64,000 nt of DNA from Mesorhizobium sp. M2A.F.Ca.ET.046.03.2.1 (GTDB lineage: Bacteria > Pseudomonadota > Alphaproteobacteria > Rhizobiales > Rhizobiaceae): assembly GCF_003952425.1 (NCBI RefSeq), contig NZ_CP034449.1:6622001-6686000 (forward strand), written 5' to 3'. A model generated the notes under the pieces. It searched no databases, was not told the DNA's origin, and saw nothing but the letters and a program-made list of their open reading frames with translations. This document shows positions 1 through 64,000 of this stretch, in pieces. How positions within the stretch are numbered: position 1 is the stretch's first letter; every line of letters starts with the position of its first letter. The position numbers and the translations under genes are program-made.

Positions 1-1278
1 CTTGGCCTGATCGCCGGCGGCAACGGCATCATAAGACTCCACCGTCTCGTTGCCGATCTTGACCGTAGCCGCAGTTCCAGGCGCGGCCGTCGTGACGACG
101 TCGTATGGCACCGAGTTCTTGGTCAAGAACGAGGTCGCGATATCGCAGGATGTCGTGAACTTCGCGGTGCCGACCGGGTTGAACTGGAACCTGCAGTCGC
201 CGGGAGCCGCCGTCACCGTCGCGCGGGTGTTCTGCTGGGCGGTGGCCAGAGCCGGGTTGGCGGCCGAGGTCAACGCCTTGAACAGCGGGAAGGTGCAGAC
301 GATGCCCAAGGCCAGTCCGGCCATGATGATCGGCTTGCGGCCGATCTTGTCGGACAGCCAGCCGAACACGACGAAGAAGATCGAGCCGATGGCAAGCGCG
401 ATGGCGATCATGATGTTGACCGACTGGGCGTCGACCTTCAGCACGTTGGTGAGGAAGAAGAGAGCGTAGAACTGGCCGTTGTACCAGATCACGGCCTGGC
501 CGGCGGTGAGGCCAAGCAGCGCCAGAAGGGCGATCTTGGCGTTCTTCCACTGGCCGAACGCCTCCGTCAGCGGCGCCTTGGAGCCCTTACCCTCGTCCTT
601 CATACGCTGGAAGGTCGGCGACTCCGACAGCGACAGCCGAATCCAGACCGAAACGGCGAGCAGCAGGAAGGAAACGATGAAGGGAATGCGCCAGCCCCAG
701 CTTGCATAGGTTTCCTTGCTGAGCGAGGCCTGCACGATCAGGATGACGATGAGCGACAGGAACAGACCGAGCGTCGCCGTGGTCTGGATCCATGAGGTGT
801 AGTAACCACGGCGATCGTCGGGCGCATGCTCGGCGACATAGGTCGCGGCGCCGCCATATTCGCCCCCGAGCGCGAGGCCCTGCAGCATGCGCAGTCCGAT
901 CAGGATCACCGGAGCCGCGATGCCCCAGCTCGCATAACCGGGCAGCAGGCCGACCAGGAAGGTCGACAGGCCCATGATCGTCATGGTGACGAGGAAGGTG
1001 TATTTGCGGCCGACGAGATCACCGATGCGGCCGAACACGAGCGCGCCGAACGGGCGCACCAGGAAGCCGGCGGCAAAGGCCAGCAGCGCGAAGATGTTGC
1101 GCGTCGCCTCCGGGATCGCCGGGCTGAAGAAGGTCGAGCCGATGAAGGCGGCCAGCGAACCGTAGAGATAGAAATCGTACCATTCGAAAACGGTGCCGAG
1201 CGATGAGGCGAAGATGACTTTCTTCTCCTCCCGCGTCATACCGCGGCTGGTTCCGCCGGCGGCCGATGCCATTGCCAT
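1..1278 (-). CDS. MFS transporter, metabolite:H+ symporter (MHS) type, C-terminus cut off by window edge
   Basis: I translated this frame directly. It is open from an ATG at 1278 to the window edge, giving 426 codons with no stop. The N-terminus carries the MHS-subfamily signature FEWYDFYLYG before the first membrane segments. The MFS loop motif GRIGDLVGRK follows, and its second-half counterpart SDKIGRKP appears after the central loop. Between them is a run of hydrophobic helices. MHS members are inner-membrane proton symporters for organic acids, proline, betaine or similar solutes. The substrate cannot be read here. The late segment (about residues 370-410) is an unusually long hydrophilic stretch between helices, as in several MHS carriers. 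GGGAGG lies 7 bases upstream of the ATG. The family is certain; the substrate is unknown. Confidence 0.85.
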   Translation of the reverse strand, partial: MAMASAAGGTSRGMTREEKKVIFASSLGTVFEWYDFYLYGSLAAFIGSTFFSPAIPEATRNIFALLAFAAGFLVRPFGALVFGRIGDLVGRKYTFLVTMTIMGLSTFLVGLLPGYASWGIAAPVILIGLRMLQGLALGGEYGGAATYVAEHAPDDRRGYYTSWIQTTATLGLFLSLIVILIVQASLSKETYASWGWRIPFIVSFLLLAVSVWIRLSLSESPTFQRMKDEGKGSKAPLTEAFGQWKNAKIALLALLGLTAGQAVIWYNGQFYALFFLTNVLKVDAQSVNIMIAIALAIGSIFFVVFGWLSDKIGRKPIIMAGLALGIVCTFPLFKALTSAANPALATAQQNTRATVTAAPGDCRFQFNPVGTAKFTTSCDIATSFLTKNSVPYDVVTTAAPGTAATVKIGNETVESYDAVAAGDQAK

Positions 1279-1556
1279 TTGAATATCCTCCCGTGAGATC
1301 CCGTCTGTCCTCGATGGCTGCGCGCCGCACTCCTCCGAACGCAGACTCAAAAACGCAGCCAACAAAGCAAAAAATGACAGAAATGACGGCCGAAAGGCAC
1401 CGCGACGATGGGATTATGACTTTGGTATTAGGTGCGGTGCGGGAGCGGCGCAGTGCCGGGAGCGGTTCATTTCCAGCGTTAGGCAACCAATCCGACGCAC
1501 ATCCTCTTTGAAAGGAGCGTTTTTCTCAGTATCCACGTGAAGCGTACGCCGTAGCC

Positions 1557-2024
1557 TTAACGATCGAGCGCCAACGTCTCGTCGTTGATTATCCCAAGAC
1601 GGGCTTCAATCATTGCTATCTCGTCGGGCGAGGCGGCACCAGACGCCTCTATCTCCATGAAGAGTTGCTCGAAGCCGCCCGGCGTTACTATTGCGAACAT
1701 CTGCCCGGGCTCGTCGCCAATGTTGCGCCAGCTGTGACGCACGTAAGGGGGCAGAACGACGACAGTGCCTGGAGGGGCATCGAATTCTTCGTCACCGCAC
1801 TGGAAAACGATAAGTCCCGCAAACCACCCTAAAAAACCTCTGTCTCGCGCGTGTGAGTGTGAGGGGGTCGGGCCTTTCCCAGGGAGAGTGAAAGTTTCCC
1901 ACATTCCGAATGCGCCGTTGGTCTCGGCGGCAGTGGCATGGACGACTACCTTCGCACCATGTGGCGCTTTGGCGAGGCGCTCGCTGCCCGGCGTGGAGAT
2001 AACTGCTTTCTGAAAGTCCGACAT
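1557..2024 (-). CDS. Cupin-domain protein with a locally scrambled metal-binding motif
   Basis: A 155-residue single-domain cupin, taking ATG 2024 as the start; an in-frame ATG at 2108 would add 28 poorly conserved residues. The second half is a standard cupin strand set (FQCGDEEFDAPPGTVVVLPP, then RHSWRN with the motif-2 His). In motif 1 the frame as given reads HSHARDRGFLGWFAG and lacks the metal-binding Glu. Dropping one base from each of three short runs (1863-1867, 1831-1836, 1802-1807) restores HTHTRETEVFRVVCG. That fits the cupin consensus HxH-x4-E-x6-G exactly, and the net change of three bases keeps the downstream frame. Small cupins of this kind are often metal-dependent or sugar/ligand-binding proteins. 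No specific reaction can be assigned. The gene stands alone, codirectional with the MFS gene. Confidence 0.7.
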   Translation of the reverse strand: MSDFQKAVISTPGSERLAKAPHGAKVVVHATAAETNGAFGMWETFTLPGKGPTPSHSHARDRGFLGWFAGLIVFQCGDEEFDAPPGTVVVLPPYVRHSWRNIGDEPGQMFAIVTPGGFEQLFMEIEASGAASPDEIAMIEARLGIINDETLALDR

Positions 2025-2136
2025 GACCGCCCCCACTGGTTGAGTGGGGAACAATAGCATGGGATCGATTGCTGGTTCAGCCATTGGTGGCAGAGCAGCA
2101 TTCCGCACGAAAAACCCCTGCGCCCATTTCTGGCTT

Positions 2137-2928
2137 CTAGGCCTTCAGTGCCTCAAGCAGGCTGACCGCCGCCAGCATGTCGCGTTTGCGGGCCGAGCGG
2201 CGCGCGACTGCCTCCGCGTCCTGGCCCCAGTGCTCGATCTGCCAGTCCTCGTCGACATGGGCCGCTGCCCAAGCTTCCTCGGCGTCCAACTCGCCGAAAT
2301 CCACGGCCAGCGCCAGCAGCGCCGAGCCGGTCAGCGCCGTCATAACATGGATGGCGGCCAGCCGCATCGGCTCCGAGCGTTGGCCAAGATGCGCGCCAAG
2401 GATGGCGATGGCTTCGCGCGGCTGCTCGACATGGATGACGCCTTCGGCAAGATTGAAGCGCGCGCCGAGGCTGCCGCGTGCCCAGTCCAGCACCGGATCC
2501 CACAGCTTGTTCTGACGATCGACCAGGCCTTGCGGACCGTCGGCACGGTAGCAAAGCAGATCTGACGAAGCGAAGCGCAGCACATCCTCCAGCACCGCCT
2601 GCGGATCGGAGACGACACCGTCTATGGCGGTGTTGACAAGGCGCATGACCGGCATGGTCACGGGATCGATGACCTCGCCCTGGGCGCTGAATTCGTCGGC
2701 CACGAGTGCCGCAGCCCTTTCGGTTGGCAGCACCATCACGGCCTTGCCCGGCGTGCGCACCGGACGGCCGTCGAGATGAACGGTAAAGCCGTTTTCCACC
2801 GGGACAACCGAAACCGCCTTGTAGAAACGCTTCGGCAGCGGCGTCTTCATCTGGATCTGGGCGCGGCGCACGGGATCGGGATCGGAAAGCAGTTTTCCGG
2901 CTTCGAGGTCTTCGAGGATGTCGCGCAT
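2137..2928 (-). CDS. ATP12-family chaperone for F1-ATPase assembly
   Basis: A 263-residue protein matching the ATP12 family throughout: an N-terminal segment with KRFYKAVSV and LDGRPVRTPG, the central core with DLLCYRADGPQ and the helix WDPVLDWA, and the C-terminal HVDEDWQIEHWGQDAEA. ATP12 binds the alpha subunit of F1 during ATP synthase assembly. It is found in mitochondria and alphaproteobacteria, which supports the taxonomic placement. The start at 2928 is preceded by GGGAG. That Shine-Dalgarno lies next to the stop of the upstream EamA gene only 10 bases away, so translation is probably coupled. It is the last gene of a three-gene minus-strand unit (pseudouridine synthase, permease, ATP12). 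Confidence 0.9.
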   Translation of the reverse strand: MRDILEDLEAGKLLSDPDPVRRAQIQMKTPLPKRFYKAVSVVPVENGFTVHLDGRPVRTPGKAVMVLPTERAAALVADEFSAQGEVIDPVTMPVMRLVNTAIDGVVSDPQAVLEDVLRFASSDLLCYRADGPQGLVDRQNKLWDPVLDWARGSLGARFNLAEGVIHVEQPREAIAILGAHLGQRSEPMRLAAIHVMTALTGSALLALAVDFGELDAEEAWAAAHVDEDWQIEHWGQDAEAVARRSARKRDMLAAVSLLEALKA

Positions 2929-2938
2929 GTCGAACTCC

Positions 2939-3856
2939 CTAAACTGTTGGCTGCCTGCGCGCCGGCCGGTTGACGATGATGAGACCGGCGGCGATCAGGG
3001 CCAGAGCCAGGAATATCCTGGTCGTCGGCGCTTCACCAAGGACCACCGCGCCGCACAAGACGCCGAACACCGGCGACAGGAAGGCGAAGCTCGACAGACC
3101 GGACGCGGGGTAGCGCCGAAGCAGCCAGAACCACAATACATAGGTGAAGGCGACGATATAGAAAGACTGGAAGAGCAGCGCCAACGTCGGCAAGGTTGCA
3201 ACCGCGCGAATGGGCGGGCCGGCCAAGGGCATCACCAGGACACCGACTATCGCCGCGCCGGCCAGTTGGTAGAGCAGCAGTTTCTCGGCGCTGGTCGCCA
3301 CCAGTTTCGAGCGCTTGATGACGATGCTGGTCGCCGCCCACAGGACGCCGGAACCAAGGCTGAGCAGATCCCCCAGAAGGGTCGTGTCGCTGCCCGCGAC
3401 AATGCCGTCCGAGAACACGGCCACCAGGCCGCAGAAGGCCAGGACAAGCCCACCGAGCTTGCGCGCGTTGATGCGCTCGCCGAGCAGGAAATGACCGCCG
3501 ATCAGCACCCAGAACGGCATGGTGTTGACCAGCAGCGTGTTGCGGGCGACGGTCGTGTATTCGAGGCCGATATAGAGGCACAGGAACTCGATGCCGAAAA
3601 ACACGCCGACGACGACGCCGGCGGCCAGCGTCCCATCCGCTTCGAACAGGTTGATGCCGCGCAGCCGGCACCAGCCAAGCACGCAGGCTCCCCCGATGAG
3701 CGAACGTGCGATCGAGACGAAGACAGGGTCGTAGCCTGCGTAGGAGATCTTGGCCGCGACGTAGTTCAGTCCCCACGAGAAGGTCAGCCCGACCATGATG
3801 GCCGCTGCCGCCATGTCGACCGCGTCGCGGCGATCCAGTGCGGGCGCAACGGTCAA
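2939..3856 (-). CDS. EamA-type DMT-superfamily permease
   Basis: A 305-residue inner-membrane protein with about ten hydrophobic helices arranged as two EamA repeats, for example GLTFSWGLNYVAAKISYAGY in the first half and the conserved LSPVFGVLCGAVVLGE at the end of the second. DMT permeases export amino acids, nucleotides or other small metabolites; the substrate is not readable here. The start is a TTG at 3856, supported by GGAGG seven bases upstream; that Shine-Dalgarno lies in the last codons of the pseudouridine synthase gene as reconstructed. A downstream ATG at 3814 is the alternative. The stop is 10 bases before the ATP12 start. Confidence 0.8.
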   Translation of the reverse strand: MTVAPALDRRDAVDMAAAAIMVGLTFSWGLNYVAAKISYAGYDPVFVSIARSLIGGACVLGWCRLRGINLFEADGTLAAGVVVGVFFGIEFLCLYIGLEYTTVARNTLLVNTMPFWVLIGGHFLLGERINARKLGGLVLAFCGLVAVFSDGIVAGSDTTLLGDLLSLGSGVLWAATSIVIKRSKLVATSAEKLLLYQLAGAAIVGVLVMPLAGPPIRAVATLPTLALLFQSFYIVAFTYVLWFWLLRRYPASGLSSFAFLSPVFGVLCGAVVLGEAPTTRIFLALALIAAGLIIVNRPARRQPTV

Positions 3857-3857
3857 T

Positions 3858-4837
3858 CTAGTCCTCCGCGCTCTGTTCGTCGAAGCCGAGCAGGTTCCAG
3901 CTCTGGCGCATATGGGGCGGCATCGGCGCCGTCACATCGATGACGCCCTGGTCCGGATGCGGGATGACGATGCGGCGGGCGTGCAGATGCAGGCGGTTCT
4001 GGATGCCCCCGGGAATTCCCAGTTGGTATCGGCCTCGAAATATTTCGGGTCGCCGATGATCGGGCAGCCGATATGGGCGGCGTGGACGCGCAGCTGGTGC
4101 GTGCGGCCGGTATAGGGCTCCATCTCCAGCCAGGACAGCGACTGCGCCGCCTGCTCGACGACGCGATAGTAGGAAACGGCATGGTCGGCGCCCTTCTCGC
4201 CATGCTTGGCGATGCGCACGCGGTCACCATCCGGTGTCGCCTCCTTGACCAGCCAGGTCGAGATCTTATCCTCGCGCTTGGGCGGCACGCCCTTGACCAG
4301 CGCCCAGTAGGTCTTCTTGGTCTCTCGCGCCCGGAACGCCTCCGAGAGCTTCATCGCGGCAAGACGCGTGCGGGCAACCACCAGCACGCCGGAGGTGTCG
4401 CGGTCGAGGCGGTGGACGAGGCGCGGCTTCTCGCCCTTCTGGTTGCGCCAGGCCTCCAGCATGTCGTCGACATTGCGGGTGACGCCCGAGCCGCCCTGCA
4501 CCGCTAGGCCGGCCGGCTTGTTGAAGACGAAGACCTTCGGATCCTCGTGCAGAAGCATCTTGGCGAGCACGTCGGCATCGCCCTGGTTGCGGATCGAGTG
4601 GCCGGTAAGCGGCGCATCGCCTTTCTTGTCGATGTCGAGCGGCGGTATACGCACCGTCTGGCCAGGCTCTACGCGCGTGTCCGCCTTCGCCCTGCCGCCG
4701 TCGATGCGGATCTGGCCCGAGCGCAACAGCTTCTGCAGGTGGCCAAAGCCTAGGCCCGGATAATGGACCTTGAACCAGCGGTCGAGCCGCATGCCCGCCT
4801 CGCCGGCCTCCACCGTGATCTGTTCTACACCTGCCAT
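3858..4837 (-). CDS. RluA/RluC-family 23S rRNA pseudouridine synthase, frame broken near the C-terminus
   Basis: The N-terminal S4 RNA-binding domain (MRLDRWFKVHYPGLGFGHLQ) is followed by the pseudouridine synthase domain with the catalytic-Asp motif HRLDRDTSGVLVVAR and the late motif GRTHQLRVHAAHIGCPIIGD. These enzymes isomerise specific uridines of large-subunit rRNA. As written, the frame diverges after EADTNWEFPG and stops at 3932. Adding one G to the five-base run at 4006-4010 gives a natural tail (GIQNRLHLHARRIVIPHPD and onward) ending in TAG at 3858, one base before the TTG start of the EamA gene. That fit supports the reconstruction of about 326 residues. The cause is a single-base deletion or a sequencing error. 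Which uridines are modified cannot be told. Confidence 0.85.
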
Positions 4838-4958
4838 GGATACGCTTTTCCGTTTGAAAGCGGCGCCATAGCACTAAGGCGAACAGGTTGCGAGCCAAAG
4901 ACCCAACAAAGCGCGACGATTACCCCAATCGCGGCCGATGGCGGGCTGGTCTGCTCGC

Positions 4959-5324
4959 TCAGTCGGCGGAAGATGACGGCGATACCGCGCAGACCGTCGA
5001 GCGCGTCAGGAAGCGCTTCTCGCGGCCATTGTCGAGCGAGAACATGCCGCCCCTGCCCTTCACCACGTCGATGATCAGGTCGGTGTGCTTCCAAACTTCA
5101 TATTGCGAGGCGCTGATATAGACCGGCGTGTCGCCGATCTCGCCGAGCTTGACGTCATTGTCGCCGATCATGAACTCGCCGCGCGCATAGCACATCGGCG
5201 AGGATCCGTCGCAGCAGCCGCCGGACTGGTGAAAGAGCACCGGCCCGTGGTCGGCGATGATTTCGGCCAGCAGCGCCTTGGCCGTCGCCGTGGCCGAGAC
5301 TTTGCCCAATGAAGCCCTGTCCAT
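4959..5324 (-). CDS. DUF779 protein, partner of acetaldehyde-type dehydrogenase
   Basis: A 121-residue cytoplasmic protein with the family's cysteine-rich core FHQSGGCCDGSSPMCY (Cys38, 39 and 46 approximately) and the conserved YISASQYEVWKHTDLIIDVV and GRGGMFSLDNG. Its biochemical role is not established. In many bacteria it is encoded beside an NAD-dependent aldehyde dehydrogenase of the ExaC/AcoD type, as here, which suggests a role in aldehyde or alcohol metabolism. AGGAGG lies seven bases before the ATG. It follows the dehydrogenase by about 70 bases on the same strand and is probably cotranscribed. The last ten residues differ from the usual short tail after FLTRS, a minor oddity. Confidence 0.85.
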   Translation of the reverse strand: MDRASLGKVSATATAKALLAEIIADHGPVLFHQSGGCCDGSSPMCYARGEFMIGDNDVKLGEIGDTPVYISASQYEVWKHTDLIIDVVKGRGGMFSLDNGREKRFLTRSTVCAVSPSSSAD

Positions 5325-5393
5325 GGCAATCCTCCTATGTCGAAGGGAGGGCGCCGTCCGCGGCGCCCTCCCTTCCCCTTCGCCCTGGGAGGA

Positions 5394-6911
<1,518 letters not shown>

Positions 6912-7020
6912 TGTCTGCCTCCCAGCAAAAACGGCGTCACGGAATGTGGCGCGTCGCTGGAGACACTTGCGGATGCTCTTCGGCCTGTCATCCCCAGGCA
7001 AACGGATCGCGGCCGCCGAG

Positions 7021-7038
7021 TGTCGCAGAACTGCGACA
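7021..7038. promoter_or_regulatory. Perfect 18-bp palindrome, candidate operator of the AcoR-like regulator
   Basis: TGTCGCAG-AA-CTGCGACA is a perfect inverted repeat with 8-base arms. It lies between the end of the regulator gene and the aldehyde dehydrogenase start. Position, symmetry and the outer TGTCGC/GCGACA halves suit a dimeric Fis-type helix-turn-helix. Function is inferred. Confidence 0.6.
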
Positions 7039-7054
7039 GGTCAGGTTGCGTAAA

Positions 7055-8023
7055 TCAATGCGGCCGGCGGATGCTGAAACGGGCGAGCTTGCGATGCAGC
7101 GTCGCGCGCGAGATGCCGAGGCTCTGCGCCGCTGCCGAGACATTGCCGCCGGTGCGCGCCATCGCGCGCTGCAGCACGCTGCGCTCGGCATCGTCGAGGT
7201 CCTCCCGGGCCCTGGCCGGGTCCCCGAGGATGTCCGCGGCGAGCAGGCCCTTGGCCAGGCCTTCCGACGTTATGCCGAGAGCAAGCCGCGCCGAGCGTGT
7301 CGCGCCGATCACAAGGTCGTCGGCGTCGACGGCGATCAGCGCGCCGGCGCTGCGCTCGGCAACCGGCGCAAGCAGGATGCGGGCATTGGAACAAACCATA
7401 CGGAAATTCTCGGCCTCGATACGGCGCGCGGCATCGCCCACCGCGACCGAGATAAGCTGGACGAAGCCTTCCGTGAGGTCGGAGCGGCAGGACGATACGT
7501 CGAGCGCGGCCGCCAGGTTGCCTTCATGGTCAAAGACGGGAGCCGTGGTGCAGCTCATCAGCGTGTTGCGCGAAAAGAAATGCTGGTCGCGATGGATGGT
7601 GAGCGGCCGCTGATCGGCAAGACAGGTGCCGATGCCGTTGGTTCCCTCACTGTCTTCTCTCCAGACCGTGCCGGTCCACAGGCCCCATTCGTCGAAGGTC
7701 TCGTCGTCGGCGACCGCGCCGCGGCGCTCGACGGGGATGCCGTCGCGGTCGGCCAGCATCACGCAGCAACCGACACCGCCGACCGCCTGATAGAGCCGGT
7801 TGAGGCTTCCTTCGGCCGCGCGAATCATCCGCTCCATGCGCTGCCGGGCCTGCCGCAATTCGGCTTCGGTCAGCCGCCTTGGCGCCTTGCGCTCGGCCGG
7901 ATCGAGGTGATGCAGTTGAAGGGAACGCCGCCACGAGGCGACCAACGCCGAATGGGCCGCATCGCTTCTGGCGATCGAAGCCTGGACGAAATCCGCATGA
8001 CCGGCTGCTTGCCGCCCGCTCAA
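7055..8023 (-). CDS. GAF/Fis-type transcriptional regulator, AcoR-like but without an AAA+ domain
   Basis: A 322-residue regulator. The N-terminal half is a GAF-type sensor region as in AcoR (RRSLQLHHLDPAERKAPRRL, then WREDSEGTNGIGTCLAD and QHFFSRNTLMSCTTAPVFDH). A middle region resembles a second sensor fold. The last 40 residues form a Fis-type helix-turn-helix (ARTGGNVSAAAQSLGISRAT LHRKL). Full-length AcoR activators carry a sigma-54-interacting AAA+ ATPase between sensor and DNA-binding parts. That module, with its GAFTGA and Walker motifs, is absent here, so this protein cannot activate sigma-54 polymerase in the classical way. It is codirectional with and upstream of the aldehyde dehydrogenase and DUF779 genes, which it presumably controls. 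The signal is unknown, plausibly an aldehyde or alcohol. Confidence 0.85.
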   Translation of the reverse strand: MSGRQAAGHADFVQASIARSDAAHSALVASWRRSLQLHHLDPAERKAPRRLTEAELRQARQRMERMIRAAEGSLNRLYQAVGGVGCCVMLADRDGIPVERRGAVADDETFDEWGLWTGTVWREDSEGTNGIGTCLADQRPLTIHRDQHFFSRNTLMSCTTAPVFDHEGNLAAALDVSSCRSDLTEGFVQLISVAVGDAARRIEAENFRMVCSNARILLAPVAERSAGALIAVDADDLVIGATRSARLALGITSEGLAKGLLAADILGDPARAREDLDDAERSVLQRAMARTGGNVSAAAQSLGISRATLHRKLARFSIRRPH

Positions 8024-8192
8024 ACCTATCCTCCCAGCGAGCGGACCTCCTTCCGCCCGTCGTTATATCCTTGTGGATATATCCGATGGAAGAGTTGTAA
8101 CGGTTGCAGCGGATCGGCGCTATAGGACGTTGGTTTAAGAGCATCGAGGCCCGGCCGAGCAGGCCGAGCCAGGAGATTGAAGAGGCGCCAGA

Positions 8193-9026
8193 TCAGTTGG
8201 CGGTGGCCTTAGGTTTAGACGAGCCGATCATCTTCCAGTTCTTGTAGAAGACCGAATTGATGCGCTCCACGCTGACCGAGACGATGGCGAGAAGGCCCGC
8301 GATCAGTTTTGGGAACGGAGACGGCCTGATGATGTCGACGAAGACGCAGTAGCGGCGGCCGTCATATTCGTTGACCGAGCGGTGGAACAGCGTGTCGTCG
8401 AAGATGAACAGAGGGTTGTCGTACCAGTAGTTCTTCTTGCTGCCGCACTGGACGAAGATCTCCGCCTGCACCGGGATCAGATTGTAGAGGATGCGCAGGC
8501 TGAGGCGGAGCGGACCGAAATGCCAGGACGTGGATTCGCGCTTGCTGAAAACGGATACGGCGATCGTCTTGATGTATTTGTAGTCCTTGTTGAATTCGGG
8601 AACGTTGTCGATCTTGTGCTTGCCGTACCACTGATAGACGTACATGCCGCGCCGGCCGGCGCCGAAATTGGCGTCGATGTCGGCGATGATCTCGTCCTTG
8701 CGGGCCTTGAAGACACCCAGGACCTCGTTGATCTCGCGCTGATAGTCTTCAGGGAACTGCTCGGGCTTCCAGACGCCGGGGTTGCGGTAGCAGAGAAGGT
8801 CGACAATCAGGTTGAACGGCGACAGCAGCCAGGTGAACAGGCCGTTGCCGAGGAAGTAGCGCTCGAACAGGTTTCGGTTCTTCTGATCGTTGCGCATGAC
8901 GTCGATCAGGCCGCAGACGACCCAGATCGCGGTCAGGATCGGGATGAAGTAGAAGACGAGCGCGAGAACCACGACCGCGATGGCGGCCTTGCGGAGCGAC
9001 TTGACGGTTTGCTTTTTCATTGCCAT
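8193..9026 (-). CDS. Membrane-anchored aspartyl/asparaginyl beta-hydroxylase (LpxO-like)
   Basis: A 277-residue protein from ATG 9026 (9020 is an equal alternative; 9119 would add a doubtful extension). One or two hydrophobic helices near residues 13-40 anchor it in the inner membrane. The rest is an Asp/Asn hydroxylase fold of the Fe(II)/2-oxoglutarate type: SWHFGPLRLSLRILYNLIP holds the first iron-binding His and the oxoglutarate region, and FIFDDTLFHRSVNEYDGRRY holds the second His and the Arg. Relatives include LpxO, which 2-hydroxylates lipid A acyl chains. Lipid A is therefore a reasonable but unproven substrate. A hydrophobic segment near the C-terminus (KLIAGLLAIVSVSVE) may be another membrane contact. 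The gene is isolated. No clear Shine-Dalgarno is seen. Confidence 0.75.
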   Translation of the reverse strand: MAMKKQTVKSLRKAAIAVVVLALVFYFIPILTAIWVVCGLIDVMRNDQKNRNLFERYFLGNGLFTWLLSPFNLIVDLLCYRNPGVWKPEQFPEDYQREINEVLGVFKARKDEIIADIDANFGAGRRGMYVYQWYGKHKIDNVPEFNKDYKYIKTIAVSVFSKRESTSWHFGPLRLSLRILYNLIPVQAEIFVQCGSKKNYWYDNPLFIFDDTLFHRSVNEYDGRRYCVFVDIIRPSPFPKLIAGLLAIVSVSVERINSVFYKNWKMIGSSKPKATAN

Positions 9027-9221
9027 TCGCGCGGGAAGGCGCGATCCTGTTCCATGGGACAAAATCACGGCGACCCCCGCCAGCCGTGCGTCTTGATAGG
9101 ATTTTTTGTTTCCCGGCACAATGCCGTCGCGCGGACCCGTCAGCCGGTCAACATAATATTACAATTCCACTCAACGCTCAGCCGACAGGTTCCGAGCGCG
9201 CCGACCGACGGGCCGCGCAAC

Positions 9222-10532
9222 TCAGCCGTTCCGTTCGCCGCGCAGCTTCGCCCAGTATTCCAGCCGCTTGCGGATGTCGCGCTCGAACCCGCGTTCCGGC
9301 GGATCGTAAAAAGTGTGCCGGCCCATCTTCTCCGGAAAATAGTCCTGGCCTGAAAACGCATCCGGCTCGTCGTGGTCGTAGCGATAGCCGGCGCCGTAGT
9401 CCTCCTGCTTCATCAGCTTGGTCGGCGCATTGAGGATGTGCTTGGGCGGCAGCAGCGAGCCGAACTCCTTGGCCGCCGCGGTCGCCGCCTTGAAGGCGGT
9501 ATAGACAGCGTTCGATTTCGGCGCGGTGGCGAGATAGACGGTGGCTTGAGCGAAGGCGAGCTCGCCCTCGGGCGAGCCAAGATAGTCATAGGCGTCCTTG
9601 GCCGCGTTGGCGACGACAAGCGCCTGCGGATCGGCGAGCCCGATATCCTCCACCGCCATGCGCACCAGCCGGCGGCCGAGATAGAGCGGATCCTCGCCGG
9701 CATCGAACATGCGGGCGAGGTAATAAAGGGCGGCATCCGGATCGGAGCCCCGTACCGATTTATGCAGCGCCGAGATCAGGTTGTAATGGCCGTCCTGGCC
9801 CTTGTCGTAGATCGGCGCGCGGCGCTGGATGACGCGCTGCAGGCCCTCCGGGCCGAACACTTCGCCTTTCTTGGCGGCGCGCCAGACTTCCTCGGCCAGC
9901 GTCAGCGAGGCGCGGCCGTCGCCGTCCGCCATGCGGACCAGCATCGCGCGCGCCTCGTCGTCAAGCGGCAGCGCCCTGCCCTCGGTTTCTTCCGCCCGCG
10001 CCAGAAGCTTGGCGATGCTTTCCTCGCCCAGCGAACGGAACACAAGCACGCGCGCTCGCGACAGAAGCGCCGCATTCAGCTCGAAGGACGGGTTCTCCGT
10101 GGTGGCGCCGACCAGCACCACGGTGCCGTCTTCCATCACCGGAAGAAAGCCGTCCTGCTGGGCGCGGTTGAAACGATGGATCTCGTCGACGAAGAGCAGC
10201 GTCTGGCGGCCGTTGGCGCGCCTGAGTTTCGCCGCCTCGAACACCTTCTTGAGGTCCGCGACGCCGGAAAATACCGCCGAGATCTGCTCGAAGGCGAGAT
10301 CGGTCTCGCCTGCCAGCAGCCGCGCCACCGTCGTCTTGCCGGTGCCGGGCGGACCCCAGAAGATCATGGAGCCGAGCGAGCCGGAATCGATCAGCCTGGT
10401 CAGCGCGCCGTCGGGGCCGGTCAGATGCTCCTGGCCGACGACCTCGCCGAGGTTTTGGGGGCGCAACCGGTCGGCCAGCGGCCGCCCGGGCGGCGCTTTC
10501 TCCGGTTCATCGGAACTGAACAGATCGGCCAT
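9222..10532 (-). CDS. rarA: Replication-associated recombination protein A (RarA/MgsA)
   Basis: A 436-residue AAA+ ATPase. The short N-terminus DLFSSDEPEKAPPGRPLADR is typical of RarA. Walker A GPPGTGKT lies at about 60-67, Walker B with LLFVDEIHRFNRAQQD, and sensor 1 with GATTENPSFELN. The C-terminal tetramerisation domain includes HYNLISALHKSVRGSDPDAA and GAGYRYDHDEPDAF. RarA (Mgs1/WRNIP1 family) acts at stalled replication forks and gaps. An upstream in-frame ATG at 10592 lies in repeat DNA, so ATG 10532 is preferred. The gene follows the HtrA protease on the same strand, separated by a palindromic repeat. Confidence 0.92.
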   Translation of the reverse strand: MADLFSSDEPEKAPPGRPLADRLRPQNLGEVVGQEHLTGPDGALTRLIDSGSLGSMIFWGPPGTGKTTVARLLAGETDLAFEQISAVFSGVADLKKVFEAAKLRRANGRQTLLFVDEIHRFNRAQQDGFLPVMEDGTVVLVGATTENPSFELNAALLSRARVLVFRSLGEESIAKLLARAEETEGRALPLDDEARAMLVRMADGDGRASLTLAEEVWRAAKKGEVFGPEGLQRVIQRRAPIYDKGQDGHYNLISALHKSVRGSDPDAALYYLARMFDAGEDPLYLGRRLVRMAVEDIGLADPQALVVANAAKDAYDYLGSPEGELAFAQATVYLATAPKSNAVYTAFKAATAAAKEFGSLLPPKHILNAPTKLMKQEDYGAGYRYDHDEPDAFSGQDYFPEKMGRHTFYDPPERGFERDIRKRLEYWAKLRGERNG

Positions 10533-10570
10533 GCAAGTCTTTTGGTTGAAACGCGATCCCGCTCCTTTGA

Positions 10571-10640
10571 GAGCATAATCTTGTCCGAACACCGGTTCCC
10601 GCTTTCTGCCAAGCGGACCGTCAGTTCGGGATCATGCTCT
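10571..10640. repeat. Degenerate copy of the GAGCATGATC palindromic intergenic element
   Basis: GAGCATAATC at the left end pairs with ATCATGCTCT at the right. The left half keeps the family core (TTGTCCGAACACCGGTTCCC), but the right half is longer and diverged. It lies between the htrA stop and the rarA start. It is related to the elements at 17663, 34462 and 38863. Confidence 0.7.
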
Positions 10641-10656
10641 AAATGGGCAGACCGCC

Positions 10657-12144
10657 TCAATAACGCAACACCTGGCGCAGTATCTGCCCGCCGCGCTCGA
10701 CGGTAAAGCGCCACCAGCGCGTGTCCTGCTGGGCAATTTGCGCCAGCGTCGCCGCGGTATCGATGCTGGTGCCGTTGACCTCGCGCACGATATCGCCCGG
10801 CTGGAAGCCGAAATCGGCGGCTGGCGAATCGCGGCTGATATCGATGACGGTGACGCCCTTGAGATCGGTGCGAAGGCCAAGCCGCTGGGCAAGCCTGGGC
10901 GACAGCTCCGCGACCTTGGCGCCGGCGAAGGGACTGCGGCCGCGCAAGGTGACCTCGCTGGGCTTGGCGCCTTCCGGCGCGCGCTCCAGCGGGATTTCCA
11001 GCGTCGCCTGCTGGCCCTTGCTCAGCACGACGAAGGTCGCCTTGGTGCCGATCGACAGCGTCGCCATGCGATAGTCGAGCGCCTCGATGCTTTCGACCGG
11101 CGTGTTGTTGAGCGACAGGATGACGTCGCCCGGCTTCAGGCCGGCCTTGCCGGCGGGGCCGGAGCCCTCGACCGATGAAACCAATGCGCCGGTCGGCTTC
11201 TCCATGCCGAGCGATTCGGCGATCTGCGGCGTCACCAGTTCGAATTCAGCGCCGATATAGGGCCGCTCGAAGAAGTCGAGCCCGGCCTTGGCGGCGTCGG
11301 CAAAGGCGCGCACCATATTCGAGGGAATGGCGAAGCCGATGCCGATCGAGCCGCCGCTGCGGCTGTAGATGGCCGTGTTGATGCCGACCAGCTGGCCGCC
11401 CATGTTGATCAGCGCGCCGCCGGAATTGCCGGGATTGATGGCCGCATCGGTCTGGATGAAATAACCCGAATCCGAAACGCCGATATGGCTGCGGGCAAGC
11501 GCCGAGACAATGCCGCTGGTGGTGGTCTGGCCGACGCCGAACGGGTTGCCGATGGCGAGTACCAGGTCGCCGACCTCCAGCGCGTCGGAATCGCCGATGG
11601 CGATCACTGGGAACGGCTTGTCGGCCGAAATCTTGAGCACGGCGAGATCGAGCGTCTCGTCCCTGAGCATAACCTTGGAGGTGAACTCGCGCCCGTCGGC
11701 TGTCGCGACCTTCACCTCATCGGCGTCCTTGATGACATGGAAATTGGTGACGATGACGCCGCTCGGATCGACCAGCACGCCCGAGCCCAGCGAAGACTGC
11801 GCGCGCGGCTGGGCGCGGCCGAAGAATTCCTCGAAGAAGGGATCGCCCTCGAAAGGCGACGTCATCTTGGCGGTCTGCGAGGCATAGACGTTGACGACGG
11901 CGGGTGCGGTCTGCTTGACCAGCGGCGCGAAGGAAAGCTGCACCTCCTCGCGGCCGAACGGCACGCGCTTGTCGGGGCCGGACGTGCCGTTCTCTCCTTC
12001 AACGCCATGCAACAGATCGGTCAGCACGTCGGAGAGGCCTGGATCGGCCGGCTTAGCGGCATCCTCGGCAAAAGCCTGTCTTGCGGCCGGTGCCGCGGCG
12101 AATAGAGCCAGCGCAGCAACAAGAAACAGTCGTTTGAGGTGCAT
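10657..12144 (-). CDS. Periplasmic serine protease, DegP/DegQ (HtrA) family
   Basis: A 495-residue exported protease. The N-terminal signal peptide (MHLKRLFLVAALALF, cut after about AFA-E) is followed by a chymotrypsin-fold domain. The triad is His136 (TNFHV), Asp166 (LDLAVL) and Ser241 (PGNSGG). Two PDZ domains follow, the first with GKAGLKPGDVILSLNN and the second with SPAADFGFQPGDIVREVNG. HtrA proteins degrade or refold damaged envelope proteins in the periplasm. The region around FEGDPFFEEFFG is the flexible L-A loop. The gene is probably monocistronic or cotranscribed with rarA; a repeat element separates the two. Assignment between DegP and DegQ is not possible from sequence alone. Confidence 0.93.
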   Translation of the reverse strand: MHLKRLFLVAALALFAAAPAARQAFAEDAAKPADPGLSDVLTDLLHGVEGENGTSGPDKRVPFGREEVQLSFAPLVKQTAPAVVNVYASQTAKMTSPFEGDPFFEEFFGRAQPRAQSSLGSGVLVDPSGVIVTNFHVIKDADEVKVATADGREFTSKVMLRDETLDLAVLKISADKPFPVIAIGDSDALEVGDLVLAIGNPFGVGQTTTSGIVSALARSHIGVSDSGYFIQTDAAINPGNSGGALINMGGQLVGINTAIYSRSGGSIGIGFAIPSNMVRAFADAAKAGLDFFERPYIGAEFELVTPQIAESLGMEKPTGALVSSVEGSGPAGKAGLKPGDVILSLNNTPVESIEALDYRMATLSIGTKATFVVLSKGQQATLEIPLERAPEGAKPSEVTLRGRSPFAGAKVAELSPRLAQRLGLRTDLKGVTVIDISRDSPAADFGFQPGDIVREVNGTSIDTAATLAQIAQQDTRWWRFTVERGGQILRQVLRY

Positions 12145-12277
12145 TCCGAATCCTCCAGATCGGGCGCCATTGTCCCGACGATTGTGCAGAATGAAAGGCT
12201 AAGGCGATGAAATCGAATTATTTTCAGCCAGTAACCGGCTATAGCTGTATCCGCAATCTGGTACTGTTGTCCGTTTC

Positions 12278-12902
12278 ATGAAAAAGCAGCTCGCTTCCTT
12301 CCCCGATTTCCTGGCGACCGGTGTCTTGGGACCGGTGTCGCCCGACATGAGGCTTATCGAGATAGCACAGGCTCGGGTCACCCGACGGATGGAATATCAG
12401 CGAAGGTGACCCGATTCCGGTCTACTGGTTCTTCGGCAACCTGGAGATTTCCTTCGACAGCATCGCACCCCACTCGATGAATTGGTTTCAGATCGAAGGG
12501 GCATCGCAACTCGAGGGTGAATTTGAACCTTTGACCAAACAGCTGAAGGTGTCGCTAGATGGATTCAGCGGCGCAACGAGGCCGTCCGAATTCCTTGCAG
12601 CAGGCCTGTGGGATCCCACGCAGGCTTCCGTCTACTACGCGGCGCTAAGCGACGACATCCTGCTGAACGTTTGTGCCGGCGGCATCCAGATTCATTTCCA
12701 GGTCGACACGTCTTTCATCGGCAATCGCGACGTGATTGAATATTTGAACAGTTCGACCGTGCTGCAACTTGTCCGGAATATCGACTCCCGAACCAAGGTT
12801 GACAGCATCTACTCCTATCCGCGGAAGGCCCCCAAAGAGCTGCCCGGGGTGTTCAATTGGCAGTGCCTGGCTGGCCAGGACTACCTGAACCTGGTTCGAT
12901 AG
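12278..12902 (+). pseudogene. Orphan hypothetical gene, frame broken near codon 32
   Basis: An ATG at 12278 opens a frame (MKKQLASFPDFLATGVLGPV, then DMRLIEIAQ) that stops at 12409. A frame shifted by one base continues the protein (SPDGWNISEGDPIPVYW, then FFGNLEISFDSIAPHSMNWF) to a stop at 12902. The two halves join naturally near 12370 if one base is removed, giving about 207 residues. I do not recognise the family. Soluble, acidic orphan proteins of this type are often immunity-like or SMI1-like, but that is only a guess. Base composition is visibly lower in GC than the neighbours. It is the only plus-strand gene among the first 32 kb and it sits between htrA and the ribosomal cluster, all signs of acquired DNA. 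Whether the shift is biological or a sequencing error is open. Confidence 0.55.
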
Positions 12903-12920
12903 GTTGCAGGCAAAAGTACA

Positions 12921-12940
12921 AAGGGGCCCGAAGGCCCCTT
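12921..12940 (-). terminator. Intrinsic terminator of the ribosomal protein superoperon
   Basis: An 8-bp stem AAGGGGCC/GGCCCCTT closes a TTCG loop on the minus strand, giving the extra-stable C(UUCG)G tetraloop, followed by TGTACTTTTG. It lies 27 bases past the rplQ stop. It would also read as a hairpin from the plus side, ending the orphan gene. Confidence 0.8.
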
Positions 12941-12966
12941 GAACGCTTTCTCGGAGTATCCGTGCC

Positions 12967-13398
12967 TCAGGCGGCCGCGGCTTCCTCATTAGCGCCCTCG
13001 GCCTCGAGGCGGGCGCGGTCGGCGGCGCCCTTGGCCGAGGTGTCGCGGTCGACGAATTCGATGACCGCCATGGCAGCGTTGTCGCCCTTGCGGAAGCCTG
13101 CCTTCATGATGCGCAGGTAGCCGCCATTGCGGGTGGCGTAGCGCGGGGCGAGGGTCTCGAACAGGCGCTTGACGACGCCTTCATTGCCGATCTGCGCGAT
13201 CACCTGGCGGCGGGCGTGCAGGTCGCCGCGCTTGCCGAGCGTGACGAGCTTCTCGACGATCGGACGCAGGTCCTTCGCCTTCGGCAGGGTGGTGACGATC
13301 TGCTCGTGCTCGATCAGAGACACGGCGAGGTTGGCGAACATCGACTTACGATGGCTGATGCTGCGGGCGAAACGACGGCCTTTGAAACCGTGGCGCAT
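12967..13398 (-). CDS. rplQ: 50S ribosomal protein L17
   Basis: A 143-residue L17. It begins [20 protein letters not shown], continues with the conserved [17 protein letters not shown] and ends in an alanine/glutamate-rich tail longer than in gammaproteobacteria. L17 binds 23S rRNA near the exit tunnel. It is the last gene of the alpha operon after rpoA, as in most bacteria, and is followed by a strong terminator. Confidence 0.97.
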
Positions 13399-13502
13399 GG
13401 CTCTTTTCCTTCTTCAGTTGTTCAAGAGGCCACGGCCTCTGATGGTTTTCCGCATGACCGTCGGATCGAGCGGCTCGCGCCGCCGATCCTTGGAATTCAT
13501 GC

Positions 13503-14513
13503 TCAATACTGGTCTTCGTAACGCTTTGCGAGGTCTTCGATGTTTTCCGGCGGCCAGTCCGGCACTTCCATGCCGAGATGGAGGCCCATGGCCGCCAGCA
13601 CTTCCTTGATCTCGTTCAGCGACTTGCGGCCGAAGTTCGGGGTGCGCAGCATCTCGGCTTCGGTCTTCTGGATCAGGTCGCCGATATAGACGATGTTGTC
13701 GTTCTTCAGGCAGTTGGCCGAACGCACCGAAAGTTCGAGTTCGTCGACCTTCTTGAGCAGCGCCGGGTTGAAGGCGAGCTCGGTGACGGCTTCGGTCGCG
13801 ACTTCCTTCTGCGGCTCGTCGAAGTTGACGAACAGCGCGAGCTGGTCCTGCAGGATGCGGGCGGCGAAGGCGACCGCGTCCTCGCCCGAGATCGAGCCGT
13901 TGGTCTCGATGGTCATGGTCAGCTTGTCATAGTCGAGCACCTGGCCCTCGCGGGTGTTCTCGACCTTGTAGGAGACCTTCTTGACCGGCGAGTAGAGCGA
14001 GTCGACCGGGATCAGGCCGATCGGCGCGTCCTCGGCGCGGTTGCGCTCGGCGGGCACATAGCCCTTGCCGGTGTCGACGGTGAACTCCATGCGGATCTCG
14101 GCGCCCTCGTCCAGCGTGCAGATGACGTGGTCGGGGTTGAGGATCTCGACGTCGCCGACGGTCTGGATGTCGCCGGCGAGCACGGCGCCCGGGCCCTGCT
14201 TGCGCACGACCATGCGCTTGGGACCATCGCCTTCCATGCGGATGGCGATTTCCTTGATGTTGAGCACGATGTCGGTCACGTCCTCGCGCACGCCGGCGAT
14301 GGACGAGAATTCATGCAGTACGCCGTCGATCTGCACGGCGGTGACAGCCGCGCCGCGCAGCGAAGACAGAAGCACGCGCCGCAGCGCGTTGCCCAGCGTC
14401 AGGCCAAAGCCGCGTTCGAGCGGCTCGGCCACCAGCGTGGTCAGCGTCTTCTTCTTCGACGAGAACTCGATCTTGTTCGGCTTGATCAGTTCCTGCCAGT
14501 TTTTCTGGATCAT
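13503..14513 (-). CDS. rpoA: RNA polymerase alpha subunit
   Basis: A 336-residue alpha subunit from ATG 14513 ([16 protein letters not shown]). An ATG 51 bases upstream is in frame but unconserved. The N-terminal assembly domain includes [20 protein letters not shown], the dimerisation and beta/beta-prime contact region. The C-terminal domain, which binds UP elements and activators, has [17 protein letters not shown] and [13 protein letters not shown]. Length and domain order are those expected for alphaproteobacteria. It stands between rpsK and rplQ in the alpha operon. Confidence 0.97.
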
Positions 14514-14609
14514 AAATGTCTTCCTTCCTTTGCCCCGCCACCATCCAATCGTGGCGGGCGACACGGAAAACCGCGGAGGAACGCCGTGGCGTTCGCGCGG
14601 CGCTTAAAA

Positions 14610-14999
14610 TCAGACGCGGCGCTTCTTGCGCGGACGGCAGCCATTGTGCGGGATCGGCGTCACGTCGCGGATCGAGGTAATGGTGAAGCCGGCCGCCTGC
14701 AGCGCGCGAAGGGCCGATTCACGACCGGAGCCGGGTCCGCAGACCTCGACCTCGAGCATGCGCATGCCGTGTTCCTGCGCTTTCTTGGCGACGTCCTCGG
14801 CAGCCATCTGGGCGGCGAACGGGGTCGACTTGCGCGAACCCTTGAACCCTTGCGCACCGGCTGACGACCAGGCAATCGAATTGCCCTGCGCGTCGGTGAT
14901 GGTGATCATGGTGTTGTTGAAGGTCGAATTGACGTGGGCAACGCCCGACGAGATGTTCTTGCGTTCGCGACGGCGAACACGAGCGGCTTCCTTGGCCAT
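14610..14999 (-). CDS. rpsK: 30S ribosomal protein S11
   Basis: A 129-residue S11 with the conserved [39 protein letters not shown] and the basic C-terminus ending [11 protein letters not shown]11 forms part of the platform near the mRNA exit site. It follows rpsM, from which it is separated by an unusual repeat hairpin, and precedes rpoA. Confidence 0.97.
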
Positions 15000-15057
15000 G
15001 GTAGTCCTTTCAGTTGATCTCTACACCGCCGTAATGCCAGCGGCTCCACCTTGAGAA

Positions 15058-15120
15058 GCGAGTAGGGAATAGTGAGTAGCGAATAGAGTCCTACTCGCTA
15101 ATGACTACTCGCTATTCGCC
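15058..15120. repeat. Heptamer-built inverted repeat between rpsM and rpsK
   Basis: The left arm (15058-15086) is made of GCGAGTAG, GGAATAG, TGAGTAG and CGAATAG in a row. The right arm (15090-15120) is the reverse complement of similar units (GGCGAATAG, CGAGTAG, and AGCGAGTAGG after a short break). The arms can fold into a hairpin of about 25 pairs in the rpsM-rpsK mRNA. The element begins three bases after the rpsM stop codon. A second member of the family is at 58798-58899. Confidence 0.85.
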
Positions 15121-15123
15121 CAA

Positions 15124-15492
15124 TTACTTCTTCTTGCCGGCGATCGCCTTGGCCGGGCCCTTGCGGGTGCGCGCATTGGTGTGCGTGCGCTGGCCGCGGA
15201 CCGGCAGCGAGCGGCGGTGACGCAGGCCGCGGTAGCAGCCGAGGTCCATGAGCCGCTTGATGTTCATCGAGACTTCGCGGCGCAGGTCGCCTTCGACCTG
15301 GTAGTCGCGGTCGATCGTCTCGCGAATCTGCAGCACTTCCGCGTCGGTCAGCTGGTTGACGCGGCGGTCCGCCGGGATGCCGACCTTGTCGACGATCTCC
15401 TGGGCAAACTTCTTGCCGATGCCGTGAATGTACTGAAGCGCAATGACGACGCGCTTGTTGGTCGGAATGTTGACGCCGGCTATACGAGCCAT
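15124..15492 (-). CDS. rpsM: 30S ribosomal protein S13
   Basis: A 122-residue S13 from ATG 15492 ([20 protein letters not shown]). An ATG six codons upstream is the only in-frame alternative. The helix-turn-helix region [18 protein letters not shown] and the basic tail with [17 protein letters not shown] are conserved. S13 contacts the P-site tRNA and the 50S subunit through bridge B1. It is the first gene of the alpha block after adk, with a 229-base spacer. Confidence 0.97.
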
Positions 15493-15670
15493 TTTCTTCT
15501 CTTTCTCCATGTAGGCCGGACGAGCCGGCGTTCAAGTTACCCCGCGTCCGGTGGAGGCCGGCCCTTGCGGGAGTTTCCTGGTTCAAAGCGGACGCCTTGC
15601 CCGCAAGGGCAAGCAAAGTCCATGCCTGATAGGAAGACGGGCCGCCATACCCCAACGACCCACTTCAGTC

Positions 15671-15711
15671 AAGCGCAATCTTCAATTGTCGCCAAGCGCA
15701 ATCTTCAATTG
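15671..15711. repeat. Tandem pair of identical 18-mers in the adk-rpsM spacer
   Basis: AAGCGCAATCTTCAATTG occurs at 15671-15688 and again at 15694-15711, a 23-base period with a five-base linker. The unit is more AT-rich than its surroundings and lies just past the adk stop. The rest of the spacer holds a small hairpin, CTTGCCC-GCAA-GGGCAAG, at 15597-15614. No function is known. Confidence 0.75.
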
Positions 15712-15721
15712 CCGGTCCGGC

Positions 15722-16307
15722 TCACTTCGCCGCGGCCGCGAGCACCTTGCCGATCTCGTCGGTCACGGCATCGATACTGGCCATGCCATCGACGGTCTTG
15801 AGCTTGCCTTTGGCGTAGTAGTAGCCGGTCAGCGGCGCCGTCTTCTTGTAATATTCGCGCAGGCGTTCCTCGAACACCGCCGGGTTGTCGTCCTTACGAA
15901 CAGGCTGGCCGGCGACCTTGGCATCCTCGGCGCGCTTGACGATTCGTCCGACCAGCGCCTTGTCGTCGACGACAAGCTCGATGACGGTGTCGAGCGCGAT
16001 GCCGCGTTCGGCAAGCATGGCGTCGACCGCATCCGCCTGGACCAGCGTGCGCGGATAGCCGTCGAGAATGAAACCCCTGGCGCAGTCCGGCTGATCGATG
16101 CGCTCGGCGACGATGGCGTTGACGATCGCGTCGGAGACCAGCTCGCCGGCATCCATCACCGCCTTGGCACGCTTGCCGACCTCGGTTCCGGCCTGAACGG
16201 CAGCACGCAGCATGTCCCCCGTCGAGAGCTGTGGGATGCCGTGTTGTTCTACCAGTCTTTGTGCTTGCGTCCCCTTGCCCGCCCCGGCGGCCCAAGCAAT
16301 ATCAGCC

Positions 16308-16311
<4 letters not shown>
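15722..16311 (-). CDS. adk: Adenylate kinase, frame interrupted at the P-loop
   Basis: Adenylate kinase converts ATP and AMP to two ADP. From residue 30 on the protein is intact: [14 protein letters not shown], the NMP-binding [14 protein letters not shown], and a short LID region ([20 protein letters not shown]) typical of alphaproteobacteria. The start ATG at 16311 overlaps the secY stop by ATGA. It reads [10 protein letters not shown], then loses phase. One missing G in the run at 16282-16285 would restore [17 protein letters not shown] and give 196 residues. Because adk is essential and no second copy is visible, a sequencing or assembly error is the likeliest cause. Confidence 0.9.
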
Positions 16312-17648
<1,337 letters not shown>

Positions 17649-17662
17649 GCCTGATTCTCCGC

Positions 17663-17715
17663 TAGAGCATGATGCCGAAAAGTGTGGAGCGGTTTTCGGA
17701 CAACATCCTGCTCTA
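17663..17715. repeat. Palindromic intergenic element (GAGCATGAT family) between rplO and secY
   Basis: TAGAGCA at 17663-17669 pairs with TGCTCTA at 17709-17715. The inside shows CCGAAAAGTGTGGAGCGG and the complementary TTTTCGG. The shape and core match the abundant palindromes dispersed in rhizobial intergenic DNA (RIME-like). This copy is inside the spc operon, 15 bases upstream of the secY start. Confidence 0.85.
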
Positions 17716-17905
17716 CTTCATTGATTTCCGTGTCACGCTCGACGCCCCCAGCTCAGGCGGCGCGTGTCACCGAAGCTCACGAGATAAGCTCCGGACCTTA
17801 AACATGCAAGCGGCCGCGTTGACGCGGCCGCCCAATTCATCTGGTCAAAGCGCGGTTCGAGGGAAAATGCGAAGTCATCCCGGTCGGCCGTGCTTCAAAT
17901 CGCCG

Positions 17906-18382
17906 TTACTCGGCGGCGGCCGCTTCCGGCAGCTTCACCGAACCGCCGGCCTTCTCGATCTTCTCGATCGCGGCCTTGGAGGCGCCAGCGACGTCGAAGG
18001 AGAGCTTGGCCTTGAGCTCGCCGTCGGACAGCACGCGCACGCCGTCCTTGGCGCGGCGGATGACGCCGGCGGCGACCAGGGCCTCGGCCGTCACAGCCGC
18101 CTTGGCGTCGAGCTTCTTGGCGTCGATCGCCGCTTGGATCTTGGCCAGCGACACCACCGCGAAGCTCTTGCCGAACAGGTTGTTGAAGCCGCGCTTCGGC
18201 AGGCGACGATAGAGCGGCATCTGGCCACCCTCGAAGCCGTTAATGGCAACGCCCGAACGGGCCTTCTGACCCTTGACGCCGCGACCGGCGGTCTTGCCCG
18301 AGCCGGAGCCGATGCCGCGACCGAGGCGCTTCCTGGAATGCGTGGCGCCGTCCTTGTCACGCAGATCGTTGAGTTTCATCAT
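17906..18382 (-). CDS. rplO: 50S ribosomal protein L15
   Basis: A 158-residue L15 with the conserved glycine-rich start [20 protein letters not shown] and the core [20 protein letters not shown]. It is an early-assembling 23S-binding protein. It lies four codons past rpmD, in normal spc order, and is followed by an extended spacer before secY. Confidence 0.97.
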
Positions 18383-18401
18383 TCTTCTCCTGCGCTTCCG
18401 T

Positions 18402-18599
18402 TCAGGCCTCGTCCACGACGCGGACGAGGTGCTGGACGGCGGCGATCATGCCGCGCACGGAAGGGGTATCTTCCAGCGTGCGCCGCTTGTGCATCTTGTT
18501 CAGGCCGAGGCCGACCAGCGTGGCACGCTGCTCCTTCGGCCGGCGGATCGGGGAGCCGATCTGCTCGACGGTGATGGTCTTGGTAGCTTTCTTGGCCAT
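18402..18599 (-). CDS. rpmD: 50S ribosomal protein L30
   Basis: A 65-residue L30 ([20 protein letters not shown], then [20 protein letters not shown]). This is the expected size for the bacterial short form. It sits between rpsE and rplO. Confidence 0.96.
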
Positions 18600-18624
18600 G
18601 GTCGAAATCCCTGGTCAGCGTCGA

Positions 18625-19194
18625 CTATTCTTCAGCCGCAACGGCGGTGCCGCGGCGGGCCTGAAGGGTCGAGTACTTGATGCCGCGCGCGGCAGCCACA
18701 TCCTTCGGATGCATCTGGCTCTTCAGCGCGTCGAAGGTGGCGCGAACCATGTTGTAGGGGTTCGACGAACCCATCGACTTGGCGACCACGTCATGCATGC
18801 CGAGCGTCTCGAAGACGGCGCGCATCGGACCGCCGGCGATGATGCCGGTACCCTGCTTGGCGGCGCGCAACAGAACGCGTCCGGCGCCCCAGCGGCCCTC
18901 GACGTCGTGATGCAGCGTGCGGCCCGAACGCAGCGGCACGAAGATCATGTCGCGCTTAGCCGACTCGGTCGCCTTGCGGATGGCTTCCGGCACTTCGCGC
19001 GCCTTGCCGTGGCCGAAGCCGACGCGGCCCTTCTGGTCGCCGACGACGACGAGAGCGGCAAAGCCGAAACGACGGCCGCCCTTCACCACCTTGGCGACGC
19101 GGTTGATGTGGACGAGCTTGTCCACCATGCCGTCGTCACGCTCTTCGCGTTCACGCTCGCGGCCGCGGCCGCCTTCTCTACGTTCCTGTGCCAT
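18625..19194 (-). CDS. rpsE: 30S ribosomal protein S5
   Basis: A 189-residue S5. A charged N-terminal extension rich in Arg and Glu precedes the double-stranded RNA-binding fold ([20 protein letters not shown]) and the C-terminal domain ([20 protein letters not shown]). S5 affects decoding accuracy and mRNA unwinding. It is in normal order between rplR and rpmD. Confidence 0.97.
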
Positions 19195-19269
19195 ATCCTA
19201 GTCCTTGTTCTTTTCCGGAAGCACGGGTTGCTGTTTGCCGATGCCGCCTTTGGGTCATCAGCGGCGAAA

Positions 19270-19632
19270 TTAGAAGCTGAGGCCGCCTTCGCGGGCAGCT
19301 TCGGCCAGCGCCTTGACGCGGCCATGATAGATGTACGGGCCACGATCGAAGACGACTTCCTTGACGCCGGCCTTCGAAGCGCGCTCGGCGATCAGCTTGC
19401 CGACGGCCGCGGCGGCGGCGGTGTCGGCGCCGGTCTTGAGCGAACCCTTGAGGTCCTTCTCGAGCGTCGAGGCGGCGGCCAGCGTGTGGCCGTTGGCGTC
19501 GTCGATGACCTGGACGTAGATGTTCTTCGAGGTGCGGTGCACCGACAGACGCGGACGTGCGCCGGCGACCCTCTTCAGTTGGCGGCGGACACGCTGCGCG
19601 CGGCGCTGAATGGTTTCCTTGGGGCTGGGCAT
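19270..19632 (-). CDS. rplR: 50S ribosomal protein L18
   Basis: A 120-residue L18 with [20 protein letters not shown] and the C-terminal [20 protein letters not shown]. It binds 5S rRNA together with L5, encoded at 21.2 kb. An unusually long 157-base spacer separates it from rplF. Confidence 0.96.
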
Positions 19633-19789
19633 ATTTTCAGTTCCTTGCCTTCAGTAGACGGGGGCAACCCTGTGCGGTAGGCCAGGCCTCCCGCGACCGC
19701 TCCCCGCGGCGTTACACTTCTCAAGCCTGGCCCCGTCCGAAAAGTCCGCGACTTTTTGCTGCGCTGACCTTCGGTTCGGGCCAAGCCTA
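19633..19789. other. Long rplF-rplR spacer with nested inverted repeats
   Basis: Most neighbouring spc genes are 5-30 bases apart, but this gap is 157 bases. It contains AAAAGTC-CGC-GACTTTT at 19741-19757 and a pair of distant arms GCCAGGC and GCCTGGC (from about 19680 to 19731). No ORF or promoter is evident. It may be a decayed mobile repeat or an mRNA structure that tunes rplR. Confidence 0.5.
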
Positions 19790-20323
19790 TTACTTCTTCT
19801 TGCCTTCCTTGCGCACGATGCGCTCGTCGGCATAGCGCACGCCCTTGCCCTTGTACGGCTCCGGACCGCGATACTCGCGGATCTCGGCGGCGACCTGGCC
19901 GACCTGCTGCTTGTCGATGCCCGAGACCGTGATCTCGGTCGGCTTCGGCACCGTGATGGTGATGCCCTGCGGCGTCTCGTAGACGACGTCGTGGCTGAAG
20001 CCAAGCGCGAGTTGCAGGTTCTTGCCCTGCAACGCCGCACGATAGCCGACGCCGGTGATCTCGAGCTTCTTCTCGAAGCCGTCCTTCACGCCCTGCAGGA
20101 TGTTGACGATCTGCGTGCGCGACATGCCCCACTTGGAGCGGGCGTTCTTGGTCTGGTCGCGCGGCTCGACGGAGATCTCGTTGTTCTCCATCTTGACCAG
20201 CACTTCGTCGTTCACCACGAACTTCAGCTCGCCCTTCGGGCCCTTCGCCGTCACGGTCTGGCCGTTGACGGAGGCGGTCACGCCCTGCGGCAGCGAAACG
20301 GGTTTCTTTCCGATACGAGACAT
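19790..20323 (-). CDS. rplF: 50S ribosomal protein L6
   Basis: A 177-residue L6 made of two similar domains. The N-terminus is [20 protein letters not shown], and the conserved C-terminal RNA-binding motif is [18 protein letters not shown]. It binds near the sarcin-ricin loop and the factor-binding site. Normal spc order after rpsH. Confidence 0.97.
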
Positions 20324-20413
20324 TTTGTTGTCCTCGTCACTTCTTTGGTTTCAGGTTCCAGTTCCCGGGCGCGATCCCGAGAACCGAAGCCCATTCATCA
20401 ATCTCTTGGCCGA

Positions 20414-20812
20414 TCAGAAGATCTGGCAGAGGATCTCGCCGCCGACATTCTGCTCGCGCGCCTCATGGTCGGCCATGACGCCCTTCGGCGTCGAAAGGAT
20501 GGCGATGCCGAGGCCGTTTGCGACCTGCGGGATCGACTTAGCCGAGACATAGACGCGGCGGCCGGGCTTCGAGACGCGCTCGATTTCGCGCACGACCGGA
20601 GCGCCGTCGAAATACTTCAGCTCGATCTCGATTTCGGACTTGCCGTTTTCGAAATCGGTCTGGCTGTAGTCGCGGATATAGCCTTCCGACTTCAACACTT
20701 CGAGGACGCGGGCGCGCAGACGCGAGGCCGGGGTCGAGACGCTCGACTTCTTGCGGCCATAGGCGTTGCGGATGCGGGTCAGCATATCGCCGAGAGGATC
20801 GCTCAATGACAT
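20414..20812 (-). CDS. rpsH: 30S ribosomal protein S8
   Basis: A 132-residue S8 with [20 protein letters not shown] and the C-terminal [21 protein letters not shown]8 binds 16S helix 21 and, in several bacteria, also a site in spc mRNA to repress it. It follows rpsN by 12 bases. Confidence 0.97.
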
Positions 20813-20824
20813 CTCAGTGTCTCC

Positions 20825-21130
20825 TTACCAGCTCGACTTGACCAGGCCCGGGATCTGGCCGGTGTTGCCCAGATCGCGAAGCGCGATACGCGAAAGCTTC
20901 AGCTTGCGATAGTAGGCACGCGGACGCCCCGTGACTTCGCAACGGTTGCGGATGCGGATCTTGGCCGAGTTGCGCGGCAGCGCCGACAGCTTCAACTGGG
21001 CGCGGAAACGCTCTTCCATCGGCTTGGACTGATCCATGATGATGGCCTTGAGCGCCGTGCGCTTGGCGGCGTACTGGTCGGCGAGCTTGCGGCGCCGGTT
21101 GTTCTTCTCGACTGAGCTGGTCTTTGCCAT
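20825..21130 (-). CDS. rpsN: 30S ribosomal protein S14, zinc-independent form
   Basis: A 101-residue S14. It lacks the CxxC zinc-ribbon cysteines and is the long C-minus form ([20 protein letters not shown], then [18 protein letters not shown]). It sits between rplE and rpsH in normal order. Confidence 0.96.
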
Positions 21131-21156
21131 TTCAGATTTTTCCTTTTTCGCTGCCG

Positions 21157-21735
21157 TTACTGGCGGAAGGGGAAGTTGAAGGCCTTGAGCAGAGCCCTGG
21201 CCTCGTCATCCGTCTTCGCCGTCGTACAAACGATGACGTCCATGCCCCAGACCTGATCAACCTTGTCGTAGTTGATCTCCGGGAACACGATGTGTTCTTT
21301 GATGCCCATGGCGTAGTTGCCACGGCCGTCAAAGCTCTTCGGGTTCAGTCCGCGGAAGTCGCGAACGCGCGGCAGCGCGATGTTCACGAGGCGGTCGAGG
21401 AACTCGTACATGCGTTCCTTGCGCAGCGTGACCTTGGCGCCGATCGGCATGTTCTCGCGCACCTTGAAGCCGGCAATCGAGTTGCGGGCGCGGGTGACGA
21501 CGGCCTTCTGGCCGGCGATCAGCGCGAGATCCTCGGCCGCGACCGAGGGCTTCTTGGAATCGGCGGTTGCTTCGCCGACGCCCATGTTCAGCACGATCTT
21601 GTCGATGCGCGGAACCTGCATCTCGTTGTCGTAGCCGAACTGCTCCTGCAGCGCCTTGCGGATGGTCTCCTGATAGACCTTCTTGAGGCGCGGCTCGTTC
21701 TTGGCAGTTGCCTGCTTGGTTTCAGCCTTAGCCAT
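21157..21735 (-). CDS. rplE: 50S ribosomal protein L5
   Basis: A 192-residue L5 with [15 protein letters not shown] and [20 protein letters not shown]. It binds 5S rRNA and contacts the P-site tRNA elbow. It has an alphaproteobacterial N-terminal extension of about ten residues. It overlaps rplX by eight bases, implying coupled translation. Confidence 0.97.
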
Positions 21736-22042
21736 TGATGACTTCTCCCGAACGCTTGGCGACGCGCACCTTCTTGCCGTCCTTCTGGATGGTGAAGCCG
21801 ACGCGGGTCGGCTTGCCGTCCTTGGGGTCGGCCAGCGCGATGTTCGACAGGTGGATCGGCGCTTCCTTGGTGATGATCCCGCCCTCTTGGGACTGGGTCT
21901 GCTTCTGGTGACGGCGAATGAGGTTCACGCCGCGGACGACCGCGGTGTCTTCCGTCGGCTGCACCGACAGGACTTCGCCCGAACGGCCCTTGTCCTTGCC
22001 GGCAAGCACGACGACCTTGTCGCCTTTTCTGATCTTTTGCAT
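21728..22042 (-). CDS. rplX: 50S ribosomal protein L24
   Basis: A 104-residue L24 with the KOW motif [20 protein letters not shown]. It starts 50S assembly by binding the 5' end of 23S rRNA. It follows rplN by 12 bases and overlaps rplE. Confidence 0.96.
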
Positions 22043-22054
22043 TGGTCCGGCTCC

Positions 22055-22423
22055 TTACAGCACTTCAGGCGCGAGCGAGATGATCTTCATGTGGTTCTTG
22101 GCGCGCAGCTCGCGCGGAACCGGTCCGAAGATACGGGTGCCGATCGGCTCTTTCTTATTGTCGACGAGAACGGCCGCGTTCTTGTCGAAACGGATCACGC
22201 TGCCGTCCGGACGGCGGATGTCCTTGGCCGTGCGAACCACGACCGCCTTCATCACATCGCCCTTCTTAACGCGGCCACGCGGAATGGCTTCCTTGATCGA
22301 CACCACGATGATGTCGCCGACGGAGGCGTACTTCCGCTTCGAGCCGCCCAGCACCTTGATGCACATGACACGACGGGCGCCGGAATTGTCCGCGACGTCG
22401 AGGTTTGTTTGCATCTGAATCAT
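22055..22423 (-). CDS. rplN: 50S ribosomal protein L14
   Basis: A 122-residue L14 ([36 protein letters not shown]). It forms an intersubunit bridge near the factor site. The 83-base gap to rpsQ is longer than most here and holds no ORF. Confidence 0.97.
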
Positions 22424-22506
22424 GACTGGCCGCCTTCTTCTTTTCTAACGGGACGGGTGCTTTCACCCCTCCCCGGTCTGTCCAAAATTCGATTCGTTCG
22501 CCCGGA

Positions 22507-22746
22507 TCAAGCCTGATCCGAAGAGACGACAACCCAGCGTTTGTCCTTCGAAATCGGCTTCGATTCCTGGATGAATACCTGGTCGCCAACCTTGTGGGCG
22601 TTGTTCTCGTCGTGCGCCTTGTACTTCTTGGTCATGCGCACGGTCTTCTTCATCACCGGATGCGTGAAGCGACGCTCGACCTTGACGACAACCGTCTTCT
22701 CGTTCTTGTCGCTGACGACGGTGCCCTGCAGGATACGCTTCGGCAT
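22507..22746 (-). CDS. rpsQ: 30S ribosomal protein S17
   Basis: A 79-residue S17 ([20 protein letters not shown], then [20 protein letters not shown]). It binds 16S rRNA early in 30S assembly. It lies four bases past rpmC. Confidence 0.96.
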
Positions 22747-22750
22747 GGTC

Positions 22751-22951
22751 TTAACCCTTCTTGGCCGCGGCTTTTTCCGCAGCGATGGTCTTGATGCGCG
22801 CGATGTCCTTGCGGACCTGCTTCACGCGCGCGGTCTTCTCGAGCTGGCCGGTGGCCTTCTGGAAGCGCAGGTTGAACTGCTCCTTCTTCAGCGCGGCCAG
22901 GTCGTCGGTCAGCTGATCCTGGGTCTTGGTCCGGATGTCTTCGGCTTTCAT
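22751..22951 (-). CDS. rpmC: 50S ribosomal protein L29
   Basis: A 66-residue L29 with the two-helix hairpin ([20 protein letters not shown], then [20 protein letters not shown]). It sits at the tunnel exit beside L23. Normal order between rplP and rpsQ. Confidence 0.96.
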
Positions 22952-22963
22952 GATCGCCTGTCC

Positions 22964-23377
22964 TTATTCTGCGATGCGCTGCACGAAGCGCGTCTTGACC
23001 GAGAGCTTGGCGGCGCCGAGACGCAGCGCCTCACGCGCGGTCTCCTCGCTGACGCCGTCGATCTCGAACATGATGCGGCCGGGCTTCACGCGCGCCGCCC
23101 AATAGTCGACTGCGCCCTTGCCCTTACCCATGCGGACTTCGGTCGGCTTCGAGGTGACCGGCAGGTCCGGGAACACCCGGATCCAGACGCGGCCGGCTCG
23201 CTTCATCTCGCGGGTGATCGCGCGGCGGGCCGCCTCGATCTCGCGCGCGGTGACGCGGTTCGGCTCAAGCGCCTTCAGCCCGAAACCGCCGAAATCCAGA
23301 TTGGTGCCGCCCTTGGCGGTACCGTGGATACGGCCCTTGAACTGCTTGCGGAACTTTGTGCGCTTTGGCTGCAGCAT
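22964..23377 (-). CDS. rplP: 50S ribosomal protein L16
   Basis: A 137-residue L16 ([20 protein letters not shown], then [20 protein letters not shown]). It helps position tRNA in the A and P sites. It follows rpsC by 27 bases. Confidence 0.97.
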
Positions 23378-23404
23378 CGTTCTAACTCCAAATTCTCAAA
23401 TGTC

Positions 23405-24139
23405 TCAGGCGTTCTCGCGACGACGGCCGCGTTCGCGCTCGCCACCAGCACCGCCGCCGCCATGCGCGGCATCGCCTTCGGTTGCACGGCGCTCGGAAGC
23501 CATCGGGTCGTGCTCGAGGATCTCGCCCTTGAACACCCACACCTTGACGCCGCAGATGCCGTAAGCCGTGTTTGCCTCGGCCGTGCCGTAATCGACATCG
23601 GCACGCAGGGTGTGCAGCGGCACGCGGCCTTCACGGTACCACTCCATGCGCGCGATTTCGGCGCCGCCGAGACGGCCGGAGCAGTTGATGCGGATGCCTT
23701 CGGCGCCGAGACGCATGGCCGACTGAACGGCGCGCTTCATGGCGCGGCGGAACGCGATGCGGCGCTCGAGCTGCTGCGCGATCGACTGGGCGATCAGCGT
23801 GGCGTCGATTTCCGGCTTGCGCACTTCAACGATGTTGAGGTGCGTTTCGGACTTCGTCATCTCGGTCAGCTTCTTGCGCAGCTTCTCGATGTCGGCGCCC
23901 TTCTTGCCGATGATCAGGCCCGGGCGCGCCGCATGGATGGTGACGCGGCACTTCTTGTGCGGACGCTCGATCACGACCTTGGAGATCGCGGCCTGCTTGA
24001 GTTCCTTCTCAAGATACTTGCGGATCTTGAGGTCCTCGTGCAGCAGCTGGCCGTACTCGCCGGTGTTCGCGAACCAGCGCGAATCCCAGGTACGGTTGAT
24101 GCCGAGACGCAGCCCGATCGGATTGACTTTCTGGCCCAT
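23405..24139 (-). CDS. rpsC: 30S ribosomal protein S3
   Basis: A 244-residue S3. The KH domain has [20 protein letters not shown] and the C-terminal domain has [21 protein letters not shown] Gly/Glu/Arg-rich tail extends past the E. coli length. S3 forms part of the mRNA entry channel and its helicase. It overlaps the rplV stop by one base (TAATG type). Confidence 0.97.
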
Positions 24140-24528
24140 TATGCGGCCTCCCCTTTTTCCTCGACTTCACGAACGACGATCGTGAGGTGTGAGAACGGCT
24201 TTTCGATACGGCTGGCGCGACCGCGGCCACGAGCGTGGAAACGCTTCATGACGATCGACTTGCCGACATAGGCTTCCGCCACGACCAGCGCGTCGACGTC
24301 GAGGTCGTGATTGTTTTCCGCGTTGGCGATCGCCGATTCCAGCGTCTTCTTGACCGTGCCGGAAATCCGCTTGGCCGAGAATTCGAGGTCGGAAAGCGCT
24401 GTCGCGACCTTCTTGCCGCGGATCAGCGCGGCAACCAGGTTCAGCTTCTGCGGGCTGATACGGATCGTGCGCAGAACGGCACGCGCCTCGTTATCAGCAA
24501 GCCTGCGCGGAGCTTTGGCCTTGCCCAT
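24139..24528 (-). CDS. rplV: 50S ribosomal protein L22
   Basis: A 129-residue L22 with the extended hairpin region [20 protein letters not shown]. This loop lines the exit tunnel near the macrolide site. It starts two bases past rpsS and overlaps rpsC. Confidence 0.97.
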
Positions 24529-24530
24529 GA

Positions 24531-24809
24531 TTATTTCCTCTTCGCCTTCTTATCCGCGCCGTGACCGTAATAGGTCCGGGTCGGAGCGAATTCACCGAAC
24601 TTGTGGCCGACCATGTCCTCGTTCACCGAGACCGGGACGTGCTTCTGGCCGTTATAGACACCGAAGGTGAAGCCGACGAACTGCGGCAGGATGGTGGAGC
24701 GACGGCTCCACATCTTGATCACCTCATTGCGACCACCTTCACGAACCTTGTCCACCTTCTTGAGAAGGTAGCCGTCGATGAAGGGGCCTTTCCAAATCGA
24801 ACGAGTCAC
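24531..24809 (-). CDS. rpsS: 30S ribosomal protein S19
   Basis: A 92-residue S19 ([20 protein letters not shown], then [20 protein letters not shown]). It pairs with S13 in the 30S head and contacts bridge B1a. Normal S10-operon order after rplB. Confidence 0.97.
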
Positions 24810-24825
24810 TTGGCGTTACCTCTTA

Positions 24826-25659
24826 TTAGCTCTTGCGCTGATGACGCGAGCGCAGGATGAACTTGTCGGTCGCCTTGTTGGACCGCGTCTTCTTGCCCTT
24901 GGTCGGCTTGCCCCAGGGCGAAACCGGATGACGGCCGCCTGAGGTGCGGCCTTCGCCGCCGCCGTGCGGATGGTCGACCGGGTTCATGGTCACGCCGCGA
25001 TTGTGCGGACGCTTGCCGCGCCACACGGTGCGACCGGCCTTGCCGTCGTTGATGTTGCCGTGATCGGGGTTCGACACGGCGCCGACGGTGGCCATGCAGG
25101 AACCGTGCACGACGCGCTGCTCGCCCGAGTTGAGGCGCAGAATCGCCATGCCCTGGTCGCGGCCGACGAGCTGCGCGTAACCGCCAGCCGAACGGGCGAC
25201 CTGGCCGCCCTTGCCCGGCTTCAGCTCGATGTTGTGGACGATCGTGCCGACCGGCATCGAGGCCAGCGGCATAGCGTTGCCCGGCTTCACGTCGACCGCT
25301 TCGCCGGCCACGATCTTGTCGCCGGCGGCAAGACGCTGCGGAGCCAGGATGTAGGAGAGCTCGCCATCGTCATACTTGATCAGCGCGATGAAGGCGGTGC
25401 GGTTCGGATCGTATTCGATACGCTCGACCGTGCCGACGACGTCGTACTTCTTACGCTTGAAGTCGATGATGCGGTACGAACGCTTGTGACCGCCGCCGAT
25501 GAAGCGGGCCGTGATGCGGCCGTAATTGTTGCGGCCGCCCGACTTGGTCAGGCCTTCGGTCAGGCCCTTGACGGGCTTGCCCTTGTAGAGGCCCGAGCGG
25601 TCGACGATGACCAGCTGGCGGGTGCTCGGCGTTATCGGGTTGAATTTCTTAAGTGCCAT
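24826..25659 (-). CDS. rplB: 50S ribosomal protein L2
   Basis: A 277-residue L2. The OB-like N-terminal domain and SH3-like domain are followed by the C-terminal motif [20 protein letters not shown], whose His lies close to the peptidyl transferase centre. L2 is needed for subunit joining. Start ATG 25659 ([20 protein letters not shown]). Confidence 0.97.
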
Positions 25660-25681
25660 TGTCCTGTCCTCGCGGCCTTGC

Positions 25682-25975
25682 TCAGAGACCCGTCGCGACG
25701 TCGATCGACTGGCCGTCGGCCAGCGTCACAACCGCCTTCTTGACGTCGCCCTGGCGGCCAACCGTGCCGCGGAAGCGCTTGATCTTGCCCTTGCGGACGA
25801 GCGTGTTCACAGCCGTCACCTTGACGCCGAAGAGAGCTTCCACGGCAGCCTTGATTTCCGGCTTCGACGCCTTCTTGGCGACGTTGAAGACGACCTGGTT
25901 CTGCTCGGAAGCCATGGTCGACTTTTCGGTGATCGCCGGCGAGACGATCACGTCGTAGTGACGGAGGTCGGTCAT
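25682..25975 (-). CDS. rplW: 50S ribosomal protein L23
   Basis: A 97-residue L23 ([20 protein letters not shown], then [20 protein letters not shown]). It forms the docking site for trigger factor and SRP at the tunnel exit. It overlaps the rplD stop by four bases. Confidence 0.97.
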
Positions 25976-26592
25976 TTAAAGCGCTCCTCGAGAGCCTCGA
26001 CGGCGGCCTTCGAAAGGACCAGCGTGCCGCGGCGCAGAATGTCGTAGACGTTGATGCCCTGGATGGGCAGCACGTCGATGTTCGGAATGTTGGTCGCGGC
26101 CAGCTTGAAGTTCTGGTCAAGCTCGGCGCCGCCGATCACGAGGGCGTTGGTCAGCCCCAGCGTCTCGAGGTTCGCCACCAGGGCCTTGGTCTTGGCTTCG
26201 GCAAGCTTCAGCTCGTCGACGATGATGAGCGAAGCGCTCTTGGCCTTGGCCGAGAGAGCATGCTTCAGGCCCAGCGCGCGCACCTTCTTCGGCAGCTCGT
26301 GCTCATGGCTGCGCACGACCGGGCCGTGCGCCTTGCCGCCGCCGCGGAACTGCGGAGCGCGAGCCGAGTGGTGACGGGCGCGGCCCGTACCCTTCTGCTT
26401 GTACATCTTGGCGCCGGTGCGCGCGATCTCGGCGCGGCCCTTGGCCTTGTGCGTGCCCTGCTGCTTCTTGGCGAGCTGCCAGCGCACGACGCGCTGCAGG
26501 ATGTCCTCGCGCGGGTCGAGGCCGAAAATCTCTTCGGAGAGCTTCAGCTCGCCGGCGTCCTTGCCGCCCAGCGTTTTAATCTTGAGGTCCAT
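25972..26592 (-). CDS. rplD: 50S ribosomal protein L4
   Basis: A 206-residue L4 with the long internal loop ([20 protein letters not shown], then [10 protein letters not shown]) that reaches the exit tunnel. In E. coli L4 also represses the S10 operon; nothing here shows whether that holds. It overlaps rplC by one base and rplW by four. Confidence 0.97.
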
Positions 26593-27311
26593 TATTCCGC
26601 TCCCTCAGTGGCCGGGGCTTCGTTCTTGGCGGCGGCAGCGGCACGGATCGCGGCGGGCTTCGGCGCGTTGGCCGGCAGCGCAACCTTGGCGGCGTCGCGA
26701 ACCAGGATCCAGGCGCCCTTGACGCCGGGAACCGCGCCGCGGATTAGGATCAGGCCGCGATCCACGTCCGTCGAGACGACCTCGACATTCTGCGTGGTCA
26801 CGCGGGTGTCACCCATGTGGCCGGCCATCTTCTTGCCCTTGAACACCTTGCCCGGGTCCTGGCGCTGACCGGTCGAGCCGTGCGTGCGGTGCGAGACCGA
26901 GTTACCGTGGGTCGCGCGGCCACCACCCATGTTGTGCCGCTTGATCACGCCCTGGAAACCCTTGCCGGTCGAGGTGCCGGTGACGTCGACCTTCTGGCCG
27001 GCGACGAAATGCTCGACGGTCAGCTCGGCGCCGACGTCAATCATGTTGTCGGCGGAGACGCGGAACTCCGCGACCTTGGCCTTGGGCTCGACGGACGCGG
27101 CGGCGAAATGGCCGCGCATCGCCTTCGACGTGTTCTTCACCTTGGCAAGGCCAACGCCGAGCTGGACGGCGGTGTAGCCGTTCTTCTCCTGCGTGCGCTG
27201 AGCCACGACCTGGCAGTTCTCCATCTGGAGAACGGTGACGGGAACGTGTTCCCCCGCATCGTTATAGATGCGGGTCATTCCCACCTTCTTTGCAATCACA
27301 CCTGAACGCAT
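26592..27311 (-). CDS. rplC: 50S ribosomal protein L3
   Basis: A 239-residue L3 from ATG 27311 ([20 protein letters not shown]). An upstream in-frame codon at 27347 would add 12 unconserved residues. The central loop with [20 protein letters not shown] reaches the peptidyl transferase centre, and its Gln is the usual methylation site. The C-terminal tail rich in Ala and Pro is an alphaproteobacterial extension. Confidence 0.96.
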
Positions 27312-27372
27312 CGGTTCAATTCCTTTAGAGTTCCGGGCCAGGGGCACCGCCCCTTACCGCGTTCTCATTCCT

Positions 27373-27681
27373 TTAGAGCTTGATCTCGACGTCGACACCG
27401 GCGGCCAGATCGAGCTTCATCAAAGCATCGACCGTCTGCGGAGTCGGATCGACGATGTCGAGCAGACGCTTGTGCGTACGCATCTCGAACTGCTCACGGC
27501 TCTTCTTGTCGACGTGGGGCGACCGGTTGACCGTGAATTTTTCGATCCGCGTCGGCAGCGGGATGGGGCCGCGGACGTTGGCGCCGGTGCGCTTGGCGGT
27601 CGACACGATTTCGCGCGTCGAGGCGTCGAGCACCCGGTGGTCAAACGCTTTAAGGCGGATGCGGATATTCTGTCCGTTCAT
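27373..27681 (-). CDS. rpsJ: 30S ribosomal protein S10
   Basis: A 102-residue S10 ([20 protein letters not shown], then [20 protein letters not shown]). Besides its ribosomal role it is NusE, which partners NusB in antitermination. It follows tufA with a 68-base spacer that contains the hairpin GCGCGGG-CAGCT-CCCGCGC (27706-27724), which might partly separate the str and S10 transcription units. Confidence 0.97.
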
Positions 27682-27749
27682 GCGTCAATTCCTTGTTCTG
27701 GCGCGGCGCGGGCAGCTCCCGCGCCCGCGACAGATCGGTTTCAGTCCAA

Positions 27750-28925
<1,176 letters not shown>

Positions 28926-28990
28926 GTGATCTCTCCAATCCTGCTTGCCCGTGCGGGCCTTGAATTAAGGTCTCGTGCAACCCGCTCGAG

Positions 28991-31081
<2,091 letters not shown>

Positions 31082-31108
31082 GGGAGGTGCCTCTCAGTCT
31101 CTTTCGCG

Positions 31109-31588
<480 letters not shown>

Positions 31589-31960
31589 TTACTTCGGACG
31601 CTTGGCGCCGTATTTCGAACGACGCTGCTTGCGGTTCTTCACACCCTGCGTGTCGAGCACGCCGCGGATGATGTGGTAGCGGACGCCCGGCAGATCCTTG
31701 ACGCGACCGCCGCGGATCATGACCACCGAGTGTTCCTGAAGGTTGTGGCCTTCGCCGGGGATGTAGCCGATCACTTCAAAACCGTTGGTCAGGCGAATCT
31801 TGGCCACCTTACGCAGCGCCGAGTTCGGCTTCTTCGGCGTCGTGGTGTAGACGCGCGTGCAGACGCCCCGCTTCTGCGGGTTCTGCTGCATGGCCGGGAC
31901 CTTGTTTCGCTTCACCGGCGCCAGGCGCGGCTTGCGGATCAGCTGGTTGACGGTAGGCAT
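31589..31960 (-). CDS. rpsL: 30S ribosomal protein S12
   Basis: A 123-residue S12. The decoding-site loops [16 protein letters not shown] (Lys43 region) and [17 protein letters not shown] (Lys88 region) are wild type, so no streptomycin-resistance change is present. It is the first gene of the long ribosomal cluster, with a 240-base leader. Confidence 0.97.
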
Positions 31961-32205
31961 TAAACCCTCTTGTCTCTCAATTCCGTGTCTGCCCTGTCAG
32001 GGCCGCTCAAAGCGTCATTTCCATACGCGAATTCGGGCAACACACCGCGTCTCGCGGTCCTGCCCGAACAAATTGCAGAGGAAGCGGAAGCCGCTTCATG
32101 CGCGCCGGAAATGTCTTTTCGCTCGTAAAACGAACCCTGTTTGAGACAAACTCCAAAGCGTGTCGCCTCGGAAAGGCCGGTCTCACATCGGTTCTGACGT
32201 CGCGG

Positions 32206-32234
32206 CTTCTACTCGTAAGGCCATTGCCCGTCAA
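32206..32234 (-). promoter_or_regulatory. Candidate sigma-70-type promoter of the str operon
   Basis: On the minus strand TTGACG (32234-32229), a 17-base spacer and TAGAAG (32211-32206) fit a housekeeping promoter. Transcription would start about 240 bases before rpsL. The rest of the 31961-32420 gap shows no ORF or RNA I can support. Confidence 0.45.
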
Positions 32235-32420
32235 CCCCGCAACGGCAAATATTGCGGTCAATTCGAGGCTTGGCAGCCATGCGCAAAAGGCATGTAATTT
32301 TATTGCGCCTTTTTTCAAGAGCGAGGAAGAAAGTGACCGGCTTGCGGCTGTCTTCCGCACCGGCTTCGTGCCAAAAGGCGGCTGAGCCGGACTTTGGGCC
32401 GGAAAACGAGGAATCAGCCC

Positions 32421-32702
32421 GTGAACGACAATGAAGAACGGCCGGTCACCATCATCACCGGACGAGTCTGGCGCAAGAAGGGCGGCAAGCCCGAGGGCGT
32501 GCATGTGATGCTGGTGGCGCCTGACGATGATTCTGCCGTGCGCCGCGCGCTCGAATCGCTCGCCGCCGAGGGATTCGCGGAGGCCGAGCTCGATCAGATC
32601 GGCGACATGGAAGGCGAGCCCGACGAGGAGCCGCATCTGTCGGCCTACCAGGGCGCGCTGGAAGGCGAGGTCTCGATCGTCACCTTTGACGAACCGTTCT
32701 GA
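32421..32702 (+). CDS. Conserved small acidic protein of unknown function
   Basis: A 93-residue soluble protein from GTG 32421, preceded by GAGGA; a TTG at 32394 is the alternative. It begins NDNEERPVTIITGRVWRKKG and ends in a strongly acidic stretch (DQIGDMEGEPDEEPHLSAYQ, then GEVSIVTFDEPF). I recall closely similar proteins in rhizobia but know no function. No signal peptide or membrane segment is present. It is 75 bases upstream of, and codirectional with, a sugar dehydrogenase-like gene; there is no obvious functional tie. Confidence 0.7.
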   Translation: MNDNEERPVTIITGRVWRKKGGKPEGVHVMLVAPDDDSAVRRALESLAAEGFAEAELDQIGDMEGEPDEEPHLSAYQGALEGEVSIVTFDEPF

Positions 32703-32776
32703 TATAGCCGGCGGCACAACGTCCTCCCGATCCTCTCCAACAACCTAGCCAGCCATTCTTCTTTTCCGGAGTTCCC

Positions 32777-33706
32777 ATGACCAGCAATCCCATCAAGCTC
32801 GGCATCGTCGGCGTGGGGAAGATCGTGCGCGACCAGCATTTGCCGGCGGTCGCCAAGGACGGCGACTACCGGCTCGTCGCCGCGGCGAGCCGCCATGGCA
32901 AGGTCGACGGCATTCCGAACTACCCGACAATTGAAGCGATGATTGCCGCCGAGCCCGATCTCGAGGCGGTCTCGCTCTGCATGCCGCCGCAGTTCCGCTA
33001 CGACGCCGCGCGCACCGCGCTGGAAGCGAAGAAGCATGTGTTTCTCGAAAAGCCGCCGGGCGCGACGGTGAGCGAGGTCGAGCACCTCAAGGCGCTGGCC
33101 GAAAAGAACGGCGTCTCACTCTTTGCCAGCTGGCATTCGCGCTACGCGCCGGCGGTAGAGGCCGCGCGCGCCTTCCTCGCCTCGGTCAAGCTGACCTCGG
33201 CCGCCATCAACTGGAAGGAAGACGTGCGGCGCTGGCATCCGAACCAGGAATGGATCTGGGAACCAGGCGGTTTTGGCGTGTTCGATCCGGGCATTAACGC
33301 CCTGTCGATCGCCACGCATATCCTGCCGCCGATGTTCATCACCTCGGCCGTGCTCGACTTTCCCGAAAACCGCGCGGCGCCGGTCGCGGCGCATGTCGCC
33401 TTCCGCACGTCGAATGGCCTGCCGGTGGCGATGGAGCTCGACTGGCTACAGACCGGCCCGCAGAGCTGGGACATCCTGGCCGAGACCGACAAGGGCAAGA
33501 TGGCGCTGTCGGGCGGCGGCGCGAAGCTCGCCGTCGACGGCAAAGTCATCCACGATGAGCCGGAAGCCGAATATCCGATGCTCTACGAGCGCTTCGCCGA
33601 GATCATTCGAGCGGGCGCTTCCGATGTCGACCTCGCGCCACTTCAGCACGTGGCCGACGCGTTCATGCTCGGCAAGCGCAATCTGGTCGAGGCGTTCTTC
33701 GACTGA
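32777..33706 (+). CDS. Gfo/Idh/MocA oxidoreductase, D-galactose/L-arabinose 1-dehydrogenase type
   Basis: A 309-residue NAD(P)-dependent oxidoreductase. The Rossmann motif is GIVGVGKIVRDQHLP at residues 8-22, the conserved EKPPGATVSE follows near 95, and the C-terminal substrate domain has NWKEDVRRWHPNQEWIWEPG and FGVFDPGINALSIA. The latter block and the length match the aldose 1-dehydrogenases that oxidise D-galactose or L-arabinose to lactones. The exact sugar is inferred from family resemblance only. GGAG lies before the ATG. It is convergent with the O-methyltransferase gene. Confidence 0.8.
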   Translation: MTSNPIKLGIVGVGKIVRDQHLPAVAKDGDYRLVAAASRHGKVDGIPNYPTIEAMIAAEPDLEAVSLCMPPQFRYDAARTALEAKKHVFLEKPPGATVSEVEHLKALAEKNGVSLFASWHSRYAPAVEAARAFLASVKLTSAAINWKEDVRRWHPNQEWIWEPGGFGVFDPGINALSIATHILPPMFITSAVLDFPENRAAPVAAHVAFRTSNGLPVAMELDWLQTGPQSWDILAETDKGKMALSGGGAKLAVDGKVIHDEPEAEYPMLYERFAEIIRAGASDVDLAPLQHVADAFMLGKRNLVEAFFD

Positions 33707-33721
33707 GTCGGCGAGACTGCA

Positions 33722-34387
33722 TCACTCGACGATCGCAATCGCAAAGCCGTCATAGCCTTTGGCGCCAACCGTCTGGATGGCGGTGCCGTCCAGCCGCTTG
33801 TCGCCGCCGATGAACGAGAACGCCGCACGGGCGCCTTCGACATTGACGTCGAGGCCATCTTTATTGAGCACCGCACCGTCGCGGATGACGTTGTCGCAGA
33901 CGATGACCGTGCCAGGGCGCGACAGCTTCATCGCCCAGTCAAGATAATTCGGGTTGTTGGGCTTGTCGGCGTCGATGAAGATCAGGTCGAATGGCCCGGC
34001 ACTTTGGTCGACCAGCGCGGCGAGCGACTGGAGCGCCGGGCCGACCCGCAGGTCGACCTTGCCGGAAACCCCTGCCCGCTCGAAATTCGAGCGCGCGACC
34101 CTGGCGTGGTGGGGATCGAGTTCCAGCGTCACCACCTTGCCGTCCGCCGGCAGTCCCCTCGCCATCCAGATGGTCGAGTAGCCGCCGAGCGTGCCGACCT
34201 CCAGCACGGTCTTCGCGCCGCGGATGCGCACCAGCAGCGACAGCAATTTGCCTTGCGCGGCCGAGACATCGATGGCCGGAAGGCCCTGGTCGCGGTTGGC
34301 CGCAAGCACGGCGTCCAGCACGCGGTCCGCTTCGAAAAGCGAGGAAACGATATAGTCGTCGACTGCCGTCCAGGTCTTGCTGCTCAT
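33722..34387 (-). CDS. Class I SAM-dependent O-methyltransferase (COMT-like)
   Basis: A 221-residue methyltransferase from ATG 34387. SAM-binding motif I is LEVGTLGGYSTIWMA, followed by VTLELDPHHARVA and the metal-binding LIFIDADKPNNPNYLDW with DNVIRDG. This is the metal-dependent catechol/caffeoyl-CoA O-methyltransferase fold. Substrate unknown. It lies between the rpoC terminator and the sugar dehydrogenase gene. Confidence 0.85.
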   Translation of the reverse strand: MSSKTWTAVDDYIVSSLFEADRVLDAVLAANRDQGLPAIDVSAAQGKLLSLLVRIRGAKTVLEVGTLGGYSTIWMARGLPADGKVVTLELDPHHARVARSNFERAGVSGKVDLRVGPALQSLAALVDQSAGPFDLIFIDADKPNNPNYLDWAMKLSRPGTVIVCDNVIRDGAVLNKDGLDVNVEGARAAFSFIGGDKRLDGTAIQTVGAKGYDGFAIAIVE

Positions 34388-34461
34388 AGCTCTTCCTCGT
34401 TGCATGAAGCCAGATCAGGATCACGGCTAAGAGCCATCATCCCGATCCGGCTTCTTTGTTG

Positions 34462-34510
34462 GAGCATGATCTTTCTCGAAAACCGGTACCCACTTTTCGG
34501 GATCATGCTC
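34462..34510. repeat. Palindromic intergenic element (GAGCATGATC family) downstream of rpoC
   Basis: GAGCATGATC at 34462-34471 and GATCATGCTC at 34501-34510 are exact inverted repeats. The inner part TCGAAAACCGGTACCCACTT continues into TTTCGG. It is the best-preserved copy in the window and lies next to the rpoC terminator. Confidence 0.9.
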
Positions 34511-34520
34511 TGAATGCAAA

Positions 34521-34542
34521 AAGGGGCCCGCGTAGGCCCCTT
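34521..34542 (-). terminator. Intrinsic terminator after rpoC
   Basis: AAGGGGCC/GGCCCCTT forms an 8-bp stem with a six-base loop, followed on the minus strand by TTTTTGCAT. It is 26 bases past the rpoC stop. The stem sequence is the same as in the rplQ terminator. Confidence 0.85.
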
Positions 34543-34567
34543 CTCGTCGTTTCTCATATCATGCCGC

Positions 34568-38764
<4,197 letters not shown>

Positions 38765-38862
38765 GCCGTTCTCCTTTTCGGGGTCCTCGATAACCCCTTC
38801 AATCGATCGCGGACGAAATGTCCGCAGACTGGCCGGTCAAACCGGCCGAAGACTTCTTGGTT

Positions 38863-38911
38863 GAGCATGACCTTGTCCGAAAACCGGTGGCCACTTTTCG
38901 GGGTCATGCTC
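38863..38911. repeat. Palindromic intergenic element inside the rpoB-rpoC spacer
   Basis: GAGCATGACC (38863-38872) and GGTCATGCTC (38902-38911) are exact inverted repeats. The core CCGAAAACCGGTGGCCACTT is shared with the copy at 34462, with covarying changes in the outer arms (ATC/GAT to ACC/GGT). Confidence 0.9.
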
Positions 38912-38948
38912 GGGGCGCGCCGCTTCCTGGAGCGGCGCGCCATAAGCT

Positions 38949-43085
<4,137 letters not shown>

Positions 43086-43312
43086 CGTCGCTCCTTAGCT
43101 CTAAACTCGGGACGAACCTCGCCGCGGCTCGCCTTGCACCAACGGGCCGCCTCGACGGCTGCCCCTATCTGTTTTCCGGCCTGCACTGCCAACAGCTTGG
43201 CGGGTACCGGCTAAAACGGGAGAAAACCCGTTTCCGGAAGGCCGCTTTTCGGCCCTCAGGAAAGAGGTTTTCAAACGCCTCGCGCAACAAAGTCTCCCTC
43301 AGTCCAAGGGAG

Positions 43313-43339
43313 GGGCGGACGGCGCGAGACCGTCCGCCC
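43313..43339 (-). terminator. Attenuator-like hairpin between rplL and rpoB
   Basis: GGGCGGACGG/CCGTCCGCCC is a perfect 10-bp stem with the loop CGCGAGA, nine bases past the rplL stop. No T run follows on the minus strand, so it is more likely a pause, partial terminator or processing site than a full stop. The rest of the 262-base spacer holds a smaller hairpin (AAACGGG near 43213 with CCCGTTT) and no ORF. Confidence 0.6.
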
Positions 43340-43347
43340 ACGCCTAA

Positions 43348-43728
43348 TTACTTCAGCTCGACCTTGGCGCCAGCTGCTTCCAGCTGAGCCTTGAACTTGT
43401 CGGCGTCGGCCTTGGAAACGCCTTCCTTGACCGGCTTCGGAGCCGCTTCGACCAGGTCCTTGGCTTCCTTGAGGCCAAGGCCGGTGATGGCGCGGACTTC
43501 CTTGATGACGTTGATCTTCTGGGCGCCGGCGTCGGCGAGAACGACGTCGAATTCCGTCTTCTCTTCAGCCGGAGCAGCGGCAGCGGCAGCACCACCAGCA
43601 GCGGCGGCAACAGCCACCGGAGCGGCGGCCGAAACGCCCCACTTCTCTTCCAGGAGCTTCGAAAGCTCAGCCGCCTCGAGGACGGTCAGGCTCGAAAGGT
43701 CGTCTACGATCTTCGCGAGATCAGCCAT
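43348..43728 (-). CDS. rplL: 50S ribosomal protein L7/L12
   Basis: A 126-residue stalk protein. The N-terminal dimerisation helices, an Ala-rich hinge (residues 38-55) and the C-terminal factor-binding domain ([20 protein letters not shown]) are all present. It recruits elongation factors to the ribosome. It follows rplJ by 54 bases. Confidence 0.97.
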
Positions 43729-43782
43729 TTTGATATTCCTTCAATTGGTTCGAACGTGTGTTGTTGACAGCGAGGAACGGCC

Positions 43783-44301
43783 TCATGCCGCCTCGTCCTT
43801 CCGGGCGTAAGCGCCGATGACACGCGCGACCGAAGCCGCGGGCGCATTGACGATCTGGGCGATCCGGGTTGCCGGCGTAGCGATCATGCCAACCAGCTTG
43901 GCGCGCAGCTCGTCGAGCGACGGCATCGTGGCGAGTGCCTTGACACCATCGGCGTTGAGCGAGGTCGAGCCCATCGCGCCGCCGAGAATGATCAGCTTGT
44001 CATTCCCTTTGGCGAATTCGGACGCGACCTTCGGCGCCGCAATCGGATCCTCCGAATAAGCGACCAGCGTCTGTCCCTTGAACAGATCGATGATCGATGC
44101 GGAGTCCGTGCCCTGAAGAGCGATCTTGGCGAGACGGTTCTTCGCGACTTTGACGGTGCCGCCGGCGGCGCGCATCTTCGACCGAAGGTCGTTCATTTGC
44201 GCCACGGTGATACCGGCGTAGTGGGCCACGACGACTGAACCCGCGTTCGAGAACGCATCATTCAGGCCCGTGACGAGTTCGCGCTTTTCCGCTCTGTCCA
44301 C
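43783..44301 (-). CDS. rplJ: 50S ribosomal protein L10
   Basis: A 172-residue L10 ([20 protein letters not shown], then [20 protein letters not shown]). It anchors the L7/L12 dimers; the C-terminal helix ends [17 protein letters not shown]. In E. coli the L10-L12 complex binds the leader of its own mRNA. Confidence 0.97.
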
Positions 44302-44669
44302 TGCCTATCTCCAGTTGACCACTGCCTCATTTTCGAGGTCAGAAGTCGGGTTGCCTTTTGCCGGCCGGGCCATCCAAAAACGGATCTCCCGAACGACGCT
44401 CGAGGATCCTGCCCCCTTTCGCCACACCGACGGCAAGCCGGCGATGCGCTGACAAAAGGCAAACACGGTTCGAACCTTTCATTGGAGCTTTCGCTCCTTT
44501 GTCGGGTCTTCACCCGTCTCATGCAGGCCCACATGAATTAAGGCTGTTGGGCCGCCTGCAATCTCGGACAGGATATCCGGAAACCTTTCGGCTCCCGGGT
44601 TACCGGGCCGCCGACGGATCGGCGGTCCGGAATTCTCCATGGGTCGACTCAGGGCCGACCCGACGACAC
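44302..44669 (-). promoter_or_regulatory. Long rplJ leader, candidate L10-L12 autoregulatory RNA
   Basis: The 368 bases between rplA and rplJ hold no gene but several hairpins on the minus-strand RNA: GGGTCG/CGACCC (44641-44661) just after rplA, CCGCCGA/TCGGCGG near 44610, and GGAGCGAAAGCTCC near 44490. In many bacteria this gap holds the L10 leader and a promoter for rplJL. I did not map the conserved kink-turn, so function is inferred from position. Confidence 0.5.
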
Positions 44670-45368
<699 letters not shown>

Positions 45369-45372
45369 GATC

Positions 45373-45801
45373 TTAGCCCACCACTTCCAGGCCCATCGAG
45401 CGGGCGGAGCCCTCGACCATGCGCATGGCCGCCTCGACGTCGTTTGCGTTCAGGTCCTTCATCTTCTGCTCGGCGATCGCGCGCACCTTGTCGCGGCTGA
45501 TCGTGCCGACCTTGGTCTTGCCCGGCTCCTTGGAGCCCGACTTCAGGTTGGCGGCCTTCTTCAGGAAGTAGCTCACCGGCGGCGTCTTCATGACGAAGGT
45601 GAACGACTTGTCCTGGTAGTAGGTGATGACGACCGGGATCGGCGACCCCTTCTCGAGCTCCTGCGTCTGCGCGTTGAACGCCTTGCAGAATTCCATGATG
45701 TTGATGCCGCGCTGACCAAGCGCCGGGCCGATCGGGGGCGACGGCGTGGCCGAGCCCGCGGCAACCTGGAGCTTGAGCTGGCCTGCAACTTTCTTAGCCA
45801 T
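45373..45801 (-). CDS. rplK: 50S ribosomal protein L11
   Basis: A 142-residue L11 with the proline-rich [20 protein letters not shown] and the rRNA-binding C-terminus. It is needed for RelA-type stringent signalling and is the thiostrepton target region. It follows nusG after 207 bases that contain three small repeat hairpins. Confidence 0.97.
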
Positions 45802-45912
45802 CTCTATTCCTGCCTTTTCTCATGCCGGCCCATTAGCGGGACACCGGCGGTTGCAGTCTGGTGGTGCGGTTCCGACGGCCGGCTATGCCGTCTTCGCCTC
45901 CCACCCGTTCAT

Positions 45913-46000
45913 GCGGCGCCTTAAGCGACCGCCCCGACGCCTTACGGCGCGGATCCCGACGCCTTGCGGCGCGGGTTGTGCCGACGCCTTGCGGCGCGGC
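45913..46000 (-). repeat. Three tandem GNRA-capped mini-hairpins between nusG and rplK
   Basis: CCGACGCCTTGCGGCGCGG occurs at 45934 (one mismatch), 45956 and 45981, with a weaker relative near 45913. On the minus-strand mRNA each unit reads CGCC-GCAA-GGCG, a short GC stem with a GCAA tetraloop (GUAA in the first). The array starts nine bases past the nusG stop. Confidence 0.75.
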
Positions 46001-46008
46001 TAACCGGA

Positions 46009-46536
46009 TCAGCCCTTTTCGACCTGTCCGAATTCCAGATCGACGGGCACGGCGCGCCCGAAGATCGAAACTTCCACCTTGAGGCGGGCCCGCTCCTCGT
46101 CCACTTCCTGGACGACGCCGTTGAACGACGCGAATGGACCATCCGAGACGCGGATCGCCTCGCCGATCTCGAAGGTGACCGAGGGCTTCGGCCGCTCGAC
46201 GCCTTCCTGGACCTGGTTCAGGATGCGCTGCGCCTCGGTCTCGGTGATCGGCACCGGCTTGGAATCGCCCAGGAAGCCGGTGACCTTCGGCGTGTTCTTG
46301 ACCAGCGAGAACACGGCGTCCGTCAGGTTGGCCTTCAGGAGCACATAGCCCGGGAAGAACTTGCGCTCTGCATCGACCTTGCGGCCACGGCGGATCTCGA
46401 CGACCTTCTCGGTCGGCACCACGATCTGCTCGATCTCGCCGGCCAGGCCCTTCTGCTTGGCCTTGTTCTCAATGTCCTCGGCGACCTTCTTCTCGAAGTT
46501 CGAATAGGCGTGGACGATATACCAGCGCGCAGTCAT
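46009..46536 (-). CDS. nusG: Transcription antitermination factor NusG
   Basis: A 175-residue NusG. The NGN domain has WYIVHAYSNFEKKVAEDIEN and the polymerase-binding FFPGYVLLKANLT. The C-terminal KOW domain has IRVSDGPFASFNGVVQEVDE. It modulates elongation and Rho, and links transcription to translation through S10. It follows secE by 27 bases. Confidence 0.97.
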   Translation of the reverse strand: MTARWYIVHAYSNFEKKVAEDIENKAKQKGLAGEIEQIVVPTEKVVEIRRGRKVDAERKFFPGYVLLKANLTDAVFSLVKNTPKVTGFLGDSKPVPITETEAQRILNQVQEGVERPKPSVTFEIGEAIRVSDGPFASFNGVVQEVDEERARLKVEVSIFGRAVPVDLEFGQVEKG

Positions 46537-46563
46537 TTCCCGACCTCTCCGTAAACCGCCGAA

Positions 46564-46767
46564 TTAATGCCCGAGACCCAGGATCCACTCGATCGCATAG
46601 CCCATCAGAATGTCGGCTGCGAAGAAGAAGAGCATCGCGATCACCGCGAACACCAGGACCATCACGGTCGAGATCATGGTTTCGCGCCGCGAAGGCCATG
46701 TCACCTTGGCCGTCTCCGCGCGAACCTGCTGGAGAAAGGTGAAGGGATTAGTGGTTTTCGAAGCCAT
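46564..46767 (-). CDS. secE: Protein translocase subunit SecE
   Basis: A 67-residue SecE with one membrane helix, from ATG 46767 (MASKTTNPFTFLQQVRAETA). The conserved amphipathic segment KVTWPSRRETMISTVMVLVF leads into the helix and the protein ends ILGLGH. It clamps SecY in the inner membrane. A longer upstream reading is unconserved. It is encoded just before nusG, as in most bacteria. Confidence 0.95.
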   Translation of the reverse strand: MASKTTNPFTFLQQVRAETAKVTWPSRRETMISTVMVLVFAVIAMLFFFAADILMGYAIEWILGLGH

Positions 46768-47179
46768 GTGCCGCCTGTTTTTCAAGACCCGTTGGCCGGG
46801 CCTCCTGGATGATCCCGCTGGCCGGGACGTGCCGCCTGGGCTCCATGCGGTGCGAATCAGCGCCGCTATTTCACCCACGCAAATCAGACGCGTAAAGCCG
46901 GCTTCCCAGCTCCACGCGTCGCGTGTCTGTCTTGTCTACATAAAACCGATTCTTAATCCACGCAAGTGGCAAGGGTCCGCTTTATGTCCTAGCGCCGCCT
47001 CGGAACCATCCAGTCGTCCCGTCCCGGCTATGCGGGGCTTATGCCCGAATTTTCCCTATATGGCAAGCTACCCGGCCATTTTCAAATACCGGGCTGGGTT
47101 TTGCGTTATGTGGACGCGGCCAGGCGGTATCGCCGCGCATCGCTTGGCATCCATGCCTGTGGCATGCTTTCTTGGAGCG
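46768..47179. other. Divergent intergenic region between secE and the MarR gene
   Basis: About 410 bases with no ORF I can support. A weak minus-strand promoter (TTGCGT, 17 bases, TATGTA, near 46938-46966) could serve secE. The two genes are read away from each other. I see no repeat, tRNA or attachment site here. Confidence 0.4.
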
Positions 47180-47617
47180 ATGACTGAGCCGACGCAAGAA
47201 CAGGTTGAGCAGCTTACCATTGCCTTCGAACGCTTCACGCGCCGGTTCAAGGTAGCCGAAGCCGTTGCGGCGGCGGAGAACGCACTTAACGCGCTCGACG
47301 CTCAGACGCTGGTCTTCATCTGCGACAATGCCGGATGCGGGGCGGCGGACGTCGCCCGCTATCTCGATGTCGCGCCGACGACCATGTCCTCGGCCATCGA
47401 CAGGCTTGTGCGCAAGGGACTGGTCGAGCGCCGCAGGCCGGAAGAGAACCGCCGGACGGTAGCCCTTACCGCCACGGCAAAGGGCGTGCAGGTGGTCGGC
47501 GATCAAAAAGCCGGCTATCGCAACGCCTGCATGGCAATGCTCAGGTCGCTAAACGCCAGCGAACGACAGGAGTTGATCCGCCTTACCGAGAAAATCGCAG
47601 ATACGAAAGTTGAATAA
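47180..47617 (+). CDS. MarR-family transcriptional regulator
   Basis: A 145-residue winged-helix protein. The recognition region has AADVARYLDVAPTTMSSAID and the wing RLVRKGLVERRRPEENRRTV, typical of MarR. The start ATG 47180 has GGAG just upstream; a longer in-frame reading from 46610 has no coding character. It lies 57 bases upstream of the aldehyde oxidase-like operon on the same strand. A 13-bp palindrome overlies that gap. It is therefore probably the local regulator, likely a repressor released by an aldehyde or aromatic ligand (inference). Confidence 0.85.
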   Translation: MTEPTQEQVEQLTIAFERFTRRFKVAEAVAAAENALNALDAQTLVFICDNAGCGAADVARYLDVAPTTMSSAIDRLVRKGLVERRRPEENRRTVALTATAKGVQVVGDQKAGYRNACMAMLRSLNASERQELIRLTEKIADTKVE

Positions 47618-47630
47618 TACGATTTTCGTA
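47618..47630. promoter_or_regulatory. Palindrome between the MarR gene and the oxidase operon, candidate operator
   Basis: TACGATTTTCGTA is a perfect inverted repeat (TACGA-TTT-TCGTA) directly after the MarR stop. A further half-site TACGA lies 16 bases upstream. Position and symmetry suit a MarR dimer; function is inferred. Confidence 0.5.
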
Positions 47631-47674
47631 CTATCATGATGGTGGCTCGGCGGCGTTCCGCTGCCGGTCCCTGA

Positions 47675-48193
47675 ATGGAGACGCCTGTGACCATCATGAT
47701 CAACGGATCCGACTATCCCGTTCCAGACGATGCGCGCGTGTCGCTGCTCGACATGTTGCGCGAACGCCTTGGGCTAACCGGCACGAAGCTCGGTTGCAAC
47801 CAGGGTGCCTGCGGCGCCTGCACAGTGTTGCTGGACGACGAGCGGGTGCTGTCCTGCCTCACGCTGGCGGCACAGGCAAAGGGGCGCGATGTTCGCACGA
47901 TCGAAGGACTGCAAGGGCCAGACGGCGGCCTCCACCCCCTGCAAGAGGCTTTCATCGAACATGATGGCCTCCAGTGTGGCTACTGCACCCCGGGCCAGAT
48001 CTGCTCGGCGATCGCCATGGCGCGGGAGTTGCGGCGCGGCGATCCAAGTCACGTCACTGCCGATCTCGCAGGCCCGGTCCGGCCGACCCGCGAGGAAATC
48101 CGCGAACGCATGAGCGGCAATCTGTGCCGCTGCGGTGCGCATAACGGCATTGTCGAAGCGATCGAGGAAATGCTTGCTGGAGAGCCGGCATGA
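47675..48193 (+). CDS. [2Fe-2S] subunit of a molybdenum hydroxylase (PaoA/YagT-like)
   Basis: A 172-residue iron-sulfur subunit. The plant-ferredoxin cluster is bound by Cys41, 46, 49 and 61 (GCNQGACGACT, then LSC). The second cluster is bound by Cys101, 104, 151 and 153 (QCGYCTPGQ and GNLCRCG). It passes electrons from the molybdenum centre to FAD. Unlike E. coli PaoA it has no N-terminal Tat signal, and an in-frame stop sits just before the ATG, so the enzyme is probably cytoplasmic. GTG 47687, with GGAG upstream, may be the true start. The next gene overlaps by four bases. Confidence 0.9.
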   Translation: METPVTIMINGSDYPVPDDARVSLLDMLRERLGLTGTKLGCNQGACGACTVLLDDERVLSCLTLAAQAKGRDVRTIEGLQGPDGGLHPLQEAFIEHDGLQCGYCTPGQICSAIAMARELRRGDPSHVTADLAGPVRPTREEIRERMSGNLCRCGAHNGIVEAIEEMLAGEPA

Positions 48194-49176
48194 CGCCCTT
48201 TGCATTTCACATCGCGAATGACCGTGCGGAAGCCCTGGCGCTTGCTGCCGACGGCGCACGGTTCGTCGGCGGGGGCACGAACCTTGTCGATCTGCTCAGG
48301 CAGAATGTCGACTCCGCTTCGCAACTGGTCGATGTCAGCCGCCTCACCTCCGACATCCAGGAAGCTGATGGCGGCGCGCTGCTCATCGGCGCATCGATGA
48401 AGAACAGCGCTCTAGCCGCGCAACCGCTGATCCGCGAACGCTATCCGATGCTGTCGCGCGCCTTGCTGGCCGGGGCCTCGGCGCAGATCCGCAACATGGC
48501 GACGGTCGGCGGCAACATTATGCAGCGGACACGCTGCGCCTATTTCTACGATGTGGACGGGGCGCGATGTAACAAGCGGCAGCCTGGCGGCGGCTGTGAC
48601 GCCATCGGCGGCTTCAACCGCTATCACGCAATATTGGGTGCGTCGAATAACTGCGTGGCAACCCATCCCTCGGACATGTGCGTCGCGCTTGCCGCGCTCT
48701 CGGCGGTGGTGCATCTCGCCGGCCCCGCAGGTGAGAGAACGGTGCCGCTCGCCGAGTTCCACGCCTTGCCAGGCGCCAGTCCACAAATCGAGAGTGTCCT
48801 GCAGCCCGGGGAGATGATCACCGCGGTAGAGCTTCCGCCCGCGACCCCCGCAATGGTGAATTCCGAGTATCGCAAGCTGCGCGACCGTTCGAGCTATGCA
48901 TTCGCACTGGTTTCCGTGGCGGCTGGCCTGGACGTCGTCGAGGGCAAGGTCGCCGAGGTTCGGATCGCGCTTGGCGGCGTGGCCGCAAAGCCATGGCGCG
49001 CCACGCATGCGGAGGCGGCGCTTCGCGGATTGCCGGCGACCCGCGCGAATTTCCTTTCCGCCGCGGAGGAGGAATTGGCCGAGGCGCGGCCGCTCGAAGG
49101 CAATGCTTTCAAGATCGGGCTGGCGCAGCGCACGATCGCAGCCGTCCTTGAATCGCTGGCAGGAGATCCCGCATGA
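48190..49176 (+). CDS. FAD subunit of a molybdenum hydroxylase (PaoB/YagS-like) with an extra Fe-S segment
   Basis: A 328-residue FAD-binding subunit. FAD is held by [12 protein letters not shown] (residues 25-36) and [13 protein letters not shown] (104-116). The stretch from 116 to 155 contains four cysteines (Cys116, 127, 136 and 155) in an insertion ([15 protein letters not shown]). This matches subunits such as PaoB and hydroxybenzoyl-CoA reductase beta, which carry an additional [4Fe-4S] cluster. ATGA overlaps couple it to both neighbours. The electron acceptor is not known. Confidence 0.9.
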
Positions 49177-51509
49177 GCAAGCTGCAGAATGCCCTCGTCG
49201 GCGGAGTCCGCACGGTGCTGGGCCGCGTTCCCGCAAGCTGGCTGCCCGGCGGCACGCCGGATCCGATCATTGAGAAGCGCGCGACGCTGGGAACCCAGCA
49301 GCCACGCGTCGACGGTCCCGACAAGGTGCGCGGCGCGGCGCGCTTCGCAGCCGAGGTGCCGATGGAGAACCTGCTCCATGCCGCCTTTGTCCATTCCACC
49401 ATAGCGCGCGGCAAGATCATCGAGCTCGATGTTTCCGTCGCTGAAGCCGCGCCGGGGGTCGAGCTGGTGATGACCTACCGCAATGCGCCGAAAATGTCGG
49501 TGCCTCCCGCGATCGGCATCACCAATCTGAAGGCGGCAGGCAACCACACGCTTCCGGTGATGCAGGACGCCGAAATCCGGTGGAACGGACAGGCGGTGGC
49601 CGTCATTCTGGCCGAAACCCGGGAACAGGCCGAACATGCCGCCACGCTGGTCCGGATTCGTTACGAAGCCCAGCCGTCACGCACGCGGTTCGAGGACGGC
49701 AAGAAAGTTGCAAGCACGCCGGACTCGATCCTGATCGAACGCAACCGGGTCGACAAGGGAAACGCTTCAAAGAAGCTGGCCGAAGCGGCGTACAAGGTCG
49801 ATGCGGTCTACAGGACGCCGTGGCAGAGCCACAATCCGATCGAACCGCACGCCGCTACGATCGCCTGGCAGGACGGAAGGCTGATCGTTCACGACACGAC
49901 GCAGATGATCCACGCAACGGCGGGGTCCCTGGCGAAGGTGTTCGGGCTGAAAGAGGCGGATGTCTTCGTCAGTTCACCCTTCGTCGGAGGTGGCTTCGGC
50001 GCAAAGGGAATGTGGGATCATCAGATCCTCGGCGCCGCCGCGGCGAAGCTCGCCGGGCGACCGGTGCGAGTCAGGCTTTCGCGGGCGAGCATGCACCGTC
50101 TTGTCGGCGGCCGCACCCAGACCGAGCAGCGCGTCGCGCTGGGGGCCGGTGCCGATGGAAAACTCACCGCCCTGTTGCACCATGGCTATGCCACCAAGCC
50201 GAAGCACAGCATATGCGACGAAGGCTTCAGCCTCACCGGGCGATCGCTCTATGCGTCCGGAAGCTTCGACATCGTTCAGCACCATGTCGATCTCGACCTC
50301 GTGGCCAACTCTTTCATGCGTGCTCCCGGAGAGGCTCCGGGAACTTTCGCGATCGAATGCGCGATGGACGAACTCGCTCATGAGCTCGGGATGGACCCGA
50401 TCGAGTTGCGGCGTCGCAACGTCGCTTCCTGTGATCCGATCAGCGGCGCTCCCCATTCGCAGAGCGCCGTGATGACCGCGTACGACATGGGTGCCGAGCG
50501 TATTGGTTGGGTGGTGCGCGCCTCCGCGCCTCGTGCACGGCGCCAAGGGGAATGGCTGATCGGCATGGGCTGCGCGGGCGGAACCTTCCCTTTCGCCCGC
50601 ATGCCCGGCACGTCCGCGCGCATCACCCTCGACGCTGGCGGTCGCGCGCATGTCGCAAGTGCCGCGCAAGAGATGGGAATGGGGACCGCGACCGTGCAGC
50701 GCCAGCACGCCGCGGACCGGCTCGGGCTGCCGCTCGACAGTGTGTCGGTGACTATCGGCGACTCCAGCCTGCCCTTCGCCAGCTTCGCCGGCGGATCGTC
50801 CCAGACAGCCTCGCTCGGCGCGGCTATCAGTGCAGCGAGCGGCAAGCTTGCAGCCGAGCTGTTGCGCCACGCGGGCAACGACACACCGCTGGCGGGGCTC
50901 AGGGTGGGCGAGGTCGAATTCGCCGACAGCGGGCTGCGCAGCGTCGACGACCCTTCGCGGTACGAGAGCTTCGCTTCGATCTTTCGCCGCTCCGGGCGCG
51001 ACGAGATCAGCGTCACGGGCGAAAGCGGCGCGCCGCTGGAGATGCTCAAATTCTCGATGCACAGCACGTCGGCCATCTTCTGTCAGCTGCGCGTGAGCGA
51101 GGTTACCGGGGAAATCCGGATCGATCGCCTGGTCGGCGCCTTCGATTGCGGGCGCATCCTCAACGCGAAAACCGCCACCAGCCAGTTCAAGGGCGGCATG
51201 ATCATGGGACTGGGAATGGCGCTGACGGAAGAAACGCTGCTGGACGAGCGGAGCGGCCGGATCATGAGCACGTCGCTGGCCGATTATCATGTGCCGGTGC
51301 ATCTGGACGTGCCGGAGATCGATGTGCTGTGGACGGATGTCCCCGACCCGCGCACGCCCATGGGGGCGCGTGGCATCGGCGAGATCGGTACGACCGGAGT
51401 GGCCGCGGCCGTTGCCAACGCCGTGTTCAACGCCACCGGTATTCGCGTACGCGACCTGCCTATCACCCTCGACAAGCTGGCCGCCGATACAACTCAAGCA
51501 AAAGTATGA
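49173..51509 (+). CDS. Molybdopterin-binding catalytic subunit of an aldehyde oxidase/dehydrogenase (PaoC/YagR-like)
   Basis: A 778-residue large subunit of the xanthine oxidase family. The molybdopterin sites include FVGGGFGAKGMWDHQ, MRAPGEAPGTFAIECAMDEL and AQEMGMGTATVQRQHAADRL. The presumed catalytic Glu is in GARGIGEIGTTGVAAAVANA near the C-terminus. It is close in length and motif order to PaoC, which oxidises aromatic aldehydes; the substrate here is unproven. Maturation would need MCD cytosine-dinucleotide cofactor enzymes (a PaoD-type chaperone), none of which is encoded next to it. The gene ends 53 bases before the 3' end of tRNA-Trp on the other strand. A small hairpin, GGTTCC-GTCC-GGAACC (51513-51528), may terminate the operon. 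Confidence 0.9.
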   Translation: MSKLQNALVGGVRTVLGRVPASWLPGGTPDPIIEKRATLGTQQPRVDGPDKVRGAARFAAEVPMENLLHAAFVHSTIARGKIIELDVSVAEAAPGVELVMTYRNAPKMSVPPAIGITNLKAAGNHTLPVMQDAEIRWNGQAVAVILAETREQAEHAATLVRIRYEAQPSRTRFEDGKKVASTPDSILIERNRVDKGNASKKLAEAAYKVDAVYRTPWQSHNPIEPHAATIAWQDGRLIVHDTTQMIHATAGSLAKVFGLKEADVFVSSPFVGGGFGAKGMWDHQILGAAAAKLAGRPVRVRLSRASMHRLVGGRTQTEQRVALGAGADGKLTALLHHGYATKPKHSICDEGFSLTGRSLYASGSFDIVQHHVDLDLVANSFMRAPGEAPGTFAIECAMDELAHELGMDPIELRRRNVASCDPISGAPHSQSAVMTAYDMGAERIGWVVRASAPRARRQGEWLIGMGCAGGTFPFARMPGTSARITLDAGGRAHVASAAQEMGMGTATVQRQHAADRLGLPLDSVSVTIGDSSLPFASFAGGSSQTASLGAAISAASGKLAAELLRHAGNDTPLAGLRVGEVEFADSGLRSVDDPSRYESFASIFRRSGRDEISVTGESGAPLEMLKFSMHSTSAIFCQLRVSEVTGEIRIDRLVGAFDCGRILNAKTATSQFKGGMIMGLGMALTEETLLDERSGRIMSTSLADYHVPVHLDVPEIDVLWTDVPDPRTPMGARGIGEIGTTGVAAAVANAVFNATGIRVRDLPITLDKLAADTTQAKV

Positions 51510-51561
51510 GGCGGTTCCGTCCGGAACCTAAACGAAAGCGAGACGATTCCTTTTGAGGAAA

Positions 51562-51637
<76 letters not shown>

Positions 51638-51783
51638 GCATGCGCTTGTTCGGCGCAGGCGCTTCCTAAAAGCTTCCGGGCCCTCTGTAAAGAGCACTAA
51701 CCTGCCGTTTTCGAAGCTTTGCCGGATTTCTCCATCGCATTTCCGTCGGCGACGGATTGCGTTCCCGGAAAACGCGCCTGGGC

Positions 51784-52269
51784 CTACGATTTTCCGGCCG
51801 GCGGCTTGTATGGCCCGCCTGGCACACCCCAGCCCCAGGCCGGCATCGGCTCGGTCGCGGGATCGCAGGTCTCGCCCAGATTCGAGTTCATCTTCGCCAG
51901 CCGCGATCCCCATTCGACATAGCCCATGAAGGCGGAGCGGAACTCGGGGTCGTCCGGCAGGCCGACTTCGTCGGCCGCGTCGGCCAGAAGATTGATCCAG
52001 CGCCGCCGCTGCTCCTCGGTCAGGTGCTTGCCGAGATGATGCATCACCATCTCGCGATGGCCGCCAAACTCTTCGCTATAAGTCTTCGGCCCGCCGAAGA
52101 CCTCGCCGATGAAGGCGGCGACATGCGCCGGGTGGTCCGACGACATGGTCTTGAACACGGGGCCGACGATCGGATCAAATGCCACCTTGTCGTAGAAGGC
52201 GCGTGTCAGCCTGTTGAGCGCCTCGCTGCCGCCGGCCCATTCGTACAAAGTCGGGATTTCCGCGCTCAT
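51784..52269 (-). CDS. Group II truncated haemoglobin
   Basis: A 161-residue globin from ATG 52269 with GGAGG upstream. The 2-over-2 fold markers are TLYEWAGGSEALNRLTRAFY, FDPIVGPVF, and the distinctive GGPKTYSEEFGGHREMVMHH followed by TEEQRRRWINLLADAA, where the Trp at the start of helix G marks group II. Group II proteins bind oxygen or NO and often help resist nitrosative stress. A Pro/Gly-rich C-terminal tail of about 25 residues is typical. It is encoded between tRNA-Trp and the ClpP-fold genes. Confidence 0.88.
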   Translation of the reverse strand: MSAEIPTLYEWAGGSEALNRLTRAFYDKVAFDPIVGPVFKTMSSDHPAHVAAFIGEVFGGPKTYSEEFGGHREMVMHHLGKHLTEEQRRRWINLLADAADEVGLPDDPEFRSAFMGYVEWGSRLAKMNSNLGETCDPATEPMPAWGWGVPGGPYKPPAGKS

Positions 52270-52414
52270 CGCCGATCCTCCGTTCCGCAAATCGCGCGAG
52301 GAGGATAGCGGCGCCGCCCTGCCCGCCTCAACCTGCCTCGATGGCCAGTGCCGGGCTCTCTCCTTGTCTATGCAATTCCGGACGGAGAACCGTGAACACT
52401 TTCCTGGAATTGCT

Positions 52415-53362
52415 CTAAAGTTTCGCTGGCGCCTCGGCCTCGGCATTGGCGGCCGGCAGCACTCGGCAATTGTCCCGTTTCGGCGATGAGTTGCAGATGG
52501 TTGCCCCAGTCAGCGCATCCACCGATTGCGATCCGGTCGTGAGCCCGAATTCGCGAAGTTCGCCCTGGCTGAGTTCCCTGTGCTTGGCAAACCGCGCCGA
52601 CTGCATGGCGGCAAAAAAGCCCGCGCCGATCGCCATCTCGTCGAGATACGCCCTGACCTTCTCTTCCATGCCCATGGAATGCACCAGGAAATGCGCATCG
52701 GCGCCGACGAGGCGCCTGATGCCGCCGGCGATCATCATCGCGCAGGCGGCGTCGCATTGGGCGCCTGCATCGATGGTGAGACCGCTGTAGAGGCCTTCGG
52801 CTGGTTCGCACCCCGCCTCGCCCGGATCGCAATCGAGAAAGGCGGTTCGGGCGACCGCGACATCCAACCCGCGCTCACGGATCAGGCGACCCGCGGCAAG
52901 CGCTGCCTGCACATCGCCACCTGGCGAGTTGACGACCACCGGCAATCTGCGCCCGCCGAGCGTATCCAGCAGCTGGCGAAGCTTGCCGGCCGTGCCTGCG
53001 GCGATCGTGCCTTCCGCCGAAATCCATTCCGGACAATCGGGATTGCAGAGCGGGTTGCTGCCGCGAACGACAACGAAGCGCATGTCCTGTTCCTGGACCC
53101 GCGGCCGGGGCGCCGTGCCCGGAGCAGCGAGCAAAGGCGCGGCTTCGACCTTCGCGACCTCGGCCGGCTTGGCGTTCGACGGCATCTCGCGGCAATTCGC
53201 CGGCACGGGATTGCGCAGGCACATGCTCTTTTCGGTCAACAGATCGAGCGAATCGAGGCTGGTGACGAGCTTCATCTCCAGCATATCGTCGGGCTCGATC
53301 TGCCGGATGTCGCTGGCGGGCGTCGTCTTCATCACATCCAGCACGCCCTGCTCGACGCCCAT
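52415..53362 (-). CDS. ClpP-fold (COG3904-like) periplasmic-type protein, second unit of a damaged tandem
   Basis: The open frame is 315 residues from ATG 53362. Residues 1-50 (MKTTPASDIRQIEPDDMLEM, then LDLLTEKSMCLRNPVPANCR) are the C-terminal tail of the preceding unit, so the start is probably not original. A Pro/Ala linker follows. Then comes a complete ClpP/SppA-like domain: FVVVRGSNPLCNPDCPEWIS, the oxyanion loop VVNSPGGDVQAALAAGRLI, and CDAACAMMIAGGIRRL. The family usually has Ser in the CxSAC motif; here it is CDAAC, so the nucleophile seems lost. A second Cys-containing tail (ATICNSSPKRDNCR) ends the protein. It looks like the second half of a two-domain protein. Function unknown. 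Confidence 0.6.
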   Translation of the reverse strand: MGVEQGVLDVMKTTPASDIRQIEPDDMLEMKLVTSLDSLDLLTEKSMCLRNPVPANCREMPSNAKPAEVAKVEAAPLLAAPGTAPRPRVQEQDMRFVVVRGSNPLCNPDCPEWISAEGTIAAGTAGKLRQLLDTLGGRRLPVVVNSPGGDVQAALAAGRLIRERGLDVAVARTAFLDCDPGEAGCEPAEGLYSGLTIDAGAQCDAACAMMIAGGIRRLVGADAHFLVHSMGMEEKVRAYLDEMAIGAGFFAAMQSARFAKHRELSQGELREFGLTTGSQSVDALTGATICNSSPKRDNCRVLPAANAEAEAPAKL

Positions 53363-54074
53363 CTCCTTCAGATAGGCCGACAGGCGTTTCTCGACCGCCT
53401 TGCTGCCGAAACCACGCCTGGCTAGCCCCTCGGGTACAACTCATACTAGTTCCAGCGACGGCCAATCCCATGGCGATAGCCAGCCCGAGCCGGATAAGCC
53501 GCCGCAAAATGATTTTTGAACGAAACGTCTCATAGGTCTTGTAGCTGCCGGCATTCTTGCGGCTGACGACCCTGGTGCCGATGATCTTCTTCTTGCCGTT
53601 CACGATCCGATAGGTGGTGCGGTAGAGCAGTTTTTCACGCCGGAAGGTCGTGGTGATCTGGTGGACACCGAGATAGGCCCATTCGCCAACGACGCGGCGG
53701 ATGCCGCCGGCAAACATCAGCGGACAGGCCGAATTGCACATCGCGCCGCTGTCGTAAGCGACGCCGGAATAGGGCTGCTGCCTGGCGTCGTCGCCCCGGC
53801 AGTTCTTCATCCCCGGCGAGCAGCCGGAAAACTCCGTGATGCCGACCGCGATATCGAGCTTGTTCTTGCGGATCATGCGGCCAAGCTGGAGCGCGGCATC
53901 GACATTGCCGCCGGGAGAATTGACGACGATCGGCAGTTGCCTCCCATCGAGCGTCTTCAGCAAGCGCCTGAACAGCGCCGGCGTGCCGGCCTCGATCGTG
54001 CCTTCGGCGGAAATCCATTCCGGGCAATTCGGCTCGCAGCCCGTCGCGCTGCTCCTCACCACCACGAAGCGCAT
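53363..54074 (-). pseudogene. First unit of the ClpP-fold tandem, 5'-truncated and interrupted
   Basis: From ATG 54074 the frame encodes a COG3904-like domain: [40 protein letters not shown] and CNSACPLMFAGGIRRV, here with the Ser kept. Upstream the frame is open but has no start codon before the tufB terminator, and it reads through what looks like the end of a signal peptide ([14 protein letters not shown]). So the true start is missing. After KNAGSYKTYE the coding is interrupted at 53440-53534 by 83 bases between two CTCATA repeats, and resumes shifted (GLARRGFGSKAVEKRLSAYL) into the next unit's frame. The gene is therefore unlikely to make its full product. Confidence 0.6.
53440..53534. 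repeat. Insertion of 83 bases flanked by the direct repeat CTCATA
   Basis: CTCATA at 53440-53445 and 53529-53534 bracket a segment whose minus strand reads, in phase with the upstream unit, RSKIILRRLIRLGLAIAMGL followed by AVAGT, a signal-peptide-like stretch. Removing one repeat and the segment, plus restoring one C in the run just downstream, rejoins KTYE to LYPEGLARRGF. No terminal inverted repeats are visible. Confidence 0.6.
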
Positions 54075-54172
54075 CGTCGGACCGAGATCGGGCGGATCCT
54101 CCTTTGCGGCGGCGCCAAAGGCGATGCTTGCAACAGAATTGAGCTTGCCGGCCCGATACTGCTTCCAAACGA

Positions 54173-54198
54173 AAAGGGCGGCCCGAAGACCGCCCTTT
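54173..54198 (-). terminator. Terminator after tufB
   Basis: AAAGGGCGG/CCGCCCTTT forms a 9-bp stem with an eight-base loop, 30 bases past the tufB stop, followed on the minus strand by TCGTTTGG. No long T run follows, but the stem is strong. Confidence 0.75.
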
Positions 54199-54228
54199 CC
54201 CTTGTCGAACCGGCAACGGCCGGATCGA

Positions 54229-55404
<1,176 letters not shown>

Positions 55405-55453
55405 AGTCTCTTTCCTTGGACGGCCTTGACCTTCAGTTCAGTCGAATGCGGGG

Positions 55454-55482
55454 CGATTAGCGACAACGGCCGAAAAACACAA
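55454..55482 (-). promoter_or_regulatory. Candidate promoter of tufB
   Basis: On the minus strand TTGTGT (55482-55477), a 17-base spacer and TAATCG (55459-55454) fit a housekeeping promoter about 50 bases before the tufB ATG. The -35 is imperfect. Confidence 0.4.
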
Positions 55483-55630
55483 GTACCTTGTGGCTGAGCG
55501 GATTCCCGCTCGACCCGAACCGACGGTCGATTTCAGGGGATGTGGGCGGATATAGGGCTGCCGCGCGTAAAATCAAAGGCTCCAGGCTGGCCCATTGCCG
55601 CCGCCGCGCCGCTCTGATCTTGTCGGCGGC

Positions 55631-56518
55631 ATGCAGGTCATTCCATCCAATATCCGCGGCCCGCTGTTCATGGTCGTCTCGACGGGGTCCTACCTCGTCA
55701 ACGACACGATGATGAAGCTCGCGACCGCCGGGCTGCCGCCCTATGAGGTGCTGCTGCTGCGCGGCGCGGCGGCCACAGCGTGGGGTGTACCGCTGCTTCT
55801 GATGCTGGGTTATGCCAGGCAGATCCCGCTGCTCTTCGAACGCAAGGTGCTGCGCCGCAACCTGTTCGAGCTCCTGGCGATCCTCTGCTACGTCGTCGCC
55901 CTGGCGAACATGCAGATCGCGGATTCCACCGCGCTCGGCCAGATCACGCCGCTCCTCGTGCTGGTCGGCTCCTCAATGCTGTTCGGCGAAAGGATCGGCG
56001 CAACGCGCATGGCGCTGATCGGCCTTGGCTTTGTCGGAGCGCTCATGGTGGCGCAGCCGACCATGCAGGGCATTTCGGTCTATGCGCTGCTGGCGCTCGG
56101 CAACGCCGCCTTTGCGGCGGTGCGCGACATAGCCGGCCGCAAGGTGAGCGCCGAGGTGCCCGGCATGATCGTCGCCATCTCCGCCGTCCTGGTGGTGCTG
56201 GTCGGCTCAGGCGCGGCGCATCTGGTCTCCGAGCAATGGATGATGCCCGAAGGACGCCATCTGCTGCTGATCGCGGGTGCCGGCCTGTTCCTGATCTTCG
56301 GCCATTTCTTCATCTTCATGGCCTACCGCGTCGGGCCGACAAGCGCGGTGGCGCCCTTCTATTACTGCTTCACCGTCTGGGCAGTCATTTCGGGGCTGCT
56401 GGTGTTCGGGCAGTTTCCCAACGCGCTCGCCGTCTGCGGCATCCTGCTGGTCATGGTCAGCGGCCTTGTGATCGTCTCTCTCGACGAGAGGAAGCGCCGA
56501 TTGGCCATGGTCGCCTGA
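55631..56518 (+). CDS. EamA-type DMT-superfamily permease
   Basis: A 295-residue inner-membrane permease from ATG 55631 with ten predicted helices in two EamA repeats: DTMMKLATAGLPPYEVLLLR near the start, and RVGPTSAVAPFYYCFTVWAV in the second half. Substrate unknown; related permeases export metabolites. It is read away from tufB. It is not closely similar to the EamA protein at 2.9 kb. Confidence 0.82.
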   Translation: MQVIPSNIRGPLFMVVSTGSYLVNDTMMKLATAGLPPYEVLLLRGAAATAWGVPLLLMLGYARQIPLLFERKVLRRNLFELLAILCYVVALANMQIADSTALGQITPLLVLVGSSMLFGERIGATRMALIGLGFVGALMVAQPTMQGISVYALLALGNAAFAAVRDIAGRKVSAEVPGMIVAISAVLVVLVGSGAAHLVSEQWMMPEGRHLLLIAGAGLFLIFGHFFIFMAYRVGPTSAVAPFYYCFTVWAVISGLLVFGQFPNALAVCGILLVMVSGLVIVSLDERKRRLAMVA

Positions 56519-56590
56519 CGACGCGCATCAATCTGGGCCGATCCGACAGGATCGACTCCCAGCAGCCCGGCCGGCTGCGACTTTCTTGGC

Positions 56591-56848
56591 CTACAGCGTG
56601 CGCTTGCCCGAAATCTGGTGATAGGCCCAGAGCACGACGATCGAGCCGATGACGGCCACGATCAGGCTCCAGATGTTTAGGCCGGTGACACCGGCCGAGC
56701 CGAAAGCGCTGAAGATCAGCCCGCCGACGATGGCGCCGACGATGCCGAGCACAATGTCCATGATCATGCCCTGGCCGGTCTTGTTGACGATCTTGCTGCC
56801 GATGAAGCCGGCGATAAGGCCCAGAATGATCCAGCTGATGATGCCCAT
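56591..56848 (-). CDS. GlsB/YeaQ/YmgE-family stress-response membrane protein
   Basis: An 85-residue protein with three hydrophobic helices and Gly-zipper repeats (IISWIILGLIAGFIGSKIVN, GIVGAIVGGLIFSAFGSAG). The start ATG 56848 has GGAGGG upstream; the longer reading from 56860 has none. Members are small membrane proteins associated with general stress; mechanism unknown. It is convergent with the EamA gene. Confidence 0.85.
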   Translation of the reverse strand: MGIISWIILGLIAGFIGSKIVNKTGQGMIMDIVLGIVGAIVGGLIFSAFGSAGVTGLNIWSLIVAVIGSIVVLWAYHQISGKRTL

Positions 56849-56976
56849 AATTCCCTCCAAATACCCCCGCCCCCCATCATGGTCATATGATTGTCAAAAG
56901 CTCAAGACAGCTTGAAATTCCGCCTGTTTGCGCCATTCTGGGGACGGGCGGACTTGGCTGGACAAGGAGATCCACG

Positions 56977-57432
56977 ATGGGCCTGTTCGACAATGCCGTT
57001 CCCGGCGGGAATATCACCAAACCTCTGATGATCGCGCTCGGCGCGCTTTTGGTCGGCAGGATGCTGAGCGGCAGAAGCGAGGAACCGGCCGCGCCGCAAG
57101 CGCCGGCGCCCGCGCCTGCCGGAACCGGCGCGTCCGCCGATGGCGGCTTGCTCGGCGGGCTAGGTGGCCTGCTCGACAAGCTCAAGGATGCCGGCCACGG
57201 CAATGTCGCCGACTCCTGGGTCGGGACCGGCCAGAACCAGCCGATCAATCCGGGCGATCTAGGCTCGGCGCTCGGGCCGGCGGTGATCCGCGAGATCGCC
57301 CAGCGCACAGGCATGAACGAGCAGGAACTGCTGCAGCAGCTCTCCACGGCGCTGCCCGGCATCGTCGACAAGCTGACGCCGAACGGCCAGATCCCGCAGA
57401 ACCATCAGGTCGCCTCGGCCTTCAACAGCTGA
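56977..57432 (+). CDS. YidB-family (DUF937) protein
   Basis: A 151-residue protein from ATG 56977 with AAGGAGA upstream. A Pro/Ala-rich N-terminal linker leads to the DUF937 core: GLLGGLGGLLDKLKDAGHGN, the motif DSWVGTGQNQPINPGDLGSA, and the helical end MNEQELLQQLSTALPGIVDK. The motif GxGxNxPI/V is diagnostic of YidB. Function unknown; no signal peptide. It is divergent from the GlsB gene and lies next to tRNA-Gly. Confidence 0.88.
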   Translation: MGLFDNAVPGGNITKPLMIALGALLVGRMLSGRSEEPAAPQAPAPAPAGTGASADGGLLGGLGGLLDKLKDAGHGNVADSWVGTGQNQPINPGDLGSALGPAVIREIAQRTGMNEQELLQQLSTALPGIVDKLTPNGQIPQNHQVASAFNS

Positions 57433-57505
57433 GAGCTGAACAGATGAGAACGCGCCGCGCGCCATGGTGGGCGGCGTTTCTTTGTCAGACAGCAGAGAAG
57501 CAATC

Positions 57506-57579
57506 TGGAGCGGGTAGCGGGAATCGAACCCGCATATTCAGCTTGGAAGGCTGCTGCTCTACCACTGAGCTATACCCGC
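57506..57579 (-). tRNA. trnG: tRNA-Gly (anticodon TCC)
   Basis: A 74-base cloverleaf: acceptor GCGGGTA/TACCCGC with encoded CCA, D arm TAGCTCAGTGGTAGAGC, anticodon loop CTTCCAA between CAGC and GCTG, and T arm GCGGG-TTCGATT-CCCGC. It lies 88 bases after tRNA-Tyr in the same direction. Confidence 0.97.
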
Positions 57580-57667
57580 GCCTTGCACTGAGGTACCGGA
57601 TTCACCCGAAAAGCGCCATGCACTTTTCGGTCCGAGACTTTTCGTTTCAGGGCTTCCGGGCCGGCAG

Positions 57668-57752
57668 TGGTGGAGAGGGTTGGATTCGAACCAACGTAGG
57701 CTAAGCCAACGGATTTACAGTCCGTCCCCTTTAACCACTCGGGCACCTCTCC
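57668..57752 (-). tRNA. trnY: tRNA-Tyr (anticodon GTA)
   Basis: An 85-base class II tRNA: acceptor GGAGAGG/CCTCTCC with ACCA encoded, anticodon loop CTGTAAA, a long variable arm (TTGGCTTAGCCTAC region), and T arm TTGG-TTCGAAT-CCAA. It pairs with tRNA-Gly, as in the Tyr-Gly-(Thr)-tufB order of other proteobacteria. Confidence 0.97.
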
Positions 57753-57951
57753 AGTCTGCCGCCGGAGCCATGCAACGAGGCATTCGCGCCGATCCGGAGC
57801 CCGAGTAAGATCTTCTCCGAAATCAGCGATGCGCCTTATGGCGGCAAGGCCGGTGGGTGTCAACCGGCGCGGCCAGGGTTTTTCGAGGATGTCCGGCATT
57901 CATTTCTTGAGCCCATATCCTTAGCCGGGCGGGACGGCTATAGAAGCCCGC

Positions 57952-58814
57952 ATGAACGACGATAAAAGCACCAAGCCCGGCACGCGCAAGGACACCCACT
58001 ACGCCAAGCTGAGGCGCGCGCATCGAGACCAGAAGGCGGGCGGTGCGCCGGCATTCCGGCCGCGCCAGCCGGTGCCGCCGGGGAAGGGCCTGGCGACGGG
58101 CTGGTGCGGCTTTACGGCCTGCACACGGTGCGGGCCGCCCTCGACAATCCGCGCCGCAAGATCAAAAAGATGCTGGTGACCCGCAACGCGGCGGAGCGGC
58201 TTTCGATCGGCGAGCTTGCCGCCCTACCCTTCAAGGCCGAGTTGGTCGAGCCGAAGGAGATCGACAGGATCACCGGGTCGGACGCCGTGCATCAGGGCGT
58301 GCTGATCGAGGCCGAGCCGCTGAAGCCCAAGCGCCTCGACGCGCTCGGCGACACAAGGCTGGTGCTTGTGCTCGACCAGGTGACGGACCCGCACAATGTC
58401 GGCGCGATCCTGCGCTCCGCCGTCGCTTTCGGCGCCGGCGCGCTGATCACGACTGCACGCCACAGCCCGCAGGAATCCGGCGTTCTGGCGAAATCCGCGT
58501 CCGGGGCCCTGGAGCATATCGACCAGATCGAGGTGAAGAACCTCGCCGATGCGCTGGGGCAGCTGCACGAGGCCGGTTTCCAGACGATCGGACTTGATTC
58601 CGAAGGACCGGCCGAGCTCGAAAAGACATTCGACGGCCAAAAGATCGCGTTGGTGCTGGGCGCGGAAGGCAAGGGCCTGCGGCAAAAAACCCGCGAGACG
58701 GTGGCCGCGCTCGCCCGCCTCGACATGCCGGGCGCCATCCATTCGCTCAACGTGTCGAATGCGGCGGCGGTGAGCCTTTATGCGGCAAGGAAATTCCTAG
58801 CGAATAGCGAATAG
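57952..58814 (+). CDS. rlmB: 23S rRNA 2'-O-methyltransferase RlmB (TrmH family), frame interrupted near codon 43
   Basis: From ATG 57952 the frame gives the usual basic N-terminus (RKDTHYAKLRRAHRDQK), then loses phase at the G run 58080-58083. One more G there gives PPGEGPGDGLVRLYGLHTVR and joins the rest. The SPOUT domain is complete: NVGAILRSAVAFGAGALI, VLGAEGKGLRQ and IHSLNVSNAAAVSLYAA. RlmB methylates G2251 of 23S rRNA. As written, a shorter product could only start at 58104. A sequencing error or recent mutation is likely. The last codons and the stop are supplied by the heptamer repeat. Confidence 0.88.
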
Positions 58815-58899
58815 CGAATAGCGAATAGCGAATAGGCGGAACACCGCGAGGTGCCGGCCTGCAATCCCTACTTGCTACTCCCTATTCGCTACTGGCTAG
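58798..58899. repeat. Heptamer-built inverted repeat between the convergent rlmB and glxR genes
   Basis: The left arm is five perfect CGAATAG units (58801-58835) after TAG. The right arm is the complement-type series CTACTTG, CTACTCC, CTATTCG, CTACTGG, CTAG (58868-58899). The rlmB TAG stop (58812-58814) and the glxR TAG stop (58896-58898) both lie within the arms. About 32 bases of unrelated sequence form the loop. It is a relative of the element at 15058. Confidence 0.85.
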
Positions 58900-59780
58900 C
58901 CCACTTCGTGGGCCGCCATCCGCTCCAGCGCTCTCACCAGCGCCGAGTGGTCCTCCTTGGCGCCGCCATTGGCGGCGCAGGAATTGAAGAGCTGCTGCGT
59001 GGTCGAGGTGTTAGGTAGCGAGACGCCAAGCGCTTTCGCGCCTTCCAGCGCGAGGTTGAGGTCCTTCTGGTGCAACTCGATGCGGAAGCCAGGCGCGAAG
59101 GTGCGCTTGATCATGCGCTCGCCATGCACTTCGAGGATGCGCGAGGCGGCGAGCCCGCCCATCAGCGCCTGCCTGACTTTTGCAGGGTCGGCGCCGGCCT
59201 TCGAGGCAAAGACGAGGGCTTCGCCGACGGCTTCGATGGTGAGCGCCACCACGATCTGGTTGGCCACCTTGGTGGTCTGGCCAACGCCGTTCGGGCCGAC
59301 GAGGGTGATGTTCTTGCCCATCTTCTCGAAGACCGGCCTGGCGCGTTCGAAGGCCTTTTCCCCGCCGCCGACCATGATGGTGAGCGAGGCGGCCTTGGCG
59401 CCGACCTCGCCGCCCGACACCGGCGCGTCGAGATAATCGCAGCCGAGATCGTTGATCTTCCTGGCGAATTCCTTGGTGGCGATGGGCGAGATCGAGCTCA
59501 TGTCGATGACGAGCTTGCCCTTAGACAAGCCAGCGGCGACGCCGCTCTCGCCGAAGAGAACATCTGCGACCTGCGGGGTGTCTGGCACCATGGTGATGAT
59601 GATGTCGGCGACCTTGGCCACCGCATTGTGGCCGGTGACTGACTTCAGCCCCTTGGCGACGAGATCAGCCGGCGGCTTGGAGCGGTGGTCGCTGGCAACG
59701 ACCGTATGGCCGGCGTCGAGGAGATGCCCCGCTATCGGCGCGCCCATGATGCCGAGGCCGATGAAGCCGATGGTTTCCAT
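58896..59780 (-). CDS. glxR: 2-hydroxy-3-oxopropionate (tartronate semialdehyde) reductase
   Basis: A 294-residue beta-hydroxyacid dehydrogenase. The NAD(P) motif is GFIGLGIMGAPIAGHLLDAG (residues 5-24), the substrate loop is DAPVSGGEVGA, and the catalytic Lys is in GVGQTTKVANQIVV. It reduces tartronate semialdehyde to glycerate, the last step after Gcl and Hyi. It is the third gene of a gcl-hyi-glxR unit; the gap to hyi is 100 bases. Confidence 0.9.
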   Translation of the reverse strand: METIGFIGLGIMGAPIAGHLLDAGHTVVASDHRSKPPADLVAKGLKSVTGHNAVAKVADIIITMVPDTPQVADVLFGESGVAAGLSKGKLVIDMSSISPIATKEFARKINDLGCDYLDAPVSGGEVGAKAASLTIMVGGGEKAFERARPVFEKMGKNITLVGPNGVGQTTKVANQIVVALTIEAVGEALVFASKAGADPAKVRQALMGGLAASRILEVHGERMIKRTFAPGFRIELHQKDLNLALEGAKALGVSLPNTSTTQQLFNSCAANGGAKEDHSALVRALERMAAHEVG

Positions 59781-59880
59781 TTGTGTCTCCGTCTTTTGGC
59801 AAGCCGCGTTCTACGGCGCCCCCTCTGTCCTGCCGGACATCTCCCCCACTTGGGGGAGATTGGCAGTTTCGGCGTCGGCT

Positions 59881-60678
59881 CTAAGCCGCCGCGCTCCCCT
59901 GCCCGGCGAATTCGCTGAACCAGCCGAGTCCGGCCTCTGTGCCCGCCTTCGGCTTGTATTCGGCGCCGATCCAGCCGGAATAGCCGATGCGGTCGATGTG
60001 GTCGTAAAGGAAGGGATAGTTGATCTCGCCCGTCCCCGGCTCGTGACGGCCGGGATTGTCCGCAAGCTGGATATGCGCGATGCGGCTAAGGTTCGCCTCG
60101 ATGGTACGGCCGAGATCCCCCTCCATGATCTGCATGTGATAGATGTCGTATTGCAAATAGAGGTTCTTCGAGCCGATGCGGTCGATCAGCGCCAAGGCCT
60201 GGTCGGAGTAATTCAGGAAGAAGCCCGGAATGTCGCGGGTGTTGATCGGCTCGATCAGCAGCCTGATGCCGGCTTGTTCCAGCTTCTCGGCCGCGAAGGC
60301 CAGGTTTTCGGCAAAGACGTTTTCCAGCACAGCGCGATCGACGCCCTGGGGCGCGATGCCGGCGAGGCAGTTGACTTGCTCGCAGCCCAGCGCATGCGCA
60401 TAGGTAATCGCCTTGGCGACGCCCTGGCGGAATTCCGGCACCCGGTCCGGCAGCACGGCAATGCCGCGCTCGCCCTTGCCCCAGTCGCCGGCCGGCAGGT
60501 TGAAAAGAACCTGGCTCAGGCCGTTCTTCTTCAGGCGCGCCGCGACGACGTCCGGCGCGTGATCATAGGGGCCGATATATTCGACGCCCTTGAAGCCCGC
60601 GCGGGCGGCGGCATCAAAGCGATCGAGGAATTCATGCTCGCCGAAGAGCATGGACAGGTTGGCTGAAAAACGCGGCAT
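59881..60678 (-). CDS. hyi: Hydroxypyruvate isomerase
   Basis: A 265-residue TIM-barrel protein of the AP-endonuclease 2 superfamily from ATG 60678 (MPRFSANLSMLFGEHEFLDR). Conserved acids appear in RLLIEPINTRDIPGFFLN and in the C-terminal GYSGWIGAEYKPKAGTEAGL. The enzyme interconverts hydroxypyruvate and tartronate semialdehyde. It lies 26 bases after gcl on the same strand, which supports this assignment over other barrel isomerases. Confidence 0.9.
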   Translation of the reverse strand: MPRFSANLSMLFGEHEFLDRFDAAARAGFKGVEYIGPYDHAPDVVAARLKKNGLSQVLFNLPAGDWGKGERGIAVLPDRVPEFRQGVAKAITYAHALGCEQVNCLAGIAPQGVDRAVLENVFAENLAFAAEKLEQAGIRLLIEPINTRDIPGFFLNYSDQALALIDRIGSKNLYLQYDIYHMQIMEGDLGRTIEANLSRIAHIQLADNPGRHEPGTGEINYPFLYDHIDRIGYSGWIGAEYKPKAGTEAGLGWFSEFAGQGSAAA

Positions 60679-60704
60679 TCTTTTCTCCTTCGTTCCGCCT
60701 GAAC

Positions 60705-62486
<1,782 letters not shown>

Positions 62487-62535
62487 TGCAAGCCTCCATT
62501 TCGTTGGTTGGCTTGATAGTGACAGCGCGCGTTCG

Positions 62536-62655
62536 ATTTTTCAATTTTTTCAGAATATTTTTTCATTTCTAGCAAACGGCGTTTACCCGTTGAATTCACG
62601 TCATTTTCGGTTTTCCAGAAATTCACCCTGCCAGAACGATGAAAAACTTTTTCAT
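62536..62655. promoter_or_regulatory. AT-rich gcl/iclR control region with repeated TTTTTCA sites
   Basis: Three direct copies of ATTTTTCA or ATTTTTTCA start at 62536, 62544 and 62557. A perfect 17-bp palindrome, ATGAAAAA-C-TTTTTCAT, lies at 62639-62655. The half-site is the same in both. The palindrome is 35 bases before the iclR start and the cluster is 50-100 bases before gcl, as expected for an IclR-family operator. Function inferred. Confidence 0.55.
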
Positions 62656-62689
62656 TGCACCTCGCGCGAATTCAGCGAGAATGCCGCCT

Positions 62690-63511
62690 ATGGAAACGAC
62701 GGAAAAACGCCAGCGCGGCCGGCCGCGCGCCTTCAATGGTCCATCCGAAGCGGCGTCGGTGCAGTCGCTCGACCGGGCGCTGCGCATCCTCGCTATCGTC
62801 GCCGAGGCCAGCGGCCTGTCGCTCAGCGAAATCGCCGCGCAAAGCGGCATTGCCGCCTCCACCGCCTATCGTATGCTGACGACCCTGGAAAACCACGGCA
62901 TGGTCGAGTTCGATACGACCGACCAGCTCTGGTCGGTCGGCGTCGAGACCTATCGCATGGGGGCCGCCTTCCTGCGGCGGCGCAAGCTGGTCGACCGCGC
63001 CCGCATCGTCATGCAGGAGCTGATGGAGAAGACCGGCGAGACCGCCAATCTGGGGGTCGCCGAGGATGATTGCGTCGTCTTCGTCAGCCAGGTCGAGACG
63101 CATCAGGCGATCCGCGCCTTCTTCCGGCCGGGCACACGCAGCCCCTTCCATGCTTCCGGCATCGGGAAGGCAGTGCTGGCGCATCTCGAGCCGGAACGGG
63201 TAGCCGCGATCCTGCGCAAGGCAGGCCTGCAGCGCTACACCGACAAGACGCTTTCCGACATCTCGGCCCTCGCCCACGATCTCGCCACCATCAAGCATCG
63301 CGGCTGGTCCGTGGACGACGAGGAACGCCACCCGGGCATGCGCTGCGTGGCCGCGGCCATCTTCAACGAATATGGCGAGCCGATCGGCGGCATTTCGGTG
63401 TCCGGCCCGACGGTGCGGGTCACGCCCGAGCGGCTGGCCGAAATCGGCCCGCTGGTGCACGACGCCGCGGTCGAGGTGACGAAGATGATCGGGGGCGTGA
63501 AAGCGTATTAG
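62690..63511 (+). CDS. IclR-family regulator of the glyoxylate genes
   Basis: A 273-residue regulator from ATG 62690 (62681 or 62639 possible). The N-terminal winged helix has SLDRALRILAIVAEASGLSL and IAASTAYRMLTTLENHGMVE. The C-terminal effector domain has QVETHQAIRAFFRPGTRSPF, GIGKAVLAHL and the typical GISVSGPTVRVTPERL. AllR, the E. coli glyoxylate-responsive regulator of gcl, is of this type, so glyoxylate or allantoate may be the ligand (inference). It is divergent from gcl. Confidence 0.88.
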   Translation: METTEKRQRGRPRAFNGPSEAASVQSLDRALRILAIVAEASGLSLSEIAAQSGIAASTAYRMLTTLENHGMVEFDTTDQLWSVGVETYRMGAAFLRRRKLVDRARIVMQELMEKTGETANLGVAEDDCVVFVSQVETHQAIRAFFRPGTRSPFHASGIGKAVLAHLEPERVAAILRKAGLQRYTDKTLSDISALAHDLATIKHRGWSVDDEERHPGMRCVAAAIFNEYGEPIGGISVSGPTVRVTPERLAEIGPLVHDAAVEVTKMIGGVKAY

Positions 63512-63867
63512 GACACGCCCGGCAAGGCGCTCTTGGCCGATATGTCGAAGAAATCGAGCAGGATGGCCAACCCGACGCCGCAGGCCGCCAGGATAAGGCC
63601 GGCGATAAATATCCGACTGGCGCGGTCATGAACGCTTCGCTGCAGGGATTTGATGTCGAGCAGGATGGCGAGCGCCCGGATCTGCAGCGCAATGCCGACC
63701 AGGATCGGCAGGACGGCGACCAGGTGGTAGGTCTGCCATGGGATCGGGTTGGCCGCCCAATGCGTGATGAAGCCTAGCGAGAACGCAAGCAGGATGCCGA
63801 CGATGGTGATGGTGCCGTTGCGGAAAACTGGTTCGACCCGTTCTTCCTTGGGATCCTGCTGGTCCAT
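63508..63867 (-). CDS. Small integral membrane protein of unknown function
   Basis: A 119-residue protein with a charged N-terminus (MDQQDPKEERVEPVF) and three clear hydrophobic helices (TITIVGILLAFSLGFITHWA; YHLVAVLPILVGIALQIRAL; IFIAGLILAACGVGLAILLD). I do not recognise a named family. It overlaps the end of the IclR gene tail to tail by four bases. GGAGGG lies upstream of the start. No functional hint from context; the last 130 bases of the window hold nothing else I can support. Confidence 0.7.
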   Translation of the reverse strand: MDQQDPKEERVEPVFRNGTITIVGILLAFSLGFITHWAANPIPWQTYHLVAVLPILVGIALQIRALAILLDIKSLQRSVHDRASRIFIAGLILAACGVGLAILLDFFDISAKSALPGVS

Positions 63868-64000
63868 GCCACCCTCCCCTCGATTGGCGCCAAAGCCAGA
63901 CTAAACGCTTGCAAAATCGCTGTACATCGCTGGATGCCTGGCAGGATCCGACCGGGCATAGGCCGGACCACCGGCTTGACCATCTTGCCGGGGCGTCGGG

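Follow-up and report, generated by a model that had tools for sequence, protein, structure and literature searches.

The spacer between the convergent genes rlmB and glxR of this Mesorhizobium genome consists of one long hairpin of repeated heptamers, and the arms of this hairpin encode the stop codons of both genes. Comparison with related loci suggests that the hairpin is probably a gene-end copy, without an ORF, of a family of small IVS-like elements (IVS, intervening sequence), for which we propose a route through RNase III. As a repeat, the hairpin is ordinary; it is surprising as a link to IVS/S23 elements. The work connects hairpins of heptamers at gene ends with the S23 elements found in split ribosomal RNAs, shows S23 proteins in genomic surroundings other than rRNA, and opens their possible part in spread to testing.

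Structure of the rlmB–glxR hairpin

Within the window (the whole stretch of 64,000 nucleotides that was analyzed), the left arm of the hairpin (58797–58835, + strand) starts with CTAG (58797–58800, with TAG at 58798–58800) and continues with five exact CGAATAG units (58801–58835). A middle part of 29 nt on the loop side (58836–58864, + strand) separates it from the right arm (58865–58899, + strand). The preliminary description of the repeat was accurate for the five units on the left and is refined here for the right, where the inverted heptamers are degenerate rather than a run of exact units. Tandem repeat analysis of the left arm gave a period of 7, 5.4 copies, and a 100% match, and the arms (58797–58831 and 58865–58899) are 80% complementary. 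The predicted RNA fold of positions 58790–58905 has an energy of −48.5 kcal/mol (z = −6.35) for the + strand and −58.5 kcal/mol (z = −6.71) for the − strand, and for neither strand was any of 200 shuffled sequences as good.

A 17-nt double unit, with ≤3 mismatches allowed, occurs 10 times in the window versus 0.08 times expected; six of these matches lie at the rlmB–glxR hairpin and four at a second hairpin of the family in the rpsM–rpsK spacer (15056–15121, + strand). The latter is located 2 nt from the stop of rpsM (S13; 15124–15510, − strand). A search of the window and six related loci against Rfam at the gathering score returned tRNAs only, with no match for the rlmB–glxR hairpin.

Stop codons encoded by the arms

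The rlmB ORF (58104–58814, + strand) ends in KFLANSE, and its final four residues (ANSE) and stop TAG (58812–58814) are encoded by the units of the left arm. The stop TAG of glxR (2-hydroxy-3-oxopropionate reductase; 58896–59780, − strand) is found at 58896–58898, inside the right arm. The RlmB product scored 158.6 bits against TIGR00186, just below the cut-off of 160.15, and contains both SpoU Pfam domains; the glxR product scored above the cut-off of TIGR01505. The earlier proposal that a single element gives the stops of both genes is therefore borne out by the ORF ends at 58814 and 58896–58898, and here the C-terminal residues and the stops of housekeeping genes are encoded by repeats. Unit-coded stops were found at rlmB, glxR, lpxB, a permease gene, and others.

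The claim that the units provide a stop in every reading frame holds here and describes a common property of rhizobial arms, since inward stops in all three frames were present in 267 of 328 rhizobial half-spacers (200 composition shuffles gave a mean of 73 and a largest value of 91), compared with six for outward stops. Such all-frame stops follow from having one stop per 7- or 8-nt unit. When the letters within a unit were permuted (worked by hand), a stop was retained about half the time, so that the stops in rhizobial words are weak evidence for selection. Because all-frame stops are true of the rhizobial words and not of all words, they account for gene ends tolerating the element and not for where it came from.

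Related hairpins at gene 3′ ends

Searching the 7.37-Mb genome with TAGCGAATAGCGAATAG (≤2 mismatches) gave 45 matches, and the more general word RGNSART, repeated three times, gave 48; the controls (reversed for the former) gave none. An octamer word had no matches in this genome. Including the rlmB–glxR copy, 15 two-armed hairpins of 7-nt units (RGNSART) were counted, 14 of which are firmly placed at a gene 3′ end, with the called end at −17 to +28 nt (for L032, the 3′ end was derived from translation and Pfam, and L040 was counted with its left arm included). The fifteenth hairpin (L044) is placed less firmly, by a 74-aa ORF that matched no Pfam family. This catalogue of further genomic copies, which the preliminary description had called for, thus yielded copies that often contain the stop, and at 4499679 and 5531194, as at rlmB–glxR, the copy extends over the stops of the two convergent genes beside it. 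Two identical one-armed unit stretches 10.4 kb apart (L035 and L036; genome positions 4381635 and 4392068) suggest a local duplication.

A similar placement was found in other alphaproteobacterial records. From 80 listed loci, 29 were removed as non-alphaproteobacterial or unclear by title, leaving 42 copies that were merged into 33 distinct sites; matches near locus ends were skipped. Among these sites, 25 of 38 gene 3′ ends, as given by heuristic ORFs, fell within −25 to +5 nt of the hairpin, versus 3 of 27 5′ ends (Fisher p = 1e-5), and a 3′ end was present within −25 to +18 at 27 of the 33. The stop was overlapped at 16 of 33 sites, a count that is partly automatic for units with stops in every frame. 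Two candidates for long-loop hairpins (L113 and L114) were rejected, as each consists of two separate hairpins around one gene.

Distribution and change of unit words

A 20-nt pattern (≤1 mismatch) was found in 123 of 146 genomes of the genus and, across the order, in 42 of 397 genomes and 18 of 141 genera, with no matches for the reversed control in either set. A named scan gave at least 117 loci, of which 80 were listed; Mesorhizobium accounts for 24 of the 80, and other listed loci come from Nitratireductor, Aminobacter, Shinella, Devosia, Rhizobium, and more. Eight of the 29 listed loci that are outside the alphaproteobacteria or unclear by title derive from one Gemmatimonadales MAG, in which one and the same 24-nt word recurs many times (L209, L211, L218, L229, L235, L243, L266, and L271).

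In relatives, such hairpins persist at these sites with different unit words. In the rpsM–rpsK spacer, the lpxB–gltA spacer, and the spacer of a dehydrogenase subunit pair, a unit hairpin was present in 30 of 30 loci read per site, these being the best of 141, 143, and 61 genomes with a match, respectively. In other genera, 25 of 27 rpsM–rpsK spacers contain a hairpin (judged by eye). Unit words include TAGNGAR, GGTGAAT, octamers such as GGGGAGTA, and GGCAGTA/C, and for the rpsM–rpsK spacer, a script assigned a word type to 23 of 28 family-level loci. The idea of one unit type per genome was unsupported (six site pairs; p = 0.054 to 0.85) in a test whose loci, as best matches to the genome's own sequence, are biased toward its own word.

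On average, arms pair better with their own partner than with another. Cognate pairing gave mean energies of −53.9, −43.3, and −47.1 kcal/mol at the three sites versus −37.7, −37.2, and −38.6 kcal/mol with swapped partners, and the own-partner advantage was reached in 0 of 5000 permutations at each site, with relatedness being ignored in the permutation. The own partner ranked first in only 6 of 46, 6 of 30, and 3 of 30 cases, which counts against the IVS-like reading. The sense strand showed no bias in fold energy, being more stable in 9 of 18 co-directional copies; at rpsM–rpsK it is the less stable strand (more stable in 10 of 30; p = 0.017). The lack of a sense-strand bias argues against selection on RNA alone.

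Long forms enclosing an S23 gene

Facing unit arrays 400 to 470 nt apart were found at six alphaproteobacterial loci, and each pair encloses an S23 ORF. Two of these long forms are from Mesorhizobium (L115 and L217), two from another family (L118 and L119), one from a Hyphomicrobiales MAG (L269), and one from a Xanthobacteraceae MAG (L316). The four long-form proteins that were searched matched PF05635 at 104 to 131 bits and scored above the cut-off of TIGR02436. A local HMM detected eight S23 ORFs in 411 records, and all eight are located between unit arrays, one pair of which consists of octamers. Six of the eight are those of the long forms above; the other two are on a Gemmatimonadales contig (L243), one flanked by TAGCGAA arrays in the opposite orientation and the other by octamer arrays. 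Long forms are few, at seven loci, and most of them were found through the same repeat word, which weighs against the IVS-like reading.

Long and short forms occur at one and the same site. At the CP_ATPgrasp site, this genome has a 137-nt spacer without an ORF (L040), and the spacers of G017 and Mesorhizobium sp. M1B are 466 and 476 nt long and contain S23 (L115 and L217); the unit word of L040 differs from that of the S23 forms, which counts against the IVS-like reading. Between nuoC and nuoD, the S23 form was seen in four loci, and M. xinjiangense has a spacer of 127 nt in which just one arm contains units. The local HMM found no S23 ORF in the rlmB–glxR copy or elsewhere in the window, nor was an S23 gene present in the fetched stretches of this genome that were scanned, another point against the IVS-like reading.

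S23 genes on plasmids

S23 genes were also selected by protein similarity alone and scored without regard to repeats. From 35 matches, 14 plasmid loci were fetched, and removal of L412, a duplicate of L411, left 13, mostly from cyanobacteria. Period-7/8 arrays on both flanks were present at 10 of these 13 loci versus 1 of 400 control ORFs, and an inverted-repeat score of ≥15 was reached by 10 of 13 versus 38 of 400, the controls being open frames rather than proven genes. Three plasmid loci (L416, L418, and L420) have no paired inverted arrays and count against the association. Unit words vary by organism (GGGTGTA, GGGAGTA, GGGAACA, AGGTGAC, and others), and GGGAACA contains no stop codon. S23 genes lie between inverted period-7/8 arrays in several phyla, and in one case, an Azospirillum plasmid locus (L421), the setting is a large-subunit (23S) rRNA gene. 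On cyanobacterial plasmids, two S23 genes lie inside cas operons, L415 flanked by cas6 and cas4 and L422 by cas10 and a Cmr3 gene, and a third (L413) separates the genes for the two subunits of ribonucleotide reductase.

Spacer alleles in relatives

Among 66 rlmB–glxR alleles, 43 have a unit hairpin, three a plain palindrome, and 20 neither; since L048–L077 are best matches and L078–L097 were chosen for a split match, these counts are no guide to allele frequency. One locus (L116) that gave no junction was left out. In all 43 unit-hairpin alleles, the first in-frame rlmB stop is in the array or at its edge (determined by reading). In the 20 element-free alleles, rlmB mostly ends close to the same position, a few codons away at most (with FLKR(G) or FLRRG before the stop in 16 of 20), and 18 of 20 have a longer glxR tail. 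BLAST detected no similarity between the other 46 spacers and the 20 element-free ones, which implies that whole spacers differ; among the 20, similarity was detected in 154 of 190 pairs. The suggested comparison with element-free alleles thus gave no sign of native stops having been replaced by insertion. Orthologues without the element do end rlmB near the same codon, which was one half of what would speak against a stop-supplying insertion; yet other copies near stops exist.

Several of these spacers have features of their own. Most of the element-free spacers L126–L145 share another conserved palindrome, AACGGGTTCC...GGAACCCGTT, which had no Rfam match in the three loci searched (L126, L138, and L145). 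Four heptamer-free spacers (L086, L088, L089, and L095) are 470 to 650 nt long and contain extra DNA, and two element-free spacers (L084 and L097) contain additional inserts that resemble hairpins and differ in sequence.

A tree of the flanks demands 15 changes of the element label, 11 of which are forced by well-supported branches. One element-free genome (G004) groups near the genome studied here, with weak support, and its identity to the latter drops toward the junction on the rlmB side (from 97–98% to 88–93%) and not on the glxR side. This pattern is most simply read as an exchange of spacer alleles; recombination in the flanks may also have distorted the flank tree.

Proposed mechanism and alternative explanations

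The IVS-like reading was put above the others on account of the long-form loci, which enclose S23 genes; as 23S rRNA IVSs carry such genes too, the family looks like one of mobile elements. The full form would be a palindrome of approximately 470 nt, in which an array of 7- or 8-nt units (purine-rich strand first) is followed by the S23 gene and an inverted array, and the short form a hairpin of 60 to 200 nt, from which the S23 gene was lost or in which it may never have been present. In the transcript, the stem is expected to be double-stranded, and by analogy with the IVSs of 23S rRNA, RNase III would cut it in the transcripts from both sides, thereby trimming or separating the flanking messages. 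Such a cut would leave the coding parts unharmed, so that gene ends would tolerate the element. With rhizobial units carrying stops at a period that is not divisible by three, reading frames may run into an arm, and native stops would become dispensable. Unit words would change through slippage and rare type switches, and spacer alleles would be swapped between strains.

A wider idea, which we put forward more tentatively and consider possible rather than probable, is that the S23 four-helix-bundle genes, which have long been puzzling, are the cargo of widespread selfish RNA-hairpin elements with self-renewing arms of 7- or 8-nt words, purine strand first. The IVSs of rRNA would then be only the rRNA-borne branch, most copies would reside at the ends of protein genes, often as a bare hairpin, the stem in the transcript would act as a cut-out device, and the word would change freely. 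The "stop cassette" would be the bare form.

Alternatively, the hairpin could be a REP-like host element, kept as the 3′ boundary of messages through exonuclease protection, by limiting read-through from one convergent gene into the other, or by slowing ribosomes at the stop. The placement at gene 3′ ends and the persistence of hairpins in the same spacers at the three sites and in other genera both fit this explanation, as does a structure of −33 to −40 kcal/mol that is left when the ribosome footprint is blocked; ribosome stalling is reported for REPs within 15 nt of a stop in the excerpted text of PMC12306157. We nevertheless regard it as unlikely, because fold energies show no sense-strand bias and because the forms with an S23 gene and the location in rRNA agree better with a selfish origin. 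The REP-like and IVS-like views can both hold, for different copies.

The preliminary description proposed a mobile stop cassette, that is, an element favored by selection for inserting at gene ends and closing any reading frame. Several parts of this idea stand, namely the stops at rlmB, glxR, and the other genes named above, the all-frame inward stops, the copies at gene 3′ ends, and the resemblance to a mobile-element family. The idea as a whole seems improbable, since stops do not define the family (the GGGAACA units beside S23 genes elsewhere carry none), all-frame stops follow from the unit itself, no insertion with a matching empty site was seen, and a search for the Y1/RAYT transposase (Y1_Tnp) gave no match in this genome while being positive in 5 of 14 control genomes.

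That the element terminates transcription, as had also been suggested, is unproved. A bidirectional terminator between convergent genes that is repetitive by chance would account for convergent pairs such as rlmB–glxR, olsB, and lpxB–gltA and for the palindromes in element-free rlmB–glxR alleles. No intrinsic terminator (GC-rich hairpin plus U tract) overlaps the element, with the single site in 58600–59100 being elsewhere, and among the 32 alphaproteobacterial sites with both neighbors called, 20 are co-directional, including rpsM–rpsK and the dehydrogenase subunit pair, nine convergent, and three divergent, which makes this explanation very improbable. A neutral DNA-level palindrome arising from replication slippage and template switching would fit left arms that reach 14 units in relatives, the mixing of unit types inside 9 of 18 genomes, and the absence of strand bias. 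It is likewise very improbable, given that the arrays are associated with gene 3′ ends and, in several phyla, with S23 genes.

Comparison with known repeat and IVS elements

The family can be likened, by description only, to RIMEs, which are rhizobial intergenic palindromes, and to STRRs, which are cyanobacterial heptanucleotide tandem repeats. In the open-licence PMC literature, no link between heptamer hairpins at gene ends and the S23 elements in split rRNAs was found, and using the repeat letters as a query gave chance matches only.

In Beggiatoaceae, forward TAACTGA heptamers give stops in all frames, and some overlap gene ends; unlike the present family, they are direct repeats and mostly precede start codons (excerpts of PMC4679880). 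The heptameric intergenic repeats of Xanthomonas and Nostoc are G-rich direct repeats able to form quadruplexes, and according to the excerpted text (PMC4692102), they share with the family the 7-nt units, a position near or overlapping stops, the occurrence at the same gene pairs, and a varying repeat length. The family differs from them in having two inverted arrays, the Xanthomonas and Nostoc repeats being direct in the same excerpts. Some repeats of this type may be related, as several cyanobacterial S23 loci have inverted heptamer arrays. REP/BIME elements with RAYT are likewise dispersed palindromes at gene 3′ ends, but, as far as the excerpts of PMC3733652 and PMC12306157 go, they are not arrays of 7-nt units. 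By inspection, the length and build of the present hairpin differ from those of a 20- to 40-bp REP palindrome tagged by GTAG/CGTC at one end, and the RAYT gene associated with the GTAG/RAYT type was not found in the genome.

The closest counterparts are the IVSs of 23S rRNA. The Coxiella IVS, described as selfish, combines tandem heptamers and an S23 ORF with a terminal stem of 28 bp, and RNase III excises it (excerpts of PMC4990558). In the same excerpts, IVSs with S23 ORFs resemble the family in their stem-forming terminal inverted repeats and in the heptamers beside an ORF for an S23 four-helix bundle, and forms with a damaged ORF occur. In contrast to these IVSs, the copies described here are found at 3′ ends between protein genes, supply stops, and usually lack an ORF. 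The rlmB–glxR hairpin lies between two protein genes in a window with no rRNA match and carries no S23/PF05635 ORF, and membership in the IVSs proper is not claimed for it. Its terminal inverted repeats do give a stable predicted stem, S23 is present in relatives that share its arms, and Azospirillum L421 shows the IVS layout inside large-subunit rRNA.
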